A stretch of DNA of 48,936 bases. It comes from Candidatus Doudnabacteria bacterium (GTDB lineage: Bacteria > Patescibacteriota > Doudnabacteria > UBA920). Positions 1 to 48,936 of this stretch are shown piece after piece (position 1 is the stretch's first letter; each line of letters begins with the position of its first letter). The translations under genes and the position numbers were made by a program. The stretch spans positions 1 through 48,936 of the forward strand of contig CAIVSE010000077.1 in the NCBI GenBank assembly GCA_903908535.1, given 5' to 3'. The notes beneath the pieces are model-generated. The model did not search any database and was not told where the DNA came from. It was given only the letters and a program-made list of their open reading frames with translations.

Positions 1-46
1 CCTACTGTTTACAAAACAGTTGCTCTACCAACTGAGCTACGCTGGC
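1..46 (-). tRNA. tRNA-Thr(TGT), 3' part cut off by window edge
   Basis: Read on the minus strand, the sequence starts with the acceptor strand GCCAGCG, then a standard D-arm (GCTCAGTTGGTAGAGC) and a 5-bp anticodon stem ACTGT/ACAGT around the loop TTTGTAA. That loop gives anticodon TGT, hence threonine. The variable loop, T-arm and 3' acceptor lie outside the window, so acceptor pairing cannot be tested. A second tRNA 5' fragment lies just upstream. Confidence 0.85.
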
Positions 47-59
47 AAGCGACGGCGGG

Positions 60-82
60 TCTACCAACTGAGCTACATCGGC
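60..82 (-). pseudogene. tRNA 5' fragment (acceptor strand + D-arm only)
   Basis: On the minus strand this segment reads GCCGATG followed by a D-arm matching that of the adjacent tRNA-Thr, then breaks off after GGTAGA into unrelated sequence. It lies 13 nt upstream of the true tRNA-Thr(TGT). It has no anticodon or T-arm of its own. It looks like a partial tandem duplication or a recombination scar; it could also serve as a remnant attachment site. Confidence 0.6.
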
Positions 83-117
83 ATTTACCGAACTTTGCTT
101 ATTTTAACATAGATATC

Positions 118-152
118 AAAAAAAATCCAGCGGCTTGATTTTAGGCTGGATT
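118..152 (-). terminator. Intrinsic terminator
   Basis: Inverted repeat AATCCAGC / GCTGGATT. On the minus strand it is followed by an uninterrupted run of eight T. It would stop transcripts arriving from the peptidase gene at 411-1388 before they reach the tRNA. Confidence 0.6.
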
Positions 153-171
153 TTGGCTAAAATTGTTTTAT

Positions 172-408
172 ATGATTATTACCAACGAACCAATTGTCCC
201 CGGCTCCCCGGTAAAATTTAAGGTTACCGGTTTTCCCGACGAAGACGCGGTTAAGGCTTCCGTGGAAAGGTTTTATGGCCTCAAGCCGGATGCCGACCGC
301 CAGTTTTTAATTTTTAATGCTTTTGATGAGCAAATTTTTGCAGGCAAAACCAGCGATGACGGACGGATTTTGTCGCTGGAGGCCACACATAAAATCAGCA
401 AACCTTAA
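172..408 (+). CDS. Hypothetical protein, 78 aa
   Basis: A small soluble protein beginning MIITNEPIVPG, with no signal peptide or membrane segment and no family I recognise. The middle is acidic and mixed alpha/beta in character. The ORF track starts at a TTG codon at 163. I prefer ATG 172 because a -10-like TAAAAT ends 8 nt before it, the leaderless-type spacing seen at many genes in this window, and no Shine-Dalgarno sequence is present. The gene converges on the G1 peptidase gene with only 2 nt between the stops. Function unknown. Confidence 0.55.
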   Translation: MIITNEPIVPGSPVKFKVTGFPDEDAVKASVERFYGLKPDADRQFLIFNAFDEQIFAGKTSDDGRILSLEATHKISKP

Positions 409-410
409 AT

Positions 411-1388
411 TTACCTGCCGATTCTTACGGTAAAGCTTCCCGGGCGCAACCCAAACAGCCTGAAAATTTGCATACCGTTACCGCCCGGTAAAGTAATTGT
501 GGGTATGGTCACGGAACTCGGCCTGGGCGAGGAGCCAAGGCCATTAACGCCGTGGCCATGGCGGTGGTAGCCGTTGTCCAATCCCGGAGTGCCCGTTGGG
601 GTTGATGTCTCGGCCGTACCGGTCCTGGTCACGCTAAAACTGGCGCCGTCGGGACCTAAAGACGAAGCATCGGCCAAATCCTGGTTATTGGAATTTAACA
701 TGCTCATAGCCTGGCCGCCGGCCTGGGCCGCGGTTAAGGTTTGGCCGTTTTCTATTGTGGTCGCATTGCTGAAATTAACCGCGCCAAAATTATCCAAAGG
801 GATAAAGCTATTGCCGGACATTGGCATTTCCTCTATCCATTCCGCGGATGACAGCGAAGAATTATATTGCGTGCTGGCCTGGTAGCTTTGGCCGGTGGTG
901 TTGTCCCGCAAACTAACCAGCCACTGGGCGGGACCTTGCTCGGTAATAGAGGCTATTATAGAATCCCCGGCATTAACAGTTAATGGCACGGGTTGGGAAC
1001 CCTGTGGCAGGGTTTCAAACCAGGCTTGATATTGGATATTGCCGTTTTGGTCTATAGTTTGTGTGCCGGCCTGGATTAAGTCCTGGGTGTTTATGCCGCC
1101 AATGCCCACCCAAGTGGCATCTGCCGAAGGGCTTGGGGAACTGCTAATTTGCGGAATGTTCCAGGTACCGCTAACCGAGGTAAAATTACTGCCGCTAGCG
1201 GTATAACCGGCCCAGTTGTAAGATTTATTGGCGCCGGCCGGCGAGTTTTGCGCCGGTTGCTGGCCGTATTCGCTATAACCGGGTGTGCCCGGCATTTGGA
1301 TGGCCAAAGCCGGCACGGCGGCTAGCATTAGTCCGCCGGAAATCGCCATGGCCAAAAGGGATTTTAAAAAACTTTTTATTGTTTGCAT
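411..1388 (-). CDS. Secreted G1-family (eqolisin-type) glutamic peptidase
   Basis: 325 aa. Residues 1-29 form a Sec signal peptide (charged start, long hydrophobic stretch, AVPALA cleavage region), so the enzyme is exported. Residues about 57-230 carry G1 peptidase landmarks: NWAGY near the start of the mature domain, WVGIGG, the LIQAGT segment containing the expected catalytic Gln, and AEWIEE containing the expected catalytic Glu. Family knowledge: eqolisins are acid endopeptidases using a Gln/Glu dyad, best known from fungi with bacterial and archaeal members. The C-terminal region of about 90 aa is low-complexity, rich in Gly/Ser/Thr/Pro, and ends in a short basic segment; it may be a linker or surface-association tail. 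Likely role: extracellular protein degradation. Family assignment is motif-based. Confidence 0.8.
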   Translation of the reverse strand: MQTIKSFLKSLLAMAISGGLMLAAVPALAIQMPGTPGYSEYGQQPAQNSPAGANKSYNWAGYTASGSNFTSVSGTWNIPQISSSPSPSADATWVGIGGINTQDLIQAGTQTIDQNGNIQYQAWFETLPQGSQPVPLTVNAGDSIIASITEQGPAQWLVSLRDNTTGQSYQASTQYNSSLSSAEWIEEMPMSGNSFIPLDNFGAVNFSNATTIENGQTLTAAQAGGQAMSMLNSNNQDLADASSLGPDGASFSVTRTGTAETSTPTGTPGLDNGYHRHGHGVNGLGSSPRPSSVTIPTITLPGGNGMQIFRLFGLRPGSFTVRIGR

Positions 1389-1451
1389 AATTTGTGTCCT
1401 TGGTTAAGACTGCTACTTTATAATACATTTTCCGGCCTCAAAACTTACAGG

Positions 1452-1479
1452 TTGACAAATTGATTTTTTGGCTTAAACT
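1452..1479 (+). promoter_or_regulatory. Sigma-70-type promoter
   Basis: TTGACA at 1452-1457, a 16-nt spacer and TAAACT at 1474-1479. It lies just upstream of the small ORF that begins at GTG 1498. Confidence 0.55.
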
Positions 1480-1497
1480 TATGGCAAGGAGGAATTC

Positions 1498-1677
1498 GTG
1501 CGGAAACTTTTTTTCTTTTGGCCGTACGCGGTGGTGTTTTGCTATGCCATGGTCTTCTTGACTATGAAGCCCCCGGTAAAGCCGGTAAATGTCCCAGGCG
1601 ACCGACCCAGTAAAGTCGGAATCCACAAGCTGTTCCAGCGCCCGTTCCAGCCTTCGCCGGAACGGAAAAAGTATTAG
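1498..1677 (+). CDS. Small membrane-associated protein, 59 aa (not in ORF track)
   Basis: GTG start with a strong Shine-Dalgarno AAGGAGG at 1486-1492, five nt upstream, and a consensus-like promoter upstream of that. The product starts MRKLFFFWPYAVVFCYAMVF, a single hydrophobic segment of about 18 residues, followed by a Pro- and Lys/Arg-rich tail ending in ERKKY. It is probably a one-span inner-membrane peptide with a basic cytoplasmic or surface tail. A perfect intrinsic terminator follows 39 nt after the stop, so promoter, RBS, ORF and terminator form a complete single-gene unit. The ORF-track line 1438-1626 on the minus strand is a shadow of this gene. No function can be assigned. Confidence 0.65.
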   Translation: MRKLFFFWPYAVVFCYAMVFLTMKPPVKPVNVPGDRPSKVGIHKLFQRPFQPSPERKKY

Positions 1678-1715
1678 TTTGTTTACGGTTATTCCAGCTC
1701 GCCTGGCATAATCGG

Positions 1716-1741
1716 CCGCGGTTGCTAACCGCGGTTTTTTT
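1716..1741 (+). terminator. Intrinsic terminator
   Basis: Perfect 8-bp stem CCGCGGTT / AACCGCGG with a 3-nt loop followed by seven T. It terminates the small ORF at 1498-1677. Confidence 0.85.
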
Positions 1742-1834
1742 GTTGCAGGGACTATTTAAAAATTAAAACCCCACGACCCGAAGGTGTGAGGTTGCTTGTA
1801 ATTTTCAACAAGCTAAGGTAGTACTTTAAAACTG

Positions 1835-1852
1835 AAAAGTCAGCTGACTTTT
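1835..1852. terminator. 18-bp perfect palindrome across the radical SAM stop codon
   Basis: AAAAGTCAGCTGACTTTT is a perfect 18-bp palindrome covering the last codons and TGA stop of the radical SAM gene. It could act as a weak terminator or 3'-end protector on the minus strand. The lack of a loop and of a long T run makes this uncertain. Confidence 0.35.
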
Positions 1853-3408
1853 GCCCGCAACTCGACGAAGTTGACCTTGCGGTTGATCTCCTCATCGTGA
1901 GAGGACAAAGTCAGGTTACCCGGGAGAGGGAAAAGGTCGTTTTCCAGGACGTCGCCGAAATATTTGCGGCGATACGGCAGGAACTCGCGGAAGTTGTCGC
2001 GGTTGCGGATGATTACGCCGCCGGACATAGGGTGGCGGTGTAACGCGCCGCTAGCCCAGTGGAATATCCCTGAGCCAACGGTGCCAAGCGTGTCGGTGAT
2101 GGGTGTTGGGGAGTTTCTGTCCCGTTGCCATGCGTGGTGCGCAATCTGACCTAGTCGATAAAAGTCTCGGTAGCACCAATAAAGTAAACGCTCAAGTTCA
2201 CCCGGTTTGAAGTTAGGGTGCGCCCAAACACGATGTGTTGTGTCGTAACGGTCAAGGTTTTTTTCCTCCAGCAAACCTTGAGCCATAAACTCGCCGTATT
2301 GCTCGGTGCCAGGAATCGGCGTGAGTACATAAAACGAAGCGGAATTCGGGCCGACAGAGCGTAAGACCTTCATGTGTTCCTTAATGCTCTGTTCGTCCTG
2401 ATCGGGAAAGCCGATGATGTTGGAGAAATGGGATGTAATTCCAAACTCCCGACAAAGCTCGACTATCCGAATGTAGGTGTCCGGCCGATTCTGACCCTTG
2501 TGTACGCCTTTGAGGTCGCGTTTATTAAAGCTCTCGACGCCGACAAAGATGTGATAACAGCCCGCCTTAGCCATGAGCTGTAACAGTTCGGGTTGACGTT
2601 CAATCTGTGTGTCGGTTTGGCACAAGAACTTCATGCCGATTTTGTCGTCGATCATGGCTTGCATGAGTTCCGGAGCTTCGGCGTACTTATTGAGGTTATC
2701 CGAGGTGAACATCACGAGCCGAACGCCGGCTTGTTTTGCTAACCTTAGCGTTTTCAGCGTTGTTTCAATCGGTTGACTGCGAACCCGCCGTCCCGCAATC
2801 TTGATGACGGAACAGAAGTTGCACAGAAACGGGCAACCACGCGCCGGGTAAATACCCATCATCGGAAAGACATACCGTCCCAGTTCGTGTTGTGTGGGCG
2901 GAATAATGACCGGTGCTTCCACTTCCGTGGCCCAGCGCCGATCTCCCCCATATACCGGTTTGAGTTCACCAACAACAGCGTCAGTGAGAATTTCACTGAT
3001 GATCATCTCTGCCTCGGAAAGGGCAAAACTGATGCCGCGATTTTGGAGCATCGTGGTGTCGCAGGTCATGGGATGAGGTCCGCCTACAATCGCAAGACAT
3101 CCGTGGTCGACTGCGTATGCGGCTAAATCCTGCGCTCGTTGGAACTGATGGCTTTGAACGCCGACGAACATGGCCAGCGTGGTTACGCCTTTTTCTGCAT
3201 GCAGGCGATTTTGGTATTCACTTGGAACATAGACGGCTTCGTCGTAATACTCGGTTTCAACCGTCCGGCCATTCAGCCGAGGCGGAATCATACTGAGTAT
3301 AAAGCGGCCGGTGCTGTTCGGAAGAAACCCCCACCTGAAACGGGCAACGTACCCGTCCGGGTTATACTTCGAGGGTTTGATAATTACTACTCTCAAAGTC
3401 TTGTTCAT
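1840..3408 (-). CDS. B12-binding-type radical SAM protein
   Basis: 522 aa. Residues about 1-150 resemble a cobalamin-binding Rossmann domain (VVIIKPSKYNPDGY at the start, FVGVQSHQFQRA, IVGGPHP). The radical SAM core follows, with the cluster motif CPFLCNFC near residue 195 and the downstream pattern FVGVESFNKRDL typical of the Elp3/MiaB-like TIM barrel. Family members use a 4Fe-4S cluster and S-adenosylmethionine, with cobalamin, for methyl transfers or ring rearrangements on lipids, cofactors or peptides; the substrate here cannot be told. The start is well defined: GAGGAGG lies 6 nt upstream of ATG, behind a promoter with 17-nt spacing. The strong SD and even base composition contrast with the leaderless-type starts around it, which may mean recent acquisition. 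Confidence 0.8.
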   Translation of the reverse strand: MNKTLRVVIIKPSKYNPDGYVARFRWGFLPNSTGRFILSMIPPRLNGRTVETEYYDEAVYVPSEYQNRLHAEKGVTTLAMFVGVQSHQFQRAQDLAAYAVDHGCLAIVGGPHPMTCDTTMLQNRGISFALSEAEMIISEILTDAVVGELKPVYGGDRRWATEVEAPVIIPPTQHELGRYVFPMMGIYPARGCPFLCNFCSVIKIAGRRVRSQPIETTLKTLRLAKQAGVRLVMFTSDNLNKYAEAPELMQAMIDDKIGMKFLCQTDTQIERQPELLQLMAKAGCYHIFVGVESFNKRDLKGVHKGQNRPDTYIRIVELCREFGITSHFSNIIGFPDQDEQSIKEHMKVLRSVGPNSASFYVLTPIPGTEQYGEFMAQGLLEEKNLDRYDTTHRVWAHPNFKPGELERLLYWCYRDFYRLGQIAHHAWQRDRNSPTPITDTLGTVGSGIFHWASGALHRHPMSGGVIIRNRDNFREFLPYRRKYFGDVLENDLFPLPGNLTLSSHDEEINRKVNFVELRAKVS

Positions 3409-3434
3409 TCGTTCCTCCTCGGAAGAATGAAATT

Positions 3435-3463
3435 ATTATCTCACTTTTTATAGCTTAAGTCAA
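3435..3463 (-). promoter_or_regulatory. Sigma-70-type promoter for the radical SAM gene
   Basis: On the minus strand: TTGACT, 17-nt spacer, GATAAT, followed by a short leader and the GAGGAGG ribosome-binding site of the radical SAM gene. Confidence 0.7.
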
Positions 3464-3522
3464 TGCTCGGTTTACTGCCAAAAATTTGTTTAACTTTATC
3501 CCCCATTAATTTTAGCGGCGTG

Positions 3523-3554
3523 CCATGAACCTGAGCGGAGCGAATGGTTCATGG
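3523..3554. repeat. Inverted repeat abutting the tRNA-Tyr 3' end
   Basis: CCATGAACC and GGTTCATGG form a 9-bp stem around a 14-nt loop. The right arm overlaps the encoded CCA of tRNA-Tyr. It may act in tRNA 3' processing or termination, or be a dispersed hairpin of the kind seen elsewhere in the window. Confidence 0.5.
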
Positions 3555-3638
3555 TGGGCAGGATAGGATTCGAACCTATGAAGGCATAAAGCCAACTGAT
3601 TTACAGTCAGTCGCGTTTGACCGCTTCGCTACCTGCCC
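3552..3638 (-). tRNA. tRNA-Tyr(GTA)
   Basis: Complete cloverleaf on the minus strand: acceptor GGGCAGG pairing with CCTGCCC, an anticodon stem CTGAC/ATCAG-type around the loop containing GTA, a long class II variable arm as expected for tRNA-Tyr, T-loop TTCGAAT, and an encoded CCA at the 3' end. Confidence 0.93.
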
Positions 3639-3698
3639 ATATTAAATTCTTAAGTAATTATACAGGAATTACCAAAAAAATCAATCGTTTTTATAATA

Positions 3699-4166
3699 CT
3701 AATTTAACCGCCAAATGCTAAAGTTCAGGTAAGCTGCAAAGGTTACCCAAATAATATATGGAACCATCAACCAGGCGGCAGCCGGTGAAATTTTGGAGAA
3801 TTCGAAAATTGTCAAAATAATAGACAGCCAAAGGAAAATAATTTCCGCAAAAGCCGCGGCCGGATTGTGCCAGCCAAAAAAGATGGCTGACCACAGGACA
3901 TTTAAAACTAACTGGATAAGAAATACTATGAGGGCAATGACAACGCCTGGGCTGGCTATTCCCCGTTGCCAGACCAGCCAGGCCGCAACGGCCATCAATA
4001 AATATAAAATGGTCCAGACCGGCGCGAATACCCAATTGGGTGGGTTTAGCCTTGGGCGGTTTAAAGTTTTATACCAGCCGCGGATATTTCTAGCGGTAAA
4101 AATGGAGCCCAAAGCTCCCGCGCCTTCGGTTATAACAATAGCCAATACCAATTGTAAAATATTCAT
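3699..4166 (-). CDS. tspO: TspO/MBR family membrane protein
   Basis: 155 aa with five hydrophobic membrane segments, the full length of the family. Recognisable TspO landmarks are the N-terminal helix with GALGS, the loop WYKTLNRPRLNPPNWVFAP, and VWTILYLLMAVAAWLVW. TspO proteins bind porphyrins and other hydrophobic ligands and have been tied to tetrapyrrole handling and stress responses; the ligand in this organism is unknown. The gene stands alone between tRNA-Tyr and the 3' half of the split tRNA-Thr. The start at 4166 gives the expected N-terminus MNILQLVLAIVI. The alternative frames in the ORF track are shadows. Confidence 0.88.
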   Translation of the reverse strand: MNILQLVLAIVITEGAGALGSIFTARNIRGWYKTLNRPRLNPPNWVFAPVWTILYLLMAVAAWLVWQRGIASPGVVIALIVFLIQLVLNVLWSAIFFGWHNPAAAFAEIIFLWLSIILTIFEFSKISPAAAWLMVPYIIWVTFAAYLNFSIWRLN

Positions 4167-4253
4167 TTTTTTGTTTTTAATTTTCCCATTTTAACTATAG
4201 CACTTTTGGTTTTATTTACAACAAAAAACCCTAACATAAGTTAAGGTTGTTTG

Positions 4254-4298
4254 TGGAGCCCAAGTGCGGAATTGAACCGCAGACCTGCTCCTTACCAT
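4254..4298 (-). pseudogene. 3' half of a chromosomal tRNA-Thr(GGT) split by the element (attL)
   Basis: Minus strand: anticodon loop ATGGTAA, 3' anticodon strand GGAGC, variable loop AGGTC, T-arm TGCGG-TTCAATT-CCGCA, acceptor CTTGGGC and encoded CCA. The 5' half with the matching GCTCC stem and GCCCAAG acceptor lies 13.6 kb away at 17880-17917. Joined at the shared loop ATGGTAA, the two halves make a perfect 76-nt tRNA-Thr(GGT). The split follows from integration in the anticodon loop. Confidence 0.88.
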
Positions 4299-4360
4299 CA
4301 ATAACCCCGAAGCAATTTTTGCACTTTGTGCAATAATTACAGGGAGAAAATGATTTTTTA

Positions 4361-4381
4361 GTTCACAAATATATACCGTTG
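4361..4381 (+). repeat. Left subterminal inverted repeat (candidate recombinase arm site)
   Basis: GTTCACAAATATATACCGTTG lies 62 bp inside the left core. An inverted counterpart lies at 17745-17767 with a 2-nt length difference and about one mismatch. Just inside it, TAGGGCCTATTTATAACC (4383-4400) matches CAGGGCCTGTTTATTACC at the right junction (17867-17884) in direct orientation, 15 of 18 positions. Confidence 0.6.
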
Positions 4382-4487
4382 CTAGGGCCTATTTATAACC
4401 AGTTATATTATAGACAAAGGAGTCTAAAAAAGCACTGCAACAACATATTTAATTTTTAAATGGGCTTACGGCTTAATTTTACATAAT

Positions 4488-5429
4488 TTACTTGAATAAT
4501 GCAACCCGCAGAGCGTTAAGGCCAGACTGCAAATTAGTGTCTGGCAACCATCGCAAATACACATTTATTGTTGTCCGTACGTCTTTGTGCCCCATCATAG
4601 ATGATAACCGCAGCAAGTCTTTTGTGGCCACGTAAAAATTTACGGCAAAGGTGTGGCGAAACCTATGAAGATGGCATTTTAGTCCCGTCGCTTCTTCCAG
4701 TTTTTTTATGAAGTGTTTGCCCCCGTGTTCCGTAAAGTTCCTATCTTCGGAGCTGGAGACCCATAAGTATGGAGTGGTTAGGGTTTTGCGGGCTTCCAGG
4801 TAAGTTCCCAGGTGGCTCATTAAATTTTCTTCAATTGGGACATAGTGGGTAATACGGGACTTTGAGATTTCCGCCCGCACGGTTAAAATTTTATTTTTTA
4901 AATCAAGGTCATCCAGCCGTAAACCGAATAATTCTTCTTTACGAACCCCAGTCATGCTTAGGAAATAAATCATGGTGTTATTTCGGATTCGCTGCAAAAG
5001 ATTCTCCCAAACAATATTGCGGCCCACGGCTAGGCAAATTTTGTCAAACTCCTCCAGTGTGAAAGCCCTTCTATCCGTGTACGAAACTTCTGGGTGCGGA
5101 ATTTTGTCAAAAGGGTTAGCGGTTATATGTCCTCCAATAACCAGCCAATTAAAGAATGAGCTTAACTTCCCCCTTATTGTGGATATGCTTGAATTTTTTA
5201 ATTTGCGGACTATCAGATGTTTGCCGACCTTCCTTTCCCGTGAGTTTAAGTAAGCAAAAAGATTTACCATTAGTTCGGGATTTAAATCTGCGGCCTGAAT
5301 GTCTGGCTTAAATTCAGTCAACAAGCCAAAATTATCCCGATAATTTTTTACGGTTTTTGGGGACTTCCCTTCCAAGTTTTCCGCCTGATTTACAAAATCT
5401 TCAAATAATTGTTTTAAGTTTTTTTCCAT
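4488..5429 (-). CDS. Tyrosine recombinase / integrase, left end
   Basis: 313 aa. The N-terminal SAM-like core-binding domain (about residues 1-110) is followed by the catalytic domain. The catalytic set is visible: Arg in TGVRKEELF, Lys in the beta-hairpin region ISKSRI, His-x-x-Arg in HRFRHTFAVNF, His in MMGHKD and the nucleophile Tyr in INVYLRW. It reads toward the left tRNA half, which is the usual position for an integrase next to its att site. It overlaps the upstream ribbon-helix-helix-like gene by 29 nt, so the two are probably co-translated. It differs from the two right-end recombinases and could be the integrase proper, with the others belonging to a second, nested or tandem element. 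Confidence 0.92.
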   Translation of the reverse strand: MEKNLKQLFEDFVNQAENLEGKSPKTVKNYRDNFGLLTEFKPDIQAADLNPELMVNLFAYLNSRERKVGKHLIVRKLKNSSISTIRGKLSSFFNWLVIGGHITANPFDKIPHPEVSYTDRRAFTLEEFDKICLAVGRNIVWENLLQRIRNNTMIYFLSMTGVRKEELFGLRLDDLDLKNKILTVRAEISKSRITHYVPIEENLMSHLGTYLEARKTLTTPYLWVSSSEDRNFTEHGGKHFIKKLEEATGLKCHLHRFRHTFAVNFYVATKDLLRLSSMMGHKDVRTTINVYLRWLPDTNLQSGLNALRVALFK

Positions 5430-5595
5430 TGGGAACAGGTCTTTCTTCCAGGTTCTCCAGGCCTTTTTCTACGAATTTATTTATCAGGTCTAGGACTTTC
5501 GCCTGCTCATAGGCAGCTAAAATTTTTACACGCTTGTGTAATTTAGCATCCAGCCTAACCTGTTTTGTGGGGTCGCTTCGTAATTTTGTTGACAT
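5401..5595 (-). CDS. Small ribbon-helix-helix-like DNA-binding protein
   Basis: 64 aa. The pattern KQVRLDAKLHKRVKILAAYE followed by a leucine-rich helix and a charged tail fits a ribbon-helix-helix (Arc/MetJ-like) dimer: a short beta strand (VRLD) and two helices. It overlaps the start of the integrase by 29 nt, an arrangement typical of an excisionase or autoregulator that controls its integrase. A TATAAA-like -10 lies 5 nt before the ATG, so the message may be leaderless. The assignment rests on size, pattern and context; no residue proves it. Confidence 0.6.
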   Translation of the reverse strand: MSTKLRSDPTKQVRLDAKLHKRVKILAAYEQAKVLDLINKFVEKGLENLEERPVPNGKKLKTII

Positions 5596-5753
5596 AAGAG
5601 TTTATAACCGCTTCTATTTCCTTTCATCCCCTCCTTCGGCTCATGGAAAGCCTGCTTCTACAATCAGTCAGCATGTCCTTTACAAAACGTTTGGCAAATA
5701 AAACGGGAAAAATAGGATTTGCCACGGCTTTTGGTTATTCACGCTGAATTTTT

Positions 5754-5877
5754 GTCTGACTAAAAGCGGACTAAAATTACTATTGCCGAACGGGTGAAAG
5801 TCCCCCGTTGTCAAGCGGTCAGACAGAGCGGGGACAATTATCCATTCGCCAATAGTTTGCGGCTGGTTTTTTTCGGG
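5754..5877. ncRNA. Pseudoknot-capable structured segment (strand uncertain)
   Basis: Long-range stem ACTATTG (5779-5785) / CAATAGT (5850-5856) encloses a hairpin AACGGG / CCCGTT with loop TGAAAGTCC, and a second stem TTGTC / GGACAA. GTCTGAC (5754-5760), outside, is complementary to GTCAGAC (5818-5824) in the inner loop, which would make a pseudoknot. The GTGAAAGTCCC-type loop recalls group II intron domain I, but no domain V or reverse transcriptase is visible. It may be a separate RNA or part of the leader of the left recombinase operon. Confidence 0.4.
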
Positions 5878-5929
5878 AGACTAACCGACGACTCCCTTCC
5901 ATGAGGTTGTTGCTTGGGAAAATCCAAAC

Positions 5930-5985
5930 AAAAAAACCTAAAAACTACCCATATTCTAATTTTTAGAATACAAATAATTTTTAGG
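5930..5985 (-). terminator. Intrinsic terminator of the element ncRNA
   Basis: On the minus strand, CCTAAAAA ... TTTTTAGG encloses a second hairpin (TATTCTAA / TTAGAATA) and is followed by seven T. The opposite strand lacks a clean T run, so this points to minus-strand transcription. Confidence 0.7.
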
Positions 5986-6251
5986 TTTCTCGGCGTTCAA
6001 CTGGCCGCCCTAAAATTTTTACGCTATACACCATTGCAGCCTGTCTGCTCGGATGTTTGACGCCGTTTAGCTTCAATGATTAAAGCTCGCGGTGGAAGGT
6101 TATAGTGTCTCCACTTGGACTGTTTTTAGTCCGTCACCCGCTTTTGTGGCAGGTGTTTACCTAAAGGCTCCGATTATTCCAGGGACGAGCCTAAAAGGGT
6201 TCCAAATATCGTAAAACTTATGAAATTTTAAAAAATCTTCTACTAATAACT
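5930..6251 (-). ncRNA. Candidate ncRNA of ~320 nt in the integrative element
   Basis: The unit has a consensus promoter (6258-6286) and a strong terminator (5930-5985), no credible ORF, and a dense series of hairpins on the minus strand. These include AGGCTC / GAGCCT, CACCTGC / GCGGGTG, GGACT-AAAAAC-AGTCC, GTGGA / TCCAC, AGCTT / AAGCT, GCAG-ACAG-GCTGC and an outer GGCGTC / GAACGCC pairing. I checked it by eye against tmRNA, RNase P RNA, SRP RNA and group I intron core motifs and saw no match. It lies between the left recombinase operon and the first cargo gene, so it could control excision, copy state or cargo expression. It is an unassigned structured RNA. Confidence 0.6.
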
Positions 6252-6257
6252 AAGGGT

Positions 6258-6286
6258 ATTTTAAACCGAAGCCGAAAAACTGTCAA
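6258..6286 (-). promoter_or_regulatory. Consensus sigma-70 promoter for the element ncRNA
   Basis: Minus strand TTGACA, exact 17-nt spacer, TAAAAT. The predicted start is near 6251, just before the hairpin-rich stretch. Confidence 0.8.
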
Positions 6287-6400
6287 GAACAAATTACCAG
6301 TTTTCGTGGTATTGCCAAAATAAGCTAAAAGAGTTAATATTAAAGCACAATTTAATCAGTTTGCCTAACCCCACAGCGGTGCTATGGGCATGGCAAAAAC

Positions 6401-6503
6401 CCACTCTCATGCAGCGACGGTCGTCTGTCTTGCTTTAGCCATGAGAGTGGTCTCTGCCCGAAAGGGCAGATGGAGCAAGCGGGCGGCCTTTTTTGATGCC
6501 CGC
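6401..6503 (+). promoter_or_regulatory. Structured leader of the first secreted-protein gene
   Basis: Three stacked inverted repeats precede ATG 6517: CCACTCTCATG / CATGAGAGTGG (11 bp, 6401-6411 with 6440-6450), TCTGCCC-GAAA-GGGCAGA (7 bp with a GNRA loop, 6453-6470) and GCGGGC / GCCCGC (6479-6503) whose loop holds a T6 run. The compact arrangement looks like a cis-regulatory RNA. It matches no riboswitch class I can recall. The paralogous gene at 11823 lacks it. Confidence 0.45.
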
Positions 6504-6516
6504 AGAAAGACTATTT

Positions 6517-7890
6517 ATGAAAAAACTTCTATTGACGATTTTAGTAACAATTTTACTGGCTCCTACTTTGGCTTCGGCTGATGATTTTGAAGGCTTAAGT
6601 TCTTTGGGCAGCCAAACAACCACAACGACTCCAAGTCCTATATCTTTTTACTATGGGGATAACAACCCTTCAACAAATATTACGTTTAAAACCAACTGTA
6701 AAAAATTACCGTCGGTGTCAATTGCTGGATTGCCGGCAGGTGCTTTCACTCCTTCTGTTAGCACTAACCCACGTTCACTCGGTTCCTCCGTTTTGTTTGT
6801 AACAGTTTCATTCGGCGGCGCGTTACTTGAAGAGGGGCAATTTTCAATAAGCATAACCCTAACAGATGCCTGTAATCCAAATTTAACACAAACCACTTTA
6901 TACAATGTAAAAGTTTCAAGCACCTTTGATGTAACAAGTAATTACGTTTTGCCATCTGGATATACCGGCCTTGCCTATAACGCGGCCATCAATTTCCAGT
7001 ATAAAGGAATATATACCCCCTCCGTAAGTTTTACTGGATTACCTGCGGGGATGACTCTTAGCAAGGTGGTGCAAAATTCCCCCAATACCTCCGGCATTAT
7101 TCCCGTGCAGTCTTACTCTGTGATTTTAAGCGGCACCCCAACACAGTCTGGTTTCTTTAACCCACAACTATTTATAACTGACCCGACAACTGATAACACG
7201 GACACATATTCTGACAATTTGTCGCTTACAATTATCCAAAGCTCTAATGCTCCCACAATCCAGGCTTCCACCACTCCAGTCACTAGCAGCCAGCCTGGAA
7301 ATATAACCGACCTGGCAGGGACAAATATAAGCTCTAATGGCACGGTATATATGATTACCGCCAGCGGCCAAAAACGGCCGTATACTTCCGCTGGAGCCTT
7401 CCTGTCTTATGGTTTTAATTCCTGGGCTGACGTTGTTACAGCCAGCTCGGCCGATTTAGCTTTACCAACTGGAAATTTTATTCCACCACGGGACGGGAAG
7501 ATTATCTGTTCCAACAAGGGAAGTGATACGGGCACTTGTTATTTAATTACCAACAGCGAAAAGGCCGCCTTTACCAGTTCGGCGGTATTCACAGGTTTAG
7601 GGTTTAGTTTTTCTAATTCTTTGAGCGGTGACGTTTCTTTCCTAAATTCTGCTCCCAATATAAATTCTGTAACTCAAACTCACCCAGAAGGGGTTTTGTT
7701 AAACAAAGGCGGGACGATTTACCTTGTCGGCAACAATGGCTTGCTGGGAGTTCCCGATGTAAACACTTTGACCTCTTGGGGTTACACTTCCAGCGATTCA
7801 GTGCTTGCTAATTCGGCCGACAATGCTTTGCCGCAAATAGGCGTTATGCCCGCTCATACCGCTGGGGCTTTAAATCCTTTTGGAAACTGA
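6517..7890 (+). CDS. Secreted protein: Ig-like N-terminus, three-repeat C-terminal domain (paralogue 1)
   Basis: 457 aa from ATG 6517 (the track start at 6493 adds eight residues ahead of the signal peptide). MKKLLLTILVTILLAPTLASA is a Sec signal peptide. Residues about 25-250 contain putative-Ig (He_PIG-like) modules, shown by GLPAGMTLS and LSGTPTQSG. The C-terminal ~190 aa hold three repeats of about 58 aa with the core G-T-x-Y-x-I, ending in ALNPFGN: GTVYMITASGQKRPYTSAGA, GTCYLITNSEKAAF and GTIYLVGNNGLLGVP. It is probably cell-surface or extracellular, with the repeat domain as a common anchor or binding module. The protein at 11823-13205 shares this tail almost exactly. The gene opens the cargo part of the element. 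Confidence 0.75.
   Translation: MKKLLLTILVTILLAPTLASADDFEGLSSLGSQTTTTTPSPISFYYGDNNPSTNITFKTNCKKLPSVSIAGLPAGAFTPSVSTNPRSLGSSVLFVTVSFGGALLEEGQFSISITLTDACNPNLTQTTLYNVKVSSTFDVTSNYVLPSGYTGLAYNAAINFQYKGIYTPSVSFTGLPAGMTLSKVVQNSPNTSGIIPVQSYSVILSGTPTQSGFFNPQLFITDPTTDNTDTYSDNLSLTIIQSSNAPTIQASTTPVTSSQPGNITDLAGTNISSNGTVYMITASGQKRPYTSAGAFLSYGFNSWADVVTASSADLALPTGNFIPPRDGKIICSNKGSDTGTCYLITNSEKAAFTSSAVFTGLGFSFSNSLSGDVSFLNSAPNINSVTQTHPEGVLLNKGGTIYLVGNNGLLGVPDVNTLTSWGYTSSDSVLANSADNALPQIGVMPAHTAGALNPFGN
7313..7890 (+). repeat. ~580-bp direct repeat, copy 1 (C-terminal module of paralogue 1)
   Basis: The segment encoding the three-repeat domain is highly similar at protein level, and largely at DNA level, to 12630-13205. 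The two copies lie in the same orientation about 5.3 kb apart and bracket the SIR2/NERD/nuclease cassette. Confidence 0.75.
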
Positions 7891-7905
7891 TATCAAAAAT
7901 ATTTT

Positions 7906-9036
7906 ATGAACTTCCAGGAATTACAATCAAAGTGGTGGTATAGACTTCTAAAGATTATTTTTGCCTTGGCTTTTGTGGTCGGTGTGATTTTTGCATTTGT
8001 CGCCATTAGCCAGTATTTACCATCTAAAAGCACTCCTGCCGCAAAATCTATATTGAACTTCCAACAATTTTCACAATTACACGACGATGGGTTAAGTGTT
8101 CAACAGATTGTAGATTTTAACCACGTTCTCTATCCCTCATCTTCCAGCACTCCTTCCCAGTCCTCGGTAAAGACACCTTCTTGGCTGACTTACTTTGAAA
8201 TTTTAATTGGAGCTATACTGGTTGAAATAATATTTTTTTGGCTGATTCGTGGAGCGTTTTTGTATATTTTTGTTGGAAAAAAAACTTTAGCCACCAATGG
8301 CGCACTTTTTGGCGCAAAAAAAGCGACTAAAGTAGTTTTGGTGTTGGTTGGTGTTGCGCTGCTTGTTTTTGTAATTGTACGTATTTATTCCACAGTAAAA
8401 AATTACGGAGTAGTAAGTAATCCCGTTATGCCGCCTTCCCTTCAAATGCCAGTTACTGTTTTACCGACTAACGACGCTATTAACGGAAGCGGGACTTACT
8501 CCGATAAATACCCTCTAACATTTTCCGTAACGGGGAATAGCCAACTTACGAGTGAATTGGCCGCTTACGGGGTAATATATAAGGTCTGGCTGGGACTAAC
8601 AGGCTGGACTGGTTCGGGCAGTATCGGGGTAGACGGTAGTAGTGTTGTAAGTTTACATCCTGTTGGCGGGGGTGCCGATTATGGAGAGAGGGTTTCCTAT
8701 TCTGAAATACCCGCCTGCGCTGGATGTATGGAAGAAAACGCCGCACCTTACTTTTCAAGTGCAATGCAGACATACCAAGAATACGATGAAAAAAGTTTTG
8801 GTGTTCCTATAACCGTACCGCAAGGGCTAGAAGTTACGCCTATTTCATCCACGTTAGTAACTTACACATTGCCCGACGCTGACGGTCTGTCAACGCTCGG
8901 CGTGGTCTATTACCTTCCTGGTAGCCAAACAGTCAATGCTTATTACACAGATGCTGAATTTGTTTTGCCTGTGGGAGATACGGATTTATTAAACTTTTTG
9001 GCGCAGAATTTTATTCAGCAGGAAGGGTTAAAATAA
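7906..9036 (+). CDS. Hypothetical membrane protein with three TM helices
   Basis: 376 aa, 15 nt downstream of paralogue 1 and probably co-transcribed. Hydrophobic segments lie at about residues 13-36 (LLKIIFALAFVVGVIFAFVA), 92-117 and 137-158; residues 160-376 form one soluble domain that should face outside. That domain is rich in Tyr, Ser and Gly, with a CAGC motif (residue ~270) that could bind metal or form a disulfide. I recognise no family. Its place between a secreted protein and the SIR2 cassette suggests an envelope role, such as a partner of the secreted protein, but this is inference only. Confidence 0.7.
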   Translation: MNFQELQSKWWYRLLKIIFALAFVVGVIFAFVAISQYLPSKSTPAAKSILNFQQFSQLHDDGLSVQQIVDFNHVLYPSSSSTPSQSSVKTPSWLTYFEILIGAILVEIIFFWLIRGAFLYIFVGKKTLATNGALFGAKKATKVVLVLVGVALLVFVIVRIYSTVKNYGVVSNPVMPPSLQMPVTVLPTNDAINGSGTYSDKYPLTFSVTGNSQLTSELAAYGVIYKVWLGLTGWTGSGSIGVDGSSVVSLHPVGGGADYGERVSYSEIPACAGCMEENAAPYFSSAMQTYQEYDEKSFGVPITVPQGLEVTPISSTLVTYTLPDADGLSTLGVVYYLPGSQTVNAYYTDAEFVLPVGDTDLLNFLAQNFIQQEGLK

Positions 9037-9128
9037 AGTTATTGCGCCAACCTGGTTGGCAGGCCCAAGGCGTCCGGCTCGTGCTTTGACTATAACCCGA
9101 CGATGGGCGGTAGTTAAATTATAATTTT

Positions 9129-9323
9129 ATGGTAAAAAAACTATTGCTAATTATGAAGCCCAGTACAGGGGAAACAGCGGAAGAATTTGCCGCCCGTACT
9201 TGGCAAAACTTGGCAGGCCGAGGTTTAGCAAAAGACGGAAAGCTGGTTTCCCAGGGCGAAATGGGTAAAATTTTAGACAAAGAGCAAACGCTAAAAAATC
9301 AAGACGGCGTTATTCTAGGGTAG
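9129..9323 (+). CDS. Small hypothetical protein, 64 aa
   Basis: A soluble, charged small protein (MVKKLLLIMKPSTGETAEEF at the start). The ATG is preceded by TAAATTATAATTTT, giving a -10 within leaderless range and no SD. The 92 nt upstream hold a hairpin GCCAA-CCTGG-TTGGC and a wider GCCCA / TGGGC pairing. It lies 54 nt before the SIR2 gene and could be a regulator or antidote-size partner of the cassette; nothing in its sequence proves this. No family recognised. Confidence 0.5.
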   Translation: MVKKLLLIMKPSTGETAEEFAARTWQNLAGRGLAKDGKLVSQGEMGKILDKEQTLKNQDGVILG

Positions 9324-9377
9324 GAAGAGGCGGGCTGATTTGTATAATGGCCGAAAAGGGCTATAATATAAGCGGAA

Positions 9378-10412
9378 ATGGATTTTAAAATGGGGGTAAT
9401 TAAATATATGCCAAAACCAGTAATAATCTTGGGGGCAGGTGCTTCTTATGACTACATTCACAGAGGCGATAGTAACCTTCCGCTTAATCACGAGCCTCCT
9501 TTAGCGAATAACCTTTTTGATAAAAGGTTTGAAGGGATTATTAAGCATTTTCCGCAAGTGATGAACCTTTCAGCCAGCGTGGCCTCGGCTTCACGGCAAG
9601 GAAAAGGATTGGAAGAACTCTTTACAGAGATTCAGGCCAAAAGTTCGCAGAATCCCGAAAGACTGCAACAGCTCATAGCCTGCCAGTTCTATCTGCAAAA
9701 ACTTTTTAGAGATATTACCAGCAATTATGGGAGCCAATCCCAAAATAATTACAGCGAGCTTATTAACCAGATTAGGGACAATGGCGGCCAAGCGTGTGTG
9801 GTAAATTTTAACTATGACTTGCTGTTTGAGCAGGCTACTGGGTACAAATTAGAAAATGTTGGCGATTTTGTCGCCCACCCTATCAAAATAATTAAGGTTC
9901 ACGGGGCCTATAACTGGACTAAAGTTTTGCGGAACGCTTTTCGCATCCCAAGCGACGGTGACACTTACGGCTTTTTGATGAACAACCCAGAACATCTACT
10001 AAAAAATCCATCAGAAGATACAGACCCAATTTATATTCAGGACGGCTACGGTATGACGGATGGCAGTGGAGATAAATACTTCTTTTATCCCTGGATTGCA
10101 ATTCCCATTGCAGATAAAAATACCTTCGTTTGCCCGCCCGACCATCTGGTCGTATTAAAGGAAGCGTTGCGGCAAACCGATAGAATTTTAATTGTGGGAT
10201 GGAAGGCGGCAGACCAACACTTAGTTAAGCTAATGGGAGATGTTGTTCAGCAGGCTGTAAAAATAATTATTGTTAGCGGTTCAGGTAAAACCGCAAGGGA
10301 AATCCAAGCTAAATTATCGGGAGTAATAAACGCCACTTTTCCAAACTCGGTAGCTACGTTCAGCGATTTCGTGGGTAGTCAAATTTGCCAAGAATTTTTT
10401 CAAACCGAATAA
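9378..10412 (+). CDS. SIR2-like NADase domain protein (candidate defence effector)
   Basis: 344 aa from ATG 9378; ATG 9411 (MPKPVIILGAG) is also possible. SIR2-type NAD-fold landmarks are visible: GAGASYD near the N-terminus (nucleotide-binding glycine loop), VVNFNYDLLFE (the N-x-D region carrying the expected catalytic Asn), KVHGAYNW (the expected catalytic His) and ILIVGWKAADQHL (the late Rossmann strand with Asp-x-His). SIR2 domains of this group act in several antiphage systems by destroying NAD+ once triggered. TATAAT lies 10 nt before the first ATG. The gene ends 1 nt before the NERD gene starts, so the two are one operon. Role as a defence effector is inferred from family and context. 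Confidence 0.82.
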   Translation: MDFKMGVIKYMPKPVIILGAGASYDYIHRGDSNLPLNHEPPLANNLFDKRFEGIIKHFPQVMNLSASVASASRQGKGLEELFTEIQAKSSQNPERLQQLIACQFYLQKLFRDITSNYGSQSQNNYSELINQIRDNGGQACVVNFNYDLLFEQATGYKLENVGDFVAHPIKIIKVHGAYNWTKVLRNAFRIPSDGDTYGFLMNNPEHLLKNPSEDTDPIYIQDGYGMTDGSGDKYFFYPWIAIPIADKNTFVCPPDHLVVLKEALRQTDRILIVGWKAADQHLVKLMGDVVQQAVKIIIVSGSGKTAREIQAKLSGVINATFPNSVATFSDFVGSQICQEFFQTE

Positions 10413-10413
10413 T

Positions 10414-11226
10414 ATGCCCTACCTAAGTTTGCCCTTTGCCAGAAAGACTTGGATTGTAAACGCTACAAAGTTTTGGACCACGCTGGCCTTAATCTTCGCC
10501 CTGCTTGCTCTTGATGTAGTTTGGTTAGTTGTCAGGGCAAAGACTTTAAATTTTCGTATCTTTGTAGTCACCCCTCCCCTGAAAGCCGTAATATCTTTGC
10601 TAATAATTTTGGCCATAGTTGTTCTGTTCATTTGGTTTATGGTTAAAGTGGATGAGCGACTGGACGCCAGGATGGAAAAGTGCTTGGCCAATTATGAACA
10701 CGCCCGCAAAGGTGATGACGGGGAAATCCTGGTACGTAAATATTTAAACCAATATTTGGACGAGAAACAGTACAAAATCTATCCTAATTACAAGATTCCC
10801 GCAGTAAAGGCGGATTATGACTTCGTAGTTGTCGGCCCCAAGGGCGTAATTTTAATAGAAGTTAAAACTTATGACGTCCATACAGTCTTTACCTACGATA
10901 AAGCATATGGCCAATCAGCGGATGGCAAATTATTTTCACTCTGGGATATTCGGGAAAAAGTTAAATGGCGGGCTGGGCAGTTAGAGAGGTATTTGGCCGA
11001 ACACGGCTTGGATAATATCAACGTACGCAAGGTGGTCCTGTTTGTGAATCTCAAATCGGTGGAAATCCAGGGCGGCTGGAAGAATAAATATAAGGTCTAT
11101 GTGGCCCAGGGTATTCCCGCATTTGCTGATTACCTTTTTCGCCAACAGCCAAGCCCCCAGTTTACGCCCGAATATGTTAAACGAGTTTGCGATGCCTTTA
11201 ATATTCAAACTACACCAGCTGTATGA
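10414..11226 (+). CDS. Membrane-anchored NERD-domain nuclease-like protein
   Basis: 270 aa. Two hydrophobic helices (about residues 18-40 and 48-72) anchor the protein. A NERD domain follows: GDDGEILVRKYLNQYL, then YDFVVVGPKGVILIEVKTYD, which carries the Asp and Glu-x-Lys of the nuclease-related fold. NERD proteins are predicted PD-(D/E)XK-like nucleases and often sit with other DNA-processing or defence genes. It starts 1 nt after the SIR2 stop and overlaps the next nuclease-like gene by 4 nt (ATGA-type), so stoichiometric expression of all three is likely. Membrane anchoring suggests it acts at incoming DNA or at the envelope. Confidence 0.8.
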   Translation: MPYLSLPFARKTWIVNATKFWTTLALIFALLALDVVWLVVRAKTLNFRIFVVTPPLKAVISLLIILAIVVLFIWFMVKVDERLDARMEKCLANYEHARKGDDGEILVRKYLNQYLDEKQYKIYPNYKIPAVKADYDFVVVGPKGVILIEVKTYDVHTVFTYDKAYGQSADGKLFSLWDIREKVKWRAGQLERYLAEHGLDNINVRKVVLFVNLKSVEIQGGWKNKYKVYVAQGIPAFADYLFRQQPSPQFTPEYVKRVCDAFNIQTTPAV

Positions 11227-11807
11227 TTAACGACATCTTGGAACAAACCGCAGAGGACTATTTTCGGCATTTGGGATATTTCACCCAGCACAACGTTAAG
11301 TATAAGCCGAACAAGAAGGGGCCTGCTTACGCCGTCCATTCCGACATAGATATAATCGGCATTAACCCCACTAAACGTGGTATAGAGCGGGTTGTGGTGG
11401 TAAGCTGTAAGAGCTGGCACGGCGGCATACGGATAAAAGGTTCCCTAGATGCCATAAAAAGGAGTTTAAGGAGAACAAGGAAGATTTACCGTGAAGTAGC
11501 CCAGCCGTACTGGTCAAAGGCTTTAAAAGATAAAGTCTACGAGCTGACTGACCAAAAAACTTTCGTCTTCTATTTTTGTTGTACCAGGTACGATAAACGG
11601 CATAGGGAACTGTGGGAGGGTGACAAAGAGTTTCGGAAAAATCTGGCTGGCTGTAAGATTAAACTACTGGACTTTGAAGAAATGGCCACGGCCATATGGC
11701 CCGAAATGCACATTATTACACCTTCCAACAGCGAACTCGGCAGGCTGTTCCAGTTCATCCACTTTAGCGGCGGGAAATTACATTATAAGGATTTAATTAA
11801 AAAATAA
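11223..11807 (+). CDS. Restriction-endonuclease-like (PD-(D/E)XK superfamily) protein
   Basis: 194 aa, overlapping the NERD gene by 4 nt. The N-terminus (ILEQTAEDYFRHLGYFTQHN) resembles the first helix and basic segment of Mrr-like nucleases. SDIDIIGINP supplies the expected metal-binding Asp, and VVVSCKSWHGG lies where E-x-K is normally found, with Ser in place of Glu. Such a change may mean an alternative acidic residue completes the site, as in other divergent PD-(D/E)XK families, or that catalysis is lost. It closes the SIR2-NERD-nuclease operon. No methylase accompanies it, so it is not a standard restriction-modification enzyme. Confidence 0.65.
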   Translation: MINDILEQTAEDYFRHLGYFTQHNVKYKPNKKGPAYAVHSDIDIIGINPTKRGIERVVVVSCKSWHGGIRIKGSLDAIKRSLRRTRKIYREVAQPYWSKALKDKVYELTDQKTFVFYFCCTRYDKRHRELWEGDKEFRKNLAGCKIKLLDFEEMATAIWPEMHIITPSNSELGRLFQFIHFSGGKLHYKDLIKK

Positions 11808-11822
11808 TTAAGCCAAAACTTT

Positions 11823-13205
11823 ATGAAAAAAATTTATGTCAGCCTCTTCGTTCTTGTGCTTTGCTTGGCCTTCTATGCGCCCAATGCTAAAGCAGAAAAT
11901 CAAGCGTTTCAAATAATAACAACATCGCCTTTGCCCAATGCTTCCCTTGCTGATTATTATTCAGCTACCATTAAATATATTTATAGCGGCATTTGTGACC
12001 CTATTGTTACTACTCAAGGACTACCGCCGGGCATCAATTTAGGAAGTGGCTCAGTAAATGCTACTGATTTAGGCTCAACCACTCTAGTGGGTGCTCCAAC
12101 ACAAGAGGGGGTCTATACGGTTAAGTTTTATTTAAGTGATTCTTGCGGTTCCACCTTAGAACAAGATTTTAGCCTAACAGTAGTAAGTTATGTTCAAAAA
12201 GTTACAACTACTCAGGCAGGGGGCGCAACTACTGGTTTTCCTTACAATTCTACAATTAGCTTTGACTGGTTTGGCCCCACTGTCCCCGCAACAATAGTTT
12301 CAGGTTTGCCCCCAGGAATTGCCTCAAGCATTCCAGTTATGACCCCTGTTCAACAGGCTTCGGTTAGTGGCTTTTCGGACGCCATAACTTTGACCGGCAC
12401 GCCAACCCAAGCTGGTGTCTATAATGTTTTGGTTACAGTAACTGACCCTACTGCAAGTACAACTTTAGATTATCCTTTATCCATAGGCGCAAATCCATAT
12501 GCGTCCAATAATCCGCAACCAGCCGCTAGTCCAACATCCGTTCCAACGCCAATAGTTTCGAATCCCGCCATAACTAATCAAACAACCCCCACAACCGTAA
12601 ACCAAACATCAACCAGCGGCACAGACCCCGCCGGCACAAATGTTATCTCTAACGGTATAGTCTATGAAATAACCGCCAGCGGCCAAAAACGGCCATATAC
12701 TTCGGCTGGAGCTTTCTTGTCTTACGGTTTTAACTCCTGGGCCAATGTAGTTACAGCCAGTTCCGCCGATTTAGCTTTGCCCACGGGGAATTTTATCCCG
12801 CCACGTGACGGGAAGATTATTTGCTCCAACAAAGGAAGCGATATGGGAACTTGTTACCTAATTACAGATAGCAAAAAAGCCGCCTTTACCAGTGCGGCCG
12901 TGTTTACAGGTTTAGGATTTAGTTTCTCCAATTCCTTGAGCGGTGATGTTTCCTTTTTACCATCTGCCCCAAATATCAGCTCTGCCAGCCAGTTGCATCC
13001 TGCGGGCATTTTAGTAAATAAGGGCGGCACAATTTACCTCACAGGCGATAATGGACTGCTTGGTGTGCCAGATATGGCCACACTGACCTCTTGGGGTTAT
13101 TCCTTAACCGATTCTGTCCCCGCCAATGCCGCCGATTCAGCTACGGCGCAAAGCGGCGTAATGACAGCTCACACGGCTGGGGCGTTGAACCCATTTGGTA
13201 ATTGA
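11823..13205 (+). CDS. Secreted protein: Ig-like N-terminus, three-repeat C-terminal domain (paralogue 2)
   Basis: 460 aa with signal peptide MKKIYVSLFVLVLCLAFYA. The N-terminal half has two putative-Ig modules (GLPPGINLGSG, GLPPGIASS, LTGTPTQAGVY) and a Pro/Thr/Ser-rich linker. The C-terminal ~190 aa are almost identical to those of the protein at 6517-7890, including GQKRPYTSAGAFLSYGFNSW, DGKIICSNKGSD and the terminal ALNPFGN, while the N-terminal halves have diverged strongly. This pattern suggests either selection on a shared anchor/binding module or gene conversion, with fast change of the exposed part. It starts 15 nt after the nuclease gene and may belong to the same transcript. Confidence 0.75.
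   Translation: MKKIYVSLFVLVLCLAFYAPNAKAENQAFQIITTSPLPNASLADYYSATIKYIYSGICDPIVTTQGLPPGINLGSGSVNATDLGSTTLVGAPTQEGVYTVKFYLSDSCGSTLEQDFSLTVVSYVQKVTTTQAGGATTGFPYNSTISFDWFGPTVPATIVSGLPPGIASSIPVMTPVQQASVSGFSDAITLTGTPTQAGVYNVLVTVTDPTASTTLDYPLSIGANPYASNNPQPAASPTSVPTPIVSNPAITNQTTPTTVNQTSTSGTDPAGTNVISNGIVYEITASGQKRPYTSAGAFLSYGFNSWANVVTASSADLALPTGNFIPPRDGKIICSNKGSDMGTCYLITDSKKAAFTSAAVFTGLGFSFSNSLSGDVSFLPSAPNISSASQLHPAGILVNKGGTIYLTGDNGLLGVPDMATLTSWGYSLTDSVPANAADSATAQSGVMTAHTAGALNPFGN
12630..13205 (+). repeat. ~580-bp direct repeat, copy 2 (C-terminal module of paralogue 2)
   Basis: Second copy of the block at 7313-7890, same orientation. Recombination between the copies would fuse the two secreted-protein genes and delete the membrane protein, the SIR2/NERD/nuclease cassette and the small ORF. 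Confidence 0.75.
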
Positions 13206-13226
13206 TGGTTATTAAAGTTTTATAGT

Positions 13227-14222
13227 ATGGCCGTCCTGTTTTTCCAAAATAAGTTTCATCCAAAAGTTAAGTATGGCCCGAATTTTGATTTAGAGGCCAG
13301 TTTCCTTTCTGAAAAAGGGGTGGCTTTTGAAGGGGAAGGTGGATTTTTTGCCATCAGTATGAACTTTGGAGGAGACCCTTATTTTGCACCAGTTCCAAAC
13401 CCTCCCGAAATTTCTTTAAAGGATTGGGTTTTAAAAAGTTTTGGGGATGGTAATCCGACAGAGCACGGGACTGTCCCTGGTGTATGTTATAAGCGGATTT
13501 GGAGGCCTGGTATAAATAACTATTATAACCGTGGTTTTGAAAAAACAATTTCGCAGAAGGAACTTACCCAATCATCCGTTTCCTTGCAGATTTTACTGGA
13601 TAAATTAGAGAGTTTGTTTGAATTTTTAGAGCCGAGCGAGCAAAATGAATCCGCATATGGTCATAGAATAAGAGAAATTATTTTGTTAGCTTCTATGGAA
13701 GTTGAATCTGCTTGGTCTGCGGTTCTCAGGGATAATGGTTATACATCGGAGCAGGATTTTAATACCAAGGATTATGTTAAACTTCTAAACCCAATGTTTT
13801 TGGATGGATATAAATTATCTCTCCAGCAATATCCCCAATTTAGCCCTTTTAGTCCTTTTGAAGGCTGGAACCCCGCTGCCCCGACCCATTCTTTAATTTG
13901 GTATGATGCCTACAACAAAATAAAACATGACAGAGAGAAAAACCTGCCTTTGGCTACATTGCAAAATGCTATTACGTCAGTTGGTGCAGCGGCGGTAATG
14001 TACAGAGCGCAATTTGGATTTAATAGACCATTTACTTGGACCCAGCAACCAAAACCGCCTTTTATAGACAGTATATTTTCGCTAGAGACGAGTGACGGAT
14101 TCAAAAAATACGAAAAAGATTTTTATATATCAAAATTAGGCCTTCGCCAGTCTGGTTCCACTATTGAGCTTGACCATGGTCCCGCCCAAAACTGGACAAT
14201 ACTAAATTATAAATTTGATTAA
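13227..14222 (+). CDS. Hypothetical protein with a HEPN-like C-terminal segment
   Basis: 331 aa, soluble, no signal peptide. The second half is mainly helical. WYDAYNKIKHDREKN (residue ~225) followed by a helix, LATLQNAITSVGAAAVMY, resembles the N-x-[IV]-K-H-x-R pattern seen in HEPN-type proteins, many of which are RNases or abortive-infection effectors. A central helix pair (LLDKLESLFEFLEPSEQNE, REIILLASMEVESAWSAVL) fits a helical bundle. The first ~120 aa are of unknown type. The gene sits 21 nt after paralogue 2, at the end of the plus-strand cargo run, so it could be a fourth member of the defence cassette. The HEPN call is tentative. Confidence 0.6.
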   Translation: MAVLFFQNKFHPKVKYGPNFDLEASFLSEKGVAFEGEGGFFAISMNFGGDPYFAPVPNPPEISLKDWVLKSFGDGNPTEHGTVPGVCYKRIWRPGINNYYNRGFEKTISQKELTQSSVSLQILLDKLESLFEFLEPSEQNESAYGHRIREIILLASMEVESAWSAVLRDNGYTSEQDFNTKDYVKLLNPMFLDGYKLSLQQYPQFSPFSPFEGWNPAAPTHSLIWYDAYNKIKHDREKNLPLATLQNAITSVGAAAVMYRAQFGFNRPFTWTQQPKPPFIDSIFSLETSDGFKKYEKDFYISKLGLRQSGSTIELDHGPAQNWTILNYKFD

Positions 14223-14276
14223 CGAAAAGCTACTTCCTGTAATTAGACTTATGGGAAGTCGGAGCGTATTTTGTAT

Positions 14277-14311
14277 AAAAAAACCGTAGAACCTTTTAGA
14301 GGAACTACGGT
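14277..14311 (-). terminator. Intrinsic terminator of the M50-type peptidase gene
   Basis: Minus strand ACCGTAG ... CTACGGT stem (with inner CC/GG pairs) followed by a T7 run. Confidence 0.8.
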
Positions 14312-14339
14312 AGGTGTTTGGCTTGATGGTCGGTGATGC

Positions 14340-15137
14340 CTACTTCCCGAACAGCCAGTGAAAGTCCTGTAACGTAGAAGTAATTAGGTCGTAGACGAAC
14401 AACCCAAATATTATCAACATTCCAGCCAGTCGGTACAGAGCCAGCAACAAGCGTGGGGCCTTAATCTTTTCTAATGACGTTTCTATAATACGTCCACCGT
14501 CCAGCGGCAGAAATGGCAGCGTGTTCATCAATCCCAAACAAAGGGACAAAGTGCAAGCCATCATCACCCCTTTGGTAAAGTTCAGGTTGTAATGGTAAAC
14601 ATCGGCAGCAAGTTTTAAGTATCCGCCGTTTGACTTAAATGCTTCGGGGTGAAAAACGGAGGCGTGGGCCATAAGAGCTAATAAGCACAGCCCCAAGAGC
14701 GGAACCCCGTATCGGCAGAATTGTTTCTTTAGCGGCAGTAAAACTAAGGCCATAACTGCACAGGCTCCAGCTATTCGGTAGTCGGCCATTGTCAGTTCGC
14801 AGACAGCCAGAACCACGAGTGGATAAAAGATACTCCCCCAAACACCCGCCCCGTAAATCACGGAGGATTCGCTGTAAGGCAGCCACCGTTGTATTTTCAG
14901 GCTGTCCCTGGTTGAGTTCTTGACGTAAGCCATAAACGGCAGGATGTTGAGGTAAAACGGCGTGTTGGGTAGCAGCCAAGGAATACTAAGCCGCAGCCGA
15001 GGCCAAGATGTGATTGGTACCCCAAAGCCCCATTCTCTGACCCTGAGCCCACGTTTTAACATCTCACGGGCGTGTTCATACTCGTGGAGCAGAACAAAAA
15101 TAACCGTAACCAAAATACACGTCACCAAGCCAAGCAT
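14340..15137 (-). CDS. M50-type membrane metallopeptidase (site-2-protease-like)
   Basis: 265 aa from ATG 15137. This start has AAGGGGG about 7 nt upstream and lies in a ~20-nt leader after a promoter at 15160-15189; the track start (GTG 15158) would sit at the transcription start. The protein has about six hydrophobic segments. The zinc-binding motif HEYEH lies in the first helix (VIFVLLHEYEHA), and the second motif NTLPFLPLDGGR near residue 220 supplies the third metal ligand. M50 peptidases cut substrates within the membrane, often releasing signalling domains. A single-gene unit with its own promoter and terminator inside the element; it might regulate envelope or element functions. Substrate unknown. 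Confidence 0.78.
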   Translation of the reverse strand: MLGLVTCILVTVIFVLLHEYEHAREMLKRGLRVREWGFGVPITSWPRLRLSIPWLLPNTPFYLNILPFMAYVKNSTRDSLKIQRWLPYSESSVIYGAGVWGSIFYPLVVLAVCELTMADYRIAGACAVMALVLLPLKKQFCRYGVPLLGLCLLALMAHASVFHPEAFKSNGGYLKLAADVYHYNLNFTKGVMMACTLSLCLGLMNTLPFLPLDGGRIIETSLEKIKAPRLLLALYRLAGMLIIFGLFVYDLITSTLQDFHWLFGK

Positions 15138-15159
15138 ATTTGTCCCCCTTTGACTCACA

Positions 15160-15189
15160 ATTGTACTGCATTTATAGGGGTTCTGTCAA
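15160..15189 (-). promoter_or_regulatory. Sigma-70-type promoter for the M50-type gene
   Basis: Minus strand TTGACA, 18-nt spacer, TACAAT. The predicted start is near 15153, shortly before the AAGGGGG ribosome-binding site. Confidence 0.75.
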
Positions 15190-15227
15190 GCGGTTTTAGG
15201 GTGGCTTATATTATTAAAAGGAATTTT

Positions 15228-15614
15228 TTAAACATCCTGGTCCGCACTGTTTTTTGCTGAATAATCTGTAATGTTAATTATGAAGGGTTGACTTTCGGCG
15301 TTACCCAACTCTTGTCGTGGGCTAAACTCTTTCTTTAGTTTGCGTTCCAAATACCATTTCGCTTCGTTTGAGTTGTCCAAACTCTCCACAATTGTTTGAC
15401 GGGCTTTTAAAATTGGCTGTTGCCGCAGTCCGTCAATTTTGTCGGAAAATTCGGGTTTTTCTTTCAAAAAATTATAGAAGGTATCCCTGCTGATTCCCGC
15501 AAAGGAACAGGCTTCTTCGGCCGTTGCGTCAATGGCAAAAGCCGTCTCCAGTTTTCGGACAACGGTTGCCGTCATCACCGATGGCCTGCCAACTTTTTTA
15601 GTTTTAGATTTCAT
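15228..15614 (-). CDS. HTH DNA-binding protein, terminase-small-subunit-like
   Basis: 128 aa. GRPSVMTATVV at the start and the block TAEEACSFAGISRDTFYNFL (about residues 30-50) form a homeodomain-like helix-turn-helix resembling small terminase subunits and transposase-associated HTH proteins. The basic C-terminal part (ERKLKKEFSPRQE) may aid DNA contact. It begins immediately after the stop of the recombinase gene at 15615-16520 and is the third gene of that operon. A role as excisionase, recombination directionality factor or DNA-packaging recogniser is possible; no terminase large subunit is present in the window. Confidence 0.65.
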   Translation of the reverse strand: MKSKTKKVGRPSVMTATVVRKLETAFAIDATAEEACSFAGISRDTFYNFLKEKPEFSDKIDGLRQQPILKARQTIVESLDNSNEAKWYLERKLKKEFSPRQELGNAESQPFIINITDYSAKNSADQDV

Positions 15615-16520
15615 TTAAAAGTTCACCCCCTGAAAGGTTGCGTAATAGCGGGGTAAGTCCGCTTTATGCTTTATATTGTCGTTGTATACCTGTAACATCT
15701 CCAGGCTTTTGTGTCTGGTGTATTGGGCAACTTCCAACAAGTCGCCTTTATAAGTTTTAATTAACATGGTAGTAAAGTAGTGCCTGAGGCCGTGGACACA
15801 TTTTGTAATATTGAGTTCGCCAAGCAGGCATTTTACAATTTGTCTTAACGCCCTGGTTGTCAGCCTGTGATTTATGCTGTTGTTGCTCCTGCTGGTGAAC
15901 AGCGGGCCACTGCCAACCTTATTGGCTTTAGCATAAATCTTTAAATTTTTAACCGTTTCGGGATGCAGGTTGATAATTTCCTTGTCATCTCTCCCCTTTC
16001 CCCGCACAAAGGCTACCCCACTTACAAGGTCTAAATCTTTTACGTCCAGCCTAGCAATTTCTATCTGCCGTAATCCTTGCAGGGTTAAAAGGCTAAAAAT
16101 GGCCTTTAGGCGTGAGCTTTCGGGATTTTCGGGTAAAGATTGGAGTTTTTGCGAAACGCTTTGGATTTCGGCTTCTGTAAGGCCGTCTCGTTTATGCTTC
16201 TTGCTTTGGTTAAAACTTTTTACGTTTTGGGTGATGTCTGCGGGTAAAGCCCCTTGTCGGTTAAGCTCCTTTAGGAAGATTTTGGCTGCCGCCAAATATT
16301 TGTTTTTAGTCGCTGTGCTGTAATCGTTACGACCGTCCAAATACCGTTTGAACTTTAAAAAGCTGTTGCGGTCAAAGCCTTCCCTTTGGATGAAGCCCAC
16401 GAACATACCAATGCGGCACTGGTAATCTTTCCGTGTGCCTTCGCTAACATCTAGGTTTTCAAAAATCCTTGCGGCTTGCTGTTCGGGGTTGCTTATGACT
16501 TGTAGAGTTTTAGTGTCCAT
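15615..16520 (-). CDS. Tyrosine recombinase 2, right end
   Basis: 301 aa. The core-binding domain covers residues ~20-110 (SEGTRKDYQCRIGMFVGFI, NKYLAAAKIFLKELN). The catalytic domain shows Arg in TLQGLRQIEIARL, Lys in the GKGRDDKE turn, His-x-x-Arg in VHGLRHYFTTML, His in TRHKS and Tyr in MLQVYND. The gene lies 4 nt after the upstream recombinase and directly abuts the HTH gene. Two adjacent tyrosine recombinases of similar size often act as a pair on asymmetric or multiple core sites, as in XerC/XerD-like or Tn554-like arrangements; which applies here is not visible. Confidence 0.9.
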   Translation of the reverse strand: MDTKTLQVISNPEQQAARIFENLDVSEGTRKDYQCRIGMFVGFIQREGFDRNSFLKFKRYLDGRNDYSTATKNKYLAAAKIFLKELNRQGALPADITQNVKSFNQSKKHKRDGLTEAEIQSVSQKLQSLPENPESSRLKAIFSLLTLQGLRQIEIARLDVKDLDLVSGVAFVRGKGRDDKEIINLHPETVKNLKIYAKANKVGSGPLFTSRSNNSINHRLTTRALRQIVKCLLGELNITKCVHGLRHYFTTMLIKTYKGDLLEVAQYTRHKSLEMLQVYNDNIKHKADLPRYYATFQGVNF

Positions 16521-16524
16521 ATGA

Positions 16525-17418
16525 TTATAAATTATTTAATGGGTGTTTGGTCATTTGCGAACGTAAATGTTCGGCACTGGCTGACAAATAAATTGTCGTG
16601 GTCTTAATGTCCGAGTGTCCCATCATTCGGGAAAGGCTGTAAATGTCGCATCCGCCTTCCAGCATCAGCGTGGCAAAAGTGTGCCGCAGCTTATGAATGG
16701 TAAACTTAATTTTTGACGCTTTAACCATAGTTAGCAAGAGTCTTTTTAAGCCGCTGTCCGTGAATCCTTTATCGTGGTTCAGGGAGATAAAAAATTCTGG
16801 GCAAGTCCTTTTTAGCCGCTTCCGCTCTTCCAGGTATTTTTGCAGACTTTCCGCCAGCTTATAGCATATCGGCAGGATTCTATCCTTACCGCCTTTCCCC
16901 TGCCGAATAAATATGGATAAATTTTCCAGGTCAACGTCGGTATACTTTAAATTTAGCAGTTCCTTTTTCCTTATGCCCGACAGGATGAAGGTGGAAAATA
17001 TGGCGTGGTTCCTGTAACGCAGGAATTTATAAGAATACGGGAAATTGTACGAGACTTCCAAAATTTTCATCGCTTCCTGCCGAGTCAGTTTTGGCGGCAG
17101 TCTTTTCTCCAGCTTTGGGATTTCTATGTCGTCCGTGGGGTTAAACTGCATATAACCCTCTTTCACGCACCACCTAAAGAATACGGCTAAAGATTTGTGG
17201 TAGCAGATGAACGTGTTGGGCGTCCAACCTTGGGAAGTCCTGCCGTAGTAGAATAATTCCCGTGTATTGTCTTTGGTGACCTGCTCCAATTCCTCTATGC
17301 CCGCAAACCTCGTATAATAATTTATTACCTGTTTGTAGCGTTTTAATGTCGGTTTTGAATAGCCTTTTATGTACTGCGAATAATCGCAAAACTTTTGGGC
17401 TAATGTCGCTATTTGCAT
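16525..17418 (-). CDS. Tyrosine recombinase 1, right end
   Basis: 297 aa, XerC/D-like. Residues ~1-105 form the core-binding domain (SKPTLKRYKQVINYYTRF). Catalytic residues: Arg in LSGIRKKELL, Lys in GKGGKDRILP, His-x-x-Arg in IHKLRHTFATLML, His in MMGHSD and Tyr in KTTTIYL. It is the first gene of the right-end operon and starts only 39 nt after the intron-containing tRNA-Thr(GGT). Its ATG lies in the T-run of the tRNA terminator, so expression may need read-through from the tRNA promoter. That would couple recombinase supply to tRNA transcription. Confidence 0.92.
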   Translation of the reverse strand: MQIATLAQKFCDYSQYIKGYSKPTLKRYKQVINYYTRFAGIEELEQVTKDNTRELFYYGRTSQGWTPNTFICYHKSLAVFFRWCVKEGYMQFNPTDDIEIPKLEKRLPPKLTRQEAMKILEVSYNFPYSYKFLRYRNHAIFSTFILSGIRKKELLNLKYTDVDLENLSIFIRQGKGGKDRILPICYKLAESLQKYLEERKRLKRTCPEFFISLNHDKGFTDSGLKRLLLTMVKASKIKFTIHKLRHTFATLMLEGGCDIYSLSRMMGHSDIKTTTIYLSASAEHLRSQMTKHPLNNL

Positions 17419-17419
17419 A

Positions 17420-17450
17420 TAAAAAACACTCCAACGTTAATTGCAGTGTT
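17420..17450 (-). terminator. Terminator-like hairpin between tRNA-Thr and recombinase 1
   Basis: Minus strand AACACT-G-CAA / TTG-G-AGTGTT followed by TTTTTTAT; the recombinase ATG comes directly after. A partial terminator here would set how much read-through reaches the recombinase operon. Confidence 0.65.
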
Positions 17451-17456
17451 TTCTAC

Positions 17457-17741
17457 TGGAGCCCAAGTGCGGAATTGAACCGCAGACCTTCTCCTTCACT
17501 TTTACCTCAATTTCTAACTGGCTACCTGGCCGCCAGTTGTTATATAAGGGTTAGACTGTATCTTACGCTTACCGTAAAGGTTTAGCGTTCCTTGTCAGTC
17601 GTTCGGGCGATTGCTCGCCACGGTCTTGGCCATTGCGGGCTATTAACCGTAATTCGGATTTCATTAAAATGTTTCCATTTTAACGGGCAAGCCTCTTGTA
17701 AGGCCACCATGGAGATGCTCTACCAACTGAGCTACTTGGGC
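17457..17741 (-). tRNA. tRNA-Thr(GGT) interrupted by a group I intron (element-encoded copy)
   Basis: Exon 1 (17706-17741): acceptor GCCCAAG, D-arm, 5' anticodon strand TCTCC and loop start ATGGT. Exon 2 (17457-17496): loop end AA, GGAGA, variable loop, T-arm TGCGG-TTCAATT-CCGCA, acceptor CTTGGGC and encoded CCA. The spliced product is a perfect 76-nt tRNA-Thr with anticodon GGT. It has the same acceptor, D- and T-arms as the chromosomal tRNA that the element splits, differing only in the anticodon stem (TCTCC/GGAGA instead of GCTCC/GGAGC). It most likely replaces the function lost by integration. The intron lies between positions 36 and 37, inside the sequence used as the integration core. 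Confidence 0.88.
17497..17705 (-). ncRNA. Group I self-splicing intron, 209 nt, in tRNA-Thr(GGT)
   Basis: Exon 1 ends in U, and the exon GGU can pair with GCC of the internal guide to give the P1 helix with the U-G wobble at the splice site. The intron's last base is G. P2 is TTAAAATG-GAAA-CATTTTAA; P5 is an ACGGT / ACCGT pairing; P6 is GGCGA-GCAA-TCGCC. P7 is formed by GACTG (after GAAC, the R-element position) and CAGTC in AAGATACAGTC, close to the classical S element AAGAUAUAGUCC. P8 is ACGCT / AGCGT and P9 is AACTGGC / GCCAGTT. It encodes no homing endonuclease. Small tRNA introns of this class are known from bacterial tRNA-Leu, -Ile, -Arg and -fMet; a tRNA-Thr host is less familiar to me. 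Confidence 0.85.
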
Positions 17742-17744
17742 AAA

Positions 17745-17767
17745 CAACGGTATAAATTTTTGTGAAC
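17745..17767 (-). repeat. Right subterminal inverted repeat (candidate recombinase arm site)
   Basis: Minus strand GTTCACAAAAATTTATACCG, then TTG, the inverted counterpart of 4361-4381. It lies between the split tRNA 5' half and the intron-containing tRNA. Confidence 0.6.
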
Positions 17768-17879
17768 TTTGACCAGCCCACGACCTGTTTAGGGCGGAAC
17801 AGGGTCATCCTACTCTTCTCTTTTGGCATTTCTGCTTTTGGATTAGAGCAATTCCTTGATAACAAGCAGGGCCTGTTTA

Positions 17880-17917
17880 TTACCATGGAGCTGCTCTACC
17901 AACTGAGCTACTTGGGC
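17880..17917 (-). pseudogene. 5' half of a chromosomal tRNA-Thr(GGT) split by the element (attR)
   Basis: Minus strand: acceptor GCCCAAG, D-arm GCTCAGTTGGTAGAGC, anticodon strand GCTCC and loop ATGGTAA, after which the sequence departs into the element (TAAACAGGCC). The 3' half that completes it is at 4254-4298. Transcripts from here would give only a tRNA 5' half. Confidence 0.88.
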
Positions 17918-17938
17918 GCGTTAACGTTCCAACACATT

Positions 17939-18787
17939 CTACACGTTTTTTAATTTTTCCGCAATGTCCGCGTTAAACGGTTCAAACTTTTGGGCCTTGA
18001 GCAATGCGGCTTTGGCGGCCAGCCGGTTGCCGGTCTTTTGCAGAGCCCCGGCCAGGGTGGTGTAAAATTTAATGTTGCGGGGTTCCAGGACAATGGCCTG
18101 CTTAAAAGTTTCGGCCGCCTCATTCAGCTGGCCTAAAGCCTCCTGGCACACGCCTTTATTATATAGCCGATTGGGCTGGGAAGGGTCAATGGCCAGGGAC
18201 TGGGCGTAATTTTCCACGGCCGGCCCGTAATCTTTTAGTTTATAGTTGGCCTGGGCCAAACGCGCGTAATATTCGGCATTAGTCATATTATGACGGACCA
18301 AATACTGGAAGATATCGCGCGCGTCGGCAGACTGGCCGCTGTCCAGATAAAATTTACCCAGTTGGTTATAAAGCTGGAGGTTTTTAGGGTCAGCTTTAAT
18401 TTTTTCCAGATAATAATTATCATCAGGCTCGCCGGTTTGATTTTCGGCCTGCGCAGGGATTGGCCGGGCGGCCGGCAGCGCCGCCGCGCTTACCGCATTA
18501 CGGCCAAAAATTTTTTTGACGCGGTAGCCTACTGCCGCGGATGGCCTTAGGTCCTTGGCCTCCAGAAGGAAGTGCCACAACCTTTGGCTTTGCCGCTGAA
18601 AGTAAGTCCGGAATTTGGGAATATCAAGCCAGGGCAGGCCTTTAAGCTTAATTTTTTGCGCCAAGGGGTCAGCCTGCTCCGGCTGGATTTTCGATGCCTC
18701 CGGTAAATGCCGCAGGATCATAAGCACAATCCCGAGAAAAGAAACTATAAGTAAAATATTTGGAATAATTTGGTAAGACAAGCGCAA
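17939..18787 (-). CDS. TPR-repeat membrane protein
   Basis: 282 aa. One N-terminal membrane helix (about residues 8-26, IPNILLIVSFLGIVLMILRH) is followed by a basic linker of ~90 aa, and then by about four tetratricopeptide repeats (residues ~125-280), e.g. LYNQLGKFYLDSGQSADARD and RLYNKGVCQEALGQLNEAAE. TPRs mediate protein-protein contact; here the domain is tethered to the inner membrane, probably on the cytoplasmic side. It lies downstream of tsf on the same strand. Proteins of this layout are common near translation genes in Parcubacteria. Partner unknown. Confidence 0.8.
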   Translation of the reverse strand: MRLSYQIIPNILLIVSFLGIVLMILRHLPEASKIQPEQADPLAQKIKLKGLPWLDIPKFRTYFQRQSQRLWHFLLEAKDLRPSAAVGYRVKKIFGRNAVSAAALPAARPIPAQAENQTGEPDDNYYLEKIKADPKNLQLYNQLGKFYLDSGQSADARDIFQYLVRHNMTNAEYYARLAQANYKLKDYGPAVENYAQSLAIDPSQPNRLYNKGVCQEALGQLNEAAETFKQAIVLEPRNIKFYTTLAGALQKTGNRLAAKAALLKAQKFEPFNADIAEKLKNV

Positions 18788-18794
18788 TAATTTC

Positions 18795-18870
18795 CAATTT
18801 TTAATTTTCAGTTTTCAATGACTTTGCGCCATTGAGTTTGAAAATTGAAAATTGTTAAATGAAAATTTTA
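18795..18870. repeat. AT-rich inverted repeat between tsf and the TPR gene
   Basis: TTTTCAAT...ATTGA-type and AATTTTTAATTTTCA / TGAAAATTGAAAATTG arms make an imperfect long hairpin. It may act as a weak terminator or processing site in the rpsB-tsf transcript. Confidence 0.4.
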
Positions 18871-18873
18871 ATT

Positions 18874-19455
18874 TTAGTTTCCCAAAACGAAACGCGAAAA
18901 GCGGCGCACCACTACATTCTCCCCCATTTTGCCCACGGCTTGCGCTACTAGATCCTTTATTTTTGTATCCGGATTTTTTACAAACGGCTGTTCCATTAGG
19001 CAGGCTTCCTCATAGTATTTGGCCACGCGGCCCTCCACCATCTTATTTATGATATCTTCCGGCTTGCCTTTGGCTTGTTCTTTATAAATTTCCTGTTCTT
19101 TTTCCATCACGTCACCCGGCACATCCGCAATACTTACGTATAAAGGATTAGCCGCGGCAATGTGCAGGGCAATTTCTTTAACCAAAGTTTTAAAGTCGTC
19201 GGTGCGGGACACAAAGTCGGTTTCGCAATTAACTTCCACCAAAACGCCCACGCGGGAACCTGGATGGATGTAGGCTTCAACCAGGCCTTCCTTGGCCGCG
19301 CGTTCGGACTTTTTTCCGGCCTTCATGGCGCCTTTTTTGCGCAAAATTTCCATGGCTTTGTCCTTATCGTTGCCGGCTTCCGTAAGCGCTTCTTTGATAT
19401 CAACAATCCCCGCTCCGGTTAATTCGCGCAGTTCTTTTAAAATATCGTTAGACAT
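18874..19455 (-). CDS. tsf: Elongation factor Ts
   Basis: 193 aa, the short bacterial form with UBA-like N-domain (LKELRELTGAGIVDIKEALT), the conserved core EVNCETDFVSRTDDF and a single dimerisation/core half. EF-Ts recharges EF-Tu by exchanging GDP for GTP. The C-terminus (GENVVVRRFSRFVLGN) matches the family. It follows rpsB by 25 nt, the usual rpsB-tsf operon. About 100 aa shorter than E. coli EF-Ts, as in many reduced genomes. Confidence 0.95.
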   Translation of the reverse strand: MSNDILKELRELTGAGIVDIKEALTEAGNDKDKAMEILRKKGAMKAGKKSERAAKEGLVEAYIHPGSRVGVLVEVNCETDFVSRTDDFKTLVKEIALHIAAANPLYVSIADVPGDVMEKEQEIYKEQAKGKPEDIINKMVEGRVAKYYEEACLMEQPFVKNPDTKIKDLVAQAVGKMGENVVVRRFSRFVLGN

Positions 19456-19480
19456 ATGATTTTGTTTAGGTTAAATTAAT

Positions 19481-20224
19481 CTACTTAACTTCTTCAGCTG
19501 ACGGTTCGGCCACCGGAGCCGCTTCCTTGACTATCGCGGCCGCGCCCTTGGCTTCGTTAATGGCGTTGCTCATAGCCTGGCAGATAAGCTCTATGGCTTT
19601 GGTGGCATCGTCGTTGGCCGGAATCACATAGTTAATCCCTTCCGGGTTAACATTGGTATCTACAACGCCCACAATCTTTATGTTACTTTTTTGGGCTTCC
19701 TTTACCGCAATATCATCGTGTTTAACGTCAGTAACAAAAATGGCATCCGGCAGTTTCTTCATGTTTTTAATGCCCTCGAACAGCTTTTCCATCTTTTCTA
19801 TTTCGCGGTCAATCATCAAACGTTCTTTTTTGGTGTATTTGGTTTCCAGTTCTCCGGTAGCCTTTAAGCCTTCCAGGCGTTCCATTTTGCGCACGGTGCG
19901 CTGGATGGTTTTAAAGTTGGTAAAGGTGCCGCCCAGCCAGCGGACGTTAATGTAAGGCATGCCGCAGGCCATGGCTGCGTTTTTTAAAATGTCCTTGCTT
20001 TGCCGTTTGGTTCCCACAAATAAGATGGTACCGCCTTTGCCGGCCACGTCGCCGGCAAATTTCATGGCTTTTTCCAGGTTCTTTTTGGTCTGTTCCAAAT
20101 CCAAAATATGGATACCGCTCCGAACCGTAAAAATGTACGGCTTCATTTTGGGGTTCCACCGGCTGGTGGTATGGCCAAAATGCGCTCCGCTTTTGAGCAA
20201 ATCTAAAAGGGTGATGTCTTTCAT
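19481..20224 (-). CDS. rpsB: Small ribosomal subunit protein uS2
   Basis: 247 aa. Opens with LLKSGAHFGHTTSRWNPKMK and holds FVGTKRQSKDIL, YINVRWLGGTFTNF and PDAIFVTDV, all hallmarks of uS2. The C-terminal ~30 aa form an Ala/Glu-rich tail. AAGGACC before the ATG is a weak ribosome-binding site. The gene has its own promoter (20316-20344) and a structured leader (20239-20296). In other bacteria uS2 represses its own operon through its leader, so autoregulation is plausible here. Confidence 0.96.
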   Translation of the reverse strand: MKDITLLDLLKSGAHFGHTTSRWNPKMKPYIFTVRSGIHILDLEQTKKNLEKAMKFAGDVAGKGGTILFVGTKRQSKDILKNAAMACGMPYINVRWLGGTFTNFKTIQRTVRKMERLEGLKATGELETKYTKKERLMIDREIEKMEKLFEGIKNMKKLPDAIFVTDVKHDDIAVKEAQKSNIKIVGVVDTNVNPEGINYVIPANDDATKAIELICQAMSNAINEAKGAAAIVKEAAPVAEPSAEEVK

Positions 20225-20238
20225 GGTCCTTATCCTTC

Positions 20239-20296
20239 TATCCGGTGGATTTATAAGATGCCCACAGGCCTTATAAACAGGAGGGTTTACCGGATA
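20239..20296 (-). promoter_or_regulatory. Structured rpsB 5' leader (candidate uS2 autoregulatory element)
   Basis: Nested helices on the minus strand: outer TATCCGGT / ACCGGATA (8 bp) and inner TTTATAAG / CTTATAAA (8 bp), separated by an asymmetric internal loop AACCCTCCTG. It ends about 14 nt before the start codon. The shape, an outer and an inner helix with a purine/pyrimidine-biased internal loop, is typical of ribosomal-protein binding leaders. Confidence 0.6.
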
Positions 20297-20315
20297 TGTT
20301 AATTAATCTGTCTAA

Positions 20316-20344
20316 ATTATAGCAGGCCTTGACGAAAATGGCAA
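20316..20344 (-). promoter_or_regulatory. rpsB promoter
   Basis: Minus strand TTGCCA, 17-nt spacer, TATAAT. It overlaps face to face with the rpmE promoter. Confidence 0.75.
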
Positions 20345-20357
20345 ATAAGGATACAAT
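20329..20357 (+). promoter_or_regulatory. rpmE promoter
   Basis: TTGACG, 17-nt spacer, TACAAT. It shares 16 bp with the divergent rpsB promoter, so the two ribosomal-protein operons probably compete for RNA polymerase. Confidence 0.75.
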
Positions 20358-20361
20358 AAAC

Positions 20362-20377
20362 GGGACATGACCCATTA
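20362..20377 (+). repeat. Direct repeat flanking rpmE, upstream copy
   Basis: GGGACATGACCCATTA in the rpmE leader matches GGGACATAACCCATTA just after the stop codon (20658-20673) at 15 of 16 positions. Confidence 0.6.
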
Positions 20378-20391
20378 ATTGTTCATAAACC

Positions 20392-20655
20392 ATGAAAACA
20401 GCTATCCATCCCAAATATTTTAATGATGCCATAGTCACCTGCGCCTGTGGCAAAACTTTTACCACCGGCAGCACCCAGGCTACGCTTTACACCGAAGTCT
20501 GCAGCCAGTGCCACCCGTTTTATACCGGCAAGCAAATGCTACTCGACACCGCCGGCGTAGTCGATAAGTTTAAAAAGCGCAGCGCCGCCGCCGCAGCCAT
20601 TAAGTCTGTGGTCAAGGTCAAAAAAGAACGCAAACCGCGCGTGAAAAAAGCATAA
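20392..20655 (+). CDS. rpmE: Large ribosomal subunit protein bL31 (zinc type)
   Basis: 87 aa. Zinc-ribbon cysteines in CACG and CSQC, the bL31 signatures MKTAIHPKYF and HPFYTGKQMLLDTAGVVDKF, and a basic Ala/Lys C-terminal tail. bL31 bridges the two ribosomal subunits; zinc-type copies are replaced by non-zinc paralogues in some bacteria, but no paralogue is in this window. It is a single gene with its own promoter (20329-20357) and terminator (20692-20717). The leader and trailer carry matching 16-nt repeats that could be a binding site for the protein itself. Confidence 0.95.
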   Translation: MKTAIHPKYFNDAIVTCACGKTFTTGSTQATLYTEVCSQCHPFYTGKQMLLDTAGVVDKFKKRSAAAAAIKSVVKVKKERKPRVKKA

Positions 20656-20657
20656 TG

Positions 20658-20673
20658 GGGACATAACCCATTA
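20658..20673 (+). repeat. Direct repeat flanking rpmE, downstream copy
   Basis: GGGACATAACCCATTA; partner of 20362-20377. Confidence 0.6.
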
Positions 20674-20691
20674 TCAGCAATATTTATATTT

Positions 20692-20717
20692 AAAACCCCG
20701 CCGTAAGGCGGGGTTTT
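20692..20717 (+). terminator. rpmE intrinsic terminator
   Basis: AAAACCCCGCC-GTAA-GGCGGGGTTTT, a perfect 11-bp stem including the A/T tracts. It can work on both strands. Confidence 0.9.
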
Positions 20718-20778
20718 GCGTCGGTTAGGGAAGGTCTATTTTTCATTTATTAGCCATTTAAGTGTTTACTTAAATCGC

Positions 20779-21444
20779 TTATTTGACAATATTTAGCAAA
20801 TCCTTAAGGTTAGTAATGGTATAATCCACGGCTTCCGATTTTCTGTCTCCGTATTCAGGCAGTTTGTACCAAATGGTGGTCATGCCGAAGTTTTTTGCTT
20901 GGACTAGTCCCCTCTCTATGTTATCGTCTATCATGACGGATTTTTTAGGGTCGGCGCCGGTGCTATTAAATACGGCCTGGTAAAGTTGTGGGTCAGGTTT
21001 CTTAAAACCATAGTCAAGCGAGACCTCATTATGGTCAAAATATTGCAAAATGCCGGCTTGTTCCAACACTGTTTTAATGTACGCGTGCTGGTTGGCAATA
21101 ATTCCCAATTTATATTTTTGGCTTAGTATTGGTAGGACTTCTTTTATTTCTGGACGGATGTTTTTGACTTCAAAATAGTTTGGTAAACCTTTTTCTCGTT
21201 TCAACAGGTCTTGTTTAGCATCTTTAAATTTGTCGCCTGGCACAATTAATGAAAGCATGTTTTCTGCAAGGTTGCCAATTATGGAGCTGGCTTTTTGATG
21301 GAGATTAAAGACGTCCTGAAAAGTTAAATTAGGATTGTATATCTGCGCAGACTCCAAAATTAGTTGCCGCCTGGCATTATTAAAAGCTGATTCATTTATA
21401 ATTACTCCTCCAACATCAAAAAATATCCAGTCAATATTGTTCAT
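20779..21444 (-). CDS. HAD-superfamily hydrolase
   Basis: 221 aa. HAD motif I is FFDVGGVI (nucleophile Asp), the cap domain covers ~20-95, the Lys region is GFKKPDPQLY and motif IV is VMIDDNIERG. This matches phosphatases of the epoxide-hydrolase-N/YihX-like group acting on sugar phosphates or other small phosphorylated metabolites. A second HAD gene on the same strand follows at 21732-22340, so the two may be ancient duplicates. Substrate not predictable. Confidence 0.88.
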   Translation of the reverse strand: MNNIDWIFFDVGGVIINESAFNNARRQLILESAQIYNPNLTFQDVFNLHQKASSIIGNLAENMLSLIVPGDKFKDAKQDLLKREKGLPNYFEVKNIRPEIKEVLPILSQKYKLGIIANQHAYIKTVLEQAGILQYFDHNEVSLDYGFKKPDPQLYQAVFNSTGADPKKSVMIDDNIERGLVQAKNFGMTTIWYKLPEYGDRKSEAVDYTITNLKDLLNIVK

Positions 21445-21484
21445 AATTTTGCTTATTTGGCAATAAGCAGTAATTTATTTTAGT

Positions 21485-21592
21485 CTAATGCTTTTGTTTG
21501 CGTAATTGCTTTTCGATTTTCCTACGTTCAGATCTTGGCATTTGAGATATTTGGTTTTCTTTAACATAATCTATAACATGGCACGAAGGCAT
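21485..21592 (-). CDS. Possible small protein, 35 aa or longer with a non-standard start
   Basis: In this frame the sequence reads MPSCHVIDYVKENQISQMPR... and ends in RKQKH, a basic helical tail that looks protein-like. The frame stays open upstream to ~21720 and encodes further Cys-containing sequence (KNCICKFSPANS), but only a rare ATT start (21715) is available there. It competes with the out-of-frame small ORF at 21571-21726. Either could be real, or the region could hold a single gene with a sequencing error or frameshift. Confidence 0.35.
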   Translation of the reverse strand: MPSCHVIDYVKENQISQMPRSERRKIEKQLRKQKH

Positions 21593-21726
21593 TCGGAAAG
21601 ACAAGACTGTTCGTCCTTGATGGTTAGTAACGGAGTTGGCTGGCGAGAATTTACAAATGCAATTCTTTGGTTTTTGTAAAAGTCCAGTCCTATTAAATTT
21701 AAACCGGGAAGAAATACTTTTTTCAT
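21571..21726 (-). CDS. Possible small protein, 51 aa
   Basis: ATG 21726 begins MKKVFLPGLNLIGLDFYKNQ and ends at TAG after CLRAML. It starts 5 nt after the HAD gene stop at 21732, which would allow translational coupling. It overlaps the open frame of 21485-21592 in another phase. Low confidence that both are translated. Confidence 0.35.
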   Translation of the reverse strand: MKKVFLPGLNLIGLDFYKNQRIAFVNSRQPTPLLTIKDEQSCLSECLRAML

Positions 21727-21731
21727 AAGTT

Positions 21732-22340
21732 TTAAATTATTTCCACTCCAAGTTTTTTTAAATCCTCGATAAATGTATCGTTATCCGTAAACAAAATTTC
21801 TTTTAACCCGATTTCCTTGGCGGCGATGGTATTGCGGTCTTTGTCGTCTACAAACACCGCTTGTTCTGCCGTTACGCCAGCTTTTTTTAACGCTAAGTTA
21901 TAAAATTCCGGGTCGGGTTTTTTTAGATGTTCAACGCAGGATAAAACTAAAAAATCAAAATGTTTATAAATGCCCATGCGCTCATCCACAACCATCCTGG
22001 AAAAAGTCAGATTGGAAAGCACTCCGATTGTATAATTTTTGCGCAGCAAATCGATTGCCTTGAGCAGTTGGGTGTTAATTGTCCTGACCTTTAGCATTTC
22101 CTCAATCCAAATTGACTGCAAGTCCACCCCCTTACCGGCCCCCGCTTTTTTAAAAGCCTCAAAAAATTGTTCCAGGGTTATGTTGCCGAGGATTAAGTCG
22201 CTCCAGTTTTCTTGGTGGTAATTGTCTATTAGCTGAACGTCAATGCCTACACGGCCAGAGAAATTTTTATATAGTTCCTGAAAACTGCCAAGAGTTACCA
22301 CTCCCCCGATATCAAAAATAATGGCTTTAATATTCTCCAT
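21732..22340 (-). CDS. HAD-superfamily hydrolase
   Basis: 202 aa from ATG 22340 (MENIKAIIFD). The track start at 22388 adds 16 residues, but a -10-like TATACT lies 6 nt before ATG 22340, the leaderless spacing common here. HAD motifs: IIFDIGGVV (nucleophile Asp), LSNLT (motif II region), HLKKPDPEFY (Lys) and AVFVDDKDRN (motif IV). Same subfamily as 20779-21444. Probably a small-molecule phosphatase. Confidence 0.87.
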   Translation of the reverse strand: MENIKAIIFDIGGVVTLGSFQELYKNFSGRVGIDVQLIDNYHQENWSDLILGNITLEQFFEAFKKAGAGKGVDLQSIWIEEMLKVRTINTQLLKAIDLLRKNYTIGVLSNLTFSRMVVDERMGIYKHFDFLVLSCVEHLKKPDPEFYNLALKKAGVTAEQAVFVDDKDRNTIAAKEIGLKEILFTDNDTFIEDLKKLGVEII

Positions 22341-22424
22341 ACTTAAAGTATAACATAAGCCGCTGCCCTTGTTTTTTTGGCTAAACATGCTATAATCATT
22401 TGAAATTCTTGAGGAGGAATTTAT

Positions 22425-23120
22425 ATGCCTGTTACGAACCGCACTATGACCGCTTTTGAGGCACTCCGCCTGGCATTTGTAGATGAAGGGAAACTTAACC
22501 CCCCGTTTGAAAAAGTCCCGCTGGAGATTTTACAGCTAGACTGGGAAAAAGCTAAAAATTTGCAGGTTGACCCGGAAACTTTCGACCACCATAAAGCCTG
22601 GGAGATTATCTGCCAAATTGGCTTTTGCAAAGCTGCGGTTTTGCCGCTCATCGACCCGGCCATTGCCCAAATTATAAGCCGGCTGATGGATTTGCCGGTT
22701 CTGCCCATTGCCAGCTGCAGCGGCCACGACTGGGCGACCATGGCTTGGGTAACTTTATTTTTTCGCGACGCGGCTTTTGGACAAAGGTTTTTGGCCGCCT
22801 GCGAAATTAACTGCGCCTGCGCGAAAATTACAGTCTCCGTGAATAGTTATATTGCGCGCCAAGTCGGCGGCTTCGGCCCGAGAATACCGGTTGAGCAATG
22901 CCTGGCTAACCGTCTGCCGCTGACCATTTCCGCGGACACACAAAGCGGCGATGACTGTCAGGCCTTTTGGCGGGCTTTTTCCCAGGCACTTGACTTGTTT
23001 GACCGCAAAGGGTTGATAGTTATAGACAAGAGCCAGCTGGACTCCTGTGTCCCTGACGATGAACGTCCTAAATACCTGCGCGAGATTTGGAATTCGCTGT
23101 GGTGGGGAGGTGGAGAATGA
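22425..23120 (+). CDS. Hypothetical protein, 231 aa
   Basis: Soluble protein without a recognised family. GAGGAGG lies 7 nt before the ATG, one of the few strong SD sites in the window. Features: an acidic N-terminal helix, the sequence ASCSGHDWATM (a Cys-x-Gly-His cluster that could bind metal), CACAKITV, and an acidic C-terminus with LIVIDKSQLDSCVPDDE. It overlaps the next gene by 4 nt (ATGA), so the two form an operon. The strong SD and unusual content suggest acquisition; the function is unknown. Confidence 0.65.
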   Translation: MPVTNRTMTAFEALRLAFVDEGKLNPPFEKVPLEILQLDWEKAKNLQVDPETFDHHKAWEIICQIGFCKAAVLPLIDPAIAQIISRLMDLPVLPIASCSGHDWATMAWVTLFFRDAAFGQRFLAACEINCACAKITVSVNSYIARQVGGFGPRIPVEQCLANRLPLTISADTQSGDDCQAFWRAFSQALDLFDRKGLIVIDKSQLDSCVPDDERPKYLREIWNSLWWGGGE

Positions 23121-23395
23121 GCCGGACCAAATTTACAGTCTTGCCCCATGATAATCCGCCACTTGGTTTACCCAATAAGTATGGTCTGTTGGAAAGTCTG
23201 GATAGCTCCTTCCCCTACACTGTCTTTTGTACAAAAAAAGCCTGGCTGACAGTTTTGGAGCGGGTTAACCTTGCGGTTGAAGAAAAGCTGGCCAGGGAAC
23301 GGGAAGTTTTACAGTCGGATTTACCTGAGAGTATCCTGGAACTTGACCATATGGTTGCCCAATCCCATATCCCGCCGAACAGGCATAAAATATAG
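23117..23395 (+). CDS. Hypothetical protein, 92 aa
   Basis: Start at ATG 23117, overlapping the previous stop by 4 nt, with GGTGGAG just upstream; the track start at 23087 is less likely. The product has a central helix (TVLERVNLAVEEKLARERE) and His-containing C-terminus. No family recognised. Expected to act with the 231-aa protein, given the coupled translation. A bidirectional terminator follows 5 nt after the stop. Confidence 0.6.
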   Translation: MSRTKFTVLPHDNPPLGLPNKYGLLESLDSSFPYTVFCTKKAWLTVLERVNLAVEEKLAREREVLQSDLPESILELDHMVAQSHIPPNRHKI

Positions 23396-23400
23396 GCAAC

Positions 23401-23447
23401 AAAAAAACACGGTACGGCAGCCAAAACTGCCGCGCCGTGTTATTTTT
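23401..23447. terminator. Bidirectional intrinsic terminator
   Basis: ACACGG-TA-CGGCAG-CCAAAA-CTGCCG-CG-CCGTGT with TATTTTTATT on the plus side and T7 on the minus side. It serves both convergent units. Confidence 0.88.
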
Positions 23448-23448
23448 A

Positions 23449-24132
23449 TTAGTGTTTATACTTGGCGTGGCCGGTCCAGCCGGGGCTGGCCCTAATTATT
23501 CTAACGGGTCCTATTAATGGCCTGTGTGGCCTTAGGTTGCCCGCAGTTTCATCATCATCATTTTTGTAAACCGCGGCCGCCTGGTCCCAGAGCTCATTAA
23601 GTTTTTCCTGATTGAAACCGCTTTCAGGCACCATGCCGCCCAAGTCGGCAATTTGCTGCGCGACCACGCCGATAAATATAGTCCGTATTTTTTCCAAATC
23701 ATCCGGCCTAAACTGTTTTACAAGATGTTCCGGAACCTGTTGCGCGGCTTCCTGTCTTAGTTTTTGGTCGTTCATCAATTTTTCCAAAGCATCGATGTTC
23801 TGTACCATGGCGTCAATCTGCACGCCAGTTACATCCGGCTGGTCAGCTAAGTAATCAAAATACTCATTGTAAGCGTCCAAATACATTTGGATATTATCCG
23901 GGTTATCCTGGTCGGCAAAATCTTTGCCTTGACTAATAATCCCAGCTTCCTTGGATTTCATGAGGTCATAGTATTTTTGAATGACGGTCAGTTGTTCTTT
24001 TCTTTTTACCAAAGCTTCCTGCCTAGCCTCCACAGGCAATTTGGAGATAAATTCCTGAGATTTTTTAGTATCCTGAATTTTTTGGTGTGTTTGATTATAT
24101 TCATCCCACTGCTCTTGGTGTTTTTCTGCCAT
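23449..24132 (-). CDS. Hypothetical helical protein, 227 aa
   Basis: Highly charged, Gln/Glu/Asp-rich protein with long predicted helices and likely coiled coils (EQWDEYNQTHQKIQDTKKSQ, ALEKLMNDQKLRQEAAQQV). No signal peptide or membrane span. The C-terminal ~40 aa are Pro/Gly/Arg-rich and likely disordered. TATAAT lies about 28 nt upstream of the ATG. No family recognised; possibly a lineage-specific scaffold protein. Confidence 0.65.
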   Translation of the reverse strand: MAEKHQEQWDEYNQTHQKIQDTKKSQEFISKLPVEARQEALVKRKEQLTVIQKYYDLMKSKEAGIISQGKDFADQDNPDNIQMYLDAYNEYFDYLADQPDVTGVQIDAMVQNIDALEKLMNDQKLRQEAAQQVPEHLVKQFRPDDLEKIRTIFIGVVAQQIADLGGMVPESGFNQEKLNELWDQAAAVYKNDDDETAGNLRPHRPLIGPVRIIRASPGWTGHAKYKH

Positions 24133-24180
24133 ATATTATTTGATAAATATTTATAGATAAATTATAGCAAATTATAGGTA

Positions 24181-24213
24181 AAAGAAAAGGCGTCCCGGTG
24201 GGATCGGGACGCC
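24181..24213 (-). terminator. Intrinsic terminator of the lipoprotein gene
   Basis: GGCGTCCCG / CGGGACGCC stem with 7-nt loop; minus strand continues TTTTCTTTT. Confidence 0.8.
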
Positions 24214-24220
24214 GAGGTTT

Positions 24221-24655
24221 TTATTGCTTCACCTCCTTGGCTTGCTGCGCCGCCGCACAGGCGCAGAAGTCTTGGGCGATCTTACCGGCGGCCTTATCCA
24301 CGAACTGGTTATAATGCACCAGTTCCGGGAATTCCGACAGGTTAGCGGGCTTTATGCGCTGGCCCGAAGCGTATGGGACCAGGGTGCCGTGGATGCTAAC
24401 GGTTAGCACCGACTGCGCCGGTTCCCACTTGACCTTGCCAGTCAGGCTGGTGCCGTTCTTGCCGGATTTGGCGCCGCGCGAGTAAAGCTGGGCACCAATG
24501 GCATCGGCCACATAACCGGCCTCGTCGCCGTCGAGGACAATGTCCTTGATGGTCAGCGCCGAAAGGTTGCAGGCGGCCTTGTCGGCCGAAGCGGTTTGGC
24601 AACCGGTCAGGGCTGCCAGCAAAATAACTAGCGCGAAAGCAAAAAAAGTTTTCAT
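24221..24655 (-). CDS. Lipoprotein, 144 aa
   Basis: Start at ATG 24655, which has GGAGGAC 4 nt upstream; the track start at 24703 is upstream of this SD. MKTFFAFALVILLAALTGC is a lipoprotein signal with lipobox LTGC, so the mature protein would be lipidated at Cys19 and held at the outer face of the membrane. The mature part contains a beta-rich region (SLTGKVKWEPAQSVLTVSIH) and a C-terminal CACAAAQQ. Family not recognised. Confidence 0.75.
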   Translation of the reverse strand: MKTFFAFALVILLAALTGCQTASADKAACNLSALTIKDIVLDGDEAGYVADAIGAQLYSRGAKSGKNGTSLTGKVKWEPAQSVLTVSIHGTLVPYASGQRIKPANLSEFPELVHYNQFVDKAAGKIAQDFCACAAAQQAKEVKQ

Positions 24656-24771
24656 ATGTCCTCCAAAAATTTGAACTGGAAAATGTTGGCGTGACTGCTC
24701 CATCTAGTTGCATGTGGCTTGTCCCGATAAAATCGGGACATTCACCACGCCAATCAAACTTGGTTTACCGG

Positions 24772-24954
24772 TCAGCGCTTGCGCATCGACTGGCCGGAAA
24801 AGGGGCAGGATACCAAGCGGCGTTCAAAACCGATTTGCGCCTTGACGCTTTTGATCTTTTTGGGATCGGTTACGAATTTCCGTCCGTCCCAGCGAAGATT
24901 CTTGCTGAGTAGAAATTCGGTTGCCTGCCGCTCTAAGTTACTTTGAGTCATCAT
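24772..24954 (-). CDS. Small hypothetical protein, 60 aa
   Basis: Basic protein starting MMTQSNLERQATEFLLSKNL with a KKIKSVKAQIGFERR stretch. GGGGAGGAGA lies about 9-14 nt upstream and is part of a long hairpin (24963-25009) that would hide it. It lies downstream of the TROVE gene on the same strand and might belong to the same RNA-metabolism unit. Function unknown. Confidence 0.6.
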   Translation of the reverse strand: MMTQSNLERQATEFLLSKNLRWDGRKFVTDPKKIKSVKAQIGFERRLVSCPFSGQSMRKR

Positions 24955-24962
24955 TTAAGATG

Positions 24963-25009
24963 TCTCCTCCCCGCAGTCCGCTATGGGCTAACGGACTATG
25001 AGGAGGAGA
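24963..25009 (-). promoter_or_regulatory. Shine-Dalgarno-sequestering hairpin before the 60-aa gene
   Basis: TCTCCTCC (anti-SD) pairs with GGAGGAGA (SD); an inner GTCCG / CGGAC stem closes an 11-nt loop. The ribosome-binding site would be masked in the folded state. Confidence 0.6.
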
Positions 25010-25014
25010 GATGA

Positions 25015-25040
25015 ACAACGTCGTTCGAGAACGACGTTGT
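25015..25040. repeat. Perfect 12-bp inverted repeat
   Basis: ACAACGTCGTTC-GA-GAACGACGTTGT in the spacer between the TROVE gene and the 60-aa gene. No T run on either side, so it is more likely an RNA-processing, protein-binding or mRNA-stabilising hairpin than a terminator. Confidence 0.7.
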
Positions 25041-25139
25041 GAACGGGCGTCCATCTCTTTGTAGGTATTATTAGTTCGATTATTCCTCCTTAAAACTATT
25101 TGGCCTTTCCCATTAATTTTTCACTAATCCGAACGGATT

Positions 25140-25166
25140 GCTTGCGGCGCAGGACGCGCCGCAAGC
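25140..25166. repeat. Perfect 11-bp hairpin downstream of the TROVE gene
   Basis: GCTTGCGGCGC / GCGCCGCAAGC with a 5-nt loop. No T run follows on the minus strand. Downstream on the minus strand, AAGGAGGAATAATCG resembles an SD without a proper start codon. Confidence 0.7.
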
Positions 25167-25231
25167 AGGCTTTTAGTCTCTTATAGCCTAGTGTCCCGAT
25201 GTTGTCGGGATTCGCGCAGTCAGACTGGGAT

Positions 25232-26881
25232 TCACTGCGCGTCGTCCGGAGCTTCGGGGCTCTGCCGGATTTCCGCCTGGCGCAAATTCATCCTGCTAAT
25301 TTCTCTCAGTTGGCTTTCGCCGCCCTCAAGCATTAACGGAATGTATTTGACCACAGCGTCGCTCCATCCGTAAATGAAGCGCACTCCAGGTTCGTTAGCT
25401 GGTGCAACAGCGTGGCTGTAAGGGGCGAGTTGGACCACAAAGGCTTGCGCCTGAGGATTCACAACTGCCCGATACTGCCGCCACAACGAGATGAACGAGT
25501 CCCGGGTTTGGAATCCCGAGCCATACGCCCAATCTTCGTTGTCGGTTAGGCCCACAAACGCATCCACTTTGACCTTGCGGTCAAGTAAACGCTGAATGGG
25601 GCTGCCGAGCGCCGTGCCGCCACCACCGAGCTCATGGATTTTTTCCGCCGTGACCATAACATCGTCACGTCCGGAAAGTCCATGGTCAGCAATGACACAG
25701 GTTTCGAACGGGAGCGAAATCGCCCGACCTTCGATTTTACGCAACAGAGCTCCGGTAAAGATGCCGGCGATATCAATGCACTGCGTCTCTCCCCTTTCGG
25801 AGATTGGCGTAGTGCTCATTGAACCGCTGACATCAACACCTAAAGCTACTGTCGCGTTGCCGAAAGAAGGCATGTTGGCAAACGAAAGATTCAACGCAGC
25901 GCGGAGGGTATCCGCGATTCTGCTGTCAAAACCTTCGCTGCCCACATACTTTCTCCAGGCATCAAAGAATCGGAACGGCAAAACTTTGGAACGCTCCACG
26001 GCTTGCTGGTTGGAAAGTTTCTCCACAGCGCGCTGGACATTGGTCTCTTTTTGGAACACGCCGTGACGGGTAAAGGTCACGAGATTCCGCAAAAGGTTCA
26101 TGTACGGCGCTTGGTAAAGCAACTCTTCCCAAATTCGCGGCGTCATGTGCTTGACGGCTGGCACCACGACTTCAAACGGCAACCGCCCCTTTTGAATCAG
26201 GGCAATGGCTTCGTCTTCAGTCGTGGCCAACTTTAAAGCCACATACGCACGAATTTGCGGGTTGAGCTCGGGATTACTCCCAAGCTTACCCGAAACCAAC
26301 CAACCGAGGCGTTCGGCAACTGCGTCGTCGTCCGTACGCGGGTGGGTCATGCGCACAATGTCTCGAAGTGACACGCCCTCTGAAGCGGCCGAACCGTACT
26401 TCAGGGTGTGGTACTCGGACATTTGCGTCAGCCACTTCGCGACGGATTTAACAACGTAGCCGCCAAGGCCCTTTTTGCCGGCCACCTGGCCCGAGAGCAA
26501 CGCGCCGGTAAAGACGCGCAGATCGTCGGGGATGCAGATAACCTGGTCAAAAATGGTCTCAAAAGGCTCGCGGGTTTTGCCGCGGCCTCCGCTAAGCTCT
26601 GCTAGCGCCAACACGTTTTGGTCTTTGATCAGACCCCGGTTACGGCCATAGACAATGGCTTTGGCCAGGAATTCCGGATCTTCGGACCGGGCTTTAAGGA
26701 TGGCATCCTTCCACTCCGCTTCAAGCTCGCGCTTGCCGGCGTAAAAGGTGTCCCCAAAAATCCCAACGGTTAGCAGCTGTAGGACGCGCTCCCGCGGGGA
26801 GCGACTAAAGGTTTGGCCGCCTTCGTAGTTGCCTACGTTGGTCTGGGCCGCTGTCAGTGCGGAAAGCGTCGTCTGGTTCAT
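25232..26881 (-). CDS. Ro60-like RNA-binding protein (TROVE + vWA domains)
   Basis: 549 aa, the usual length for bacterial Ro (Rsr). Residues ~20-350 are the TROVE HEAT-repeat ring (FSRSPRERVLQLLTVGIFGD, AIVYGRNRGLIKDQNVLALA, NLLRNLVTFTRHGVF). Residues ~365-530 are a von Willebrand A domain with an intact MIDAS: GVDVSGSMS, GGGGTALGSP and LTDNEDW. Ro proteins bind Y RNAs on the outer ring surface and thread 3' ends of misfolded RNA through the hole; in Deinococcus the complex works with PNPase in RNA decay and rRNA maturation. AAGGAGAT lies 4 nt before the ATG but is sequestered by a hairpin. The promoter lies 920 nt upstream, so the leader is long and may contain Y-type RNA. Confidence 0.93.
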   Translation of the reverse strand: MNQTTLSALTAAQTNVGNYEGGQTFSRSPRERVLQLLTVGIFGDTFYAGKRELEAEWKDAILKARSEDPEFLAKAIVYGRNRGLIKDQNVLALAELSGGRGKTREPFETIFDQVICIPDDLRVFTGALLSGQVAGKKGLGGYVVKSVAKWLTQMSEYHTLKYGSAASEGVSLRDIVRMTHPRTDDDAVAERLGWLVSGKLGSNPELNPQIRAYVALKLATTEDEAIALIQKGRLPFEVVVPAVKHMTPRIWEELLYQAPYMNLLRNLVTFTRHGVFQKETNVQRAVEKLSNQQAVERSKVLPFRFFDAWRKYVGSEGFDSRIADTLRAALNLSFANMPSFGNATVALGVDVSGSMSTTPISERGETQCIDIAGIFTGALLRKIEGRAISLPFETCVIADHGLSGRDDVMVTAEKIHELGGGGTALGSPIQRLLDRKVKVDAFVGLTDNEDWAYGSGFQTRDSFISLWRQYRAVVNPQAQAFVVQLAPYSHAVAPANEPGVRFIYGWSDAVVKYIPLMLEGGESQLREISRMNLRQAEIRQSPEAPDDAQ

Positions 26882-26885
26882 TTAG

Positions 26886-26941
26886 ATCTCCTTTTCCGAG
26901 ATATCTTCCTGTAGATAGAAAAACATTTTAGAAAAGGAGAT
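26886..26941 (-). promoter_or_regulatory. Shine-Dalgarno-sequestering inverted repeat before the TROVE gene
   Basis: ATCTCCTTTTC pairs perfectly (11 bp) with the SD-bearing GAAAAGGAGAT across a 34-nt loop. Translation of the Ro-like protein should require opening of this helix. Confidence 0.65.
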
Positions 26942-27031
26942 GATTTTTAAAGTCCTATTTTGAACCCACAAATTTTTATAGGTTCAAATTAAGAGGGATG
27001 AAGTGGTTAGTTTCATCCCCGTAAGCCGGAT

Positions 27032-27043
27032 TTAACCGGGCAT
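27032..27043 (-). CDS. Three-codon mini-ORF (Met-Pro-Gly) with strong SD
   Basis: ATG-CCC-GGT-TAA with AGGAGG ten nt upstream, inside the TROVE leader. Minimal ORFs of this type can act as ribosome-stalling or ribosome-standby elements. No product function is implied. Confidence 0.3.
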   Translation of the reverse strand: MPG

Positions 27044-27113
27044 ATATTTTTTCCTCCTGGAAAGTAGGTTAGTAGGTCGTCCCGACTTTGTCGGGACGAC
27101 CATGCGGTGACAA

Positions 27114-27148
27114 TTTGTCGAAGTATCCTCAACCGGCAGTCCTCGGCC
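27114..27148 (-). repeat. 35-nt repeated motif, copy 2
   Basis: Minus strand begins GGCCGAGGACTGCCGG and ends ACTTCGACAAA. 30 of 35 positions match the copy at 27294-27328. Confidence 0.7.
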
Positions 27149-27293
27149 AGTAATTCGTGGCTGTCTACGGACAAAAGGTGGTTAAGGAGTGCCTGAGCGT
27201 AACCTGCGCCCAGGACTTTGTCCCCCGCCGCCTGGGAAATTCCAAACGGCGGAGCCGGAAGCGACAAGCCAAATACCAGTCAATTTTGGTTGG

Positions 27294-27328
27294 TTTGTCG
27301 AAGTAACCTCACCGAGCAGTCCTCAGCC
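27294..27328 (-). repeat. 35-nt repeated motif, copy 1
   Basis: Minus strand begins GGCTGAGGACTGCTCGG and ends ACTTCGACAAA. Spaced 180 nt from copy 2. The GTCGAAG core on the plus strand recalls the conserved Ro-binding strand of Y RNAs, but the match is by eye only. Confidence 0.7.
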
Positions 27329-27805
27329 GGCGCATCGCAACAGTTCCAGTCAGAGCCTCATGATTAACCTTCCGCTGCAGCAGAAGGTTAACCGCCTTTG
27401 GACATCTAACTTTTCCTATCACTAGCTCCGGGGTCAATCCACCTTCGCTCCTTTTGGGAGCTTCGGCGGACTTTGCGGACAAATCCGCTTGCGCGGGTGG
27501 TAAGGTAATCGCAGGCTTCGGAAGGGCCGAGCCTGTCGCTTCCTCAGAACCATCTGGGTTCCCGATAACTCCAGTCTGATTCCTCCCCAGGGCCCGCCAA
27601 ATCGGGATATGGCGGGCTTTAGGGAAAAATCAGGCATTAATTTCAGCGGCAGGTTAGTGGGTTTGGGCTCGCCCTATTTCCCGACTTGTCGGGAAGCAAT
27701 AATGCGATAAGTGGACGGCTTAAGGCCGGTTAACCCGCCGGCTGAAATGTAATGTTATAAGTTTTTGACAAAATGCTTTTTTATTTGTTTAAGCTTACAA
27801 AAGGG

Positions 27806-27834
27806 ATGTTAGCAAATTCTATAAATTTTGTCAA
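27806..27834 (-). promoter_or_regulatory. Sigma-70-type promoter reading toward the TROVE gene
   Basis: Minus strand TTGACA, 17-nt spacer, TAACAT. Predicted start near 27799. The region 27835-28013 between this and the next, divergent promoter is AT-rich and shows no gene. Confidence 0.75.
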
Positions 27835-28013
27835 GGGGTATTGACATAAAATATAGTCAAAACAATACTTTTACTATTAAATAAGCCATAAAATCTTATC
27901 AAAAACTGTTTAAAAATGATGGCAAAACAAGAAAATTTAAATGCAAAATATTAAAAATTATCTTAAAATAAATTTGTATCTACTACTTCATTCTGTATAA
28001 ATGTTTGCCGCTA

Positions 28014-28042
28014 TTGACAAAATAGTTAGGTTGTGATATTAT
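28014..28042 (+). promoter_or_regulatory. Sigma-70-type promoter of the ~470-nt ncRNA
   Basis: TTGACA, 17-nt spacer, TATTAT. Predicted start near 28049. Confidence 0.8.
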
Positions 28043-28197
28043 TTGTTTACGACCGAAATGTCGGAATTCTATGTAGCGGAGGTGAAGGATGGGACACTAG
28101 GCGGAGAAAGGCCCCGATTACCCCGAAGGTTCGGGAGGGGCCGAGTACCTTACTAGAGAACATCTGGAACCTAAAAATAAAAAAGAAAAGGAGGCTT

Positions 28198-28236
28198 ATG
28201 GAAAACAATGGGCGGTTAGAACGTATAGTCTCCTGA
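28198..28236 (+). CDS. 12-residue leader-type peptide MENNGRLERIVS
   Basis: AAAAGGAGG lies 5 nt before the ATG, and the ORF ends at TGA after 12 codons, inside the ~470-nt ncRNA. AGGAG of the SD is complementary to CTCCT next to the stop codon. Reads like a leader peptide, but no regulated gene follows before the terminator. Confidence 0.35.
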   Translation: MENNGRLERIVS

Positions 28237-28472
28237 CGACTGTTGGGGTCGAGGGAGCAAAAAAATCGCAGACTGAGATGGGAAGTGGTTCTGCCGGTCA
28301 CAAAACTTTGTAACGACAAACTCGGCAAGATCACATAGCCCCATGTCGCGGCAATCTACTTACTCGGAATAAGCCGGGAGTCCGAACGCCGCAGTTCCAC
28401 TATTGTTGTCCAATCGCTGCCCGCGGCCCAACCGCTTAGGCAGCAAAAAAGAGGCTAACAAGCCAGACGAAG

Positions 28473-28516
28473 CCCGGGGCACGCATCTAAACAGATGGTC
28501 CCCGGGTATTTTTTTT
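28473..28516 (+). terminator. Intrinsic terminator of the ~470-nt ncRNA
   Basis: CCCGGGG ... CCCCGGG with an inner CATCT-AAAC-AGATG hairpin, followed by TATTTTTTTT. Confidence 0.9.
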
Positions 28517-28557
28517 AAAGTTGATTATCACCTATTAATATAGTATTATTAACATAT

Positions 28558-29334
28558 ATGAACTTAACCAAAGAACTCCAAAATATCGGCCTGACCGACA
28601 AAGAAGCCAAAGTATATTTGGCCGCCTTGGAATTGGGCCAGGACAGCGTTCAAAATATTGCCAAAAAATCCGGCGTTAACCGCGCCACTACTTACGTTAT
28701 TTTAAATTCCCTTATCCAAAAAGGTTTGTGTAGCACTTACGAACAGGATAAAAAAACCCATTACATTGCTTCCGACCCCGGCCAACTGGAAGGTATTTTT
28801 GAAATTCAAAAAAAGGAACTGGAAGAAAAGCAAAAATATTTAAAAACCATTGTCTCCCAATTGCAGTTAATCAACAATAAGCAGACTAACAAGCCGGTGG
28901 TAAAATTTTATGAAGGCAAGCAGGGTTTGATTAATTGTTTTATGGAGTTTACTACTTCCGGTAATTTAGACCCTAAGGCTGATAATTTTCGTTTAGTTTT
29001 TTCTAAGGACAAACTTGATAATTTGTTTACGGAAGAAGACCGCAAAAAATTTGTAAACGTTCGTTTAACCAAACAGGCTAAGAGCAAAGCATTGTATAAT
29101 TCTAAAAATGTTACTATGACCGATACGCCGGAAAGTTCCCGCATTAAAGTTTCAGAGGAGCAGTCCCCTTTCCCTTGCGACATTGGCGTGTTTGGCGATA
29201 ATGTTCGAATACTATCGGAAGGTAAAAAACTTTCGGGTATATTAATCACCGACAAAGATGTTGCTACGACCATGCGTTCGTTGTTCGATTTGGCATGGGA
29301 AGCGGCGCAAGCGAGAGCAAAAAAAGAAAAATAG
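28558..29334 (+). CDS. TrmB-family transcriptional regulator
   Basis: 258 aa. The N-terminal winged helix (LQNIGLTDKEAKVYLAALEL, IAKKSGVNRATTYVILNSLI) is the TrmB signature; a coiled linker (EIQKKELEEKQKYLKTIV) leads to a C-terminal sensor domain of about 140 aa. TrmB proteins are sugar- or metabolite-responsive regulators common in archaea and Patescibacteria. TATTAT lies 8 nt before the ATG, a leaderless-type start. It precedes prfA by 42 nt. The ligand and targets are not visible. Confidence 0.87.
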   Translation: MNLTKELQNIGLTDKEAKVYLAALELGQDSVQNIAKKSGVNRATTYVILNSLIQKGLCSTYEQDKKTHYIASDPGQLEGIFEIQKKELEEKQKYLKTIVSQLQLINNKQTNKPVVKFYEGKQGLINCFMEFTTSGNLDPKADNFRLVFSKDKLDNLFTEEDRKKFVNVRLTKQAKSKALYNSKNVTMTDTPESSRIKVSEEQSPFPCDIGVFGDNVRILSEGKKLSGILITDKDVATTMRSLFDLAWEAAQARAKKEK

Positions 29335-29376
29335 CCATGGGCTGGTTTTGTGTTAGAATATAATTAGCTGGCCCAT

Positions 29377-30432
29377 ATGGAAATTGGCTTTCAAAAAATT
29401 TTGGATGAATATCACAAACTGACCGAAGAAATGTCTTCTGGCGGCGGTTTTGATATGGCTAAGTTGGGCAAACGGCAGGCCGAGTTATTGCCGGTGGTGG
29501 AAAAAATCCAAAGGCTGGAAAGTTCGGAAAAGCAATTAGCGGAAAATAAACAGATGCTTAACGATCCCGACGCGGAAATTAAGTCCATGGCCCTGGATGA
29601 GGGCCGGCGTTTGGAGGCGGAGATTCTGGAATTACAATCGGCTATAGAAGAAATGCTCCTGCCTAAAGACGCGCATGACGTCAACGACGCCATTGTGGAA
29701 ATCCGCGCCGGCGCCGGCGGCGATGAATCCACGCTTTTTGCGGCCGAACTGTTCCGAGCTTATGGCAAGTACGCGGAAAGTTTAAATTGCAAAATTCACA
29801 TTAATTCCACTTCCAAGAGCGATGCCGGCGGTTATAAAGAAATTGTTTTTGAAATTTACGGTAAAGCCCCCTACTCCGTGTTTAAATATGAAAGCGGCGT
29901 GCACCGCGTGCAGCGAGTACCGGAAACAGAAAAATCCGGCCGGGTGCACACTTCCACCATTACGGTGGCGGTTTTACCTAAGCTGGAAGAAAAGGATTAT
30001 ACTATAAATCCAAACGACCTAAAAATTGAAGCCACTACTTCTTCCGGACACGGCGGACAGAGCGTTAACACTACTTATTCGGCAGTGCGTATTTTACATA
30101 TTCCAACGGGTATTACCGCCCAGTGCCAGGACGAGCGCAGTTTTATGCAGAATAAGGAAAAGGCCATGGATGTTATCCGCGCCCGCGTGGCAGCTTATTA
30201 TGAGGAAATAGAAAACAAAAAAGTGCGCGATTTAACCAAGAGCCAAATTGGCACCGGCGACCGCAGTGAAAAAATCCGCACCTACAACTTTCCACAGGAC
30301 CGCGTAACCGACCATCGCATTAACCAAAATTTTAACCAGATAAACTTAATAATGGAAGGTAAGTTTGCGGACATTACCCTGGCTTTGCAGAAGGCAGACT
30401 TGCAGGCTAAAAAGGAAGCGTTAAAAAAGTAA
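29377..30432 (+). CDS. prfA: Peptide chain release factor 1
   Basis: 351 aa, full length. The catalytic GGQ is in [16 protein letters not shown]; the codon-recognition domain precedes it and [19 protein letters not shown] is the RF family block. RF1 reads UAA and UAG. Many genes here end in TGA, so an RF2 must be encoded elsewhere. A TATAAT-like -10 lies 12 nt before the ATG. The gene overlaps prmC by 1 nt (TAATG), the standard prfA-prmC operon, whose second product methylates the GGQ Gln. Confidence 0.96.
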
Positions 30433-31241
30433 TGACCATTGCTGAAGCGTCTAAAAAATATCATAAAATAGAACTAGAACTCCTTTTGGCCCATGTACTA
30501 CAAAAACCAAAGGAGTTTGTTTTTTTGCATGAGGAAACAAAATTGATCATCAAGCAGCAACGAGAAGTGGAGAAATTAGCCAAACTCCGCTTACAGGGGC
30601 GCCCTGTGGCTTACATTTTAGGTTACAAAGATTTTTACGGTCTGCGTTTTAAAGTCAACAGAAACGTGCTAATTCCGCGCCCGGAAACTGAATGGTTGGT
30701 TGATCGCGCCATGACAAGGGCGGCCCTTGGAAAGGCAAAAATCCTCGATATTGGCACAGGCAGCGGCGCAATTGCTGTTAGTTTAGCCAAAGAGCTGCGC
30801 TCAAGGGCGGCCCTTGAAGCCTCGGACATCTCGCAAAAAGCCTTGATGGTTGCCAAGCAGAACGCTAAAAACCATAAAGTTAAAATTAAATTTCATCATT
30901 CCAACCTTTTTTCTAACATTACAGGAAAATTTGATATTATTATCGCCAACTTACCCTATGTATCGACGGCTGATTATCGGAAGCTTCGGAGTGGCTTGCG
31001 CTTTGAGCCAAGGGGCGCCCTTGTAGCCAAGGATAACTTCGAAATTTACCAGGATTTCCTAAAAAAGCTTCCGGATTATACGTCTAGGGGCGCCCTTGTG
31101 TTGCTGGAAATGGACCCTAAAACCAAAAAATATTTGCAAATTTGGCAAAAAAAATATCTCCCAACATGGAAGATAAGTTTTTACAAAGATTTTAACAATT
31201 TGTGGCGCTACGCGGAACTCACTCGGTCAGCCGCTCTATAA
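30432..31241 (+). CDS. prmC: Release-factor glutamine methyltransferase
   Basis: 269 aa. Helical N-domain, then the Rossmann methyltransferase with NVLIPRPETEWLVD, the SAM loop ILDIGTGSGAIAVSLAK and the catalytic NLPY (in IIANLPYVSTADY), which replaces the usual NPPY with Leu at position two. It methylates the Gln of the release-factor GGQ motif. It is coupled to prfA by a 1-nt overlap. Its last 23 nt overlap the end of the convergent deacetylase gene. Confidence 0.93.
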   Translation: MTIAEASKKYHKIELELLLAHVLQKPKEFVFLHEETKLIIKQQREVEKLAKLRLQGRPVAYILGYKDFYGLRFKVNRNVLIPRPETEWLVDRAMTRAALGKAKILDIGTGSGAIAVSLAKELRSRAALEASDISQKALMVAKQNAKNHKVKIKFHHSNLFSNITGKFDIIIANLPYVSTADYRKLRSGLRFEPRGALVAKDNFEIYQDFLKKLPDYTSRGALVLLEMDPKTKKYLQIWQKKYLPTWKISFYKDFNNLWRYAELTRSAAL

Positions 31242-32103
31242 ATTTGTCCAAAGGCTCGCCCGGGCTGACGCGCACCCGGGGCAATTCCATTAAATCATTG
31301 AGGTTGACCCAGGCTGTGTCATGCACAGTCATGCCCATTACAAAACTCAGGTTTTTGGCCTGCGCCAAATAGTCGGCGTTGTAGTGGCCATAAGGGTACA
31401 TTAGGTAGGGTTCAGCCGCGCCCAAATGGTTCTGCAGGGCCTGCTGGCAGCTGCTTAAATTTTGGTAGATGTAAGCGGTATCATATTTGGGGTTTGAGCC
31501 GTCAAAATGGTTTTCGGTGTGGCAGATAATTTCCATACCCTGCCGTTTGGCGGCCGCAATTTGGCCCCAGTCGGCGTAAGTATTGGTGCCGCTGGTCGTG
31601 CCGGGGAAATGGGTGATAATCCCGAACAAGCCGGTGTAGCCGTATTGCCGCAAAATGGGGGTGCCGTTAGTAAAAGCGTCATCATAGCCGTCATCAAAGG
31701 TAAAGATGACCGGCTTTTTCGGCATGGTAAAGCGTTTTTGGGTGTAGAGGTAAAGGTCGTTGAGGGAAATGGAAGTATATCCCTGGGATTTCAGCCAGGA
31801 AACTTGTTGCGCGAATTCCTGCGGGCTCACAGTCAACCCAATACGGATGGAATCTACCGTACCCGTGGGAACGTAGCCAATATGGTGGTACATTAAAATT
31901 GGCAGGTCCATACTGGTGGAGGTGGCGCGGGGCAAAGGGGCGAAGTCTTGGGCTGTGGGCCGCATCTGGATTTGCGGCGCCGAGCTTATCACCGCCTGGA
32001 CGTTTTTAATTTTGTCCGAACGTGCAAATAGAACCAGGGCCACGGCTCCGCCGGCTATAATCAACCCAACAACCGCAAATAATAAAGCCTTGTTTAATTT
32101 CAT
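31219..32103 (-). CDS. Polysaccharide deacetylase (NodB-type), membrane-anchored
   Basis: 294 aa from ATG 32103 (MKLNKALLFAVVGLIIAGGA). The track ORF begins 72 codons earlier within the rplY gene and its terminator. One N-terminal membrane helix is followed by a linker and the NodB domain: ILMYHHIGY, IFTFDDGYDDAF (catalytic Asp and metal Asp), ICHTENHFD (His-x3-His) and YPYGHYNADYL. It removes N-acetyl groups from peptidoglycan or other surface polysaccharide on the outside of the membrane. The ATG follows directly after the rplY terminator with TTATCATG, suggesting either read-through or a leaderless start. Confidence 0.9.
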   Translation of the reverse strand: MKLNKALLFAVVGLIIAGGAVALVLFARSDKIKNVQAVISSAPQIQMRPTAQDFAPLPRATSTSMDLPILMYHHIGYVPTGTVDSIRIGLTVSPQEFAQQVSWLKSQGYTSISLNDLYLYTQKRFTMPKKPVIFTFDDGYDDAFTNGTPILRQYGYTGLFGIITHFPGTTSGTNTYADWGQIAAAKRQGMEIICHTENHFDGSNPKYDTAYIYQNLSSCQQALQNHLGAAEPYLMYPYGHYNADYLAQAKNLSFVMGMTVHDTAWVNLNDLMELPRVRVSPGEPLDKFIERLTE

Positions 32104-32108
32104 GATAA

Positions 32109-32143
32109 CAAAAATCCCCCGCTCCATAAGAAAGCCGGGGGAT
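32109..32143 (-). terminator. Intrinsic terminator of rplY
   Basis: ATCCCCC / GGGGGAT stem with a 16-nt loop; TTTTTG follows on the minus strand. Confidence 0.82.
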
Positions 32144-32152
32144 TTAAAATAA

Positions 32153-32839
32153 TTATTTTTTCTTCTCTTCCGCCGGCTTTTCGCCTTCCGGAGCCGCGCC
32201 AGCTTCTGCAGGTTTAGTTTCAGCCGCGCCTTCCACAGCGGAAACATCTTCCACCACCGGCTGGGCCAGTTCGGCTTCCACGTCGCGCGGCGGCTGGACT
32301 TTAATAACCAGTTCATCACCCGGCGTTAACACAGTAACTTTTGCCGGGACTTTTAAGTCTTTAACAAAAATTTCATCCTGTAAAGTTTTTAAACCGGCAA
32401 TATCAATTATAATATTGTGCGGCAGGTCGGCCGGTAAACATTCCACTTCAACTTCGTTTAAAACTTTTACCAAAACTCCGCCCAAAGTTTTTACGGCGGC
32501 CGATTCGCCCGTGAATTCCAAAGCTACACCGGCAGTAAGTTTTTCAGTCATGCTGACTTCATAAAAGTCCACGTGTTCGGGGGTGGATTGTAAATAATGG
32601 GCCTGAACGTCATGGATTAAAACCGGATGGGTTTTGCCGTCAGCTGTCTGTAAATCTATAATTGTGCTTTCACCCGCCTTTTTAAAAACTCTTTCGAATT
32701 CTCCGAAGTTTACGCTTAAATTTTGGTTTTCCACTTTGTGGCCATATAAAACAGCCGGAATTAAGCCCATTTTTCGGATCTTTTTAGGCGTCTGCGTCTT
32801 AATATCGCGCGCTTCCGCCTTTAGCTGAATTTTATCCAT
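32153..32839 (-). CDS. rplY: Large ribosomal subunit protein bL25 (CTC form)
   Basis: 228 aa, the long CTC form with an N-terminal 5S rRNA-binding L25 domain (LKAEARDIKTQTPKKIRKMG, PAVLYGHKVENQNLSV) and a C-terminal TL5-like beta domain, ending in an Ala/Glu/Lys-rich tail. It binds 5S rRNA in the large subunit. It stands as a single gene with its own terminator. Confidence 0.95.
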   Translation of the reverse strand: MDKIQLKAEARDIKTQTPKKIRKMGLIPAVLYGHKVENQNLSVNFGEFERVFKKAGESTIIDLQTADGKTHPVLIHDVQAHYLQSTPEHVDFYEVSMTEKLTAGVALEFTGESAAVKTLGGVLVKVLNEVEVECLPADLPHNIIIDIAGLKTLQDEIFVKDLKVPAKVTVLTPGDELVIKVQPPRDVEAELAQPVVEDVSAVEGAAETKPAEAGAAPEGEKPAEEKKK

Positions 32840-32918
32840 ACAGTTCCTTGTGTTCTACCCATCTCCCGTATAGGGATACTCATAGAATGTTAATGTGTCG
32901 GAATTTTAACACAAAAGG

Positions 32919-33284
32919 TTAAACTTGTCCAGCTATTGTGCCCACAAAATCTCCCTGGAATTCCTGTAAAGTAAGATGTAAATTAATAAGTTCATCGGTG
33001 GAAATACGGGAAAAATCCTTGAACTTCATGGAATCGGCGGAAGTTAAGTCCGTGACCATTCCCACGCTGTAAACCTGCGGGCCGCGGATTTCTACATTAA
33101 ACATCACCGAACTTTTGCATTTGGCGCAGTCGGAATGGATTAGTATGCGCGCCTCGTTAAAAGGCATATGCTGCTGGCTGGAAATAACCCTGGTCTGTTC
33201 CACCAGATATTTAGTCGAACATATGGGGCATTTAAGCATGGCCTCCAGCCACTGCATAATTTTTTGTAGATCCATATTATTCAT
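32919..33284 (-). CDS. Hypothetical zinc-ribbon protein, 121 aa
   Basis: Two Cys pairs, CPIC (residue ~19) and CAKC (residue ~53), make a likely zinc ribbon; a basic/amphipathic N-terminal helix (LQKIMQWLEAMLK) precedes it. The C-terminal part (ISTDELINLHLTLQEFQGDF) is probably helical. TACAAT lies 6 nt before ATG 33284, a leaderless start. The gene is 22 nt upstream of rodA's stop and on the same strand. Such proteins are recurrent in Patescibacteria but unnamed. Confidence 0.7.
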   Translation of the reverse strand: MNNMDLQKIMQWLEAMLKCPICSTKYLVEQTRVISSQQHMPFNEARILIHSDCAKCKSSVMFNVEIRGPQVYSVGMVTDLTSADSMKFKDFSRISTDELINLHLTLQEFQGDFVGTIAGQV

Positions 33285-33306
33285 ATATTCATTGTATCAT
33301 TTTTTG

Positions 33307-34404
33307 TTAGAATCTCAAAGCCTTGCTCTGCATGGCAATGTTTTGCACGACCCCGAGGCTTATTAATGCCACAATTAAAGATGATCCCCCGGCTGAAACA
33401 AACGGCAAAGGAATGCCGGTCACCGGCAACAGACCAATGTTCATGCCCACATTAATGGCCACGTGGGCGAAAAACATAAAAAATACGCCGGCGGTTATGT
33501 ACATGCCCAGGTCATCGCGCGCCAGTTTGATGATTTTAACCAGCCTGGCCAGCAAAAACAAATACAGGGCCAGCAAAGCTATACTGCCCAAAAAACCAAC
33601 CTCCTCGCTGCTGGCGGAAAAAATAAAATCCGTCTGCTGTTCCGGCAAAAATTTGTTCTGGCTTTGCAGGCCCTTGCCCAGGCCCATACCAAAAACCTGC
33701 CCGCTGCCCACGGCAATAGCCGCCTGCCGCACGTTATAGCCTTTGCCCATGGGGTCCAGTTGGGGATCTAAAAATACCAGCACGCGGTCGCGCTGAAAGG
33801 GCTTGAGAAAAAATTTCCAGCCAATGCCGGTGACCGCGCAGGCCGCCAGTAAAATAACAACCAGGAATTTTTTTTGGATGGGACTGATTAAGATAATACC
33901 TATCCAGATAACCATAATAATAACAGCAGATCCTAAATCCGGTTCCAGTAAAATCAATCCGGCCGGCACGGCCGCGTAGACAAACGACCACAAAATGTTC
34001 CGCCAGCTGTTAATCTCTCCGCGTCTTAAATACAGCAGGCGCGCCAGCCCCAAAATTATGGAAACTTTCATGAATTCCGCGACCTGGAAATTAAACACGC
34101 CGAGGTCAATCCAGCGGCTGCTGCCCTTAATGTGCCGGCCCAGCACGGCCAGGTAAATCAGTAAAATTACAAAAATTACATACAGCAGGCGGTTGCCTTT
34201 GGCCAAAGCGTGGTAATCAAAAAACGAGAAAAATAAAAAACCGGCCAGGCCGGGCAGTAACACCAGCAATTGTCTGGTAAAAATATTGCCGCTGTTGCCT
34301 ACCGTAGTGCTGTAAAGCAGGGCCAGGCCCACCACCACCAACAGGCCGGTGGCGATTTGCAGGGGCGCGTCAAAGTATTTAAATTTATTCAAAAAAGAAA
34401 ACAT
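33307..34404 (-). CDS. rodA: RodA/FtsW-type SEDS glycosyltransferase
   Basis: 365 aa with about ten membrane helices. SEDS signatures: GSSRWIDLG, FQVAEFMKVSIILGLARL, LLEPDLGSA (the conserved Asp), EQQTDFIFS and TGIPLPFVSAGGSS. SEDS proteins polymerise peptidoglycan with a class B PBP. The RodA rather than FtsW label follows from length and the lack of an N-terminal extension; the cognate PBP is not in the window. It overlaps the upstream gene by 1 nt (34404). Confidence 0.9.
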   Translation of the reverse strand: MFSFLNKFKYFDAPLQIATGLLVVVGLALLYSTTVGNSGNIFTRQLLVLLPGLAGFLFFSFFDYHALAKGNRLLYVIFVILLIYLAVLGRHIKGSSRWIDLGVFNFQVAEFMKVSIILGLARLLYLRRGEINSWRNILWSFVYAAVPAGLILLEPDLGSAVIIMVIWIGIILISPIQKKFLVVILLAACAVTGIGWKFFLKPFQRDRVLVFLDPQLDPMGKGYNVRQAAIAVGSGQVFGMGLGKGLQSQNKFLPEQQTDFIFSASSEEVGFLGSIALLALYLFLLARLVKIIKLARDDLGMYITAGVFFMFFAHVAINVGMNIGLLPVTGIPLPFVSAGGSSLIVALISLGVVQNIAMQSKALRF

Positions 34405-35261
34405 CAGTGGTTTAAGTCCGAAGCCGGGGTTATGGTGGCTTCCGGCAGAGTAATGTTACTGTTGTCTAAAACGTCTGTTTCCGGGTAAACATTAACTGTG
34501 GTTACGGCCGTGGTATAAACGTTGGGCCATAATTGCACGTAGGCGCGGCGTTCAAACGGCTCAAAAGTAAATTCCGTGCGCGTGCTGGCGGCTATAATTT
34601 TGCCGGCGGCATCCCTTAAAATAAAACCAATATCAACTTCGTTCAGCTGATAGGGGCTGTTGTTGTAAACGGTGCCCTGGACCACAAAGGCCGGCGGGTT
34701 TTGCTGGTTGGAAGCGGCTGGCGTGGAGGCCGACAGCGAGACAGTGGGAATGTTCAAACGTTTTTGCCATGGCAGGTTTTGGGGAAACTGGATTTGCGCG
34801 CCGGTAATAGTTTCCGTGGTCTGGAAGTTAGGTAAAATTAAATATTTGGTTTCGCCCGGAAGCAAATACAGGGTGGCCTGGCTGCTGCCCACCTGCTGGT
34901 TCTGGGCGTTAAAAAGTAGGAAGTCGTAACTAACCTTATCAAGCGACAGCGTCAGGTTTTTGTTGGTAATCTGCGCGGCCACGGAATAAATGCCGGCGCC
35001 GGCTTCAGTAATGTTAATATTGGAAATTTGTGGCGCTTGCGGGTTTTGGAAGGCCGGCATTGCCGCCAGCTCATCTTTGCGGTATCTGCCCAAATCCACA
35101 TGGAGTGCAGTTTCCTTTATCGCTATATAAGCCGGAATAATCATGATAAGGCAAAAAATAAACACGCGTTTTTGCGCCGAACCAAAACCGGATAGAGCTT
35201 TTTTTGTCTGCAACTCGGCTTCAGCCACTTCCAACTCCAATTTTTCTTTTACAAAAGCCAT
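34404..35261 (-). CDS. Hypothetical membrane-anchored protein with beta-rich extracellular region
   Basis: 285 aa. One membrane helix (about residues 32-50, VFIFCLIMIIPAYIAIK) follows a charged N-terminal helix. Residues ~75-285 look like two Ig/FxLYD-like beta domains (ISNINITEAGAGIYSVAAQI; FVVQGTVYNNSPYQLNEVDI). The stop/start overlaps rodA by 1 nt, so it is co-expressed with the SEDS enzyme and may be a cell-wall-synthesis partner. No named family. Confidence 0.75.
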   Translation of the reverse strand: MAFVKEKLELEVAEAELQTKKALSGFGSAQKRVFIFCLIMIIPAYIAIKETALHVDLGRYRKDELAAMPAFQNPQAPQISNINITEAGAGIYSVAAQITNKNLTLSLDKVSYDFLLFNAQNQQVGSSQATLYLLPGETKYLILPNFQTTETITGAQIQFPQNLPWQKRLNIPTVSLSASTPAASNQQNPPAFVVQGTVYNNSPYQLNEVDIGFILRDAAGKIIAASTRTEFTFEPFERRAYVQLWPNVYTTAVTTVNVYPETDVLDNSNITLPEATITPASDLNH

Positions 35262-35328
35262 AAAATTAAGTTTTCATTTAGCAATAACATTATAGCAAAA
35301 TTGGGGAATTTTTGGTATGATAAATGAA

Positions 35329-38300
35329 ATGCCCTTCACCCATCTCCACTGCCATAGCCATTATTCCCTGCTGGACGGACTGTCTAAAATCGATCCGCTC
35401 ATTGAGCGCGTTAAAGAGCTTAATATGGAAGCCTTGGCCATTACTGACCACGGCGTTATGTACGGCGCCATAGAATTTTACACCCATTGCCGGGAGGCCG
35501 GCATCAAACCAATTATCGGCGTGGAAGCTTACGTGGCGCCGCGCGGTTTAGCGGACCGTGAAGGCAAAGTGGATTCCGACTACCATCATTTAACTCTTTT
35601 GGCCAAAACCTACCAGGGCTATAAAAATTTAATGATGCTGACGACCATTGCGCACCTGGAAGGTTTTTATTATAAACCCAGGATAGATTTGGAGGTTTTA
35701 AAAAAATATTCCAATGGCGTCATTTGCCTCTCCGGCTGCATGCGCGGCGAAATCGCGCGCGCCGTGGTCAATAAGAGCGAGGATGAAGCCCAAAAAGTTT
35801 TGCAAAAGTATGTGGATATTTTTGGGCCGGATAATTTATATATAGAAATTCAGCGTTTGGCCAAGCACGATGACGGCTCGGAAAAATCGCGCAATGAAAA
35901 ATTAATTGCTTTGGCCAAAAAAAACAATTTATCTTTGGCGGCCACGGCCGATTGCCATTATATTTTTCCGGAAGACTCAGAGGCCCAGGATGTGCTGGTT
36001 TGTATTGGTACGGCCAGCAACGTCAACGAAACCGACCGGCTGGATATGCGTGGCTATGATTTGTCTTTAAAATCAGAGCAGCAAATGCGCGAGTTGTTTT
36101 ATGACGTGCCCGAAGCCGTGGAAAACACTCAAAAAATCGCGGATTTATGTAACGTGGAAATTCCCATTGACCAGCGGTACTTCCCAATGGTTCCCATCCC
36201 CGAAGGGCTGACCTCGGAGGAATATCTCAAAAAAATCACCCACGAAAAAGCCGTGCCGCTTTACGGTAAAAACGGGACGGTGCCGCCGGAAATTTTAGAA
36301 CGCATAGATTACGAACTGAATATTATCTGCAAAAAAGGTTTTGACACTTATTTTTTAATGGTGGCGGATTTAGTCCAGGGTGCGCATAATATTGGCGCCA
36401 TTACCAACACTAGGGGCTCTGCTGCCGGCAGCATTGTGGGTAAAATTTTAGGCATCACCAACGTTGACCCGCTGTATTATGAACTGCCGTTTGAACGGTT
36501 TTTGACTATGCACCGTCCCACGCCGCCCGATATCGACCTGGACATTGCCGACAACCGCCGCGACGAAGCCATTGCCTACATTACCGAACGGTACGGCAAA
36601 GACAAAGTCGCGCAAATTATTACTTTTGGGACTATGCAGGCGCGGGCCAGCGTGCGCGACGTCGGCCGGGCTTTGGGTGTGGCTTACAGCAAGTGCGACC
36701 AAATTGCCAAAATGATTCCCTTGGGCAAACAGGGCTTCCAAATGACTTTAGACAAAGCGCTGGATATGAATGCCGAACTAAAGGATATCTACCAGCGCGA
36801 CCCGGACACTAACCGCATCATCAATATTGCCAAAAAACTGGAAGAAAACAAGCGGCACGCCTCGGTGCACGCAGCCGGCATTGTCATCACTCCCACGCCG
36901 CTGACCGACTATATGCCTTTGCAAAGAGAACCGGACGGTGAGCGCGTCATTACCCAGTACGACATGTATTCGCTGGATGTTAACGCCAAAAGCAGCGCCA
37001 TTGGCGTGGTTAAAATGGACCTCTTGGGCATCCGCAACCTTTCTATTTTGGAAACTGCCGTGAATTTGGCCCAGAACCGCCATAAAATAAAAATAGATAT
37101 TTACAATCTCCCCCATCCCGACCCCAAGACCTTCCATTTGCTTTCCGAAGGCCACACGTTTGGCGTGTTCCAGCTGGGTTCATCCGGTATGACCCGTTAC
37201 TTAAAAGAACTTAAAGCATCCACTATTTTTGATATTATGGCCATGATAGCTTTGTACCGTCCGGGTCCCATGCAGTTTATCCCCCAATATATAGAGCGCA
37301 AGCTGAACTCTAAATTAATAAAATATTTTGACCCGGCTTTTGAACGGATTTTAAAGCGGACCTACGGCATTTTGGTTTACCAGGACGATTTATTGACCAT
37401 TGCGCACGATTTGGCCGGCTACAGCTGGGAAGAAGTGGATAAATTCCGCAAGGCCGTGGGCAAGAAGATTCCTGAGGAAATGGCCAAGCAAAAAGTTAAA
37501 TTTATAGACGGCTGCATGAAAACTTCGGGCTGGAACCAGGCCAAGGCCGCGGAAATTTGGGCCTGGATAGAACCCTTTGCCGCCTACGGTTTTAATAAGT
37601 CACACTCCGCTTCTTATGCCGTAGTCAGCTATCAAACCGCTTACATGAAGGCTAACTATCCGGTGGAATTTATGGCCGCGGTTATGACCGCGGAAAGCGG
37701 CGATGAAGATAAAATTTACGCGGCCGTGGAAGAATGCGCGGCCCTGGGCATCAAAGTTTTACCGCCAAATGTTAATGAATCTTTGGGCGACTTTACCGTA
37801 GTCGACGATCATACCATAAGGTTTGGCCTGAACGCCATAAAAAATCTGGGCAGCGACGTTATTGCTAAAATTATTGAAGTCAGGCAAAACGGGGCTTTTA
37901 ACACGCTGGAAGATTTCCTTATCCGCGCCCATACCAAAAATTTAAATAAAAAATCCTGGGAAGCTTTAAGCAAAGCCGGCGCCCTGGATGCTTTTGGCGA
38001 CCGCGGCACGTTATTGGCCAATACCGAAGAGGTTTTGGATTTTACCCGCCAGCATTTTAAAGACGCGGATAATGGGCAAAATTCTTTGTTCGGCAAATCT
38101 TTGCAAATGGGCAAATTGACGTTACGCGAGGTGCCGCCCGCAACCATGAACGAAATGCTTTTGTGGGAAAAAGAAATTTTGGGCTTTTTTGTTTCGGCCA
38201 ACCCGCTGGACAGTCACCGTGAAGTCTTAAAAGGTTTTACCGCTTTTAGAAGTTTACAGCAAAGCGATTTAGGCCGCGCCGTGGTCATGGGCGGCATTAT

Positions 38301-38784
38301 CTCCAAACTCAAAAGGATTTTAACCAAAAAGAACGACCCTATGGCCTTTTTTACGCTCCAGGATTCCACCGGCAGCATTGAGGTTTTGGTTTTCCCCAAG
38401 ACCATGGAAAAAGTTTTACCGCTTTTAGAAAATGATAAAATTGTGGAAGTTTCCGGTAAGCTTTCGGACAAGGACGAGGAGTTTAAATTATTGGCCGACG
38501 ACATTAAAGAATTGCCCACGGACGATTTGTATAACATGGCCCTGGCGGAAATGCAAAAAGAAAAATCTATTGTCCTGCATATGAACACGCTGGCCGGATC
38601 GGAGGCCTTAAACGCAATTAAAGATATTTTGCAGCAGCATCCCGGAAATGCACAAGTTTATTTATCCGTCGGCGTCGGCGGTAACGCGAAAAAAATAAAA
38701 ACCCAGTCTATGGTTAAAATAGACGGCAATTTGGTTAGCGAGTTAAAAAGCATTCCGGAAGTCGTGATGGTGGATGTGAAATAA
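35329..38784 (+). CDS. dnaE: DNA polymerase III alpha subunit
   Basis: 1151 aa from ATG 35329. A TATGAT -10 ends 7 nt before this ATG, whereas the track start (35317) lies inside the -10; the N-terminus MPFTHLHCHSHYSLLDG then matches the family. PHP domain ~1-270 (HCHSHYSLLDG, CHYIFPE), catalytic palm with PDIDLDIAD, NTRGSAAGSIVGK, then fingers (GFNKSHSASYAVVSYQTAYM), tandem HhH and OB domain (VVMGGIISKLKRILTKKNDPM). It is the main replicative polymerase. It stands alone, with a small terminator after the stop. Confidence 0.97.
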   Translation: MPFTHLHCHSHYSLLDGLSKIDPLIERVKELNMEALAITDHGVMYGAIEFYTHCREAGIKPIIGVEAYVAPRGLADREGKVDSDYHHLTLLAKTYQGYKNLMMLTTIAHLEGFYYKPRIDLEVLKKYSNGVICLSGCMRGEIARAVVNKSEDEAQKVLQKYVDIFGPDNLYIEIQRLAKHDDGSEKSRNEKLIALAKKNNLSLAATADCHYIFPEDSEAQDVLVCIGTASNVNETDRLDMRGYDLSLKSEQQMRELFYDVPEAVENTQKIADLCNVEIPIDQRYFPMVPIPEGLTSEEYLKKITHEKAVPLYGKNGTVPPEILERIDYELNIICKKGFDTYFLMVADLVQGAHNIGAITNTRGSAAGSIVGKILGITNVDPLYYELPFERFLTMHRPTPPDIDLDIADNRRDEAIAYITERYGKDKVAQIITFGTMQARASVRDVGRALGVAYSKCDQIAKMIPLGKQGFQMTLDKALDMNAELKDIYQRDPDTNRIINIAKKLEENKRHASVHAAGIVITPTPLTDYMPLQREPDGERVITQYDMYSLDVNAKSSAIGVVKMDLLGIRNLSILETAVNLAQNRHKIKIDIYNLPHPDPKTFHLLSEGHTFGVFQLGSSGMTRYLKELKASTIFDIMAMIALYRPGPMQFIPQYIERKLNSKLIKYFDPAFERILKRTYGILVYQDDLLTIAHDLAGYSWEEVDKFRKAVGKKIPEEMAKQKVKFIDGCMKTSGWNQAKAAEIWAWIEPFAAYGFNKSHSASYAVVSYQTAYMKANYPVEFMAAVMTAESGDEDKIYAAVEECAALGIKVLPPNVNESLGDFTVVDDHTIRFGLNAIKNLGSDVIAKIIEVRQNGAFNTLEDFLIRAHTKNLNKKSWEALSKAGALDAFGDRGTLLANTEEVLDFTRQHFKDADNGQNSLFGKSLQMGKLTLREVPPATMNEMLLWEKEILGFFVSANPLDSHREVLKGFTAFRSLQQSDLGRAVVMGGIISKLKRILTKKNDPMAFFTLQDSTGSIEVLVFPKTMEKVLPLLENDKIVEVSGKLSDKDEEFKLLADDIKELPTDDLYNMALAEMQKEKSIVLHMNTLAGSEALNAIKDILQQHPGNAQVYLSVGVGGNAKKIKTQSMVKIDGNLVSELKSIPEVVMVDVK

Positions 38785-38806
38785 AAGTTCCGAAGGAACT
38801 TTTCTT
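38784..38806 (+). terminator. dnaE terminator
   Basis: AAGTTCC-GAA-GGAACTT followed by TTCTT. Short but perfect stem. Confidence 0.6.
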
Positions 38807-38808
38807 AA

Positions 38809-38859
38809 CTCCTCGGCTCGCTTTCCCGATTAAAATCGGGAAGACTCGCCTACGTCGCG
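38809..38859 (-). repeat. Dispersed repeat, copy B
   Basis: Minus strand GCGACGTAGGCGAG, then a hairpin insert TCTTCCCGATTTTAATCGGG..., then CGAGCCGAGGAG. The outer blocks match the copy at 46867-46915; the inner hairpin differs. Confidence 0.7.
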
Positions 38860-38905
38860 AATAAAACCTTATAAATAAGCCAAGTCAAAACTGTGGAAAA
38901 CTTTC

Positions 38906-38934
38906 TTGATAATCCTTGTTTTATCTGATATAAT
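38906..38934 (+). promoter_or_regulatory. Promoter of the ~265-nt ncRNA upstream of thrS
   Basis: TTGATA, exact 17-nt spacer, TATAAT. Predicted start near 38941. Confidence 0.78.
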
Positions 38935-38940
38935 TATTTC

Positions 38941-39206
38941 AGTTCTTCAAGTGAGATCCCCGTACCACTTCATCGGGTACGGGACACAGTCGGCTACCAA
39001 CCGATGAACTTGAAACAAATAGTAATTAACCTTAAAGTGTTCTAGAGCCACTTTTTGGTGAAAAGACTCTGTATTAGTCGGCCTAAAGGCCTCCGGTGCA
39101 GGGTAAACTGGGACGGAAACGTCTTCCCATTAGATTAGGGAGACCCCAGGATTTGGTCCTATCATTTGTCAACCGATAAATGATGGATCATATCCTGGGG
39201 TTTTGT
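38941..39206 (+). ncRNA. Candidate ncRNA / attenuator of ~265 nt upstream of thrS
   Basis: Promoter and terminator bracket a non-coding, highly folded sequence. TTCAAGT / ACTTGAA closes a three-way junction with hairpins CCCGTACC / GGGTACGGG and TCGG-CTACCAA-CCGA. Then come AGAG-CCAC-TTTTT-GGTG / CTCT, GGCC-TAAA-GGCC, GGGACG-GAAA-CGTC-TTCCC and the terminator (39144-39204). Its place before thrS first suggested a T-box, but the T-box sequence AGGGTGGNACCGCG is missing. Either a thrS attenuator of another kind or an independent housekeeping RNA. Confidence 0.6.
39144..39204 (+). terminator. Terminator of the ~265-nt ncRNA
   Basis: CCCCAGGAT / ATCCTGGGG with an inner ATCATTTGT / ATAAATGAT helix, followed by TTTTGTG. 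Confidence 0.8.
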
Positions 39207-39214
39207 GTTAGATA

Positions 39215-39269
39215 TTGGAGAGGACAACCCAAAAAGGGTTTTCCTCTCCAACGTCCAACTGCGTTGGAC
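39215..39269 (+). other. Two hairpins between the ncRNA and thrS
   Basis: TTGGAGAGGA / TCCTCTCCAA with an inner AACCC-AAAAA-GGGTT stem, then GTCCAA-CTGC-GTTGGAC. No T run. Downstream, TATAAT lies 13 nt before the thrS ATG and may provide a separate thrS promoter. Confidence 0.6.
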
Positions 39270-39343
39270 TGCCTCACTTTTCCAACGAATCCTCGACATC
39301 GGAGTGAATCCGACGCCTCGGAACTATAATTAACCAATTTCCT

Positions 39344-41080
39344 ATGTCACAAAACCAAGAACTTGAACATCTTCGCCACTCACTCGCCCACCTTTTAGCC
39401 GCGGCGGTAATTAAGTTGTATCCTGGTACCAAACGGACAATTGGTCCGGCCATAGACAACGGTTTTTATTATGATTTTGAATTCGCGGAACCGATTACTG
39501 AAAAAGATTTGCCGAAGATTGAAAAGGAAATGAAGAAGCTGCTTAAAACCTGGTCAACCTTTGAGCGGCGGGAAGTCAGCGCCGACCAGGCCCGGGAACT
39601 TTTTAAAGATAACCCCTACAAGCTGGAACTGATAAATGAATTTTCTAAAGACGGCCAAACCTTAACCATCTACAAATCCAGCGAATACTTTGAGGACCTC
39701 TGCCGCGGCGGCCATGCCGAAAATATGTCCAAAGTTGACCCGGAAAGCTTTAAGCTGGCTAAATTAGCCGGGGCTTACTGGCGCGGGGACGAAAAAAATA
39801 AAATGCTCACCCGCATTTACGGTTACGCCTTTGCCACCAAGGAAGATCTGCAAAATTATTTAAAAATGCTGGAAGAAGCCGAAAAGCGCGACCATAAAGT
39901 TTTGGGGCCAAAGCTGGAATTGTTTATGTTCCATCCCACTGCCCCCGGTATGCCATACTGGCTGCCCAAGGGCGTGATTCTTTATAATCAGTTGATTGAT
40001 TTTTGGCGAAAAGAACACCAAAAGCGCGGCTACCAGGAAATTGTCTCCCCTCTTTTAAATAAAAAAGAACTCTATATTACCTCCGGGCACTACGAGCATT
40101 ATTGGCCCGATATGTTTGTGGCCAACATGGGTGAAAACGAAGAATACGGCATAAAGGCCATGAACTGCCCCAACGCCATGGTGGTGTTTGGCAGCAAACT
40201 CCGAAGCTATAAAGATTTGCCTTACCGGTTAAGCGACACCGACATGTTGCACCGCTATGAAGGCTCGGGAAGCTTGAATGGCTTATTGCGTGTCCGCGAA
40301 TTCCGCCAGGACGACGCGCATATTTTTGTGACCGAAGAAATGATAGAAGCCGAATACGAACGGGTGTTTGAAATCACCAAGCTTTTTTACGGCATCTTTA
40401 ACCTGGAATACCACTACCGCCTGGGCACCCGGCCGGAAAAATTTTTGGGCGACGTGGAAACCTGGAACCGCGCCGAGCAGTCTTTAAAGAAGATTCTGGA
40501 AAAAAGCGGGCGTGATTATTCCGTGGAAGAAGGCGATGGCGCTTTTTACGGGCCCAAGGTGGATATTTTAATGAAGGACGCCCTGGGACGCGAGTGGCAG
40601 ATGGGCACCATCCAGCTGGACTTCCAGCAGCCGCGCCGCTTTAATTTGGAATACGTGGCCGAAGACGGCAGCCGCAAAACCCCGGTGGCTATCCACCGGG
40701 TGATTTACGGCTCGCTGGAAAGGTTTATTGGCCTGCTAATAGAACATTATGCCGGCGCTTTCCCGCTGTGGCTGTCCCCTGTCCAAATTGCCATCTTGCC
40801 GATTTCCGACAACCAGATTGGCTACGCTAAAAAAGTCCGTGACGGATTGTCGGCGGCTAATGAAAATCTTCGGATTGAAATTGACGAGCGCCCGGAAAGT
40901 ATTGGCAAAAAAATCCGCGAAGCCAGCATGCAAAAAATCCCCTACCAAATTATTGTGGGGGAAAAAGAAGTGGAAGCTAATAAAGTTGCAATCAGGACCC
41001 GTGACGGATCTGATTTAGGTCAAATATCAACGCAAGAATTTTCTGAGAAGATAAATTTGGAAATTAAAGAAAAGAAGTAG
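39344..41080 (+). CDS. thrS: Threonyl-tRNA synthetase, lacking the TGS domain
   Basis: 578 aa. It starts directly with the N2 editing/second domain (LRHSLAHLLAAAVIKLYPGT, with the His-x3-His pair), so the ~60-aa TGS domain found in the E. coli enzyme is missing. Catalytic motifs follow: MNCPNAMVVFGS (zinc Cys), RYEGSGSLNGLLRVREFRQDD (motif 2) and HRVIYGSLERFIGLLIEHY (motif 3), then the anticodon-binding domain (~480-578). It charges tRNA-Thr, including the copies split or rescued in the element described above. Full-length otherwise. Confidence 0.96.
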   Translation: MSQNQELEHLRHSLAHLLAAAVIKLYPGTKRTIGPAIDNGFYYDFEFAEPITEKDLPKIEKEMKKLLKTWSTFERREVSADQARELFKDNPYKLELINEFSKDGQTLTIYKSSEYFEDLCRGGHAENMSKVDPESFKLAKLAGAYWRGDEKNKMLTRIYGYAFATKEDLQNYLKMLEEAEKRDHKVLGPKLELFMFHPTAPGMPYWLPKGVILYNQLIDFWRKEHQKRGYQEIVSPLLNKKELYITSGHYEHYWPDMFVANMGENEEYGIKAMNCPNAMVVFGSKLRSYKDLPYRLSDTDMLHRYEGSGSLNGLLRVREFRQDDAHIFVTEEMIEAEYERVFEITKLFYGIFNLEYHYRLGTRPEKFLGDVETWNRAEQSLKKILEKSGRDYSVEEGDGAFYGPKVDILMKDALGREWQMGTIQLDFQQPRRFNLEYVAEDGSRKTPVAIHRVIYGSLERFIGLLIEHYAGAFPLWLSPVQIAILPISDNQIGYAKKVRDGLSAANENLRIEIDERPESIGKKIREASMQKIPYQIIVGEKEVEANKVAIRTRDGSDLGQISTQEFSEKINLEIKEKK

Positions 41081-41839
41081 CTACGTCAAAATCCTGCAGC
41101 CGTAGTCGGTCACGGCCACGGTGTGTTCAAAATGCGCGCTAAGCCCCCCGTCTTTGGTGGAAATGGTCCATCCGTCCGGCTCATACTGCAAAAAATATTC
41201 ATGTTCGCAGAGCATGGGCTCTATGGCCAAAACCATGCCGGTTTGCAGTTTCGGGCCGGTGCCGGGTTTGCCGTAGCAGGGCACAAAAGGGTCTTCATGG
41301 ACTTCGTAGCCTACCCCGTGCCCGCCCAAATCCCGCACCACGCTAAAACCTTCGTCCTCGGCCGCCTTTTGCGTGGCCCAGGCAATGTCGCCAATGCGGT
41401 TGCCCGGCCTAACCTGTTTTAAGGCCATATCCAAACTTTTTTTTGTGGTTTCAATCAGCAATTTGGCTTTGGAGCTAATCCTGCCCACCGCTACGGTTAT
41501 GGCCGTATCTGTAAACAGCTTTTTATATTCCATACCAATGTCCAAACTAACAATATCGCCCTGCTTTAAAATGTTAAATTTGGAGGGAATGCCGTGGACA
41601 ACCTGGGAGTTCACGGAGGTGCACAACCCGGCCGGAAACGGATTTTTTTTTGGGCCATAATTTTTAAAGCTGGGGATGCCGCCGGCTTTGGCAATTTCCG
41701 CTTCCGCAAATTCGTTGAGCCGCCAGGTGGTTATGCCCGGCTCCGCCAGTTCCGCCGCGCGCAATAAAATATCACGGAGGATTTTGCCGCCTTCCGCGAT
41801 TAGTTCTATGTCTTTGGCGGTTTTAATTTGGCCTTTCAT
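41081..41839 (-). CDS. map: Methionine aminopeptidase, type I
   Basis: 252 aa. Metal ligands in place: VSLDIGMEYKKLFTDTAI (two Asp), GGHGVGYEVHEDPFV (His), LAIEPMLCEH (Glu) and FEHTVAVT (Glu). It removes the initiator Met from nascent proteins. Its stop abuts the thrS stop (convergent). Its first 17 nt overlap the upstream adk-like gene; a map-adk neighbourhood is standard in the secY region of bacteria. Confidence 0.95.
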   Translation of the reverse strand: MKGQIKTAKDIELIAEGGKILRDILLRAAELAEPGITTWRLNEFAEAEIAKAGGIPSFKNYGPKKNPFPAGLCTSVNSQVVHGIPSKFNILKQGDIVSLDIGMEYKKLFTDTAITVAVGRISSKAKLLIETTKKSLDMALKQVRPGNRIGDIAWATQKAAEDEGFSVVRDLGGHGVGYEVHEDPFVPCYGKPGTGPKLQTGMVLAIEPMLCEHEYFLQYEPDGWTISTKDGGLSAHFEHTVAVTDYGCRILT

Positions 41840-42434
41840 ATGCTTCTAATTTTTTCATTAAACGTGACTTAGCCTGCACAATGGTTCCCATTGTGGAAAT
41901 TTTTAGGTAAGGGTAGCGGGCTTTAAAAAAAGCCACGACCTGGGAAATATTTTTTTTGTAATAATCCAGGCGGTTTTTTAGGGCCTGCTTGTTGTCATCG
42001 GGCCGCTTGGAAAATTTGCCCTTAAAATAAGCGGCGCGGCCGGTCATGCGCGCAATAACTTCCTTGAGCGGAATGGAAAGATAAATAAACAGCACGCGCT
42101 GGCGCTTTTCCTGCTTCAACCATTTAGCCACCAGCCTGGCTTCGCCCAGCATTTTTGGCGTACCGTTAAAAAGTATACCCTGCTTTTTTGGCCTGCCGTG
42201 GATTTTGTCATGCAGCAGTTGGCGCACTAATTCTGTGGGTGTCAGTTTGCCGCTGTCCAAAGTTTTGTCTAAATGGTATTTTTTGCGCAGCTTGGGGTTA
42301 TGCTCCAGCTGGCGCAGCTCCTGACCCATATCCAAATTATATAGATGGTATTTTTGGGTTAAAAATTTGCCGTGGGTAGCCTTGCCCGCGGCCGGATCTC
42401 CCAAAAGGATAATGTTTAAAGGTTGTTTTATCAT
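41823..42434 (-). CDS. Divergent adenylate-kinase-like protein
   Basis: 203 aa, an Adk-fold paralogue directly downstream of the canonical adk (1-nt overlap). The P-loop is altered to GDPAAGKATHG (canonical G-x-P-G-x-G-K-G-T), keeping the Lys but with Ala in the Gly positions. The NMP-binding part (LDMGQELRQLEHNPK) and LID Arg pattern (RMTGRAAYFKGKFSKRPDDN) are also altered; the C-terminus is basic. It may be a kinase with another nucleotide substrate or a regulatory partner of Adk. Confidence 0.78.
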   Translation of the reverse strand: MIKQPLNIILLGDPAAGKATHGKFLTQKYHLYNLDMGQELRQLEHNPKLRKKYHLDKTLDSGKLTPTELVRQLLHDKIHGRPKKQGILFNGTPKMLGEARLVAKWLKQEKRQRVLFIYLSIPLKEVIARMTGRAAYFKGKFSKRPDDNKQALKNRLDYYKKNISQVVAFFKARYPYLKISTMGTIVQAKSRLMKKLEAYERPN

Positions 42435-43009
42435 TACAGGCCCAAAGCGGAATTAATTTTAGCGGATATTTCCTCAATTGTCCCCAGGCCGTCTATTTTC
42501 ATAAACTTCCCGTGTTGCTTCATAAAGTCCAAAATCGGCAAAGTCTGTTCGTAATATTGCTGCAAACGTTTTTCCACCGCTTCCCTGGTGTCGTCCGCGC
42601 GGTGTTCCCGCTGTGCCCGGAGCATAATGCGCTTAACAGATTCTTGTTTGGGAATATCCAAAAACAGGGTGATAAAATTATTGCGTCCCTGTTTGGGCAA
42701 TAGTTCCATTAAAAATTCCGCCTGGGACAATCTCCGTGGAATGCCGTCAAAAATTACTCCCTGCTCCGCCGGAATGCTGTCCAGCTTTTGGCGGGCAACT
42801 TTAAGCAACAGTTCGTCGGAAAGGTAGACGCCTTTTTCCATGGTTTCCTTAACCTCGCGGCCAATTTCGTTGTCCATTTTGGCGGCCTGCCGGCAAATGG
42901 CGCCGTTATCCCAGTGGAAAAAATCCAGTTTGGTCGCTAAAATTTTGGCCTGCGTGCCCTTACCGCTGCCCTGCGGGCCAATAAAGAAAATTGTCTTCAG
43001 TTCATTCAT
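42434..43009 (-). CDS. adk: Adenylate kinase
   Basis: 191 aa, the short form. P-loop GPQGSGKGTQAK, NMP-binding region HWDNGAICRQAAKM and ..IFDGIPRRLSQAEFL, LID with RIMLRAQREHRADDTREAV. It interconverts AMP, ADP and ATP. The LID lacks the zinc-type four Cys. Coupled to the divergent paralogue by a 1-nt overlap and then to map. Confidence 0.94.
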   Translation of the reverse strand: MNELKTIFFIGPQGSGKGTQAKILATKLDFFHWDNGAICRQAAKMDNEIGREVKETMEKGVYLSDELLLKVARQKLDSIPAEQGVIFDGIPRRLSQAEFLMELLPKQGRNNFITLFLDIPKQESVKRIMLRAQREHRADDTREAVEKRLQQYYEQTLPILDFMKQHGKFMKIDGLGTIEEISAKINSALGL

Positions 43010-43071
43010 GACAAATGTATTTTACAGGAGTTGTGGAATAATGTAAACAGTAAAAATACAAACAAAATCCC

Positions 43072-44778
43072 GTGAACGATATTTTTATTGAAATTACCTT
43101 AGTCCTGGTCCTGGCCGGCGCCGTGGCATTTATAGTCAGCCTGCTCAAGCAGCCCAGTATAGTCGGGTACATTTTAACCGGTTTGATAATCGGGTCTTTT
43201 GGTTATGTGCGTCTGCATGACGGCGCGACTCTTAGCGGTTTGGCCCAAATTGGCATTACCCTTTTGCTGTTTATGGTCGGCCTGGAGCTGGACATTACCC
43301 AGCTTAAAAAAATCGGCCGTAATTCGCTGCTGGCCGGCATCGGGCAGGTTATTTTTACCAGTGCCGTTGGCTTTTTAATTTTACGTGCTTTGCATATTGG
43401 CTTAATCCCCGCCCTGTTTATTGCCCCGGCTTTGACTTTTTCATCCACCATTATTGTAGTTAAGCTGCTGTCCGAAAAGCGAGATTTGCAAAGTTTATAC
43501 GGCAAATTGGTGGTCGGCATATTCCTGACGCAGGATGTGGTTTCTATTTTAATACTTATCGGACTGTCCACCTTCAGCAGCGGCAGCGTTTATGGTTCCC
43601 TCCCGGCCTGGCAGAATATTGTTTTGGTTTTGGTTCGCGCCCTAATTTTGGTGTTGCTGACCATGTGGCTTTCGGCCAGGGTCTTCCCCAAAATTTTAAA
43701 ATACATTGGCGGCAACGACGAACTGCTGTTGATTTTTGCTTTGGCCTGGGCCCTGGGTCTGGCCGTTTTTGTATCCCTGCCGTTTATGGGTTTTTCTTTG
43801 GAGATTGGCGGGTTTTTAGCCGGTTTGAGTCTGGCCCAAAGCGGCGTGCATTATGAAATTTCCAGCCGGATTAAATCCATCCGCGACTTTTTTATCATCA
43901 TTTTTTTTGTGGTTTTGGGCAGCGGGTTGGTGTTAACCCATGCCTCAACGCTCATTGGGCCGGCCATTATCCTTTCGCTGTTTGTGCTTATTGGCAACCC
44001 GTTAATTATTATGATCCTGCTGGGCGCGCTGGGCTACAAACCGCGCACATCTTTTTTCGCGGGAGTTACGGTGGCGCAAATTTCGGAATTCAGTTTAATC
44101 TTAGTGGCGCTGGGATATCAAATGAATTTTTTACAGTCCAGTGACGTTGGGCTGGTTACGCTCATCGGCATCATTACCATTGCCCTGTCCAGCTATATGA
44201 TAAAATATGCCGGCTGGCTTTACGACCGTCTAAAACCTTTGTTGGTGATTTTTGATTTTCGTAAGGGCGCGGCTGAAAAGCATTTAACCGCCGGCAAAAC
44301 TTTAAAGGGCCACATTGTCTTAGTCGGGGCGCACCGTTTGGGGCATCATTTAATAGATGCCCTGGCCAAACAAAAACGGCCGTTTGTAGTGGTGGACTTT
44401 AACCCCGAGGTGGTGGAAAAATACGTGGAGCAGGGCCTGCTAGCCATTTGCGGCGACATTACCGACAGCTACATTCAGGAAGAAGCCCATATTCGGGATG
44501 CCAAACTGATTATTTCCACTATCCCCGACTTTAACAGCAACCTGGCTTTGCTGGAAGCGGTGCAAAAAAATTCTCGCGGTCGCGCTAAACCAAAATTAAT
44601 TTTTATCGCCCAGGACGAGGCGGAAATTAAGGCGCTTTACGATCGCGACATTGATTACGTTATTTCCCCGCACTTTATGGGCGGTCTGCATTTGGCCAAA
44701 ATTTTGGAAGACCAGGACGGCTTTAAGAGCTTAAAAAAGTTGCGCGAGCATCACTTAAAAATACTGGGAACAAAATAA
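43072..44778 (+). CDS. CPA2-family cation/proton antiporter with TrkA-N domain (KefB/RosB-like)
   Basis: 568 aa, GTG start. About twelve membrane helices (residues ~1-385) of the CPA2 fold: FMVGLELDI, the GIFLTQDVVSILIL helix with the conserved Gln-Asp, and GFLAGLSLAQS. A cytosolic Rossmann TrkA-N domain (~410-560: HIVLVGAHRLGHHLIDAL, FVVVDFNPEVVEKY, GDITD) should bind nucleotide and gate transport. It exchanges K+ or Na+ for protons. The intergenic space from adk is 62 nt, with divergent transcription. Confidence 0.9.
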   Translation: MNDIFIEITLVLVLAGAVAFIVSLLKQPSIVGYILTGLIIGSFGYVRLHDGATLSGLAQIGITLLLFMVGLELDITQLKKIGRNSLLAGIGQVIFTSAVGFLILRALHIGLIPALFIAPALTFSSTIIVVKLLSEKRDLQSLYGKLVVGIFLTQDVVSILILIGLSTFSSGSVYGSLPAWQNIVLVLVRALILVLLTMWLSARVFPKILKYIGGNDELLLIFALAWALGLAVFVSLPFMGFSLEIGGFLAGLSLAQSGVHYEISSRIKSIRDFFIIIFFVVLGSGLVLTHASTLIGPAIILSLFVLIGNPLIIMILLGALGYKPRTSFFAGVTVAQISEFSLILVALGYQMNFLQSSDVGLVTLIGIITIALSSYMIKYAGWLYDRLKPLLVIFDFRKGAAEKHLTAGKTLKGHIVLVGAHRLGHHLIDALAKQKRPFVVVDFNPEVVEKYVEQGLLAICGDITDSYIQEEAHIRDAKLIISTIPDFNSNLALLEAVQKNSRGRAKPKLIFIAQDEAEIKALYDRDIDYVISPHFMGGLHLAKILEDQDGFKSLKKLREHHLKILGTK

Positions 44779-44787
44779 GGATATTAA

Positions 44788-44825
44788 ATAAAAACACCGG
44801 ACCGAGAGAGCGATCCGGTGTATTA
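44788..44825. terminator. Bidirectional terminator between the antiporter and the small membrane gene
   Basis: ACACCGGA / TCCGGTGT with a 12-nt loop; strong T run (TTTTTATTT) on the minus strand, weaker on the plus strand. Confidence 0.75.
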
Positions 44826-44842
44826 ATTTTGATTCAGCGTTG

Positions 44843-45022
44843 TTAGCGGCCGGTGATGGCTTTTTTCGCGCCCATACAGCCGAGGGCTATAAAGGCCAAA
44901 CCCAGGCTTAGTCCAAGCACTCCAGGAGGCGCGCCGTGTTGAGGCCAGACCACCATTACCGATGCGCCTATCAGCCACAATCCTCCTACAATCAGCATAA
45001 CCGAACAAAAGCCCACAATCAT
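44843..45022 (-). CDS. Small two-TM membrane protein, 59 aa (not in ORF track)
   Basis: ATG 45022 has GAAGGAG 7 nt upstream. The product MIVGFCSVMLIVGGLWLIGA... has two hydrophobic helices (about 2-24 and 34-50) joined by a Pro-rich loop (PQHGAPPG), and a basic end (GAKKAITGR). It is one residue below the track cut-off; the listed ORF at 44823-45008 is an out-of-frame shadow. A terminator follows. Possibly a small stress- or transport-associated membrane protein; the neighbour antiporter is convergent. Function unknown. Confidence 0.72.
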   Translation of the reverse strand: MIVGFCSVMLIVGGLWLIGASVMVVWPQHGAPPGVLGLSLGLAFIALGCMGAKKAITGR

Positions 45023-45095
45023 ACGTTCACTCCTTCAAGGCCTTAAGGATGCCACAGCTATGGGAAAATGTCAATGTTTATGGTAAAATGGCTGT

Positions 45096-46517
45096 ATGCT
45101 GAAGCTCTATAATACCTTGTCTAAAAAGATAGATGAGGTCCCCAAAAAAGACCACTTAAACCTTTATACCTGCGGTCCTACGGTTTATAATTACGCGCAC
45201 ATTGGCAACTTGCGCAGTTTTATTATGGCCGATTTGCTGTTTAGGACCCTGGAATACGACGGTTACAATCCACGCTGGGTCATGAACATTACGGACATTG
45301 ACGACAAGACTATTAAAGGCACGATCGCGGAATATGGCGAGAATGCCACGGTTGAAGATTTATTTAATTTTACCGAAAAGTATTTTCAAGGTTTTGTCAG
45401 CGACCTTAAAGAGGTTAACGTCTCGGTTGATAAAATAGAGTTTATCAGAGTGACTGATAAAATGAAGGACATCCAGGAGTTTATGATTGGTTTGGTAAAA
45501 AAGGGCTACGCTTACGTTGCCGACGACGGGATTTATTTTAGCATAGAAAAATATCAAAAGGATTTTGGCGATTACGGCCAGCTGGTGGGTGAAAAGTTTT
45601 TGGAAGGCAAAAAAGTTGGCGCCCGCGTGCAGGTGGATGAATACGATAAAGAAAGTTTGAGTGATTTCGCTTTATGGAAATTCCATAACCCCAAAACCGA
45701 CGGCAAAATTTTTTGGGAAGATTTAGTCAAAGATCCGGAAGTAAAGATAGCCGCGGGTCGTCCGGGCTGGCATATTGAATGTTCTGTAATCAACAAAGCG
45801 GCGTTTAATGGTGAACCTACGGACATTCATACCGGCGGCGTGGATTTGATATTTCCGCATCATACCAACGAAATTGCCCAAAGCCAGGCATTGCTGGGTA
45901 AAGGTAATTTTGTACACCACTGGTTCCATTCCGAACATTTACTGGTGGACGGTAAAAAGATGGCCAAGAGCGCCAATGATTTTTACACACTCAATGATTT
46001 GGCCCAAAACACCAGCTATGTTGGTCCGGGACTGAGGTATCTATTTTTGCAAGCTAAATATTCCACCCAGCAGGATTTTACCTTGTCTTCCTTTGCCGGC
46101 GCGCTTAAAAGTTTTGATTCCCTTAAATGGTATATAGAAGGCGTGTTGGGCGGCGGTATAATGGAAAAACTTACGGGACCGCAGACAACTTTTAACTACG
46201 AGCCGTTGGAAAAAGATTTAGATTTTCCGGCCTGGCTTGGTAATTTGCAAAAGCTTGGAAACAATACCGAGGTGTCCTGGGAATCTAAGTTGGGATTTAT
46301 TTTAGAGGCTTATAAATTTTGTGGCATTGATTATAAACAGTATCTGTTTAAAAATTTTGAGTGGCCGGCGGAAGTCTTAAAGTTTGTCCGCTTGCGTGAA
46401 GAAGCAAAAAAAAATCAGGACTTTGCTAAATCCGACGAGTTGCGCAAACAAATAGAAGACCTCGGCTACGAGGTTATGGATACGCCGGAAGGGCAAAAAA
46501 TTCGCAAAAAACTTTAA
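45096..46517 (+). CDS. cysS: Cysteinyl-tRNA synthetase
   Basis: 473 aa. HIGH-type motif in TCGPTVYNYAHIGNLR (zinc Cys in TCGPT), the WHIECSV and HTGGVDLIFPHHTNE zinc site, and KMSKS as KMAKSAND. The DALR-like C-terminal part is short. TAAAAT lies 6 nt before the ATG, giving one of the clearest leaderless starts in the window. Ends in a strong bidirectional terminator. Confidence 0.97.
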   Translation: MLKLYNTLSKKIDEVPKKDHLNLYTCGPTVYNYAHIGNLRSFIMADLLFRTLEYDGYNPRWVMNITDIDDKTIKGTIAEYGENATVEDLFNFTEKYFQGFVSDLKEVNVSVDKIEFIRVTDKMKDIQEFMIGLVKKGYAYVADDGIYFSIEKYQKDFGDYGQLVGEKFLEGKKVGARVQVDEYDKESLSDFALWKFHNPKTDGKIFWEDLVKDPEVKIAAGRPGWHIECSVINKAAFNGEPTDIHTGGVDLIFPHHTNEIAQSQALLGKGNFVHHWFHSEHLLVDGKKMAKSANDFYTLNDLAQNTSYVGPGLRYLFLQAKYSTQQDFTLSSFAGALKSFDSLKWYIEGVLGGGIMEKLTGPQTTFNYEPLEKDLDFPAWLGNLQKLGNNTEVSWESKLGFILEAYKFCGIDYKQYLFKNFEWPAEVLKFVRLREEAKKNQDFAKSDELRKQIEDLGYEVMDTPEGQKIRKKL

Positions 46518-46520
46518 AAA

Positions 46521-46561
46521 TAACCGTCCCGACAGCCGTTAAGCTTATCGGGACGGTTTTT
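46521..46561. terminator. Bidirectional intrinsic terminator
   Basis: AACCGTCCCGA / TCGGGACGGTT with 15-nt loop; T run on both strands. It ends cysS and the convergent small gene. Confidence 0.85.
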
Positions 46562-46563
46562 GG

Positions 46564-46833
46564 CTAGTTGGCCGCGGGTTGGATGTTTTTCCATTCCAGT
46601 CTCGTTTTGGCCAGAAAGGTAAAGCAGAGTTTTTTGTAGGAAGGCGACCAGTGATAGCTGTGGCGAACGAGGTCGTAAAATAATTCCAGCGCGGACAACC
46701 TGACCTCCTGCTCCATTGTGGAGGTATAGTCTTTCCATGCCAGCAGGGACCTGACAATTCCATCCTCATCTTGTGAGTTGTCTATTTCGCCTATTGAACG
46801 AGCAGTGAAGGCATTAATCTTCTTTGTTTCCAT
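46564..46833 (-). CDS. Hypothetical protein, 89 aa
   Basis: Start at ATG 46833 with GGGAGG 4 nt upstream; the track start (46917) lies in the intergenic repeat. Soluble protein with Glu-rich helical centre (SIGEIDNSQDEDGIVRSLLA) and an aromatic/basic second half (YHWSPSYKKLCFTFLAK). No recognised family. The overlapping frames in the track are shadows. Confidence 0.6.
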   Translation of the reverse strand: METKKINAFTARSIGEIDNSQDEDGIVRSLLAWKDYTSTMEQEVRLSALELFYDLVRHSYHWSPSYKKLCFTFLAKTRLEWKNIQPAAN

Positions 46834-46866
46834 TTGACCTCCCAGTCGAATTCGTTTATATTTATT

Positions 46867-46915
46867 GGCGACGTAGGCGAGTAAATTATTTTGTGAATTT
46901 ACGAGCCGAGGAGCC
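46867..46915 (+). repeat. Dispersed repeat, copy A
   Basis: GCGACGTAGGCGAG and CGAGCCGAGGAG flank an inner GTAAATT / AATTTAC hairpin. The outer blocks are identical to those at 38809-38859 (opposite strand). Confidence 0.7.
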
Positions 46916-46951
46916 AAAACGATATTATCGTTTTATCATATTTTTCACTTT

Positions 46952-47938
46952 ATGTCAAAGAATTTTTGGAAAAACCTAAAAAGGCCCATTTTTGCCCTGG
47001 CGCCAATGGAAGATGTTACGGACTGCGCCTTTCGCGAAATGTTCACAAAATACGGCAAACCGGACGTCATATATACGGAATTTGTGTCTACAGAAGGCTT
47101 AATGCATCCTGAAGGCCGTAAAAAACTGGCTATAGACTTAAAGTTTACGCAAATCCAGAGGCCAATGGTGGCGCAAATTTGGGGCGCCAACCCGGACAAG
47201 TTTCGGGCGGTTGCGGAATATATTGCGTCTTTAGGTTTTGACGGTATAGACATTAATATGGGCTGTCCGCAGTCCAAGGAAATCCAGGTCGGCGCCTGCG
47301 CGGCTTTAATACGCGACCATGATTTAGCGGTAAAAATAATTAAGGCTACGCAAAAAGGCGCTGGTGGTTTGCCGGTTTCTGTTAAGACCAGACTGGGTTA
47401 TAGCAAGCTGGATGAAATGGAAGATTGGGTCAAATGTTTATTAGGTACCGGCATTGCGGAACTGACCCTGCACGCGCGTACCAAGCAGGAAATGTCCAAA
47501 GTCCCGGCGCATTGGGATAAAATTGCCGAAGCGGTAAAAATCCGCGACTCCGTAAAATCAGAAACCCTAATTTTAGGCAACGGAGATGTGTTATCGCGAC
47601 AGGATAGTTTGGATAAAATTGCAATGACCGGCGCGGATGGGGTAATGATAGGTCGCGCGGCATTTGGGAATCCCTGGTTATTTAGGGAAGATGGTTATCA
47701 ACCATCGGTCAAGGAACGTTTGACCGTAATGTTGGAACACGCCGAGCTGTTTGAACAAATGTTTGCTGGCATCAAAAATTTTGCCATTATGAAAAAACAT
47801 TTTAAAGCTTATGCCGGCGGTTTTGACGGCGCCGCGGAATTAAGGCAACAATTAATGGAAAGTAAGGATTTAGAGGAAACAAAAATTATTGTAGAAAAGT
47901 TCTTAGCGGGCCACGGGGAGACTTTTTTGACAAATTAA
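46952..47938 (+). CDS. dusB: tRNA-dihydrouridine synthase
   Basis: 328 aa, TIM-barrel flavoenzyme. Landmarks: LAPMEDVTDCAFRE, DINMGCPQSKEIQVGACAAL (catalytic Cys), SVKTRLGY, LTLHARTKQEMSKVPAHWD and GVMIGRAAFGNPWLF. Reduces uridines in tRNA D-loops. The DusB label is the usual one for bacteria with a single Dus; other subfamilies are possible. TATCAT ends 12 nt before the ATG. Confidence 0.93.
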   Translation: MSKNFWKNLKRPIFALAPMEDVTDCAFREMFTKYGKPDVIYTEFVSTEGLMHPEGRKKLAIDLKFTQIQRPMVAQIWGANPDKFRAVAEYIASLGFDGIDINMGCPQSKEIQVGACAALIRDHDLAVKIIKATQKGAGGLPVSVKTRLGYSKLDEMEDWVKCLLGTGIAELTLHARTKQEMSKVPAHWDKIAEAVKIRDSVKSETLILGNGDVLSRQDSLDKIAMTGADGVMIGRAAFGNPWLFREDGYQPSVKERLTVMLEHAELFEQMFAGIKNFAIMKKHFKAYAGGFDGAAELRQQLMESKDLEETKIIVEKFLAGHGETFLTN

Positions 47939-48050
47939 CAACCCTTAGGTGTAATAAAGGTTTTGTCCACCAATCATCCACTCCCTATCCCCTTTTATAG
48001 GTTTTTCCGCCCTATTTTTATCTGTCTTTTTTTGCTAGAATACATATACT

Positions 48051-48936
48051 ATGGCAGATAACTTACAACGTCTCCCGCCACAAAATCTGGAAGCCGAAGC
48101 CTCGGTTTTAGGCTGCCTGCTTTTGGACAAAGACGCCCTTATAAAAGTTGCGGATTTAATTACCGCGGATGATTTTTACGACCCTAAAAACCAGATAGTT
48201 TACCAGGCCATCATCAGCCTGTTTGAAAAAAATTCGGCCATAGATTTATTGACCATGACCAACTGGCTGGAAGAAAAACAGCTGATGGAAAAAGTCGGCG
48301 GCTCATCTTATTTAACCTCCCTGGTTAACGCCGTGCCCACGGCTGCTCATGTAGTCAACTACGCGCTGATTGTCCGCAAAAAAGGCAGTCTGCGCCGGCT
48401 AATCGCCACGGCTAACGACATCAATAACATTGCCTATAAAGAAGACGGCGACATAGAGACTATTTTGGATGAAGCGGAGCAAAAACTGTTCGGCGTGTCG
48501 CAAAAGCATTTAAAGCAGAATTTTATCCCCATTACCTCGGTATTGCAGGAAACTTTTGAGCGTATTGACCAATTGCATAAAGACAAGGGTGCGCTACGGG
48601 GGCTGTCCACCGGTTTTGTGGATTTGGATCAGCGCCTGGGAGGCTTGCAAAAGTCTGATTTGATAATTTTAGCGGCCCGGCCTTCCATGGGCAAAACGGC
48701 TTTGGCTCTGGATGTTGTGCGACACGTGGGCGTGGACATGAAGGTGCCGGTGGGTATATTTTCCCTGGAAATGAGCAAAGACCAATTGGTAGACCGCCTA
48801 CTGTCCAGCCAGGCCGAGGTGGACTTGTGGAAAATCCGCACCGGGCATTTAAACGATGATGACTTTGAACGTATTGGCCAGGCTATGGGTGTGCTTTCTG
48901 AAGCGCCAATTTTTATAGATGACAGCGCCGGCAGCA
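48051..48936 (+). CDS. dnaB: Replicative DNA helicase DnaB, 5' part
   Basis: The gene runs off the right edge, so only 295 residues are visible and the ORF track omits it. N-terminal DnaB domain at ~10-110 (LPPQNLEAEASVLGCLLLDK, DDFYDPKNQIVYQAI), a linker helix, then the RecA-like motor with Walker A ARPSMGKTALAL and the IFSLEMSKDQL block. It unwinds the fork as a hexamer. TAGAAT lies 9 nt before the ATG, a leaderless-type start. Confidence 0.95.
   Translation, partial: MADNLQRLPPQNLEAEASVLGCLLLDKDALIKVADLITADDFYDPKNQIVYQAIISLFEKNSAIDLLTMTNWLEEKQLMEKVGGSSYLTSLVNAVPTAAHVVNYALIVRKKGSLRRLIATANDINNIAYKEDGDIETILDEAEQKLFGVSQKHLKQNFIPITSVLQETFERIDQLHKDKGALRGLSTGFVDLDQRLGGLQKSDLIILAARPSMGKTALALDVVRHVGVDMKVPVGIFSLEMSKDQLVDRLLSSQAEVDLWKIRTGHLNDDDFERIGQAMGVLSEAPIFIDDSAGS

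Follow-up and report, generated by a model that had tools for sequence, protein, structure and literature searches.

Integrative elements of the kind described here break their host's single tRNA-Thr(GGT) gene and carry a replacement that is probably hidden from their own integrase, either by an intron or by recoding of the anticodon stem. We consider this reading, which derives from sequence comparisons, to be the likely one. The element from which it was developed lies in a contig of 48,936 nucleotides from Candidatus Doudnabacteria, and the whole of this stretch of DNA is referred to below as the window.

The tRNA-Thr(GGT) gene of the window is on the minus strand, beside the TPR, tsf and rpsB genes, and is cut in the anticodon loop (Table 1). 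The core sequence ATGGTAA is found on both sides of the element, within the tRNA gene, and the flanking stems GCTCC and GGAGC pair perfectly. When joined, the broken halves (17917–17880 and 4298–4254) give one perfect tRNA-Thr(GGT). The element between them is 13,588 bp (13.6 kb) in length. Neither of its att ends regenerates a tRNA; both halves stay partial. A complete tRNA-Thr(GGT), hereafter the rescue tRNA, is present at 17741–17457 of the minus strand and precedes the gene for the integrase IntA. Its anticodon loop is split by 209 nt, between ATGGT and AA. The rescue shares the strand of the broken 5′ half and follows it downstream, with the attachment site on one side and the integrase on the other. 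The outermost anticodon-stem pair is T-A in the rescue and G-C in the broken gene. The initial annotation of this DNA had described both the split at ATGGTAA and a full tRNA 138 nt inside the right end of the element. Both descriptions are correct, the cores being at 4292–4298 and 17880–17886 and the distance being measured from the attR core. It had also pointed to relatives as a place to look for the empty site. Such sites are present in relatives of the same family (e.g. G039), where an intact, intronless tRNA-Thr(GGT) occupies the syntenic rpsB-tsf-TPR locus.

Table 1. Coordinates of the integration site, the rescue tRNA and other genes of the element in the window.
Feature	Position	Strand	Remarks
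Displaced host tRNA-Thr 3′ half	4254–4298	−	..TTG ATGGTAA GGAGC..TCCA; core 4292–4298 (attL)
IntL, third tyrosine recombinase	4488–5429	−	Near attL; homologues in other elements
Cargo block	9378–11807	+	SIR2-like 9378–10412; NERD 10414–11226; third protein 11223–11807
Cargo M50 peptidase	14340–15158	−	
Terminase-small-subunit-like protein	15228–15614	−	Downstream of IntA and IntB; phrog_4102, E 6.3e-20
IntB, second tyrosine recombinase	15615–16520	−	
IntA, Xer-like tyrosine recombinase	16525–17418	−	Adjoins rescue tRNA; Pfam PF00589, E 2.8e-29
Rescue tRNA-Thr(GGT) 3′ exon	17457–17496	−	CCA included
Rescue tRNA group I intron, 209 nt	17497–17705	−	Between U36 and A37; P1 with U.G at 5′ splice site, P3–P9, P9.0, terminal G
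Rescue tRNA-Thr(GGT) 5′ exon	17706–17741	−	Ends at U36 (ATGGT)
Element arm, attR to rescue tRNA, 138 nt	17742–17879	−	Starts TAAACAGGCC, motif kept in related elements
Broken host tRNA-Thr(GGT) 5′ half	17880–17917	−	Ends ..GCTCC ATGGTAA, then TAAACAGG; core 17880–17886 (attR)

In a pattern search of 27 genomes, nearly every element genome proved to have a single broken and a single rescue tRNA-Thr(GGT), and no genome yielded a third copy. The genomes in which the rescue is the sole intact copy found include G035, G084, G261 and G611, each 100% complete. No further intact tRNA-Thr(GGT) was found in the genome of the window, which is 87.7% complete, or in complete genomes that harbour an element of this type. 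The claim that the element supplies the tRNA that it breaks is supported. Likewise, counting tRNA-Thr(GGT) genes, as had been suggested, left the rescue as the only intact copy found in the element genomes checked, several of which are 99–100% complete. The near identity of the window's rescue exons to the broken gene could also be accounted for if the host had possessed two tRNA-Thr(GGT) genes in tandem from the outset and the element had hit one of these neighbours, so that the rescue would be a native paralogue. However, the gene pattern matches in 41 of the 49 genomes of the order, nearly always once. Furthermore, across many families the rescue is always found inward of the attachment site, within the element, and it adjoins IntA in all but one case. 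We regard a native paralogue as very improbable.

The same integrase family does include classical islands. Those designated L225 (Thr GGT), L247 (Thr TGT) and L248 (Lys TTT) have an intact tRNA beside the integrase and an exact 45–47 nt copy of the tRNA 3′ part at the far end. Hence, the window might hold an ordinary tRNA-restoring island with a misread fragment or, alternatively, an assembly artefact. Against this, the att ends regenerate no tRNA, the rescue is 138 bp inside the element with a stem pair of its own, and the layout recurs in independent assemblies. In the window, a 21-nt T-arm/acceptor motif occurs twice, and shuffled sequences gave an expectation of none. This, together with the same layout in many independent assemblies, excludes chance as the source of the arrangement. 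An ordinary island or an artefact seems to us less probable still than a paralogue, and all three explanations were rejected for the window element.

The Rfam group I model RF00028 scored 13.1 bits on the insert in the window's rescue, against a cut-off of 50; this cut-off governs detection and does not define group I introns. No match to this model at E ≤ 0.5 was found in eight related loci. Because Rfam gave no match at the gathering score, we tested for a group I structure using our own alignment of 40 introns at the same position, with counts of paired bases. In the alignment, 96% of cells were paired and 30 pairs had changes on both sides. The covariation score was 0.454, compared with 0.128 in shuffles and no more than 0.085 in slid controls, and was above that of 500 out of 500 shuffles. 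The aligned introns share an exon GGU that pairs with an internal guide, a U.G pair at the splice site, P9.0 and a terminal G. Judged by covariation across the 40 sequences, and not by the Rfam score, the insert is a group I intron, as the initial annotation had proposed.

In four element-free Doudnabacteria genomes (86–99% complete), the sole tRNA-Thr(GGT) gene contains an intron. Since these genomes have no other copy, we argue that introned tRNA-Thr(GGT) genes function. The four genomes and the covarying group I structure both support a functional intron, which would splice itself out. Promoter and terminator scans around the rescue tRNA were at chance level; hence, we can only infer which promoter it uses.

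The layout is widespread. Among elements with related integrases in Patescibacteria, 28 combine a broken 5′ half of tRNA-Thr with a complete rescue ~130–200 bp downstream of it. The intron is present in 12 of the 28 rescues and absent from the other 16. Homologous elements with intronless rescues, which the initial annotation had named as evidence that would refute its reading, thus exist; they refine that reading, in that the intron is one of two solutions. Two further genomes, from a search of the order, have two 5′ halves 172–178 bp apart, with the intron in the inner copy and a relative of IntA adjoining. A second complete element, of 24.9 kb, is found in G035; it has the same layout, its opposite end holding the 3′ half, and the exons of its rescue are identical to both broken halves. 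Searches with the motif and with IntA extend the layout to Buchananbacteria, Moranbacteria, Vogelbacteria and further families. Further genomes from the orders around G670, G551 and G665 yielded no new elements. In viral contigs, the intron motif was found in one contig, unlike this tRNA-Thr(GGT), and IntA matched only distant relatives (28–29% identity). A contig filed as Methanoperedens, an archaeon, begins with an introned tRNA-Thr and the closest relative of the window's IntA (L153). In the element L229, the rescue tRNA-Thr(GGT) is ~300 bp inside the other element end, around +11045 from IntA.

Each rescue was compared with the broken copy in the same genome. The anticodon stem and loop were identical to those of the broken gene in 8 of 12 intron rescues but in 0 of 16 intronless rescues (Fisher p = 1.6e-4; this and the other p values treat elements as independent, ignoring relatedness). 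Intronless rescues had 0.40 mismatches per base in the stem and 0.08 in the acceptor and D arms. For intron rescues, the equivalent values were 0.10 and 0.05. When partners were permuted, the acceptor and D arms proved to be host-matched in both classes of rescue (p ≤ 0.0004). For the anticodon stem, by contrast, a host match was confined to intron rescues (p = 0.0008), with p = 0.23 for the intronless class. The stem of the L229 rescue is also recoded, with CCGCC versus CATCC. Within the IntA clade of the window (at least ~58% identity), position 29 is T in 16 of 16 broken genes and 12 of 12 intron rescues, whereas each of the 4 rescues that lack an intron has G or A there and never T (p = 5e-4). 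The IntA tree contains three changes of intron state, with only two contrasts on well-supported branches, and a phylogenetic independent-pairs sign test had too few pairs to have any power. Because intronless rescues have changed stems, and intron rescues mostly keep the stem of the broken gene, the intron and stem recoding appear to be two alternative means of keeping the rescue copy from being recognised by the integrase.

The idea that the intron shields the rescue from the integrase therefore gains comparative support, in that intronless sisters carry a recoded stem instead; the intron is only one of two solutions. The accompanying idea, that the intron destroys the 7-base core, needs adjustment. 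In the window the core is indeed interrupted, reading ATGGT, intron, AA. However, the first bases of the intron in L134 restore ATGGTAA. The two stem arms are probably what an intron-split rescue loses, and not the 7-bp core itself. The intron regenerates the ATGGTAA core in 1 of 13 element introns compared with 21 of 45 host introns (p = 0.011).

We propose the following mechanism. The element inserts by tyrosine recombination, its target being the anticodon loop in the only tRNA-Thr(GGT) gene of the host, and both halves are left broken. The rescue would then be transcribed, perhaps by read-through of the broken half from the native promoter, after which self-splicing of the group I intron would give a functional tRNA. 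Comparative evidence supports a further step: the rescue DNA would have to be invisible to the element's integrase, or the replacement would be cut and the element converted to another form. In one solution, an intron would part the stem arms of the att site by ~200 bp, leaving the exons free to stay identical to the host tRNA. In the other, an intronless rescue would rely on compensatory base changes in the anticodon stem.

Relatives that depart from the usual layout bear on this mechanism. L245, whose IntA is 70% identical, has a standard stem but neither an intron nor a broken half. Its intact tRNA is flanked by the native TPR gene on the upstream side and by IntA on the downstream side. 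This tRNA appears to have been regenerated classically, as expected if an unprotected rescue recombines. In L224, the 3′ half at attL is identical over 46 nt to the 3′ part of the rescue and mispairs with the broken 5′ half, which suggests recombination with the rescue and counts against shielding. L249 and L250 have a rescue-type layout for tRNA-Lys(CTT), the broken half being ~150 bp upstream of the complete tRNA. In L249 the 5′ stem strand of the rescue is that of the broken gene and there is no intron, which counts against the shielding idea.

The intron was probably acquired rather than invented for its role in rescue, because it is common in host tRNA-Thr(GGT) genes of Patescibacteria. 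In a public genome set, 60 contigs match the intron motif; nearly all can be read as tRNA-Thr(GGT) genes that have the intron in the identical place, and most are outside elements. For the same reason, the intron in the element need not be adaptive. Thus, the rescue could be real and the intron a passenger, arriving with a captured introned host gene and persisting by clean splicing, with blocked recombination incidental. The many contigs outside elements fit such an origin, as do two further observations. First, the intron of the element L145 nests inside host introns of the Taylor/Vogel type, its host's lineage (97/87). Second, the sister species G001 and G002 (L044 and L091) differ by presence or absence of the intron at a syntenic tRNA-Thr(GGT) locus with no element; this difference is intron gain or loss on its own. 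What a passenger intron leaves unexplained is that anticodon stems are recoded specifically in intronless rescues and that element introns avoid an AA start. We therefore think a passenger unlikely and prefer a replacement hidden by intron or recoding. On the IntA tree, the rescue type appears in two tRNA-Thr(GGT) clades, between which lie clades that target other tRNAs. Element and host introns are intermixed. The IntA of L145 is sister to that of G035 (99/98). Because the L145 intron groups with host introns while its IntA is sister to that of G035, cassettes of tRNA and intron seem to move between hosts and elements.

The NCBIfam Xer models scored below cut-off on IntA. The third protein of the cargo block (11223–11807, plus strand) resembles a restriction enzyme by eye, and profile searches gave no family match for it. 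No large terminase or capsid gene was recognised among the scanned ORFs of the window element. A terminase match was seen only in this element, with none in the scanned ORFs of L239 and L241. PICI-type phage satellites encode an integrase and a terminase small subunit without structural genes, and are mobilised by a helper phage. The window element is similar in having an integrase, a terminase-small-subunit-like gene, defence-like cargo and, among scanned ORFs, no recognised capsid genes, and it may be a phage satellite. The resemblance is one of gene content; PICI-type satellites also have a helper phage, a packaging site and regulation. The cargo of other elements is also of defence type: SIR2 with an AbiU2-like HEPN protein in L239, and a reverse transcriptase with a Schlafen/AlbA protein in L241. 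A LOOT RNA (RF03000, 55.9 bits) is present in the window element at 6362–6488 of the plus strand, just upstream of a predicted secreted protein. Two secreted-protein genes of the element share 300 nt at 82% identity (7306–7605 and 12621–12920), a recent duplication or conversion.

Bacterial tRNAs can contain group I introns, for example Azoarcus tRNA-Ile. Such introns in CPR tRNAs are noted in PMC8172020. The intron described here resembles both in being a small group I intron in the anticodon loop, and differs in being in tRNA-Thr(GGT), in a rescue copy on a mobile element. Islands that target tRNA genes by means of tyrosine integrases are collected in Islander (PMC4383910), and archaeal examples are reviewed in PMC8371274, according to which integration restores the target tRNA. 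The present elements share with such islands a tyrosine recombinase, a tRNA target, a 7-bp overlap in the anticodon loop, palindromic stem flanks and a displaced fragment at one end. However, known islands restore the target by bringing one part; here, both halves are broken and a complete extra tRNA is inside. Randau and Soll, as described in PMC4390854, proposed that disrupted tRNA genes protect against integration. Their idea similarly has interruption of a tRNA gene blocking integrases but concerns disrupted (split or intron-containing) host genes, whereas here a group I intron is in the integrating element's own gene. Sugahara et al. (2012), as described in PMC8371274, regarded an intron-bearing attP as a tRNA-intron vector. 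In both cases mobile elements carry tRNA introns. In theirs, however, recombination carries an attP-borne intron into the target; here, the introned tRNA is distinct from attP, and recombination takes place elsewhere. Among open-licence papers, we found no report of an integrating element that carries a complete replacement tRNA, leaves the target broken and makes the copy unreadable to its own integrase, nor any of intron and stem recoding as alternatives.

Tentatively, these observations might reflect an evolutionary contest in Patescibacteria, although we would not put this forward as the probable course of events. An intron between U36 and A37 would abolish the att site and could spread in hosts as immunity; elements could in turn adopt introned tRNAs or recode the stem, and exchange cassettes. 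With the elements described here, the old idea of tRNA introns as a guard against integration can be tested by comparison in nature, and a self-splicing intron gains a plausible function in bacteria.
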